In this document: positions 1 through 46,151 of the stretch, piece after piece
Position numbering within the stretch: position 1 is the stretch's first letter
Layout of the letters: every line of letters starts with the position of its first letter
Source of the DNA: Ectocarpus siliculosus
Taxonomy: Eukaryota > Sar > Phaeophyceae > Ectocarpales > Ectocarpaceae
Direction: 5' to 3'
DNA: 46,151 nt
Assembly: GCA_000310025.1 (NCBI GenBank)
Contig: FN649739.1
Location: 1,058,560-1,104,710, forward strand
The notes under the pieces: model-generated
What the model saw: only the letters and a program-made list of their open reading frames with translations
What the model was told of the DNA's origin: nothing
The model's database searches: none
Translations under genes and position numbers: made by a program

Positions 1-3000
1 TTGGCGGCGCGGAGTCCTTATCGTGTGTGCAGCTGCTGGAGGCAGCGTGCAAGGAGGAAGTGAAGATGTTCCTCCGAGCTTTGCGCCATGGGCAGACCCC
101 GCCCACGCTCTCTGCAGCGCCCGTCGCGTGGCAGCAACGTCTCCTCCAAGAGTCGGTGGCTGCCCCATCGTCTGGCGCAGGCGCGTCAACTGCGTCGTCC
201 GGAGTCCGTGGAGCGGGTGCTACTACATGTAGTACTTCTACCTCGCCAACGGTGAGTTCAAGCATTCCGGTTCATCGGCACTTCACAATTACATCCAGTA
301 ACACTCGATACCGATTTCATTCTTGTATCGTATCTTTCAATCCGGATTCGGGTCGCGAGATTGAAGGTAGGGGGGTGCTGTGAATGTCACCTCAGATTAT
401 TGTAGATTGGGACGTCAGATGACCTGTCGGAGATCTGTCGTTGGGGTGTTGCCACAGATAGAGGTGGACGCTGAACCCTGCTGCAGCGGGCTCGCTCCCC
501 CCCTGACTCACAACATAATTGTACCTCTTCAGCCTCTCCCATAAAAGGATGAACCGGTGTGTATCCACACCACACATCCCGAAGGGAACTCAGCCACACG
601 CAAGCCTGGAGACATCCATCTCATATATTGTGGTATTTCACTACCCCTTTGTCGTTGTTTGTCGTGGTCATTGTTAGGCTATTGTTTCTCACTGCAAAAA
701 AACTTGAGGACTCTTGGGACTACTGACTTGTGTTCACGGAAATGTCACATCCCGAAGGGAACTCAGCCACACGCAAGCCTGGAGACATCCATCTCATATG
801 TTGTGGTATTTCACTACCCCTTTGTCGTTGTTTGTCGTGGTCATTGTTAGGCTATTGTTTCTCACTGCAAAAAAACTTGAGGACTCTTGGGACTACTGAC
901 TTGTGTTCACGGAAATGTCTTTTCGTTCGGCGTTCATCCGTGACCATGTAAGTACTTGTGCCAACCACCGAAGTCGTATCTCTTTCCGCACGGGATCCAG
1001 GAGGGGCCGGCGATGCTGGCCGCTATTCCTGCAAAACATGTCAGACTCTCTGCCGTATCTCTCGATGCTTGGTCAAGTCGTTTAGAGGGTCGCCGTAAAG
1101 CATGTACTCTAGACCTGCGCTGACCTGGTCATCTTTCTTGAGACTAAAATGGATGCTCTCAGTGGGAAGGTAGGTGTACTGACCGTGAGCGCGTGAGATG
1201 TTAATGCTTCGTGGGTGGTCGAATGAGGTCCCTCTCTGCCTCTCTCGCTTCTTTCCACCAGGTGGTTTCTATGGGTGGCAGCTTTCTGCGTGTTGGTGGC
1301 GATCTGCGGGCTGTGCTCCTGCTACGTGGTGACCCCGATTGTTCGAAGTTTCCGGGAGCTTCTCGGCATGGAACACGGTAAAACTCCGTTTTGTTTTTTG
1401 TTCGCCTTTTTGGGACCAAATCCGAGCCATTTTTGTCACTGAGCACACAAAAAATACTGGCGTACCTTTAGCTTCTTATGTCGAACGAACACTCCGTTGG
1501 AAAACTGTGAAACCTTAGACGCATTCGGCCTCCCCCTGCGAACTGGCGTATTGGCATCGGCCATCGACCATCACTGCAAGATTGACGGCAGAGATTGATG
1601 AGCGCCCTTGCGGGAATAGTTGTCTCCAACGGGCAAGTTGTGGGAGTGTTTATATCTCGAAACAAGACGGCAAACCTATCAAAGTTGAAATACCCGAGGG
1701 CCATGCCACGCCACTCCGCTTACAACCCCGGTCTAGGGTTTGGTCCACACTCTTGCCGTCCGGCCGTTCGTCCTCAGTGGGAGTGCGAAGTATCACAGCC
1801 CGGATGGTAGTGTTCTCGCGAAATTCCCATCAATCGCAAGAAACCTGTCAACAGAAGCCTAAGTGGTCCATCCGTCACAGCGTAAGGCGACAGATCAGAG
1901 AATGGAGACCCATGAACGTGTCCCGCTACTCCGGACAATCGTACTTCTCTGTCTCCCTGGGGATCCTAGACATGGTATCTCTTGAGCTGGTATTCTTGGA
2001 ACTGTCAACCAGCACATGTGTGGCCGGTTTTTCGATGGTTGCCGTAACATCGCACCAGTAGTCGATTTCCCTCGCCTCCGGTCCAGAGTTGCTAGGAGCG
2101 CTCCTCCATACCTCTCGTCCACCTGCAACCACACACAAGATGGTTATGTGTGATCACCTCATTCGGGCAAATCCCGCCCGCAGACGCCGCCACACGAATC
2201 TATCTACACAGCCGTTGTTTTTAAATCGTTGGATGCCTGGTTCAGGGCGGCAACCAAAGGGCGTTGTCGTACGGCAGGACCAGCACCCGCACCAGCAGAA
2301 GCACCACCACCACCAGCAGCAGCAACAGCAACAGCAACAACAGGATCGTGGTCGACTGCGAGGAACAGGAGAGGGAGAAAAACGTTATGCCCGGGACAGC
2401 AAGGTGGGCGTTGTGTTTTCGTCGGTGGGAATCTCAGGTCGCATGACAACCAGCCCCGTTCTCGGCAAGTTCGGCTTGGATGTTTGCGTTTCGCGGCCAC
2501 ACCAAGCACAACAACGTGCACCAGTAGGGACACCAACATCGCCGTTGTCTGCGCCGAAAAGGACGAAGCAGCAGACGACTTCTAGACAGAACAAGATGAG
2601 AAGAGTACTTAGGGTGCCTGCTTAATACTTCTAGTATATTGGTGGTCTGAGTCAGTTCATTTTCCAGACTCGGAACGCCAGGTACGCGCACGGCCATAAC
2701 ACGCTACATCCATCTCACAGGAGCACACAGCTGATGAACCCTGTTGAGACTCCTGCTTACACATTGCTCATATTTCATCGTGAACTCTCCGTTTCCATCC
2801 GTCCGCCCTGACTCCTGTCCCTAAAATGCGTCCACGCCTCGGGCGTGCCCTGCCGTGCGCCTTAATACACGTAGCACGCGCGGCCGAAGTCACACCGCCA
2901 ACGCTATCACCACTGGTACCTCGACGACCTCCTCAAGATAACTCCCCAAGATGAAGTTGAGTTCGGGGTGCGCCATTCCCCCGCGTACACCGCGACGCCG

Positions 3001-3333
3001 ACGCCACGGGTGTCCAGAACAGCTTCGGGCTTGGCACCGCAGTCACGGCGACACCATAATCACCCCCAGCATCGCCCTCGAGAGCGACGAGCGTCGTTCC
3101 CCATATCGCCCATGTCAAGCCGCGGCGAGCCTTGCAGCAGGTCGGTGCTGTCGGCCCCCGCGCGCAGAAAGAGCAGCGACTACTACTACGACGACTACCA
3201 CGCTCATAACAGGAGGCACAGCGTCAGCTCGGGGACCAGAAGGGCGGTGGCTGTCGTGGACGAGCCGGGGATCGGAGCCGAAGCCACGTTGAGAGGAGGC
3301 GGTTGGATGGGTGCGGCAAACGGCCGCTTGTAA
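1..3333 (+). CDS. 3' part of a multi-exon gene for an unrecognised membrane protein (partial at left edge)
   Basis: Several plus-strand exons look coding. Exon 1-251 is open from the window edge and ends at the strong donor ACG|GTGAGT. A 27-nt candidate exon at 1143-1169 and an exon at 1262-1377 join in phase. The latter encodes a hydrophobic helix (WFLWVAAFCVLVAICGL, then a CSCYVV turn) followed by RSFRELLGMEH. The exon from 1592 to about 1881 joins in phase 1 and encodes a Cys-containing stretch with KQDGKPIKVEIPEGHATPL. An exon at about 2246-2613 has His and Gln runs from a CAC/CAG tract. The last exon, 2938-3333, ends in a Ser/Arg/Tyr-rich tail (SSDYYYDDYHAHNRR) and TAA. The reading suggests a single-pass membrane protein with a low-complexity tail. 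I do not recognise the family. The links from exon 1-251 to 1143, and from 1881 to 2246, are not resolved in phase, so two genes are possible. Confidence 0.45.
573..918. repeat. Near-perfect tandem duplication, 2 x 173 bp
   Basis: The block 573-745 (starting CACATCCCGAAGGGAACTCA) is repeated at 746-918. By eye the copies differ at one base (ATATTG against ATGTTG near 626 and 799). The near identity points to a recent duplication. It lies in an intron or non-coding part of the left-hand gene. Confidence 0.95.
1262..1377 (+). other. Transmembrane exon of the left-hand gene
   Basis: The acceptor TTCTTTCCACCAG|G and the donor CACG|GTAAAA bound 116 nt that encode 38 residues. About 22 of these form one hydrophobic helix rich in Val, Ala, Cys and Leu, followed by a basic segment (PIVRSFRELL). 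Phase is 2 in and 1 out, which fits both the 27-nt candidate exon at 1143-1169 and the exon starting at 1592. This is the best single piece of evidence that the left-hand gene encodes a membrane protein. Confidence 0.55.
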
Positions 3334-6011
3334 GCTAGAAATATCCGTATTTTTGCCATCGTGTCCGTGTCTGTCTGTAGATAAACTCGTTGATACTGGT
3401 TTTTGTTGTTGTGGTCTTGCCCGTCGTGACGAAGGAAGGGCCGTCCCTCCCGATTTTCTTTCTTTTTTTTTTCGGCCTATTGCCCGTTTGTATTTTACCA
3501 TGGCAATTAGCGTTCGATTATTTGTTCGTTCACGGAACGAAAACGTGAGTGGTAGATCCTCTTTTTCTGGAACGCCTAGTCTCTCTTTTCTCTTTTGTAT
3601 GTTGTGTGCTGTTTGCTTGTCGCGCATCGGATCCGGGAGGTGCTCTATTTGACGGCGGTGAGTGCAAATATGATAGAGCTTGCGCGTGCATACGAGCATC
3701 CGACGAGCTCGCTCGTGGAGGGCACGGGTGGAGACGTAGAACCAACGCGACTGGCGGGTCTACGCTACCCGGCTAGGAAAGGGGGCGCTGTGACCCGTCT
3801 CCATTCACAATATAACGACGTGGGGATCGAAATAGCGTTTCGCGCTCAGTAAACAGTGACGAATGGACCCCACCGCCGTTAAGAAACACGAAGATGAAGT
3901 GTTCCATTGTCACCACCAAGTATAGTACCCTCGCCCTTGAACCGGCATCGTGTGAGATCGGAACCGGAACCAAGGAGGTGTTCTCGAACCGCGGGCAGTG
4001 CCCTGGATCAGGATATCTTGCTCTGTTGGAGATTGTGCGTACCATCTGTGTAAGCTCACGAAAACCTAGGACAGTACCCAGGTGAGACCTTAAGGAGCGC
4101 TAGAGTGCTTGCCGACACCCTGGAATTTATTGCGTTTCGTCTTTTCATCCGGCTCAAACTTCATAAACGAAGAATTCTGAGTCTCAAGCATCCTGCAAAC
4201 TGAGTGCTTTATGCCCTAGGGCGGGCCGGGATCTACGCCCCGGTGCGGTATCGGATGTACGCATGACTTGTGAGTGCACGCTGATCAATGTTCGAAAGGT
4301 GTCCTGGGCATAATCTGCACAGGGGGACCACCGGAAAGTAGTGCGGGCGGCCACTCGGCACATTGCTGCAGTAGTGGGAAACATATACGGCTAACACCGG
4401 GCGTGGCTTGCCATTGGCGATAGCGTGGGAGGCACGGGAGGCCGTTTCAGCTTCCTCGCCTTGCTATTGCTGAATATGTCGACTGGTGAAAATACTGGTG
4501 AACGCTCTTCACGACCCCGCGTGCGGCCACGGGACACCACTGTCGAGAGGTGGCGATGGGTCAGAGGGACTGGTTTTGAGGGCCAGCCCCCGCTGCCAAG
4601 ATACTGTAGTACGTTGTCTAGGGCCGGTGGAAACCCTGCTTGCCATTCCATCACGCTACGTGGCGATCATAGGCCAGCGGGGTGTCAACGTTGGCAATTG
4701 CGCGCTCACACCGCTCCGCGCGTGCTTCCCTCGCCCCCTCGAATGCTCGTTTTTGGGGGTCACGTTGATCACATGGTTGATAACGTTGTAAATTAATTTC
4801 AGACTCAGAAACCAGACGACGCCAAACGGCGCTCCTATGATATGTACCTGGACAAGATGAACATGTACTGTCCCGCAAGCTCCTACTTACGATTCCCTAC
4901 GGCTGTGGAACTGCTTTCAACTATTGTAGCCCTACATCCATCCTACATCCATAGGCTCAACCCGTGCCCGCCATCACCCCCCTCGATTCCCCGTGTGTCT
5001 GGATTACGCTGTCTGGAGGAACTGGGAGACGGACACCACACTATTCCGCCACCTGGACGGTGAACGACCAAAACTGTTGACCGATACCTACGGTACATGG
5101 TCGCCAACCCTAAACACCGTACGCGTTAACCGCAGTCTCCACGAGGCAAATACCAACATCATCATGCAGTATCGCAGCCTCCCCAGGAGACTCCAGTACC
5201 GCATACCAGGGACATTCAGAGACTAGCACTACTGTAGGACCGGAACACTTGAAATACTCTACAAGTAGCACGATTTGACTACTGATCAATTCCAACTTCA
5301 GCATCGTCTATTGTAAGGTGACTACAATGAAGATCACTACAAGTCGGTGTTCGAAGGGGGGAGTGCCGCTTCAGTCTCACCACTCTTGGCTTCCCTGACC
5401 CACGGCCACATCGACGCTAGCCTGCCCATCAAGGGCGGGGCAGGAACTCGACGCATGGCAGCCCAAGGACGCGTTCTCTAGGGGAAGAGCCCACTATACC
5501 CCAGGAGTCAAGCGAGTAAGGCGGCCCCGACTTCATCTAGAATATACGATGGGCGTTGATTGACTTTCCGTGATACTTGCCACGGCATCTCGCCTAAACT
5601 ACTGTAGGCGACGGCTTCACCACAGGATGACACCAACAACGTTTACAATTGGAGCGTAGCAGCAATATCTCTACTCACACGCTCTCTCGCTACGAAGGTC
5701 TACTATTGGGTGAGTGCCTTCACCGCTACCGTACGACTGCCGTTCATTGGAGGCGTTTTCGGCAGCAAACAAGTTTGTTGTGCGTTCGAAGGCCAGCTGT
5801 GTTGCCCGCAAGCACGGACGGTCGATTTATTCTACAGTCACCAGATACGTCGTTCCTGCAGTCAAGGTAGTGAGGCACCACCCCGCCCCCCTGGATAGCC
5901 CCAACCCCAACCCACCCAGCGCCCCCTTTCCTTCAGCAGACACGTCATCAGGCGCGTCGTCGGACATGCAGGCGGGCGTACAGATAGCGTCTATATATTT
6001 CCGTGTGTTTT
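3334..6011. other. Intergenic stretch without a supported gene
   Basis: ORFs of 60 to 190 codons occur on both strands, for example plus 4425-4796 and plus 4993-5226. None has convincing splice sites, domain signatures or a consistent codon pattern. Several TACTGTA words occur (near 4604, 5228 and 5594). Old mobile-element remains are possible but not demonstrable by eye. Confidence 0.5.
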
Positions 6012-8812
6012 TCAGGGCACCGTGTCTTGGATGGCCTTTACTGCGTCCATCACCTTGCCCTCCTTTGCGTCCATCACCCAGCCCTCCTCCCCGTCGGCAT
6101 CGAGTATTAGGTCGTCTTTGAGGAAGGCCAAGAGGAAGGCCGGGAGCAAGTCCGGCTGTGTGGTCGTGGAAATGTTTCCCTCGTCATCGGTACAACGGGA
6201 GGCTTCCATCAGGTCCATTGAAGTGAGCGCCTTTGTCTCGTCGAAGCAACTGTCACTCGGCTCCTCCTGCTTTCCAATAGCGTGCCGTTCAACGAGAGGG
6301 ATACAGAGACGGACAGCCGGACAGCCGGACAGACGAACAGATGATTCAGTCCAACCTCCGATGAGCCTGATTCCCTCTATGTACTGTAGGTGTACGTTTT
6401 CTTCATTTTTCTGCAGACTGTAGATCGGTCGCTGCCATCAAATCAATCACGACGCTGTTGTTGTCTATTGCGTGTTTATTGTGCCCGCCTTTGTGCAGTG
6501 GTGGGCCCAAACAACGATATCTGGTGAAGTTGTGTTACTTACCATCGGTGACGGAGGCCTCCCAATCACTGATGCCACTCGGTTCGGTGTGCTATCATCG
6601 GTACAACGATAGACTTCCATGAGTTCCGTTGGCGTGGGCGCCTTTTTCTCGTCGAAGAAATTGACACTAGGCTCATGCTGCTTTCCAACAGGATGTCGTT
6701 CAACGAGAGGGTAAAGGGACAGAGAGACAGAGTGACAGACAGACAGAGAGGTTATTCAGTCCGCCGATAAGCCTGATCCATAATCTATGTTTACGTTCTT
6801 CATCGTTCTGCCGACTGCAGAGCGGTCGATGCCAACTAGTCAACGTGCTTTATTGTCGTCTAATGCCTGCTTTTTGTGCCCGCCTTCGTACCGTAGTGGG
6901 GACAAACATCAAATAGTTGATGAAGTTGTGTTACTTACCATCCGTGACGGAGGCCTCCCAATCGCTGATGCCACTTGGTACGGTTTGCTATCATCGGTAC
7001 AACGGTAGACTTCCATCAGTTCCGTTCGCGTGAGCGCGTTTTCCTCGTCGAAGAAACGGTCACTCGGCTCTTCTTGCTTTCCAATACCATGCTGTTCAAG
7101 GGATAGAGGGACGGAGAGACAGGGGGACAAAGATATTATTCAGTCCGACCTCCGATAAGCCTGTTCCTCTGTTTTTGTGTACGTTTTCTTCGCGGTTCTG
7201 CCGACTGTAGAGCGGTCGATGCCAACTCTTCCATCACGACGCTTTATTATCTTCTATTGTTTATTTTTGTGGCCGCCTTCGTACCGTAGTGGGCCTAAAT
7301 AACAATAGTCCGTGTCGTTGTGCTCCTTACCAGCGATGACGGAGGCCTCCCAATCAATGATGACACTCGGTTCGGTGTGTTATCATCGGTACAACCGGAA
7401 ACTTCAGTCAATTCCGTTGCCATGAGCGCCTTTTCCTGGTCGAAGCAACTGCAGTCGCTCGGCACTTCTTGCTTTCCTATAGCGTGCTGTTCAAGAGGAG
7501 AGATAGAGAGACGGAGAGACAGAGAGAAACATGATTCAGTCCAACCTTCGACAAGGTTGATCCACTGCTGTGTCTTGTGTCCACTTCATTTAACACACAA
7601 ACACATTCTCATTCGTCCGCGGCTAGCACGGTCGATGCCAACTAAAGAGCCGCGACGCTTTTCGCCTTCTGTTCTTGGCGTTTTCTCCGCTTTCGGCCCT
7701 TACAAATTGTTTGTCGTATTCCTTACCATCGGTGACCAAGGGGTCCCAATCGCTGCCGCCACTTGGTCGGGGTTGCTCTGGTCGTTGTCTTTGGCGTTAT
7801 CATTAATGACCACGGCGTCGGGGGCTGAAATTGCCGCGGCTGCGGCCGCGATTTTGTTCCTGATGCGTTTGCTCCTCCGCGGTATGGGCTGGGCGTCACG
7901 TGGGCGGTGCTTCCGCTTTTGTGTTTGCATGTCGCGTTCAGTGGGCTGGAGCGAGGATTGCAGAGACAGACGCACATGACAGGGGAAGAGGAAATATTTT
8001 GGCGGATGGACGAGGAGGTACGTACATTGACCCGTTGTGTACAGATCACAAACTTGCGCAACCTTTAGCCTCCCATAACCACTGCAGAGCGCTCTTTGAG
8101 AACATTTGAATCGGGCTCCGGGCAGTGTACACTTGCCATACATGCGACCCCTTCAACTGAGTCACGGAAATTGTGATGAAACACTTCTCGCCTCGTGGTT
8201 CTATGGGAAACATACCACGATGTACACGTAAGGGGCGGTCTATGGGTGTGTGTGCTCAAGGATAATCTGGTGCGCCCAGAATGTGCCGCCGAAACAAAGA
8301 CAACAACATCCCATGTACAGCAAAACGTGTTTCACGATTGGTGTACTGTAGATCCCAAAGAGGACAAACTAAACGAGCGGAGCCCAGCATCGAAAGAGAG
8401 CGACCATGACAAGGGGTTTGGTCGCCGAGAAAGGCCCTCTCCCTCTGTGGCTACGAAGTCTAGGTCTGTTGTTCATGCAAATAGTCACCAGTTTTCGTCG
8501 CATCTCTTCCATGCGGGGGCACATTACGTGTAGTTGCACCTGCGACGTCGCCGCGGCGTTCGCAATCTGGCCTACCTAAGATTCAATGGGAAAGCGAGTG
8601 TCCAACCTGGACAATTGCCCAAGTGTCCAACCTGGGCAATTGCCCAGTGCCCGATCCGTCCAGCAACAAAAGGGTTTTACCTGTGGCGAAGGCAGCGAAC
8701 TCTCATCCCAGCGGAGTGAATATTGATGGCCGGTTTCCTCGCCCATCGCGCAGATGCCATGGCTAATTCGAACAGTTTCTCCGTTGCTCATCTTGAAAAC
8801 GCCCTCAGAGCT
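6012..8812 (-). CDS. Unrecognised nuclear-type protein built from tandemly repeated phase 0-0 exons
   Basis: Read on the minus strand, the exons are 8681-8812 (44 codons; upstream limit uncertain, possible start ATG at 8791), 7727-7930 (or from 7945), 7331-7486, 6939-7091, 6543-6680 (or 6695) and the terminal exon 6012-6269 (or 6284), which ends in TGA. Every internal junction is phase 0. The middle exons are variants of one module of 51-52 codons with the pattern GKQEEPSD..FDE..AL...EL.EV.RCTDD..P..V.S.IGRPPS. The 7727-7930 exon keeps only the end of the module (DQVAAAIGTPWSPM) and starts with a basic stretch, RRSKRIRNK, that looks like a nuclear localisation signal. The terminal exon keeps the start of the module and then diverges (acidic, ending AVKAIQDTVP). 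I recognise no family. The exon-intron unit repeats every ~400 bp, so the array grew by tandem duplication. Confidence 0.62.
6170..7810. repeat. Tandem array of a ~400-bp exon-plus-intron unit
   Basis: Blocks beginning near CATCGGTACAAC at about 6186, 6595, 6994 and 7385 carry the same order of elements: exon, polypyrimidine tract, a segment with CCGACTG.AGAGCGGTCGATGCCAAC, and a segment with GCCCGCCTT.GTACCGTAGTGG. A fifth, more diverged unit ends at about 7810. The units are clearly homologous in introns as well as exons, which shows tandem DNA duplication rather than convergence of exon sequence. Confidence 0.88.
8597..8646. repeat. 25-bp tandem repeat, two copies
   Basis: AGTGTCCAACCTGG followed by (A/G)CAATTGCCCA occurs at 8597-8620 and again at 8622-8646, about 35 bp downstream of the donor of the 8681-8812 exon on the minus strand, so it sits in an intron. 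Confidence 0.85.
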
Positions 8813-8933
8813 CTGAGACACCGGGGTCGAATTTTCTAGTGAATCTACACCAGGTGGAAAAGCGGGAAGGAAAGCACAGAGAGAGGGTTGCAGTAAGACA
8901 GGCACAAGGGCAACGGTCATACTTGTGCGGGAA

Positions 8934-11736
8934 GTGGTGTTCTTGTTTGTGGGCGGGTTCGGTTGGATAGCAGCAGCGTATCTTGCGCTTGTAATTCATT
9001 CATCATGGCGCGGTGGGGATGGATGTGTTATATTTTGATGCACTCGATTAGTACGTGGCTTTTGATTGCGTGCCTGCAGTAGCATATGGGTTCCAGCGTG
9101 TGATTCTCTTAGAGCAGAAATGGGGTTCGAATCCCGGTGGGTGAACATTTTCGATAAATATCCGGTGGGGGATACGAGTTACAATACAAGAAGAAGTATC
9201 AACGAATGAATTTCAATAGACAAAGGAAAAAAAAATCCTCACCTCTAAATCACTGTGGTAGAGAGTGGGTGTGGCTGGTCTTCTGTTGTGGCTGGAAGTG
9301 GCTGGGAGTTGAGTAGTGAGAGAGAAGGCGAGTGAATAGTGAGCGAACGGAGTGAGTGGATGACGGGATTTTCCAAAACCATCTCAAGATCCAGAGCAAA
9401 AATTGCGAATGTTCTAGAATGTTCATTACGAATATATGTTATTCCGAAAAATTCCGAATTACCAATTTTTAGTGTTGCGCTGGGCTCCACGCTGGGGAGA
9501 GAGGAGGAATGAATTGATGGGCGATGGACGGACGCGGATCAGGAGGGGATAGTACATTCTCGTCCCCGAAAAAACAAGCCTCCAATATTGAAAACAGGGG
9601 AGAACATATGATCTCACAAAACGCCTTCTTCGAATATTATCTTGAAGCAAGCGTACCCAAGTTCAAGGGGATGACGCGGATATTTATAACCACCCCGGGT
9701 GACAAAAAGTCTCCCAGGTCGAACACAGGGGAGCAACAACGAGAACGTTTAGCTGCGAGGAACCCTCTTCAGTAAGGGATGGGAGCCGATACTAAACATC
9801 CCTTACGTAGAACTGCGAAATTCCGTTTTCGATCGAAGTTTCATTCTTGTCTTCGCATGTCAACCAAGTCTGTCTGTCTACGGCAAGAGAGAATGAATGC
9901 ATGAGAGACATACGGCGTTCTGCTAGATGTTGTTGTTGGTGATGACAACATGGGGTGGGCATAGAGAAGAAGCACAGAGGCAGAGAGGCAGATAACGACC
10001 ACCAGAGAGGGCGAGAAAGAAAGACAGACGGACAGATAAAACGCTGGGGAGTAACAACTGCTTGCTGTCCACATCATGCTGTCATGCTGATCACGCTGCT
10101 GATGAAGGTACGGCAGTGTGCATGGCAGCAGAATTTAGCAGTGAGAGTACATTGAAGTGACAGTAGGTGTGATGGCCATACCGATCGGTCCAAAGTAGCA
10201 AGCTGGGAAAAATTGTGAAAAAATTGATCGCCACGCAAGCGGCGACCGGCAGGCAGATGTATAATAGATGGTGTACATATATACAGATGAATTTATTTCG
10301 GGTCTGCTCGAAACCCAACCAACACGTGTGTGTACAACTAACTGTCGTCATCAATCTGTACACTTTCTTTTGTTCGGGATTCGTTGGCCTAGAAACACGC
10401 CACGCGTTCAGGTACTATGCTCTACGTGCTGCTGGAGTTCTTCTGCTCTTAGCATGCTTGAGTGGGTCATTCAATCACCCGCACGCAGCATGTCTCCCTA
10501 GGGCGTCACCTTGACTACTGTAAACGGATGATGTGGTGATGAGTGAGAATATATCAACAACAGAATGCTTGATTGATGATATTGTAAGGGTTTTATGGTT
10601 ATTGATTCCTTTCTACTGTACAATCAACGTAGCCAGCAGACAGACAGCAGAGAGAGTCAGCACAACCCACCATTGCCTAGTTGCCCAGATCATCGCTGCC
10701 GTCTCCGTTTTTCCATCTCGCTCGAGTGCATTGGCCCATCGGAACCGCTGCCGCCTTTCTTTGGTATCCCAACGCAACTCCGAGGAGTATCGATGGATAA
10801 GCTGCTGCCGAATGTAGATTTTTGAGTTACTCTTTCTTGGTCCATGTGGTTGGTTGTCCTCTTGAAGCGTTCGTCGTCGCCATCACAAGTTACTCTTGGT
10901 CCATGTGGTTGTGCTCTCGAAGCGTTCGTCGTCGCCATCACAATCGAAAGGAGTACAGTAGCAAACTTCGTGTCACGACACGGCAGAGTCCACATTTTGT
11001 TTCGTCGGCGGGCGTATAGAATGGGTTCGCTGGAGGTACTACAGTATACTGTAACTGTTGTACCTGTACAGCATGTCCCATCAGGTATCGACTGGACCAT
11101 AAATTTGCCCCGCTCTCCACACCGACACATCCATCCAGGGCGTGACGGTACGATTCACCAAGGCTCAGGTCGCCCTTGTGCGTGATGCGCAACGCGTGCA
11201 CGCAATTACGCGGTGGCTGGGAGGATTTGAGGATTGATTGACCCTGAATGTACGCACGTAAGTTGCTCCGCCTGCCTACCTCCGAAACGCAAGAGGTTCA
11301 GGTTCTACCGGAACCAGTCTTGTGCGGCGGTGCGGCGGGAAGTGGGAAAGAGCGCGCAAATTCATGTGCTACAGCAGTATTTATTCACCCAGACTCTGTT
11401 GGCCGCTGTCTTTCAACCATGGAATTTCGAGAGCAAGCCAGTCTCTTTCTCCGCCGAGGCAGACGGGCAGAACAAAACAATACGTAGACTACGCAACAAT
11501 GCAGTCTAGGCCCGAGAGTAGGCGGTGTGAATGAGTAACGCGGTTCACTGCTGTAAGTTACGCCCGACAAACGGCGGTCGAAATTTGCGCATACGTATCT
11601 CAGACACGGAATAAGGCGATCACCGCCTCATACCGGGCCGGACCCTGTGTAAGGCGCTACATATGTATCTCACCCGATCAAGACTTTTAAGGCGTTATCT
11701 ATCTATCTCAAACCCGATATATATAAGGCCGTGCTC
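8934..11736 (+). mobile_element. Copy 1 of a ~2.8-kb dispersed repeat, probably a non-autonomous mobile element
   Basis: This segment aligns in order with 24466-28395. Shared blocks include GGGTTCGGTTGGATAGCAGC (8959), the tRNA-like head (about 9073-9140), GGAGGAATGAATTGATGGGC (about 9505), ATCGCCACGCAAGCGGCGAC (about 10230) and TAAGGCGCTAC near the right end. Divergence is roughly 15-25% with small indels. No long ORF, protein domain, long terminal repeat or terminal inverted repeat is evident. The limits are where similarity to the other copy stops. A segmental duplication cannot be excluded, but the unrelated flanks favour transposition. Confidence 0.75.
9073..9140 (+). other. tRNA-like RNA polymerase III promoter (A and B boxes), SINE-head type
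   Basis: TAGCATATGGG at 9080-9090 fits the A-box consensus, and GGTTCGAATCC at 9124-9134 is a perfect B box, at normal tRNA-gene spacing. The acceptor and anticodon stems do not pair well, so I call a tRNA-derived element head rather than a functional tRNA gene. The same arrangement recurs in the second repeat copy. Confidence 0.6.
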
Positions 11737-14065
11737 TGGTGTGCTCTTTGGCCCTCGTCTCTCACGTTTGAGTCGTGTTTGTGTGGTCCACCAGTCAGGC
11801 GCACGACCTGTACACGGGTACGTCGGTTACGTACAACATACTCAAACTCGTTGTGTTTGTTGACAATATCATGGTGTGCCCATGTGCCCGTATGCTACAA
11901 GTACAATATACACCTTTGTGAAAGCAGTGCGGAGCTCGCTATGCATAACGTCCGTCGTCATGGAGTATTCGCACATTTTGGATTCGCCGAAAAGCTAAGG
12001 CAACGATCACCTGTATGCAGTATTTCTTATGGCAACCATCGTTGATAGGATGTACGCTAGGTCCTCTCGAGTACGTGTGTGGGGCAACAGAGTGGGCCCT
12101 AGACAATAGCTGATGTGTACAAGGGCACGTCTATAGCTGATGTCCGAGGGCACTTCAGTGCAGCAATTTCAAAGCCGCCGCTTTTGTTTTTTACCGTCTC
12201 CACCAAATTCGTTACCGCCGAAAAACACACAGGCTGCCTACACCCCCAACAACTTACCACCGTACGGCGTTACCGCCGGAGAATCACCACCACATTTGAG
12301 ATTTTCTAGGTTACCTTCTCCCCCAAACAAAGTCCTTACCGCCGTAAACCGCGAACAATCCCGCTTCTCGCGAAAACAATCACCGCCCTACGACAATACC
12401 GCAGAGAAAGTACCGCCATGTGGCATTACCGCCAGACCCTATCCGCCAAATACGCCCATTACCGCCGACGGGGAAAGTGGGACGTGAACGGCGGGCTGAG
12501 TGGGTAGCAGCCTCGTCCCGTGGACTGCACGACAAGCAAACTGCGAATCAGGGGATCGAGAACATGAGTGTTCTTCGTTTTTTTCTGATTTTCGATTATT
12601 TCACCCCGAGTTGTGACGAAAAATGTGGGATCCCCGAAATACGGAACCTGGGATCCCCGAAATACACATGTGTGGCGATGTCAAATCTAGTTGGACGCGG
12701 CAACACACGCCAAGATGCCGGCGAGGGTTAGAAAATGACTACTGTACATCCCACCACCGTGGAGATCGGAGCCCGCTTGTCTACCAATGATTCGAACATT
12801 TGACATACACAACACGTTTGTGCAAGAACTTTCGGCCCCCGTGTGCCCCCTAGTTCCCCCGAAACTCTGCAGTGATTTGCTTACGGCTGCCGATTCCTGT
12901 GCACGCAGACCTCTAATTGTCGTCCAACTCCCCCCAATAAAGAATAAAAACCCAAACAGACACCTGGACAGTTTCTTTGCGGTCGTGAAAAACGCTCCAG
13001 TCATAAACGCCCCGTCTCCTTCCCCGTCAATCTCTACCCTAGGTCCCCCGTCTGTTAGTGCCGGTAGAAACATACGTTCGTCCCGTGGCCCCGGCCGTGA
13101 TAAGCCGAACTTGCAATCCGATATTGCCGGAACAAACCACGGCACTAGCCGTAGCCGTCCCACCTCGTCAACTCTACGCAATATGACATTTAACCTTAGC
13201 TTTGTGCGGGGTGCAGTCGGACCCATCCATACCCCACATTACAAAATGTGGCCCCCAACCCACGCCATAAAACGCTATTCTACGTGCACAGGCACCAACA
13301 CTTCCTTGCGAGGTGACGACACAAACAAAAAAGCTTCGTTCGAAGGCCTACCCCCAGCTTCAAGGGACGTCGACATTGTTCACACACCCGGTGAGAGGGC
13401 GCACGCAAATTCCAAACCGACAGCCGCAGCTACACAATGCAACCAGAACAAACGTCGCCGTGCGCTCAAAATACGAATCTTTCATGGATCTGCGGAAACA
13501 CACATGACTTTTCGATCCCCCCCCGCACGTGGTGAACAACCACCATTTTTGCACCCGAACGATGCGCATCCTATACTATGCAGTCTACTCTCCATGACAT
13601 ATCTCGTTTGGTTATGGAAGCACAAAGAGAGATAAAATAGCTAGGGTCGCGTACATGCCATTGCAGGCATCGGAGGCCACTTGAAAAGTTGCTTCAACCT
13701 GCCCCAGAAAGCCTCAACTTGTAACTTGGTGTCTTTTGAGGCCAACCCATTATGGTATCCTGTGCGTTTCTGCGCGGTTGTGGAACCCCTATTGGCTAAC
13801 TGTGGGGGGTTGTGGCCGCGACAACAGGATCAGAAGGAGCTGGAGCCACCAAAGATATCGGAGCTACAGCAGATGCGCAAGATTCAGCTGGCAGCTGTTG
13901 AATAGAAACCATAGCAGTGGTAACCATAAAAGCCCAGCCGGAGTGAGATGGGCCACGGGGGGCACATGAGCGATGGAAAGAGCCACCGGGAGGAGAATTC
14001 GGCAACCAATCTTGTGGGGGGGAAGTAATCCCGTCTCCCTCCACTCCCCTCTACCTCCAGCACAA
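11737..14065. other. Intergenic stretch with an ambiguous long ORF
   Basis: Between repeat copy 1 and the 3' end of the ADD-SIM gene lie a cluster of TTACCGCC words (12192-12468), a 16-bp direct repeat GGGATCCCCGAAATAC (12627-12642 and 12650-12665) and a 282-codon plus-strand ORF (12787-13635). That ORF lies in G-poor, A/C-rich DNA, where stop codons are rare by composition. An overlapping minus-strand ORF (12687-13226) is equally plausible. I do not call either as a gene. Confidence 0.5.
12192..12468. repeat. Degenerate cluster of TTACCGCC words
   Basis: About ten copies or near-copies of TTACCGCC(G) occur in the same orientation at irregular 15-40 bp spacing, for example at 12212, 12270, 12336, 12426 and 12459. 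It may be a decayed minisatellite or a cluster of binding sites. Confidence 0.7.
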
Positions 14066-17000
14066 TCATCTCTGCATCTTCTGCCTCTTGTTTGCCTGGC
14101 CGTCCCGCTTTGCATCTTTCCGCTTTTGGGTGGACGAAGCTTCGACCGGTTCCTCTTCAGCAGAAAGTATATCTTCGAGGGTCATCATCGCGTACTCTGC
14201 AGCCATCTTCGCAAAGTGAGGAGGAAGCGAGGGTGGGGATCATCGTGAGAATGGGAGATGGGTGGTCGACAGGATGTTGGAGAATCATTTATTTGGAATA
14301 TTCTTGGAATGGGAACATTTCAAGCATCATACCACCACTTTTTACCTCATTGAAAGATACCGCCTGAGGTATACCAGGGACCATCTGCCGAGCTCTCAAC
14401 CATACGCTTTTCGATCGCCTGCGCGATAATAGAGAGAGAACGTTTTCGCCATAAAAGCTCCACCGCGCACTGGTTGAGTACACTGATACCTGGTGTTGAA
14501 GTGGTGGTCCACCGCCATGGGATGGCGCCGCCTCTGCCCGCTGGCACACGATCTCCCCGGCCTCGGGCGTGAGGACCGGTCTATTTCTCTCTCGTCTTCC
14601 GTCGTTCTCCCCAGTGCAACCAGAATCGCTACGCACCCTTTTCTCTCCGCCGGCGTACCCCTCCGACTCCCAAAAATCTGACAGCGAGAGGGAATCAACG
14701 TTGCCCCCCCTCCACATTTTCGGTAGATTCCCGGCGCCCCTTTCCGAGACATCTCTCGCCAGGGGGGGTGGTTCGAAGCCGCTCCTCCATCCCGCGGACG
14801 GTGGGCTCGTCACACCTAAAATCGCGCGTGGATCGCCCTCCCGCCGATCCTTGGTGCACCGATTATCGTGCCGGCCGGCGGCGGCTTCCGCGCTCCCGCC
14901 TTCTCCGCTCCCGCGCGGGACGGATTTGTGTACCTCCGCACTCCCGTTGCCGCTGCAGGTGTGGCTTGCCGTCGTCTTCTCCACCCCCTTGGGACCGGTT
15001 TCATCAGGTCGTGTGAGGTCGACGACCTCTGGTGTGTCGCTGTGTTCCCGCCGAACAGGGTGCTGGTTTGGGGCATTGTTTTCTCCGTTGCATTCTCCTT
15101 CGTCTGCCTGTCGCGGCCGAGGATTGTCGGGTGCCGTCTCCCCTATCCCCTCTTCGCTACTATCATCAGATCGTGTGAGGTCGACAACCTCTGGGGTGTC
15201 GCGCCCGTTGCTCTTGTTGTTTTCTACCTCATCCTGTCCTCCTCCTCCCGGCCGCGGCCAGGGTTCATCGAGCACCGTAGATGCGACGCTGTCGGCGTCG
15301 TTGTCGGCGTCGCTGCCGGCGTCGTTGTCGACGTCGCTGTCATCGCTCCTCGCTTCACCGTCGCCACCGTCGCCACCGTCGCCACCGTCGCCACCGCCGC
15401 CGTCGCCGCTGCTCTCGCGTCCCTCACCCTTGTCGCCCCCTCCTGGAGCAGTCCCCGCCGGAAGTTTCATCTCCGCCTTGAGTTGAGGCTCCAGCGGCCG
15501 CACACGCTCGGTCTCAAGCTTGGATGCATCAACGATGTCATTCCCGTCGTCGCCACCTGTGACCGTCGTCGACGTCGACGTTGTCGCAGCCGGCGCCGGC
15601 GCCGCTTGTCCCGCGACGCCCGGTGCTGGCTCGCCAACGGTGGAACCAAGGCCGTTTCCGTCCACGGCCTTGCCCGCGCTGCCCCGTCCCGGACACGCGG
15701 CGGAGCTGTTTTCCGCCACTCCCTGGGTAGGGCAACCCCTGACCCCCGAGGAAAGCGAAGGAGGATTCGCGTTCCGGCTGCTGGGTACGCTGCTACTGGC
15801 GGCGGTGCCAGCGGTCTTCCGCGCGAGCGGGGCGCGCGGTCGACGGGACTGTGAGCCGGTAGAGACCGCGTCCTGTCGCTCCCTGTTCACAGCTGCGCTG
15901 TCTGTAGCCTCGTCACGGAGCCTCGTCGCCGGCAACCCGTCGGACGCCATCGCTTCCTTGAGCTTGTCTGCTGCTTTCTGTGTGTTATGGCGCAGGAATC
16001 ATTGAAAGGAGGAAGAGAGCGCGGATGGGGGTTGCTGATGTTCCCGGATGCCCGGAATGTAGTCCTCGGTCATTCGTTTACATACCTAACCGGGACGGAG
16101 AACATCTGATTTAACCGGGTACCATCGCGTAGTTCCAAGAGTGAAGCGTGTTAAGTCCTCGAAAGTGCGAAGCGGACTTCGGTACGTCGGAATCTCTCGC
16201 AAAAGGACGGACACCTTGCAACTACTTGACTTGATTGTCCGGCTTGGCCACTTCCAGACGCATGCCTCGATAGATCAATACACACCGTGGGTACCCATTC
16301 ACGCCCTGCGTGATGCGATCGGCCCTCTTCTCCAACCCGCAACGCGTGATCTAACCCGATCACCATTCTCTGTTGCCGCGAAACTATCTACATAAAAACT
16401 GTTAAGAACGGTGACCTGCTGTTGTCTAACTCGTGCAGGGGGTCGCATGTTGCACACCGTAGTTGCTTAGCCTACACCGACTCGACATAGTCGTGGCAGC
16501 CCGGCTCAACACATGCATGACAACGGCCACATGACAAAACACATCGCGTAGACGCTGCATGAACAAGCACAAAGCACGTTCGTTGAGAACGGCAATTGCC
16601 GTCTCTGATACCCTGGCTACAATAACGTCTCCCGGCCGGCGATTTACTGGCCGTCTCACCTCCGGAGTGTAGTTGAAAACGCGCCAGCTAGACTCCAGGT
16701 AGGCGGCTGTGGAAGTGCCCGAGCCTAAATCTTCCACCTGGTACCAGTAACAAATGGAAACAGTGGAAAAATATTCCCGGACGTGTACAGCAGTGGATGG
16801 ATAAATACGTGGCATGGGAATTGCGAGCAACGGCGAGCTCTGTGTACGGGAGAGGGGTTGAGGATGATATCTGTATGTAGAATAAATCGCTGAGTCGTCT
16901 AAACGCACGGGAAACAGGCACAGCCACACGGGGTCCAATACAATAGTGTCGTGCGTAGTAGTTTGACTCTGGCTAAAGGCTCAACAAATCGCCAAGCAAC

Positions 17001-20000
17001 ACAGCTAGCACACGCCTGTAATTGTCTCTGCGCTAACAGCAAGCCGAAGCACGGGGTGTCGGTGCACCCGAGTGCAGCTACGCACGACGATTTAAGAGGC
17101 AATGTAACGTTTCATGGTCCCCACTCACGTCGGCCGCCGCCTTGCTTTCGGCTTCCTTTAGCTGTGCACGGAGATGGTGCCAAGTGCCCAATAGTACCGT
17201 TAGCGATGTAGACTGCCAGAAGGCCTCCGGGTCTGAGGCTCCACCCATGCCCGATATTTCAGGTGTGGCTTTTGCCAGGGGAGGGAGAACACGGGAGGAG
17301 AAAACGGGAGGAGAAAACGGGAACGGCAATCGTAGAGGGTGCAGCGATGAGGCTATAGAGGGAGGAGGGGGGGCATGTATGCATTTTTGGTATGTATTTT
17401 GACCTGACCGCTCAGTTTTGTTGTTGTCTTCACATTTAAGTGTGCAATCTAGAATAATTCCCATAGAGAACCCTCCGCACCGTTGCAGGCGCGCTCGACA
17501 GTATGGTCGTACTTCGCGTGAACATATCAAGCTTGCCAGGTCCCCGTGCTTTTCGGTGTGTCTTTGTCTGGCCGTAGTCTACGCCTCCCGGGGAAGCAAG
17601 CACAGGTCTACGTATGGGGGCAAGCGTCAACACATCCACCTGACACCCTTACGTCTGCCCCCTGCGCTAAGCCTTCTACTTGTTCTCAGCCGGCGATATC
17701 ACGTACGATGAGCGTATTCATGTTCATGAGCTTCTTCTGCCATTTATGCTTCACTCACTTGTAGCGTCGTCGGCCTTGATCCGCCGCGTCATATCTTTGC
17801 ACTCGGACACCAGTCCCTCACGATCCGACGGGGGTAACTGCTCGGCGTTGTCTTCGTCCTCGCCGCCGGAAAAACTAATCGATCGCAAAGAGGAATAGAA
17901 GAGTAGAAGAGGGCAAAGCAAAGAAAACAGCATCAGGTGCACCGTCAGTTAGTCTGTCCCCAATACAGGCCCTGCAACCATACATAGTGCGTCCTATACC
18001 TCGAGGGTCGTAAAAAAGGATATTTTGTTTATGCAAGGTTACAAAAAATAGGTGTGAAAAAAAAGCACAGATCGGGTAGAACAGCAAGAATCCCCTGAAG
18101 GAGAATCGAGCGCGAACGCAAGTCATCGCACGACGTAGTCGGCGGTGGTGTGACGACTGACTGACTTCGGGCGCTTATGTCAGGGTACTGGTGTTCATAG
18201 GAGGCTCGCGACTCTGCCTGGTGGGACGGATTCATGAACTGTGCATCCACCGTTTAGGTCGGCGTTGGTGCTCTAAACACGCGTGTACCTCGATGGCGCC
18301 GCGGTGGTGTCATCGTTCGTGGCCAATCGTCTGCTCATCCAGCGTAGAAGCATGGCCAGCTGTTCGGCTGCATCTCCGTGCAAGCCCCAAGCCTTGACAT
18401 CTTCGGTGGAGGGGCGCCCGTTCTCCGCCTAAGCACCCGAAGAACAACAAGCGACACCGACAAGAGAGCGTTGGACGAGGAAAGCAGAGACAGGAAGAGA
18501 CGGACAGAGAGCGAGACAGGACGATAGAGAATGAGCGAGAACGAGAGAGAGGGGGGGGGGGGGGGAGGGGAGACACACACACGCAGACCGAGCGAGAACG
18601 TTTCAAGCCTTTATTACGCGGAAGTGCATATTCTACTCGGGACAGTGCCTACCGCTACGGATGCTTCATGATGCAAGGACCGCATCATCCTATCGTGCGG
18701 TTACTGGCAACGTGCGCATCCGGAGAAGGAGCAGGGACACGGGGCATGTGAAAAGGAACAGAGGTAAGAGACCTGTGATCACAGCGACAGCCCTTTCCCG
18801 ATGGCAAGATCGTTCGAAAAAGGCAGATCAGCCAGGGGGGGGGCGTAAAGCAGCCTCAATCCCACCTGCTCTTCCCGAAAGAATGACACCGTCCGTTCTG
18901 CCGCAGCTGCCACCGTCTTCGGGCCCCAGAGTCCCACTCCCGACCTCCTGATCTCATTTTCATCCGTGGTGCCGTTGACGGCCCGAAAGAATCGTTTGAA
19001 GAAGTCCGCGCCGGGAGGTTGGTTGCGAGTTTGATAGGGCAGACCGTTCAACAGTTTTTCGGCTTTGGACAGCAGGATGTCCACAGACCTGGTGTTTTTT
19101 GGTCGAACAAGGGCGACGTGAGGCGGAAGGTGGGGTAGGTAGAGCATTCAAACACGACAAAGCACTCGTCAGTTCGATGCGCCAAGAGTTTACAAATTTC
19201 GTTCACGTCACACGGTCGGCATAGTCGCGCAGAGTATCCCCTTACTTCGCGTAGACAGTACATGATTCTCCAATCCCTATATCTGCTACATGTTTTCCCA
19301 CGGACGGTGAATGCTCACCACTTTCAAACGAAATGAACACTTCCGACGCCTGCCGCCTGCTTATTCAAAATCCAAAGGAGGTGGGTGTATTAAACTGTCG
19401 CCTGCCACGCGTAAGCACCAAACTGAAGCTATCTCGTCACCGCTTACAGTGGCGACACACTCTGCGGTACATATGTACGTGCGGACACGAAAGCCTCCCG
19501 CAGAGAGTCGCGAAGCAGGAAAGCAGGAAAACTTGAAGAATTTTGGATGGATTCCTCCGCGCTAGGTCGAGAGGCGTCTACATACATTCCGAACACAATT
19601 CTGTTTCTGACGCGAATAGCACAGGCCAGAGGAGAGGAGGGAAAGCGAACAGATATGTAGCAAGAGAGGGACGACGTGTGACTCTCACTCGGGAGCGCCA
19701 CCCGCAGCAGCGTACAAGTGAGGCAGGATGTTCCCTTCCAGCGGGCCATTATGGCCGTCTTCCTCCTCGTCGTCGTCGCCCGCATCATCAGCGCCGCCTC
19801 CAAAGTCCCCGCCGCCACCACCTACGCCTTCGGCCGCCGCCGCACCTTCCCGCACCAAGAGCCGTGCAGTTAACCAAGTTTTCTCGGAGGGTTGGGTATG
19901 GATACGAAGAGCGCTTGAAGGATAGGGTGGCAACCACTTCGTAGCGTTGTTTATTTTATCTTTGCATCATGCCCGCTCCGACTCCTATCCTGCACCTCCT

Positions 20001-23000
20001 CACCTGCTCATTTATCGGTAAGAAGACTTTTTTTCACTGTTGTTACAAAGTTGCTCTTGCACGAGAATATGGAACGAACACGACGCAGAGATTATCACAC
20101 TTTTTTGAAAAGACACTCAAACTTCCTCAGGATGGGATGGAAGCCTACAGACCATCCAGATCTTGACGGGTAGATATTATCGCGAAAAAGGGTTCGTGAT
20201 TTTCTCAAATCTCCTTCATCAGTGGACGCGATTCAACCTTGTTCAGGGACGCGAAGCATGAGTGGGTCGAACACGGCAGGCAGGTATCTCCTAGCCATAG
20301 CCAGCTTAGACAGGCAGAATAGATATCCTTCAAGCAGGAAACAAAAATATGATGCAACCTGGCTGTGAACCTTTCTGTAAGAAGCGCGGTGCAAGGCACC
20401 GTGAAAGAAAGAGCTGTCTGGCAAAAGCCTTGATGAGGAGGGAGGCCGAAAAAGGTACTTGAGGGATCGAACTTCCTTTCGCCGGAGGTATCACCTCTAC
20501 AATACTCAGAAGGTTGTCGAAAGCCATAATCGCACGAGTCATCACTTTGTTTGATTTTATCGTGGACGTCAACTGCCACTCTTGGTTTCAATACAAGTTT
20601 TGAGCCATGGCATCTCTTGTCGAGGTCTCTGGTTCTCCATCTCTCGTCACGCTGCCATTGCACCAACCTTGGGCCGCCTGCGCTGCTCCCCTCTTCAAGA
20701 ACACCGCTGCCGCCGATATCCCTCTGATCTCCAAGGCCTCTAGCAGGGTGGGCTGGATGTCGTTCGCCGCATCCAGCCGATCCTGCCACAAATCCGCCAC
20801 CTTCTCCACTTCGGACCTGACAGAGAGGCAAGAGGCAAGAGATTGAGGAGAGGTCTTGGGTGGGCATTCATGCAGCGCTTTCCTTGACGGCGAAAGTCTG
20901 AGCAGGGGTGGGGCGGGGCGGAGAAACGAAGGCTATGGCAGCTGTTAAGGCCGCCATTTTGGCTTGCTAGTTATTTTTCGTTTTCATTTGTTGCTGGCCT
21001 CCGTCGGTCTCTGCCTGAGACTCGGCACCTGGCATCGTCTTCGAGCTGCTCTTGCGTCTTTCCTGGGTTTTCCTCCGACAGCTCTTCCAATACCTCTGCC
21101 CTAAGCTCCTCGATCGCATTATTTTCCTTGAGGATAGCGGGGAGTAGACAAACGCCGGGGACGTCAACAGCAGCAACCGTGGCAGGAGATACAAGAAGAA
21201 GAACACGACAACAACAGCACAGCATCGCCATCATCACGATCAATATCATCATCAACAACAACAACAACAACAACAACAACGACCAGCCACCACAATGACC
21301 AGGCAGGCAGGAACCCATTTAAACGACAACAGGCGTGAAGACCCGCAAGACTGCAAACCTTTCGAGCGATCGCTACTGTAGTACGGCTCTACACGAGGAG
21401 GACGATATCCGGTGGTGGATCTTCAACCCCGCCCAATCTCCCAAACTACTGGCAGTTTTATTAAACTGCCCATGGGCACTTCATGAAATGCCCATGGGTG
21501 GGACCATGGGCAGCCGATGGACTGCCCACGAAGTGCCCACCGTGGGCACTTCGACCTAGAACTGAGCCACCCAGCCCCAACCTAGCACGTATCGTGTGGG
21601 TTTGGGGTTGGGGTTAGGGTTAGCGGTGCGGTTACTAGCTGTATTAGTACCCCTCCCAAAGCAGAAACTCTACTGTTGAGGAGTACAATGGTTTCGGTTG
21701 AAGGGCACTCACTGACGTTCCATGGGCTAACCCGTGGGCATTTCCCATGGGCAACCCATGGGCAGCCCAAGGATGCCCCCATGGACGGTTTCGCGAAACT
21801 GTAGGAAGGAGTGGGAGACCCACCCAGCGTGACAAATCGTTCTAGGACAAGCTGTGTGGTGTCGGGCATTCATCTGCCCTGTGCCGCACAACGCCCTGCT
21901 GCTACCCCCGGTGCTCACCGTCTGCGCCTGAGCTTCGGAAATCACGTCTTCGACCATAAACGACGCGTCGACCAGTTGTTGGTCAAGCTCTTCATCGTCT
22001 GCTTCTTCGCCCTGCTCGAGAGACGAACGAGCGCCGCTGACGCCCTCCCCCTCCGCCTCACTGTGCTCGGCCAGTCTCGCCAAGACCTTCGTAATCAGCG
22101 GGGGATCTCGCTTGGCTTCGGCGAACAAGGTCTGCGCCCACGCATTCACGAGGACAATCGCAGTCGCACCACCAGATGAGACAGAGAGTCAAGGGCATAC
22201 GCGTGGTGGGGAAATTATCATATTTAGCTGCTATTGGGGGTAGAGGGTGTAGGTGATCCTAGCTGGCTGGCTGATGGTGAGTTTGTAAACTAAGCTTGTC
22301 TTGTACTGAGAGGTGCCTAGTACTGCCGCGCACAGAACGACGAAAGTAAACGACCATGGGTGATGTTGACGTGCAGAGAAGGGGCTGCCGTCCTCTGCCT
22401 ATGGAAAGCAAAGTCAGGCGTACGGTAGGTGGTTGAGATCTATATCTATATGTAGGTACAAGCACTACAAATATCTTGTTTCGCGATATCACGCCCTGAG
22501 GGGGAGGTCATGCCCCCGACGCAAGCCCACCCGGGTAAAACGCCTTTCCCATCATACCGTGTCGTGATTACAAACACTCTGTTATGGGGGGTGGGTAACT
22601 TGGGTAGGATACAATCTGATAGATCCCCTACCTTCTCCGTTCCATAAACTTGAGACTTGCCTGTAGTGGCAACAGCTGACTCTGGTCGCAGCACAGGCAC
22701 TGCCACGCCTTGTCGGAGCTCGCCAAGGCCATTGCCGTACCTTCGCCAAGCTGGTCAAGGCAGCCGTTACAGAAGGCCCTGGTAGAGAGGTATGTACGTG
22801 TAAAAATTGTGTGCGAGTGTTGTTTCACGAGACTGCATTGACAAAAACAACGAGGTACACCAACAGGAAAGGGGGCCGGGCGGACGGCAGCAGGTCCTAG
22901 ACCTGAAGAGGGGCGAGAGGCACAGACAGGTAGACTTTCATACAGTAGCGTGATACTGACCGTTTCTTGTGAAAACAACTCTGATCTGCACTTATACGCC

Positions 23001-24452
23001 CGGAAACTTTCAAACAATGGAGTACGGACTAGTCAATGTGTTCTGGCAGCATACACCAAAGAGAGTGCTCAAGTCGACCCATACCCTTATTGCGCACGGT
23101 CATACGTAGAACGAGCAAGGTTTCGAATACTTCCGATGACTTCGTCAAGAATATGTCCGCACACACGAATAGAAGAATCCCCGGAAGGCTGGATGTGGGA
23201 CGAACCCCACTGTAGCGATGACACCCTAGCAACACCCAGCAATCACAAGAAAAGAGGGTGTGGGCAAAAGAAAAACATCCTACGTCACCGCCGATAAACA
23301 CCCATTTCAGGTCCACACGCACACGATGCGCACCTCCTGCAGTCGTGCTCATCGCAGCGGGACAATATGATCTCGTCGCTTTCCGTTTCCGCGCAGCACG
23401 CGCAGCAGGTGTCTTGGTCCTTGTCATCCATCCCTTCTCCGTTAATCATCTCGAGGCACCTGGAGAAGATTCATGCCTTTGTTGATGCCTGGTCTGTGAA
23501 GGATTTGTCAACCATGCATCTCTCTCGTTCTCCCATCATATAGACCCAAACTTCCATACAATATTGTAATACTCCATTGTACGGGGTTGTTGCCAGATTT
23601 CACAGCAGCTTTGGAACTATGTACATGCATGTGTTCCTCAGAGGAGGAAAGGGGACACCCTTGTTGGCGGGAAGTATGACATGTGGCTCGCGGAACAACG
23701 TATTGGGAGAACCGTAGTACAAACAGGAAACGATGCTTCTGACGGGGAAATCTATTTAAACGAGGTGCTCCCAACTTGATGCAATACCGTTGTCATTTAA
23801 TCTACCCCCTGAAGCACGGGCAATACCTCCCTGAAACATATCACGGTACGCTGGATAATCGGCTACGGTGCCACGCACCTCAGACACACGGCAACCCCAG
23901 GCACAACAGGATGTTCTTCAAGCCGGAACAAGCCTGATGACAGATCCTTAAGGCAAACGATGCACGAGAGGGCATGTCTGTCGTTCTCCGAAGAAGAAGA
24001 CGTCCGAAAACAATCACGCGGGTGACGGTGCGGGGGGGGGGGCGGGCTACGTCAGCGCCAGTTGAAGTAAAAACAAGAGATAAAATGGGTATTCGTAGCG
24101 TGCCTCCTTCTACGTCTTCTTTGCTTTCACTCGATTCAGTCTACGATCTACCGCCAGGCAACGTGGTGATTGATTGGAGGCCCGTTGGTATCTGGTAGTG
24201 TATTAGGTGGTGGTTGTTTGCTCACATTTTCAGCTACCTCAAAAATAATCGTTTCGGTGTTTGCAACCTGAACGCAGAAGCATAATGTAGCCATGCATAA
24301 GACGTCTTCTATGGAGGATGGTGGGTCCTCTTTTGTGACTAATGTGGTGCTCACGTCGAATCCTCCGACATGCCATGGTCCATCTTGAGCTTCGTAGGCT
24401 CCGGTTACCATCCACCCCACAACTCGCTTCCTCGCGCCGCTCCAGGTATAAG
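14066..24452 (-). CDS. ADD-domain (ATRX/DNMT3-type) chromatin reader with tandem SUMO-interacting motifs
   Basis: Minus-strand exons: 24226-24452, 23879-23985, 23334-23459, 22632-22778, 21919-22131, 21029-21126, 20668-20816, 19689-19845, 18866-19088, 18289-18428, 17759-17874, 17129-17268, 14490-15977 and 14066-14206 (TGA). Every junction is GT-AG and in phase except exon 4 to 5, where a 28-nt exon (22371-22398) would restore phase. The protein has at least ~1,150 residues. Exons 2-4 encode a complete ADD domain: a GATA-like finger (SCIVC, then VCLRC across a splice) and an all-Cys PHD-like finger (CCACC, RCDEHDC, AFCNGC, QCLCC). ADD domains read histone H3 tails unmodified at K4 or methylated at K9. 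Next come helical, acidic exons, then a long disordered exon with two VVDLT motifs and a C-terminal KRKDAKR/NKRQK nuclear signal. No SNF2 helicase or methyltransferase is seen. The start lies upstream of 24452. Confidence 0.88.
14490..15977 (-). other. Large disordered exon with two SUMO-interacting motifs
   Basis: The 496-codon exon starts with a helical segment (KAADKLKEAMAS) that continues the coiled-coil-like end of the exon before it. It is otherwise rich in Gly, Ser, Asp, Glu and Pro. DTPEVVDLTR occurs twice, with VVDLT codons at 15174-15188 and 15012-15026, 54 residues apart. The first is followed by SDDSSEEG, the acidic/phosphorylatable flank typical of SUMO-interacting motifs. A GGDGGDGG run and a DNDAGSDADNDADS acidic run precede them. 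The exon ends at the donor CACCAG|GTATCA. Confidence 0.8.
21451..21795. repeat. Palindrome-rich segment with repeated CCATGG
   Basis: This lies within an intron of the ADD-SIM gene. It contains a hairpin at 21451-21470 (GGCAGTTT / AAACTGCC), a perfect 12-bp inverted repeat with one-base spacer at 21529-21553 (CGAAGTGCCCAC), at least seven CCATGG sites in ~320 bp, and a palindrome GTTTCGCGAAAC near 21788. The density of palindromes suggests a miniature or foldback element. Confidence 0.75.
21599..21624. repeat. Short telomere-like tract (GGGGTTAGGGTTAG)
   Basis: GGTTTGGGGTTGGGG runs into TTAGGGTTAG inside the palindrome-rich intron. It is a short TTAGGG-type interstitial tract and is related in sequence to the much longer tract at 42991-43184. 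Confidence 0.6.
22632..23985 (-). other. ADD zinc-binding domain, spread over three exons
   Basis: The exon 23879-23985 carries the first Cys pair (SCIVC) and an HP dipeptide followed by VAVC. The exon 23334-23459 completes that finger (CLEM) and carries CCACC and RCDEHDC. The exon 22632-22778 carries AFCNGCL, a 23-residue spacer and QCLCCDQSQLLPL. Cys spacing in the PHD half (C-x4-C-x2-C with Cys in place of His) is the arrangement known from ATRX and DNMT3. Two ligands or their codons are rebuilt exactly at splice joins, which supports the exon model. Confidence 0.9.
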
Positions 24453-24573
24453 CTCCGAAGACAGAGTGGTGTTCTTCTCTGTAGGTGGGTTCGGTTGGAT
24501 AGCAGCAGCAGGTATCATGGGCTTCCCACTCCGTACTTCATTCATTGCACGCTGGGGATGTTTCGTTTACATT

Positions 24574-25307
24574 CCGTAGGTTGCGAGTGAGCGCACAGGG
24601 GTGCGATCGATTTTCGGATCGTAATTTCTCCACAACCAGGAGAGAGCGAGCGCCAACTAATACTTACCAGGAAAGCTCTCGATGAGATATTTCCAAAACC
24701 GCCCCTTTCGACGGTGGTAACCTCCTGGTTGTGAATAAATTACTCTTTGAAAATTGTTCGCACCCCTGTGCGCTGACCCACCCCCACCCCGGTGTTTTCG
24801 GTCGAGATTGGGTTTTCGTCGCTCGGCAACGACGTTGGAAAAAGAACTCGGCAACCAGGTTATCGCTATTATTTTTTACCTCTGTTGTTATTTCTTGCGG
24901 TAACCACAAATGGTGGTCGAGTAGATCACGTTGTGCGGGGTCGAGAACCCTCACTCCGCGCAAGGGGGATGATCGCACGTTGTGTTTAAATGGTCAAGCA
25001 TCCTCGAGGCAGTTACACAGCACTTACAACTGTCTCTGGAAGTGAAAGCACCAGAAAATAAATGAAGTCATACGCAGCTGTCATCCGTACGCAAGGAAGT
25101 AAGCACAAGATGCCGAACACGCCTTCATGCGACTCGCCGAATACCTCACGGCGCTTCGCGCCTGGTGATGTGAGAGCCTGGTCCGGTGAGAACCCGGCGT
25201 GCTCCGTCCCGGATTTGTAGGGATGCGTGGTCAAAGGTCTAACGACTACGGCATGCACGACTATGAGTACACCCCCCCCCCCTGTGCGCTGACTCGCAAC
25301 CTTACGG
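24574..25307. mobile_element. Terminal-inverted-repeat element nested in repeat copy 2
   Basis: The left end (CCGTAGGTTGCGAGTGAGCG, continuing CACAGGGGTG) matches the reverse complement of the right end (25279-25307). A third, inverted copy of the same terminus lies at 24756-24780. Together with the left end and a second pair of arms (CACAACCAGGAG at 24631, CTCCTGGTTGTG at 24722) it forms a ~200-bp sub-element with ~60-bp arms. Copy 1 lacks the whole block, which supports insertion. No transposase is recognisable, so it is non-autonomous (MITE or foldback type). Confidence 0.72.
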
Positions 25308-25352
25308 TATATTATATGTACTAATAGATTATTCAAGGCGTGTGCTTGCGTG

Positions 25353-25420
25353 CGTGCAGTAGCATATGGGCTCCGGAGTGTGGTCCTGACAATTTAAAAA
25401 TGGGGTTCGGTTCCCACCAG
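25353..25420 (+). other. tRNA-like RNA polymerase III promoter in repeat copy 2
   Basis: An A box TAGCATATGGG (25360-25370) and a B box GGTTCGGTTCC (25404-25414) are kept at the same spacing as in copy 1, although the sequence between them has diverged. Retention of both boxes suggests past selection for RNA polymerase III transcription. Confidence 0.58.
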
Positions 25421-25480
25421 ATGCACCAGTTTTTCATAATATCCCGTGGTGTATGCGATTTACGAAATGCTTCATATACA

Positions 25481-26104
25481 AGTCTCCCCTTTCGGGAGGT
25501 AGGTGGCTTGCCTCCCGGGGGCGACGCAAGAGGCCATGACCAATGTCATCGCGGTCGCATCGTTGTTCGTAACATCTCAACTTCATGACGTTCGGTAGTA
25601 CCGGTTTCGCGTTCAACCTGCAGAAGAAATTGCCTGAAATTTGCGTCATGTGCAACCAACCTGTGACGGGTATTTTTTTCTCGTCGTGATTTTTCGCATG
25701 TGTGTGCGTGTTGGCTAGTGGCGTCTTTGGTGAAGGTCCTACTGCTTGCTGTAATCCACTGCGTTTGATTACTCACTCTTGCGTATTCATGTTGCCATGG
25801 TCTGTGGGACATGTGTGCGTTGCACAGGCATCATTTTGTTTTCCTGGGACGCGAAGCAGTTTAATTTTGTATTTCTTGTGAAGGCTTTTTACGCGCGGAA
25901 CACATCCTCGGGGTATAGAGCCAGTTTTTTCAACTTTGGGCGTCAAGCACACGCGCCACGGCTGGATAGTGGTCCTCGGTCGTGCGCGGTATTGTGCCGA
26001 CGACTCCCCCGCGTGCCCCTGAGAAGGGAGCGTGAGAAACGATTGACTTGCTCCAGCGAAGGATGTCCCGAAGCACAAAAAACAGGCGAAATGATACATA
26101 TACA
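25481..26104. mobile_element. Probable insertion flanked by an 8-bp direct repeat
   Basis: Copy 1 lacks this stretch. CATATACA occurs at 25473-25480 and at 26097-26104, immediately bounding the extra DNA, as an 8-bp target-site duplication would. I see no clear terminal inverted repeats. The minus strand has short open frames but nothing recognisable. Confidence 0.45.
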
Positions 26105-28428
26105 TACTTGTATACACGAATGAATTCCAGGAGACGAAGAAGGCGAAACAAAAAGTCTCCTCACCACTCGGAATGCGGAACCAACCCTGGTCGATCGACT
26201 GTGGTAGACACTGGATAGATGTAGCTGGTCTTCTTGCTGTGGCTGGTAGTTGAGTTGTGGGAGAGAGGACGAGGGAAGGGTGAGGGAACGGAGTGAGTTG
26301 ATGACGGGATTAATCAAAAAGTGAGAGAACCAAGAGCAAAAAGAATGTGAATGCTCTAGAAGTTTTATAACGAATATTCCGAAAAACATCGGAATGTTCA
26401 TAACAAAAATCCCGAAAAAAACGATTACCAGTATAAGTGCTGGGTTGGCTGGATGCTAGGGAGAATGGAGGAATGAATTGATGGGCAAGGGACGGACGCG
26501 AATCAGGATGGTAAATTCTCGTCCCCGGAAAAAAATATGCTTTCCTATAATAAATTGATAACAGGGGAGAACCCATGCATGGAACCTCAACAAACGCTTT
26601 CGTAATCTTGATGCGTATCCAAGTCCAAGGGGATGACGCGAATGACCTCCCCGGGTGAACAAAAGCCTCCGAGGTCGAACACAGAGGAGTGACAACGAAA
26701 ACATTTAGCTGCGAGAGGAACCAGGGAGGGGAGCCGATACCAAACATCTTTTGCATATTGTACAACTGAACTGCGATATTCCTTTCTTCGCACGTCAACC
26801 AAGCCCAGGATAAAGGAGAATGGATGGATGAAAGACTCACCGCCGGGCAGAGAGTGTTGTGCTATATTTAGTGATGATTACAACAAGGGTTGGGCATCGA
26901 GAAGAAGCAGGGGCAGAGAGGCAGAGAGGCAGAGAGAGACCACCATAGACGGGGAGAAAGGTAGGTGGACAGAAAAACGCCGGGGAGTAATATCAATATC
27001 TGCTTGCTGTCCATCATGCTGATCACGCTGATATAGGCATGGCAGTGCATGACAGCAGGATTAAGCAGTGTATATGTTTCTGGCAGTAGGTGTGATGCCA
27101 ATTCCGATCGGTCAAAGTTGCAAGCTGGCGAAAATGATGAAAAATTCATCGCCACGCAAGCGGCGACCGGCAGGCAGATACATTTCGAGACTTTTCGAAA
27201 CCCAACCATTACGTGCGTGTACAAAGTCTAGTCATCAATACCTGTACGCTTTCTTTTGTTCGGGATTCTTTGGCTTGGAAGCACGTCACGAGTTCAGGTA
27301 CCATGCTCTAGACGTGCTTCTTCATTTCTTCTTCTCCTCTCAGCATGCTGGAGCGAGTCAAACACCGAGCGCAGCATGTGTCTCTTTAGGGCGTCACCAA
27401 CCTGTAGACTGATGACTGACGTCGTGATGAATGAGAATATACAGCGAGAGATTGTCTGATCGATGATGATGTAAGGGTTTCAAAGTTATTTGGTTCCTAT
27501 CTACAATCAATGTAGCCAGCAGACAGACAGCAGAGAGAGCGTCAACACAACCCACCATTGCCCAGTTTCCCAGATCATCGCCGCTGTCTCCGTTTTTGCC
27601 ATCTCGCCCATGTGCATTGCCCCATCGGAACCGCTACTACCTATGGTATCCCATGCAACTCGGACCAGCATCGATGGATAAGCTGCTGACGAATGTATAT
27701 TGTTGAGCTACTCTTGGTCCATGTGGTTGTCCTCTCGAACGGAGGAGCAACCTTCGTGTCACGGCACGGCAGAGTCCACATTCTGTTTCGTCGGCGGGCG
27801 TACGAATGGGTTTGCTGTACAGTAGGTACATTACATACCAGGTACCATAAATATGACCCGCTCTCCACACCGACACATCCATCCAGGGTCTGACGGTGCG
27901 ATTCACCAAGGTGTAGGTTGCCCGTGTGCGTGTTGATGTTCAACGTGTGCATGCATTGCGGTGGCTAGGAGGATTGATTGGCACTGTACTTCAAGTTGCT
28001 CCGCCTGTCTCCGAAACGCAAGGTTCAGTTCTACAGCTGCACTGGAACCAATCTTTTTGCCGCAGGAGCGCGTGATCGTGTGCTATTTGTCACTTCATTT
28101 CGACTCTGTTGGCTGCCATCTTTCATGGGATTTCGAGAGCAAGCCAGTCTCTATCTCTGCCGAGACAGGCAGACAGAGCGAAATTGCACGTAAGTAAACT
28201 ATCCAGTATAGGCAAGATGTAAGGTGTGAAGAAGGTGGCACCACTGTAGACGAGTCTCCCTCTAGACTACTGTAGACGGCGGCCGAAATTTTCGCATACA
28301 ACTCAGACACGGAAGAAGGCGACCACCGCCGCACCTGGCCAGACCCTGTATAAGGCGCTACCTATCTATCTCAAACCCGACATAAGGCCGTGCTCATCTT
28401 TGCATCAGTATACGCCCTCGATGAAGCA

Positions 28429-28534
28429 CCTGTTCCTCTCTGACACAAGGCACCTGAGTCGTCAGTGAACAATACAACGGCCTGTTCCTCTCTGACAAAA
28501 GGCACCTGAGTGAGTGAACAATATTTCAACGGCC
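28429..28534. repeat. ~52-bp tandem repeat, two copies
   Basis: CCTGTTCCTCTCTGACA...GGCACCTGAGT...AGTGAACAATA...CAACGG is present at 28429-28480 and again at 28481-28534 with few differences. It lies just outside the right end of repeat copy 2. Confidence 0.85.
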
Positions 28535-28744
28535 GGCTTGAACTGAAGTATCACATCGCGCATGCGGAAGTCGGACACGAGACGATTCTAGTAGGCGGAT
28601 GTGCACGTATGAACATATAATGTAATAAAAATGAGGACTTTGAATAGCTCCGAGTTTGTTTTGTAGAGCAATATTTTTCAATCCACTCGGTGTGTCTCTC
28701 CCCCCATCTCTCACAACGCAGACAAACCTCACAAGACGAAGACA

Positions 28745-28924
28745 ATGTTTGTCAATCTTCTCATCGACCACGGCAACGCCCACATCGACACCTACCACGA
28801 CATCGCGGTCATCTCGATGATGATGACCCCCAACAAGAAGTTCAACAAGCACGCGATGAGGCTCGTAGGGGCAACGTACAAGGTGGAGGTCCCGAACAAC
28901 GGGTTGATGCACATCGGGCGGTAG
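28745..28924 (+). CDS. Small coding-like ORF or terminal exon, function unknown
   Basis: A 59-codon ORF starts MFVNLLIDHGNAHIDTYHDI and ends in TAG. Codons end strongly in C or G, as in the well-supported exons nearby, which raises it above background. A good acceptor (CCCCCCATCTCTCACAACGCAG) precedes it at about 28722, in frame with the ORF, so it may be the last exon of a plus-strand gene rather than a complete small gene. I recognise no family. Confidence 0.35.
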   Translation: MFVNLLIDHGNAHIDTYHDIAVISMMMTPNKKFNKHAMRLVGATYKVEVPNNGLMHIGR

Positions 28925-30250
28925 CATAATATAATATAACACCACATTGCCAAGAGATGGCTGTTACCCGGCGTTAAGTATTCTGAGGCCGCCATTGCGA
29001 TGAAGTGCATGGGTTGCCATGGAACATGCTCCACCATATCCGAGTATGGATTCGTGGCGCACCCAACATGTTTGGTTTGGAGGATAAGGAACGTTTCGTC
29101 AGCAGCAGCAGCAGGACCACGTGGTGCGTAGAGTTGGACATGTTTGCTTTTCTCCCCGGTGTCAGGATGCGCAAAAAAAAATCGAGAGAAAATTCAGCCA
29201 CGCCATCGCCAAGGAAATACGTGGTGTTTTCCCCATGGAGCTATCCCTTGAAGGGTATGTGGAGGAAAATGTTTTCTGAGATTGAACAAGCGTAGAATAA
29301 GACCTGTGACCTGAGAAAAAAAAACGATAACAAAGAAAAAGCTTCAGAATCCGATATTCGGGCCCAGCAACGACAAACTAAGAAGGAGATCGAGATCATC
29401 ACTGGCATGTCCTACAATGAATGGTCAGGGATTGATGATGACACAAGGAAGGTTTCCAAAAACAACAAGGGGAGGGGAAGTCGAGATTCCACGGTGTCAC
29501 GCTGCATTCCACTCAATGTTCGTAAGTACGCCCCCCACCTCAAGACCGGGAGGGAAGCATCAATACCTTGCAGAAGTTCAAGGAGCAGTCGTGCCTTCGT
29601 GAGCACGTCCTTCATTCTGAGTTCTACGAGAACGGAGACTACCAACACTGAATCCATGAGGAGTAAGATCGACTGCCGTATCCGAGTAAAGGATATACTG
29701 GTATTAATGGAGAAGATTTCAGAATCCCACAGTACCACCAGTGAAAGGTGGGGTGATGAGGAATGTCTACGCTACAATGGGACCTTGAAGAAAGTGGTTT
29801 CGGATGGACGTAGGTAGGTGGCTCATGCCTGAGGATATGATTTCTGGGTGGATAATGAGGAATACATTGGACGATGGTTCGTTGATGAATTGGGGGGTAG
29901 GTGGCTTGACTGCATCACATACTGTAGCCATCGGAGATCGGAGATTTACGAATTTTTTTTTAGGTGCAATCAGCGTCCTAGGCTAAAGCATTTTCAAGTG
30001 ATGGGTGTACTGAAGTTAAAATAGAATTTCTATGTCCAAGAGGAAGTCAATGAGTGATGGAAGTCAGTCTATGAGTTACCGAAGCTAATTGGTTACCGAA
30101 CTTATTAGGGTCCTAGATCCACAAGTCCGCTATATTGTGGAAGAAGAATCGTAGCTTAAGAAGCGTGGCAGGCGAAGAAGACATAGGAGATACCTTCTTG
30201 ATATGGAAAGAACTAGATTTTCAATTGGAGAATTACTGTAGTTGAAGGGA
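28925..30250 (+). other. Probable decayed coding sequence
   Basis: Short open stretches in changing plus-strand frames look protein-like but are broken by stops and frame changes. Examples are NMFGLEDKERF near 29065, a segment ending YENGDYQH near 29650, and DFWVDNEEYIGRWFVDELG near 29838. It could be an old mobile element or viral insertion. No domain is recognisable. Confidence 0.3.
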
Positions 30251-32895
30251 CCTCAAGTCTGGAGGTGGCCCATACACCCCCTATAGTTTAGTCCCCCACT
30301 CCGGATCAGAACGACAAAAAAAAAACTTTTCCAAGACGGATACACAAGGCATCCACCCTGCTTGCCAGTGGCCACGAACACGACACAACTTTCTGTCCAG
30401 AAGGGCCTGGAGCCTCTTCAGGGCCCGGAGCCTCTTCAGACGACAAACATAAGGAGTTCGTGTTACCCGCATGTCTGAAATGTTCGTCCAAATGGTTCTC
30501 TCAAAGTAACAAAACGATTTAGATTTCGGAGTCCTTGGTGTTAGTTTTACCCAGGGTAGGAATGATTCCACCGGGCCCGTGACGTACCATCACCTTCGGT
30601 GCTTCAATAATTTTGAGATATGAAACTCTCCGGAAAAAATCCAACCTCAAAGAGATGGACCCAAACATCCCCGTCATCACCCATTGTCCCCTGCCAGGAA
30701 GTAAAAGGTACTACTACTGCTGTACCTTGCCATCGCTTGGTCGTCGCCCCACCATGCGGAATGAGGACTCTATGGTACGTTCCCGCCTCCCGCGATGTCG
30801 GGGGCAAAACCAGATGTGCGTATGTGCGCACGGGTCTACATAGGCTGCTGAAAATCAATACAAAAAATACTTGGCCGCAACCAAAATTGGGTTCTTCACG
30901 TTCCAACCTTGTGTGAGCGGTGAAATTGTCAAAACATCTTGCAACAGGTAGAAAAAAGAAAAAACAGCTTGTTCAGGCGCGCTTCAAATGACGCCCTGTA
31001 AATAAAGCGTTTGGGTTGACACCAGATCTAGGATGTTTCCCACACGTTCGAAAGAGACAACCGTAAAAACACTGCCATATAGTTTGCCATGTCCCTGTCC
31101 CACCAACATCAACATCACACCCACCCGTCACCAGCCCAGAAAAGTAAAATACTTCAAGGGAGCCACCCACCAAACGCAACGGGCATCGGATTTACCCCAC
31201 ATCAAAAAATTCAAATGGCGAGGTGGGCAGCGGGTATTGATGCCGCTCACCTCAACACACAGCGAGTCTCGTTTTGTCTCGAACAAATACACAAGCAGGT
31301 ATCTATAAAAAAAAAAGCGAACCCGTGGACATTCTTGCGCATGTCAGAAAAAGTATATGCATGCACGCAGATGTGAGTACAAGATTTTCAAGTTACTGCC
31401 GTGAACAGCACATAAAGCTAAAGGAGAAACGACTTCCATACAAAGAACGGTGGTTTGAAGACAAGCTGCCACCCCAACTGCCCGTTCCTTTGAAAGCGGT
31501 AGTCTCGCTCGGATTTCATTGCTCAGAAACAGGCAATAGCGGCATAGCCCGACAGCGTGCCACTAGATCCCACAAAACTCCATCATCTGTGGAGATGGCG
31601 AACCTCCACCTTGTGGAGAACGCGGTCCGATAGAATATTGACCCAGCGGCAGGCGGGCATATAGCATGGTATGCCGGAACCTCTTTGCCAATCCCCGATG
31701 CCAAAATAGAGGTCATGAACTACATGACACCAAGTTGAACCGGCAGCTGTGCTGCACAATCACCCAACACATAGATCACCCAAACCCTGTAGAAGACAAT
31801 AGAGAAGCTATTACGCGCACAAACACATCCATCCATCCATCGCCAGCAACACCCGAATATCAGAACAACAAGGGAGGGCAGTGCAAGCAAGAGTTACTCG
31901 TGACTAATGTTTTACGCTGCCACCTACGCATCAAGGCTGGCCTCGGAAAGACCTCGCCTTGCGGCCGCCGTCTGTCAATAATTTGTACTTTACTCTTGGT
32001 TTTACCAGTTACCCGGCCACTCATACGAAAAAGACAAACAAATCTAGACTATGCTCTCGGCACGTGGGCTACCAAACAAAAAATATTGTAGTAGAGGTAG
32101 TTGTCGAAACGAGGTAAACTCGCCCTGCCTACCAACTATCCCTCTCCCCTTCAACGTCCCTAGTGGCATCAATGCACAGGATAACCTCGAGTCGATACGA
32201 TTCAAACGCAAGAGCAGCTGCCGCCGCCGCCGCCCAGGCATACTGACTAAACAGACACTACCGAAACACACCCAAAAAAACACCGGTGCCGGGGGCGGAA
32301 AGCTGCACCGAAAAAAAAAACGTGGAGATCAGCTGTCCTTTAGACGAACTGTACAAGCCCGAACCGGACCAACTGCCTCTACAAAAATGTACAGAAAAAA
32401 ACGCAACAAGTTACCACCCAGGCTGCCGCTTGTCACGCGCCCGTGTATCAAACCACCGCCACACGTAAAAAAAAAAATGTACAAACCGCCAACCGCAACA
32501 AGCGAGCTTGACAGCAGCAGGAGACCTGTCGCCAGCAAAAACACGCCCCCCGCCCCTTAGGCCCTCGTCTCTCGTCCACAATTATTCCCGGGTATTGTTT
32601 TCTACATCTCTCCGCCGGATGTTATTCTCTTTTTTGGTGACCGCTTTCTCGATCGCAGAAAAAAGAAAAAGTAAGCGAGCAGAAAAAAACAACGAAAAAA
32701 TATAATGTCTCTTTCGCGTGTGGGCCCGCCGGTTAGTGGTACGCATACAAGGACTCTCTCAGTGATGATGCAAAAGGCACCAGTAGGGCACACCTCCGGC
32801 ACAGAGAAAACCCACACGCCTCTCGCCCCCCCCCAAGCACAACTGCTCGGTTTTTCTGTCATCGTAACACGGAGCAGAAGGTCTCGCGTCGCCAA
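30251..32895. other. Non-coding, largely A/C-rich stretch
   Basis: An exact-type tandem pair GGGCC(T/C)GGAGCCTCTTCA sits at 30403-30438. From about 31000 to 32560 the plus strand is poor in G and T-starting stops, giving ORFs of 90 to 170 codons in overlapping frames with Pro/Thr/Lys-rich, unstructured translations. I attribute these to composition. Confidence 0.5.
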
Positions 32896-33033
32896 ATGGC
32901 GCAGAACGAGCCGCCGGCACACGCGTACACGCGACGGTATCACGCAATGGAAACATCGGGGCGACGATTTCTGCCGGAGGTGTTGATGCTGCCGCCGCTC
33001 TGGCTCCGGAACAAGGAGGACATGGTTCTCGTA
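32896..33033 (+). CDS. Candidate first exon of an unrecognised plus-strand gene
   Basis: ATG in a strong context (GTCGCCAAATGG) opens a frame starting MAQNEPPAHAYTRRYHAMET and continuing through LPEVLMLPPLWLRNKEDMVL. Codon use is G/C-ending and the composition is unlike the A/C-rich DNA before it. A possible donor, CTC|GTAGGC, lies at about 33031-33033. Beyond it the frame runs into a poly-T tract, so I end the exon there. No family is recognised. Confidence 0.35.
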
Positions 33034-33954
33034 GGCCTTCGAGATTCTCGCTCCTCCTCACGCCCATACTCCCTTCGATTTTTTTTTTTTTTTCAAAGAG
33101 GGCACAGGCACGACAGGCGCGCACGGACGGACCAATCAGGATTGAGGGAGAAAGGCGGGACGGGGGACGGAGCGTGAGGCTCCTTCCACCTCTCTGTCGT
33201 GAGAAATGCAATCAGTGGGATGTGAAACAGTCGCTTTCTCGCCCAAGACCGACGCCCTCAATTCATGCACGATTGTTGAAACACGGGCGAGAAAAAAAAA
33301 AAAGAAAGGTGTAAAAGGCTCCGCGTCGCCACCACCGTCAGCAGGTGCTTGAAGCTCACCTTGTTTCCTTTCACTCCCTATAGTAGTTGGTAATATGCAC
33401 CACGGTTACAGTACAAGTTCAACGCGAGCAACGCACAAGTTCTTCTCTTTTCATCGCACAGCAACATCAGCAAAATGAAAAATTTCCTGGTGCGTGACCA
33501 CGGCTGATGTGCCCAAAAACGGAGTAACTTGGAAATTTCAACGCTCTTACTTCGGCTCACTGTGCAGAACAAACCGTATGAAAACAGCAACAAAACTCGA
33601 ACTGCGGAAGGTGACTGTGCTCACCGGCCGTCAACAAAAAACTTCCCCAAGTATTGCCGTTCTTCGTTGTCCGATATAAAAACACGCAAGAGCCAAACAC
33701 CCAAAAATACAAAGGATAGGTGCTCACAGGCCGTGAACAAATATTCATTGTTTCTTGGGTTTTTTGTTCATTCTTCGTTGTCCGAATTACCTGGAAGAAG
33801 CGGCCGGGCGGCCGGCATCGTCTCGGGGGGAAGAGGCAAGCCACGGAAACGCCGAATACAGAAGCGCCGACGAACGGCGGCGGCGGCGGCTGGTGCTGCC
33901 GCGGCGTAATACTTGGCCCGCCTTCCTCCGCTGCGCGCTCTGTGGCGAAACGGC

Positions 33955-34136
33955 AGGTTCATCCGGGGGGAAGGGGGGAGGAATCGTTAGAGAGCGGCGA
34001 TGAGGGAGGGAAGGGACCGTTTCCTGCGGTCACCATCCCTCCGGAACGTTTTGCTGACGTGGACGAGGCTGTGAGAGCACTCGAGGGTAAAAAATCGTGG
34101 AACAAAGGGGATGCGATCGCGATTTCTTGCAGCTAG
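33955..34136 (+). CDS. Candidate terminal exon of a plus-strand gene, function unknown
   Basis: After a possible acceptor (CGAAACGGCAG at about 33955) the frame reads GEESLESGDEGGKGPFPAVT, then PPERFADVDEAVRALE, and ends at TAG at 34134-34136. The sequence is protein-like and could be the end of the gene that may start at 32896. An open minus-strand frame, possibly the 3' end of the CSC1 channel gene, overlaps it. Only one is likely to be coding. Confidence 0.38.
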
Positions 34137-34385
34137 CTCTTTCACCTCCCATCTGAAACTGATGAAAAACCAAATTGGTGGGCATTTCTTCCTAATCCCC
34201 CAGGGCGAGTAAGTCTTCCCGGTAGAAAGAACGAAAAAGTGGACGAACGAATGCGATGGCTGCTCCGTTTCCAGGAATGCCAAATTTACCTGAAAAAATA
34301 TCTCCGTTGATCTCCCCGCCCTCGCCACCGTCAGACACACTACAATGTCATGCTGCCACAACTGCAAAAAAAAAACGAACCCTAC

Positions 34386-37300
34386 CTTGCCGTGGTTGCC
34401 GACGATCACGTTACCCTTGCTGTCGAGGTCCAAGAGCCCTTCCACGTCCACGTCGGAATCGTCCCTCGGATCCCCCACGTCCACCTCTCCATCAAACTCC
34501 ACGTCCGGGTCTCCCGGGAGCAACGAAGGCTGTCGGGCCGTTGTTGTGGTGTTCCAATAAGTTGAGGTGGCGTTGGAGACAAAATGCACACAGCGAACAA
34601 AAAAATCGGACTACTGTAAAGTACATTCGGAATACTGCTGCCGTATGTACATATATACCTGGACGTAAGCGGTCGGCGTGAAGGATTCCCAGGCGGGTTT
34701 CGCCCCCTCCCTGACGTTGATCTCGTTCTGCACGTCCTGTAGGACTGCCTTGTCGAGCGACAGCATGTTCGACGTCTGCCGACCAGCGTCTCGCCACCTG
34801 CGTGTGGCGGGCCGCACACGCACACGAGCGCGAAAGTCAAGGTACCGGAGAGCAGCGAAAGTCAAGGTACAGTGTACGCAGCCATTGCCCCAACGAAGTC
34901 AAACGGCACTAAAAACGTGCTTTGTGTTGTTGGCCTCGATATGAAGAGTTTGAAGGGCGCATGAAGACACGACGACCTCGCGAGACTAGTCAGCTCCTCG
35001 AAGAATAGTTGGGGCGCACGAGGTTTGATGGCAGCACCAGCAGAGCAGCGATGGTGCGGTCGTGTTGTCGGCATCGTCAAATTGGTATCCGCAAGGAATC
35101 AGAACGTGGTGGAGATGTCAAGATTGGTCAGTCCTTCGAAGAACAGGTGGGGCATGGGTATTATGGCACCGGCGACGCTCTTAGCCTCTCTCGGACACAA
35201 AAAGCGGGGCGCATCCACGTTGATGCTGCCTTCCCTCTTTAACAATCGTTTCCGGTCTCTGCTCAGTCGCATACCGGTCGAAATGACGCGGGCGCTTTCC
35301 ATGGTCGGACCTTCTTCGGGAGATAAGTAGGTGTATTGAGGAAATAGAATAAGGAGGGGGGACGCAGACCGTATTCCCTGACCTTAACCCTACCTAACCC
35401 AACTTGCCCGATTGTATGTTTACGAAATCGATCAACCCTGCGAATGGTATTGCCATGGTCGCAGGCCAACTGCCACCCAAAGAGGGTCCACACCACCTAA
35501 CGAACGTCAAACCGACAAAAAAAACGTGGGTTGTCTATGTAGTTGAGACAAGGAGCGAATATTTACCTACTAAATGGGACAATGAATGAATGAATGAATG
35601 AATGTAGTATGGATGAAAAAACAATAGGGTATCTACCTCGAGGACGAATAGAGAACGACCAGTGGCAGCGGGAGCAAGAACGGCCACTGCCGGAGCCCCT
35701 GTCGGATCGACATGTACCCGATCAAGGTAACCTGCCCCGCCACGGCTCCGACCACCAACTGTCGGAAAAGAAACCGAAAAAAGGACAACAGGCGCACGAA
35801 CGTAGCAGAATGCGACAAGAGGCGTGGTCCGAGTTTAGGGTTTGTAGTCATCCATTGCCATTCAAACTGAACGGGGTCTGGAAGTGGACCGATCTGACGT
35901 TCGCAGAAGTGGTCTCGGTTGTTCTGAAATATTTCCGGCCACACGAATCACGCGCTACGATTAGCCAAAGCGATGTCGCACGGGGACGGCTAAGCCAAAC
36001 GCGCACACAGCACAACAACACGTTGCGTGATCCATACGGCAGTTGCGCCGCTCAACACCCATCCAAACGACGCGTGTACGCACGGTTGTGCGGCTGCGGG
36101 AAAACATGGCCAAGAAGTGGGACACAAGCGACGTAGGCAAAGCAGTAACCAACCATCACCACCTCCGCAGACTTGAAACATTCATTCGCCATCGCGCGCC
36201 AGCACAAACCGGCCGAGAACACCAGGCGCAACAAACAGCAAACAGCAAGCCAGCAGCGGTGCCAAGCGGGCATCAGGATCCCCAACGGAGCCACGCCATA
36301 CTGACCTCGCGGTGGCAGTACTAGTAAGTAACAGCGATGCTCGCGATGCACACACCTGTCGGAAGAGCTTGTGGAAAAACAGACCCCCGGACTCGTACAA
36401 AGGCCAGTAGCAGTGCAGCAACTGGAAACACAAACAAAAAAACGAGCGAGGCAGAACAAGTGGGCGGGAGCAAACACAAGGGGGTCGAATTGAACATTTT
36501 GTCGTACAATGCGCGCGAGACTGGGGTTACAACACTGCTTGTGTCAAATCGAGAGGTGTGGGTGAGTAAAGATCACTATGGCACCACATCGTAGGTTGTG
36601 AGGGGAACCGGGAGGGACAGACGGCTGGAGGATTCAAAGATTCAAAGAGTGAACACAGGAAAAAAAAAGTCCGCCCACAAGAATGCTGCTCAACATTGAA
36701 AGAAAATGCGAGACAACGAAACGCGTAAATTGCTTTGTTGGCAGCGCGCACGCGGAGTTGTTTTCCTCCCAGCACTTTTCCCGCTGGCCCGGGTCAGGGC
36801 GCGGGGTTTCCGGGAAGTATGCCGCCCGTGATACGTGAAAAGTTAGCAATCGAAATCAGTGTATATGGTTCAGATGTATCCCGATCCCAAACGTACACGG
36901 GTAACCAAAACCAACACTCTACGCAAAGCGCTATATCCAAAGCTCCTACAAATGTTCCTCCAAGCAGTCACCGGGGCCTTCATACGTAACCACGCGTTGC
37001 AAACTCCTGTGAAGGAAGGCCAGCTTACCGTATAAAAAAGATAGTTGTGCATGTGTCATGTGTGTTTGTTGGTGCAATGTTGGAAGGGAGATTGTGCCAG
37101 GAAAGAAAAACACGAACGCGGCCTATCTAACCCAAAGCGAAGAGGGCGCCACAAGAGCGCTAATAGGCAACCGGTCACAGTACCCGACCTCTCGCCCTTG
37201 TCACCTGATACTTGTAGATAATCTCGGCGAAGATGAAGTACAGCAGGCCTGCTACCGCCACGACGGGCGCGATCACCTGACGCGAAAACAAACAATGCGG

Positions 37301-37632
37301 CAGCGGAAATAGAATTTTGATATTTGGATGCATATATATATAGTCAGAGTATGTAACGGAAACATGAAAGGAAACACTCACGATACTCAATCAGAGTGGT
37401 AGATCTTGTAGGATCACACCAAGGAAAGCCGGCTACACACCGTCGGAGAAATCGAGGGACAGAACGGGGGAAGGCATACGACGGGTCCTGGAATATCGGA
37501 GTCAACAACAGCATCAGCGTCAGCAACCACACCAACGCCGCCATGACTATTAGCTCTGGCGCCACTACAAACAACGACGGACCAACAACCAGCAACAATC
37601 GTGTGCAGCAGCGGCGACAGCTCCGAGAACAA

Positions 37633-37663
<31 letters not shown>

Positions 37664-40600
37664 CCCGTACCTGCTACTCCTACTCCTACTCCTACTCCTA
37701 CCCCTACGACGACAATGGCAACAACAGCAGCAACAGCAACAGCATTGTGTACCTGAAAGGTAAACACAATGAGCATGATGAGCAGGAAGTCGGCGAAGAA
37801 CCTCCCGTACCACGGCTCCGACGGCTCGTACGCGCCGCGCGTCTTGCCCGCCTTGGTTCTCAGCCTAAGCACGCCCCCCACGGAGACGTACACACCAGGC
37901 AAGGGTGGAAACCGTCAGGTAAACAATCGATACATCGGTAGATCACGGGACGCGCTAGGGAAGAAAAAAACAAGACAGAAAATTGGTATTCAGGGTGGCG
38001 AAGCAAGGTAAGTCACGGTCGATCGTGACTTTGAGATTCGAAACAGAAGTTCGAAGAGAGAGGTACTTCATAAGTGAAGAGAAACTGAGAACCACAGGCG
38101 GCAATCACTGGTCGAACCAAGATAGAAACGATACGCGTAGGGAACACGATTGTATTCGAGTGAAGCAGCACGATAATACTGGTGTCATCGTATCTTGTAT
38201 TTTCATCATGTTCCGTGATTGGCGGAGACAAAGAAAGACAGAGAGGGAGAGAGGGAGTAGGGGGGGACAGAGTTCCAGAGAGAGACAGAGAGAGAGAGGC
38301 CACATATCAGAAACGAAAGCGACAACCCCTCCTTCCCAGCTTTCCGACTCATACCATCCGTCCTACCCGGGATCGGTGAAGGTCTCGGCGATGAGGATCC
38401 TCCAGAACTTGAGGGACCGACCGCCGAAGCACAGCTCCAGAAGCAGGCCGGTCACCACCTTCACGATGATTAGGTTGATGAAGTACACCGCCACCTTTGG
38501 AACCGTCTCCCCCAGCACGTTCAGCAGCTCTCTCGGCTGCTGAAGGATTTTCTCGATGGCCTTGTGGGGGGACGGGTTTTCGGGGAAAGGCAGGGAAGCA
38601 ACCCGTTCAGTCTCTGTAGGTTATCAGCCCCCCCCCCAGAGGTAAGGGTTTCAAGGGCCTCCGGAGTAGAGTCGCATTTGTATCATCAAGAGACCGCAAA
38701 ATAGAACTTGAGCAGGGCGGTTCGTCTTGGACTGCAGACGGTTGGTCTCGCTTTCGTTGTCTCACTTAGCTACCACCACAACGCCGACCACAACCACCAC
38801 CACAACAACAACAACAACAACAACAAACAACAAATGAACAACGACCACGACGACGATAATGACAACCGAAACAACACAGTGGCCACGGTCAAGTCAGAAC
38901 TACGAACAGAAGCGCCGCGAACAAGGCAGTCCCTCACATCCTTGATGGAGCCGGCCCCGATGGTGACGAAGACGTTGGCGAGCTGGTAGAAAAAGTAGCG
39001 GCTCATCACCGCCCTCTCCACCTCGCTGTACGTCTTGTACCCCTCCAGGTGCAAGGCCATCCACTGGGGATGATGACGCAATCACGTGGAAAGGTGGTTT
39101 CTTGCGTCAATTTACTTTACGAAACTTGTTGCCGACGAAGGTCTCGAGCAACATCGAATGCAGCGCATCAAACAAATCGATACTGTGCATAAAGTAACCG
39201 TCTGACCCCTTGGAGTATTGACACACACATGCCCATGAGAACATATGCGTATGGCATTTTGTGTTTCCCCCCGTCGAAGAAGAGCAGGAGAAGTTACAAC
39301 TAGAGTTGACAGGCCTCCCAAAAACCAACATGATAGTTGTCGGACCTCCAAATGTTTCAACCTTCAGGGACAACAAACATCTGGACAATCGAAAAGTAAT
39401 AAATGCGCTGTACATAAAACCCATTCCGATGACGTCCCACTTCGTTCGCGGTCAACAAGACATGTCCTTCGTGTTGACACCAAGCACCCGCTTGTACTCC
39501 CATGATGGCCATCGCACACGCACACACATGAACAGGTCCTTCGTGCCCCGTCTCGGTAGATCCCTGCCGTTACAAACCGCGTTCGCGTGTTCTACCCCCG
39601 CAATAAAAGGACTGGCGCATGTCCATTGATCAATCGGTGAGCGCGGTCGATGCCAAATCCAAGCGACGCACACGAATGAATATCTGTAGGATACTACAGT
39701 CGGGCAGGGTGATGTGACACACACGAAGAAGTACTTCCAGAGTAAAGTAGAGCAGGTAGGCGATGACTATGGAGGATGGCGACCAATCCACGAGACACAC
39801 ACGATAGAAAACCTCCAGTAAGCGGGTTGATGACGAGGAGGAACAGGATGGGAATTAACCCGAGAGACACACGAATGAGCACCTTCAGAATAAAGTAGAG
39901 CAGGTTGATGATGATGAGGAGGATGGTGACGGGTAGGTAGGCCTCGAGGAGGGAGGTCAGGAACGTGTTCTCCTCCGCGGCCTTCTCCACAGCGGGAAAC
40001 ACCTGTCCATTCCGTTCCGTTCCGTTGGAATATTTCCAATTATTTGTTCACAATTCGCTTCACGACCCATTTCACAATTTATTTTCACGACTCCTTTTAC
40101 AGTTCGCTTCACAAATCATTCAACTCATTTCACGATCCAATTCACAAGTCATTTCACAATGCGGTTCAAACTCCGGTTCACTATCCACGTCACAAATCAT
40201 TTCGCAGTTCACTTCAATTTTCTTCACCAAAGCTTCACAGTTCATTCAACATCTACAAGAGCAGAGGAGAAAAGGAACCCACGAAGTACGCATGCACAAA
40301 AACACGAAAGTCGCACGGTATTGTCAGTTGCGACGGGCACGCGCCTTTTTCTTGGTGAAAATAAATCGACACTAGGAGAAGACAAAAAACGCTAGTCGGT
40401 TTTGCGGCGCGTGCAGGACGAGACCGCTGCGTCATCCACCAGAACCTGAGCACTGCAGCACGATGAATAAGATGACAAAGACGGGGAGGACCTTTCTTCT
40501 CCAAGCATCACCACAAATAAACACGAGGCTTCCTGATGCTTTCGTACCTGACTGCGCTAGGTGTTTTCAGCTCGCTAAACATTCACGTGGACGTTCACTG

Positions 40601-43197
40601 TTTCCCTACGCTTCGAAGTACAGAAATACTATAAAAGAATTTCTTGCATGAACGAACAAAACAAATTGGTATCCGACGAGAAAAAAAAACACGAATCCGG
40701 ATTCTCAACGACACGCAAGCTTCAACGCGGTTCGGTTTCTACGAAAATCACACACCCAAAAGCTTTCCTGCACAACAGGAACCTCTCTACACCCCCGTTA
40801 TCCCCGTCCTTTCGAACAGCAGCACTGCTGTACCTGAGCGATCGTTTCCACCTTGGACAGCGTCTGGATGCCAGACACAACCACCGACCAGAAGATAATG
40901 CCCAAGGCGAGACCCAGGTTCACAAACCGATTCCTGTTCTGGACGTGGATCACGTGGTTCGTCACGTTTTTCCTGAGCCATGCATATTTGCGGCGGGGCG
41001 TCCGTCATGTGCGCTTCAGTTGCCGCGTGCGGAAATTTGGGTGGGATCATATCACGATTTTCGTTTGAATTTTATTATAAGGGGTGGAAAAGGACGAAAC
41101 CAGAAAAATTGTCGTCAAAGGGATAGGCCCGCGGAAAGAGGCCAACTACCGGAAGGGGGGCTTCGTCAGATTCAGCACGAGGCCAGGGAGGGGGGGGCAC
41201 GAGTTGGGAAAGCACTCCGCAAGCGGGGGCGTGGTTGTCGCATGGAAAAGAGGGCGAAGGGGCCCCTGTTTTTTTTTGCCTTCCTGCCTGCCTTTCTCGG
41301 TGCCCCTTTTTTTCCCACTTTTTGTTTTTTTTTTTCCCTTCCCCCCCCCCCCCCCCCCCCTCTCTTTCTCTATCCCTCTCTCCCGCAAAGATTTGTTGGC
41401 ATCTTGGACAGTAACGACATGCACCTCCGAATCTACGGGGGATCCAGGTGCCTTTCAAGTTTCAGCATAAATATGCATATGAGTAGCGTCACATGTGCGG
41501 TAAGCAATAACCTAGCTATCCCCCAACCGCGTCCCATCCCCAACACCCCCTCTCTCACCATACGATGTCGCGAGGCTCCGGTGCCGGTGTGAGATTGAAC
41601 ACCTCCGGCCGGTTGGTGACAAGGGTAGACACGGCGCAGGCGCGGCCAGAGAGGCACTTGAAGGTCACGAAACCGGTTCCGGACATGCCTCCAGCCTTGG
41701 TCAAAACCTGAATCGGGCCGAGAAAAAAACAGTTGGTTTTTCGTCATGTGTGGTACGAGGTTGTGGGGATCAGGCAGCCGAACGATATAAGAAGGACACG
41801 CCATCAGTTATGCCACCACGGCCATCAGTGCTTCATGGGGAAAAAATGTGTCGGTATTTTTTTTGTCTTGAAAATCGATCTCGAACCTCCATCCTGCATC
41901 CTCGTAGCCGTATCAGTCCAACCTCTAACGGTATCTGTTGTTTCGCTCGCTCTCAACATTTTCAAGAAATATCGCGAACGCGCTGACGAGCGGGAGGTAG
42001 GAAGCATTCCTTGTCTCTTCTTCATTCCACGAGCATCCTCGAGGTGATTGCTAGATCCTGAAACATCAGATGCTCCCGACCCCCGACCCCCTTCAGATGA
42101 CAGGTTCTCAAGCAGTTGCTGGAATTTGGATCTGTGGGTGTGGCAGGTGTCCAGAGCTGTGAAACCTTACACTGTCAGCACGCAAAGCCATCGCGGTGTT
42201 TACTGCATACTGCATACGAAGCACCAACTACAAATAGCCAACAACACCAACACCAACAACACCACCAACAACGACGACGACAATTGAGGAATGCAAACAT
42301 AGAACGGCGAATCCTACGTGCCGGATTGCCAACGTGTAGACCCCTCAAGCACCATAAGATATGGAGATACACATGTGGACACAAAAATATTCAAACCCCC
42401 TCATGTTGTTCGTGATCGAGGTCGGCAAGTCCCGACATGATCGAGGTCGACATGCACAGACGTTTTCAATGTGGACGTGTACAGACATTATCGTCGACAT
42501 TGTACAAAAAAAGTGTTCCGAATCCTGAAGAGAGTCAGTCACCTTGACAGCGTCCGCCACCTCGCTGACGCTCTCCCCGACCCCTCTCCGGAGATCATTC
42601 ACCGTATCCTTGACGGTATCCTTCACCTCGTTCACTCCTCGCTTCATCTTGCGGCCTGTTCTCACCGCTCGCTCTACACAACACATTGGCAAAAAAAATG
42701 GGACGGAGAGTTGGTGGTGCGCAAACGGGGTCGAAAAGAGAAAATATGGCATGCGTTCCGTTGGACCCATCCACACACACAAGGACAAGGAAAAAATAAA
42801 AATGAGAATAATAAGAGTTGTTGATGCGGGCGGGGGGTCCTAGAAAAAAAAAAAACTGCACGACATGCGGTCGGTCGGTCGGTATCAGGACGTGAGAACA
42901 ACGAGCCTCCAAATGTCGGCTGAACATCTCCATCTCTCTCTACCTTTCAGCCTGTGTCCCTCCGGTTTCTCTGCCTCTCCCCCTCTCTCCTAACCCTAAC
43001 CCTAACCAACCCTAACCCTAGCCTTAACCAACCCTAACCCTAACCTTAACCAACCCTAACCCTAATCCTTAACCAACCCTAACCTTAGCCTTAACTAACC
43101 CAAACTAACCCTAACCAACCCTAACCTTAGCCCTAACCTCAACCAACCCTCTAACCCTAACCCTAACCCTAACCTTACCCTAACTCTCGCTCTCTCG

Positions 43198-43228
<31 letters not shown>

Positions 43229-43232
43229 TCTG

Positions 43233-43282
<50 letters not shown>

Positions 43283-46151
43283 TCTCTCTCCCTCCCTCCC
43301 TCCCTCCCTCCCTCCTTCTCAGCTCACTTGTCACTCCGGAGTTGACGTTCATCAGCCCCTGTCGCACACCCTCCCTCACCGCCGCAGACGCGTCTCGCAT
43401 CGTGTCTCCTGGTGGCCGAGGTATCGACCCGCCGTTCCACTTTCCCGTTGGCCTGGGGGGAAGAGTTGTTGTTGTTGTTGTTGTTGTCGTTGTTGTGGTT
43501 GTGGTTGATTGAGATACGGTTGTTGTTGTCGTTGTGGATGATACTGTGGTGGATGCTGCTGCCGCTGTTCTACTGGTGGTGCTGTTGCTATTGCTGACGC
43601 AACGTTTGTCTGCAATATGTAGGGATGAACGGCGTAGGTCGTTCCCCGACCAGCCAGCCCCCTCAACCACTGCCTATATCCCGAACACACAACGTAAGCT
43701 GCTCCACAAACTTGTCATCTCTTGCGCACCACTACATATCACCGTTAACGATGGGGTCATTGTTCCCCAATAGTTTCAGGGTGCGGGGCGTTGTTGCCCC
43801 GCAGCGTACCTTCATCAGTCCGCAAAAATAGGCTACACAACTCACTCACACCCCACCTCCCATTGTCCGAATCGGTTCCGCCGCCGCCGAGCCCCGCCTC
43901 CATCCCCTCCATGGCATCCCACTCCTCGTCCCACGGCATGAGAGGCTTCTCGGGAGACACCGCACTCTCCGAAGACGTCGCCGCAACCCACCGAGCGTCC
44001 CCGCCGACCCTCCGCCTCGCCGTCGCAAGCGCCGCCGAACGCTGGCGGCTTCCCTTCGTAGCGCCGCCGCCGCCGCCGCCGCCGCCGGTTTCGGGGTTAG
44101 AGCTGGGCGTAGCGGCGCCAGGCGGCCTCCTGCTGCGGGGGGAGATCCGACGCCGGTCTTTGGGCGAGGCGAGCGCGAACGAGGATGGCGATTTCGGGGA
44201 GGAGGAGGAGAAGTCGCCGCCGTTCTCGAGGCCGGTGCCTGATGACACCCGGGTCTTGGCTGGCGACCGACTTCTCCGTGAAAACTGGTAGGTAGGTACA
44301 TGATGAACCAGGGAGTTTATTTTTTATTGTTCGTCGATGTCGCATTAAGGAGGACGAGAAGGAGCGGGGAACATGACGAACAAAAAACATGGTAATTGCG
44401 AGGGGGAAAGCACGCCAGGGAGGTTTTTGTTTGGCGGTACTGTACAGTATCGCATGATAAGGCACGAAGAGCGGAGGATGAAAAAAGCAATAAAGCACGG
44501 AAATTGAGAACGAAAAGATATCGCACAACTGAGATACTACACCACCAACACCAACAACACCAACAAAGACACCAACAACCACCACAACAACGACAACACC
44601 AACACCTGGTCGACAGGTCAACTCACCAGCGCAGGAAACGGCGTGAGGGATCCCTTCTGCCGGCCCCTCGTACGCCCGCTGCCGCCGCGGCGCCGCACGC
44701 CCTCCCTGCCCGCGCGGGCCGGCGACGCCCCCTCCTGCTCCTGGCGCGGCACCGCGTCTCCGTCGGCCGCCACGCCCCTGGCGCTATGTCTCAACAACGC
44801 CGCGTCCGATCGGCACCCGCTAGACGACACCGAGTAGGAAGTTCGGGAGTTTTTGGGGGATTGATCACCGTTGTCGCCATCAACGCCTCCATCTTCATCC
44901 GAAAGGGAGGCCCGGTGTAAGCTGGGAGAGCTAGGCACGACGCCGCTCTTGCTCTTGGCCTCGCCGCCCCTGCCCGTTGGGGGTGTTTCGGACCAGTTTC
45001 TGACGGCACTACTCCCGTTGCTGCTATCGTCATGGTCGTCGTCCTCGTCGTCGATGTACCTCGGGAGCTTGCTCCGCGGCAAGACACCTGCTTCAGACGG
45101 CGGTGACCCCGCCGCCGCCGCCGCCGCCGCCGCCGTTGGTGCCGGCGGCGGTGACAAAGCGTTCAGCGCCTCCTCCCCCCTTGCCGCCACCTTCTCCATC
45201 GTCTTCTCGCCATCGGACGAAGGCCACCTTGCCACGTTCTGCGCGCTCATCAGCGAGTCCGAGGTATCGCCCATGTCGTCCGCCTCCTCCTGGCCCTCCC
45301 GAGCCGGTTGCTCTTCCCCACCCGGTGACTCAGCACCCCTTCCCTCCGCATTCTGCGGATGCCCCCCCCTGCCCCTTCCCTCCGAGTCTCCGCGCGTTCG
45401 TCTGTGTCTCGGGGCCGGGCTTCTGCTGCACCTCCGTCTGTCATCGCCACCGGCAGCGGTTCTCGTGCCCGACAGGGACCGCCTGCGGGGCTGGTCGAGC
45501 ATCTTCACCCCCCTCCCGCGGCGGCGGCTGTCACTGTTGTAGCCGTCGCTAAGCTCATCCTCGTCCTCGACCTCAGAGTCTCGCCGCCGGCCTCTTCCTC
45601 TTCCTGCCCCTCTTGCCCCCCCCCGCCCTCCTCGTCCTCCTCCTCCTCGTCCTCGTCCTTCTTCTTCTCCTTCCCCTCCTTCTCCTTCGACCGGCTCCAC
45701 GACCGTAGCCGGCACCGTGGCACCACCTTCCCCCGTCGCGGAGCCACCGGCCACTATCCTGCGCCCAGACCGGGTGCGCCCGCCACCTCCCACGCCACCC
45801 TCACGGCTCCCGTCGCGCCCAAAACTCCTCCGGTCGACGTGCGCGCCGGCGTGGGTGGCGTAGACCGCGTCGCTGACGCTTCTGCGACCACCACGATGGC
45901 CGCCGCCAGCGGCGGAGGCGTCGCCGCCAACGCGAACACCTTCTCCTCCGGCCTCGGCCGACGACCACCGGCGGCTCTGGGCGGCGGCGGCCGCTACCGC
46001 CGGCGGCAACCGCCTCGGGGAAGAGACGCTGAAGAAGGAGCTCGCGATCGAGTCGGTGGGGCTGGCGACGGGGGCGTTCTGGAAAACCTGCCTCCACGGC
46101 ATGGCGGCGGCGGCTGCATCGCCGCCACCGCCGCCGTGGGTACTGCCGTAG
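34386..46151 (-). CDS. CSC1/OSCA/TMEM63-family mechanosensitive cation channel (5' end outside window)
   Basis: Fifteen minus-strand exons, all GT-AG and all in phase: 44627-46151 (open at the edge), 43857-44284, 43328-43452, 42543-42673, 41559-41707, 40834-40972, 39883-40002, 38938-39063, 38367-38560, 37753-37864, 37205-37276, 36356-36421, 35637-35758, 34659-34797 and 34386-34529. They encode ~1,197 residues. Family marks in order are GTGFVTFKCLSGR and PAPEPRDIVW (end of the cytosolic loop), a helix LGLALGIIFWSVVVSGIQTL, AYLPVTILLIIINLLYFILK, the SRYFFYQLANVF segment, PKVAVYFINLIIVKVVTGLL, FADFLLIMLIVFTF, VIAPVVAVAGLLYFIF, the WPLYESGGLFFHKL signature, a paired helix region and the AYVQPSL end. 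This matches the seven-helix RSN1_7TM (formerly DUF221) pore. These channels pass cations on membrane tension or osmotic stress. TM0-TM2 should lie beyond 46151. The last few residues are unresolved. Confidence 0.92.
37619..37712. repeat. CAA/CAG and CTACTC microsatellites
   Basis: An (ACAACAGCAG)-type run is followed by five or more TCCTAC hexamers. Both lie in the channel intron between the exons at 37753 and 37276. Confidence 0.85.
38786..38832. repeat. (AAC)n microsatellite
   Basis: ACCACCACAACAACAACAAC continues as ACAACAACAAAC in a channel intron. Similar short AAC tracts occur at 21251-21279 and 44541-44600. Confidence 0.85.
39712..39935. repeat. Three diverged ~72-bp tandem copies spanning a channel exon-intron edge
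   Basis: GAGACACACGA, a variable AGCACCTTCAG segment, ATAAAGTAGAGCAGG, then TGATGATGAGGAGGATGG at 39861-39935 is repeated in diverged form at about 39789-39858 and 39712-39785. The first block includes the last ~50 bp and donor of exon 39883-40002. The other two lie in the following intron. Confidence 0.8.
40038..40245. repeat. Degenerate TTCAC minisatellite in a channel intron
   Basis: About fifteen TTCAC(A/G) words recur every 10-14 bp (CATTTCACAATTTATTTTCA, ATTCACAAGTCATTTCACAA and similar), forming a degenerate short-period array just upstream of exon 39883-40002. Confidence 0.75.
41331..41395. repeat. Polypyrimidine/poly-C tract
   Basis: A T-run, ~20 consecutive C, then CT-rich sequence in a channel intron. 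Long homopolymers are prone to assembly error here. Confidence 0.85.
42991..43184. repeat. Interstitial telomere-like repeat (CCCTAA/TTAGGG type, degenerate)
   Basis: About 190 bp of CCCTAACCCTAACC units is interspersed with AACC-extended and CCTTAA/CCCTAG variants. It lies inside the channel intron between the exons at 43328 and 42673. Confidence 0.93.
43185..43319. repeat. (CT)n microsatellite with CCCT tail
   Basis: Almost uninterrupted CT dinucleotides, with a few G substitutions, end in repeated CCCT. The tract directly joins the telomere-like tract on one side and exon 43328-43452 on the other, where on the minus strand it is downstream of the donor. Confidence 0.93.

What the first reader, a model, noticed from the sequence alone, without database searches (positions are those of the whole stretch)
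14066..24452. An ADD-domain protein with no helicase or methyltransferase, coupled to SUMO-interacting motifs
The exons encode a full ADD module, with all zinc-ligand pairs present and two rebuilt exactly at splice junctions. A helical middle and a disordered tail with two SUMO-interacting motifs and a nuclear signal follow. Known ADD proteins (ATRX, DNMT3A/B/L) pair the module with a SNF2 motor or a methyltransferase fold. Here neither is visible over at least 1,150 residues. It may be a stand-alone histone H3 reader that recruits SUMO-modified partners, an architecture I do not know as described.
Basis: partly seen in the sequence, partly recalled or inferred. Interest (0 to 1): 0.88.

Follow-up and report, generated by a model that had tools for sequence, protein, structure and literature searches.

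The report
Motorless duplicate of brown-algal ATRX
A brown-alga gene encodes the front half of the chromatin protein ATRX, with its histone-reading domain and SUMO-binding motifs but no ATP-driven motor, while what looks like the complete ATRX gene sits elsewhere in the same genome.

Summary
On the minus strand, 15 phase-consistent exons (24383 to 14066) encode 1,104 residues: an N-terminal ADD domain with all 12 zinc-ligand cysteines, a helical middle, and a low-complexity tail with two VVDLT SUMO-interacting motifs and a basic end. No SNF2 motor was detected in the gene or the window. Predicted proteins of three Ectocarpus species match the exons; only the E. fasciculatus one carries the whole ADD with both motifs.

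The interpretation changes. Elsewhere in the same genome (C6) a second, longer gene has the same exon series and runs on, through one SUMO-interacting motif, into ATRX-type SNF2 exons: a full-length ATRX. The window gene's penultimate exon ends at the donor that in C6 leads to SNF2 motif I; here it joins a 46-residue terminal exon. So this is a DNA-level duplicate of ATRX cut off at the motor boundary, its SUMO motifs inherited.

Motorless ADD proteins are known (human ATRXt, Drosophila dADD1), so this is a new variant, not a new architecture. Likely role, inferred: H3-tail- and SUMO-bound adaptor or competitor of ATRX. Not shown: expression, zinc fold (AlphaFold2 did not resolve it), ligand.

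The parts
14066..24383 (-). whole coding gene, 15 exons, 1,104 residues: motorless ATRX duplicate
   Evidence: spliced frame without internal stop, phases fit; matched by P0001-P0003
24355..24383 (-). exon 1, start codon (MDHGMSEDS)
   Evidence: same start in public protein P0002; in-frame TAA upstream
23879..23977 (-). exon 2: ADD, GATA-like zinc finger (C15, C18, C41)
23334..23459 (-). exon 3: ADD, C44, acidic linker, first PHD-like ligands (C62, C65, C78, C83)
22661..22778 (-). exon 4: ADD, last PHD-like ligands (C88, C91, C112, C115); inferred GC donor at its end
   Evidence: C6 has a GT donor at the same codon
16660..22131 (-). exons 5-13: helical middle (residues 125-562): 22131-21919, 21126-21029, 20816-20668, 19845-19689, 19088-18866, 18428-18289, 17874-17759, 17268-17129, 16737-16660
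   Evidence: phases; 78.5% identity to P0003 over residues 125-620; helices predicted
14490..15977 (-). exon 14: low-complexity tail; its last residues (LTPEAGE...LQHQ) match the end of the C6 ATRX exon before SNF2 motif I
15174..15188 (-). SUMO-interacting motif 1, VVDLT, residues 826-830
   Evidence: VIDLT in E. fasciculatus
15012..15026 (-). SUMO-interacting motif 2, VVDLT, residues 880-884
   Evidence: VIDLT in E. fasciculatus
14066..14206 (-). exon 15: terminal exon (46 residues) that takes the place of the motor; basic C-terminus RKDAKR...KRQK
   Evidence: same end in P0001-P0003; motif scan

Best explanation
The gene is a duplicate of the brown-algal ATRX gene that keeps the N-terminal half (ADD reader, helical middle, SUMO-interacting tail) and has lost the SNF2 motor, cut at the exon boundary before motif I, where a 46-residue basic terminal exon takes over (shown by sequence comparison). 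Most likely mechanism (inferred): the nuclear protein docks on histone H3 tails through the ADD, probably tails unmethylated at K4 rather than tails trimethylated at K9, and on SUMO-modified chromatin proteins through two SIMs. It shares partners with ATRX but cannot remodel nucleosomes, so it acts as an adaptor that holds SUMO-marked factors on chromatin, or as a natural competitor that tempers ATRX. My confidence is about 0.9 for the identity and about 0.4 for the adaptor-or-competitor role; the figure below is for the whole.
For: Spliced gene model. ADD by PDB and profile comparison, 12 of 12 ligands invariant in four sequences. No motor in the window. The genome has just two loci that match ADD or middle exons, C14 and C6 (6 matches, 12). 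C6 carries the same exon series and goes on into SNF2 exons that match an ATRX with ADD and SNF2 (P0005) with 242 bits in sum, against 156, 131 and 53 for three other SNF2 proteins; its joints from tail to motif I and the next exon are phase 0 and one rebuilds LLEHQ|VEGVQFMYD. Five of five intron positions examined in ADD and middle agree in place and phase. The end of window exon 14 matches the end of the C6 pre-motor exon: 5 of 5,000 shuffles reach the score, 0 of 5,000 for E. fasciculatus. SIMs kept as VIDLT in E. fasciculatus although the tail is 62% identical. The genome has a SUMO-like gene ending EQQGG (recognised by eye) and an SP-RING domain. Motorless ATRXt still reaches heterochromatin and binds HP1-alpha and DAXX (PMC13074095, passages).
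Against: No transcript evidence. The public models P0001 and P0002 leave out all or two of the three ADD exons, and P0002 lacks one SIM. One intron needs a GC donor. The Pfam ADD match is below cut-off. AlphaFold2 did not resolve the ADD. The acidic residue E218 of ATRX is T60 here, so even H3-tail binding is uncertain. After the first, the tail anchors shared with C6 are weak one by one (E 0.06-0.45). No annotated brown-algal protein spanning ADD and SNF2 was found, Helicase_C was not found at C6, and a run of 6,454 N lies just beyond. The P0004 protein of Scytosiphon that I take for ATRX has no SNF2 in its partial model.
Confidence: 0.75

Rival explanations
1. A decaying copy: a partial ATRX duplicate whose ADD is no longer spliced in or no longer works, on the way to a pseudogene.
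For: No expression data; public models P0001 and P0002 skip ADD exons; GC donor; the window copy has diverged more (45% from C6) than C6 from Scytosiphon (69%).
Against: Intact 1,104-codon frame; an E. fasciculatus copy with an open frame of 1,066 residues, 78% identity in ADD and middle, every ligand and both SIMs kept.
Confidence: 0.1
2. A dADD1-like partner: the gene supplies ADD function in trans to a motor protein, as in Drosophila, rather than competing with it or serving as an adaptor.
For: Same layout as dADD1, which binds the motor protein (PMC4249797, abstract and results section on the ADD).
Against: The motor gene on C6 keeps its own ADD with all 12 ligands, so it lacks no domain that this gene would have to supply.
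Confidence: 0.08
3. Gene-model error: the ADD exons and the SIM exon belong to different transcripts.
For: No cDNA; P0001 starts at exon 5.
Against: Phase-consistent chain without stop; ADD and SIMs in one predicted protein in E. fasciculatus; same exon order on C6.
Confidence: 0.05
4. Not an ADD but another double zinc finger (LIM, PHD or RING-like).
For: LIM and other zinc proteins also appear in the PDB search; Pfam ADD below cut-off; zinc fold not resolved by AlphaFold2.
Against: Best PDB sequence matches are DNMT3A and ATRX ADD; hhalign E 4e-8 to an ATRX ADD; linked to an ATRX-type motor on C6.
Confidence: 0.02

Closest known systems
Full-length ATRX (here the C6 gene of the same genome; P0005 as an animal-type example)
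   Same: N-terminal ADD; the C6 gene shares the exon series of ADD, middle and tail, and a VVDLT motif, up to the exon before SNF2 motif I
   Different: No SNF2 motor; own 46-residue terminal exon; two SIMs instead of the one seen in C6
ATRXt, truncated human/mouse ATRX isoform (PMC13074095, passages)
   Same: ADD kept, SNF2 lost, short unique C-terminus (61 residues in ATRXt, 46 here)
   Different: ATRXt is a splice form of the ATRX gene made by retention of intron 10; this is a separate gene
Drosophila dADD1 (PMC4249797, abstract and one section; PMC10671109, abstract)
   Same: ADD protein without motor, derived from the N-terminal half of ATRX
   Different: In the fly the motor protein has no ADD (fission); here the C6 gene keeps its ADD. 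Some dADD1 isoforms have MADF domains; none was seen here
DNMT3A/B/L
   Same: ADD domain; C-x4-C spacing in the PHD-like finger as in DNMT3A
   Different: No methyltransferase matched; Ectocarpus is reported to lack DNMTs and 5mC (PMC11244446, passage)
ATRW, W-linked ATRX duplicate of axolotl (PMC6294749, passages)
   Same: Gene duplicate of ATRX that evolves faster
   Different: Recent (about 20 million years), sex-linked, no loss of the motor mentioned in the passages read; here the copy is old and its chromosome was not identified

Membership tests
ATRX family (by descent) | ADD domain with 12 zinc-ligand cysteines | tested here: met
ATRX family (by descent) | Shared exon series and intron phases with an ATRX gene | tested here: met
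   collinear exons; five of five intron positions examined agree; the other positions were not compared
ATRX (as a remodeller) | SNF2 ATPase and Helicase_C | tested here: not met
   none in gene or window
H3K9me3-reading ADD (ATRX type) | Tyrosine at the position of ATRX Y203 | tested here: not met
   M47 in the window, M in E. fasciculatus, S in C6, T in Scytosiphon; role of Y203 from PMC12900691, passages
H3-tail-reading ADD (K4me0) | Acidic residues before the first PHD cysteine | tested here: inconclusive
   D54, D55, D57, D59 present, but E218 of ATRX is T60; no binding test possible
ADD fold | Three zinc sites in a predicted structure | tested here: inconclusive
   ADD pLDDT mostly under 50 with 4-5 aligned sequences
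ATRXt | Splice isoform of the ATRX gene | tested here: not met
   separate locus, C14 against C6
dADD1 | Motor protein without ADD in the same genome | tested here: not met
   the C6 gene has ADD and SNF2 exons in one phase-consistent series
DNMT3 | C5-methyltransferase domain | tested here: not met
   no such Pfam match in 8 exon ORFs and the spliced N-terminal half
SUMO-binding protein | Hydrophobic SIM core next to acidic residues | tested here: met
   two VVDLT, first followed by RSDDSSEE; motif only
SUMO-binding protein | Binding to SUMO | not testable with these tools
   needs a binding assay

The most novel reading that the evidence does not exclude
Brown algae, which lack DNA methylation and H3K27 methylation and mostly show no detectable H3K9me3, changed the ADD of ATRX away from K9me3 reading. 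They then fixed a separate, motorless ATRX gene with doubled SUMO-interacting motifs that works as a dedicated SUMO-dependent H3-tail adaptor or built-in antagonist of ATRX.
Probability: 0.35. Interest if true: 0.68.

Novelty: new variant of a known kind. Interest (0 to 1): 0.5.

Why it matters
It shows, outside animals, an ATRX whose reader half became a gene of its own while what looks like the full gene was kept: a natural separation-of-function pair that could be tested by knock-out in a model brown alga. It also indicates that ADD-to-SIM coupling belongs to ATRX itself in this alga. The absence of the K9me3-contacting tyrosine in both copies gives a concrete, cheap binding test in a lineage whose heterochromatin marks are unusual. 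Two of the three public Ectocarpus gene models lack all or most of the ADD, so domain surveys are likely to miss the protein.

Tried and rejected

The alternative terminal exon 14418-14347 fits the phase too; I rejected it because P0001-P0003 end in the exon at 14206-14066. Exon-wise searches of the genome with the Pfam ATRX and DNMT3 ADD models gave only sub-cut-off matches, 4 and 5, one of them on exon 4 of this gene; I put this down to introns splitting the domain.

Dating: over 492 gap-free columns the window protein is closer to the Scytosiphon protein P0004 (49.6%) than to C6 (45.5%); difference 4.1 points, bootstrap 95% 0.8-7.3. This favours a duplication before the Ectocarpus/Scytosiphon split, but four trimmed sequences without an outgroup cannot settle it. 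No Scytosiphon orthologue of the window gene was found; P0004 is labelled partial and I place it with ATRX by similarity only.

DAXX histone-binding domain: no match in the genome, not conclusive for a gene split by introns.

Literature: the search for papers with both Ectocarpus and ATRX listed 3; I opened passages of one (PMC10538959: ATRX as a reference family, Ectocarpus in the reference list) and not the other two. Passage searches of the main text of PMC13076208 and PMC7784034 found neither ADD nor ATRX nor SUMO. No held paper names Esi0171. A passage search of PMC7181051 for ATRX residue numbers gave none of them.

Odds changed: the dADD1-like rival from 0.09 to 0.08, because the rivals are now listed in full.
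Full report
WHERE IT LIES. The window is C14:1058560-1104710 of a 189-Mb assembly. The public Ectocarpus siliculosus protein P0002 (Esi_0171_0038, 'hypothetical protein') is nearly identical to the translated exons that it contains, and its contig length, 3,614,499, equals that of C14. So I take this to be Ectocarpus.

GENE MODEL. Reading the minus strand, I joined exons by splice sites and phase. Fifteen exons from 24383 to 14066 give 1,104 codons without an internal stop. Every intron is GT-AG except the one after exon 4, where I infer GC-AG (CAG|GCAAGT); the paralogue has a GT donor at the same codon, and the E. fasciculatus model has four extra residues there. An in-frame TAA precedes the start codon, and P0002 starts with the same residues. 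The terminal exon is the one used in P0001, P0002 and P0003. The public models disagree about the ADD: P0001 starts at exon 5; P0002 skips exons 2 and 3, part of the middle and one SIM; P0003 has it all.

ADD DOMAIN. Exons 2-4 encode C-x2-C ... C-x2-C, an acidic linker, then C-x2-C, C-x4-C, C-x2-C, C-x2-C. PDB sequences matched best are DNMT3A and ATRX ADD domains; with a 3-sequence profile DNMT3A/L lead, and LIM and other zinc proteins appear at similar, weak E of about 0.003. hhalign against the ADD of an animal-type ATRX (P0005) gives 94.9% and E 4e-8. All 12 ligands are invariant in window, C6, E. fasciculatus and Scytosiphon, and so is the His-Pro pair (H32-P33) that corresponds to H189-P190, mutated in ATRX syndrome (PMC4249797, section 20 read). 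Against this: the Pfam match is below its cut-off, and AlphaFold2 with 4-5 sequences did not resolve the domain.

MIDDLE AND TAIL. Much of residues 125-600 is helical in the prediction for P0003, with pLDDT 70-87 in two stretches; the tail is of low confidence and rich in G, A, S, D, E. Two VVDLT motifs lie in the tail; E. fasciculatus has VIDLT at both places although the tail as a whole is only 62% identical. Shuffled versions of the protein average 0.0017 such motifs. The genome holds a SUMO-like gene (ending EQQGG; recognised by eye) and one SP-RING domain match.

NO MOTOR HERE. PF00176 has 35 matches in the genome and PF00271 has 74, none in the window. tblastn with the SNF2 parts of P0005, P0006 and P0008 against the whole window gives a best E of 1.1.

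THE PARALOGUE. Searching the genome with the Scytosiphon ADD (from P0004) hit C6 better than the window. A search with the window's middle exons found only C14 and C6 (8 and 4 of 12 matches). On C6, minus strand, the exons follow the window's order from ADD to tail. C6 then runs on: a tail with SVVDLTISDDEEEE and SNF2 exons with GNGCILAHCMGLGKTLQ, VVVADEAHLLKNE, TRRRVALTGSPLQNNLVEYY and MGFVQRKD. These exons score 242 bits in sum against P0005, an ATRX with ADD_ATRX, SNF2 and Helicase_C, and 156, 131 and 53 against three other SNF2 proteins. The C6 joints from the tail to motif I and the next exon are all phase 0 with GT-AG sites, and one rebuilds LLEHQ|VEGVQFMYD, as PHQVDGVQFMWD in P0005. I therefore read C6 as a full-length ATRX. 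Limits: no transcript; no annotated protein that spans it; Helicase_C unseen, with a run of 6,454 N just beyond; the joints between C6 middle exons 6 and 12 were not checked.

THE CUT POINT. The window tail and the C6 tail share anchors in the same order: LKEAMASDG...RAP, VVDLT, SL[SE]DFW, and LTPEAGE...LQHQ against LTPEDGE...LLEHQ (the first has E 1e-5, the others alone are weak, E 0.06-0.45). The last one ends exon 14 in the window and ends the C6 exon before motif I, both phase 0. For the window 5 of 5,000 shuffles reach the alignment score; for E. fasciculatus (EVAPFHGGGLSLQHQ) 0 of 5,000. So the duplicate keeps ATRX up to the last pre-motor exon and then reads a terminal exon of its own. 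Five of five intron positions examined in ADD and middle agree in place and phase, so the copy arose from DNA, not from mRNA.

LIKELY MECHANISM. Shown by sequence: domain content, loss of the motor, descent from ATRX, an orthologue that keeps the frame, ligands and SIMs. Inferred: nuclear location; H3-tail docking by the ADD; SUMO binding by the tail; sharing of ATRX partners. The ATRX residue Y203, whose mutation weakens H3K9me3 binding (PMC12900691, passages), is M in both Ectocarpus copies of this gene, S in C6 and T in Scytosiphon. This agrees with the report that among the brown algae examined H3K9me3 was seen in Undaria only and that DNA and H3K27 methylation are lacking (PMC13076208, passages). 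I therefore expect K4me0-type rather than K9me3-type reading, with the reserve that E218 of ATRX is T60 here. Human ATRXt without the motor still reaches heterochromatin and binds HP1-alpha and DAXX (PMC13074095, passages), which is the model for an adaptor or competitor.

KNOWN OR NEW. ADD proteins without a motor exist as ATRXt and dADD1; ATRX duplicates exist (ATRW, PMC6294749, passages). New here, as far as my searches go, is a separate ATRX-derived motorless gene beside an ADD-bearing ATRX gene in a stramenopile, cut at the motor's exon boundary and with two SIMs. That is a new variant of a known kind.

Noticed in passing
C6:2206045-2180400 (loci L060-L063): An Ectocarpus gene that reads as full-length ATRX (ADD, SIM, SNF2); its ADD lacks the K9me3-contacting tyrosine (S instead), and a stretch EPEVLITVLMGMGVVDDD in its tail looks UBA-like by eye (not tested).
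   Followed up: partly
C6:2178806-2172353: A run of 6,454 N just beyond the SNF2 exons; the Helicase_C part of the gene may lie there.
   Followed up: no
window 42989-43184: Degenerate array of the telomere-type unit CCCTAA inside the contig, followed by about 130 bases of CT repeat.
   Followed up: no
window 6184-7555: Tandem array with a period of 396 bases, 3.4 copies, 75% matches.
   Followed up: no
L050 (C11:1645900-1647100) and L049 (C205:33400-34600): Ubiquitin-like repeats next to a Cys-rich stretch of a shared type (LCIEGMCRNERCDARGQMV; LCLEGRCTNRQCDAHGRMV): one open frame in L050, two overlapping frames in L049.
   Followed up: no
C8:417877-421157 and C86:104464-107559: Tandem ubiquitin-like units 228 bases apart, probably two polyubiquitin genes.
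   Followed up: no
public protein Esi_0171_0038 (P0002): The public gene model skips exons 2 and 3 (most of the ADD), part of the middle and the first SIM.
   Followed up: yes
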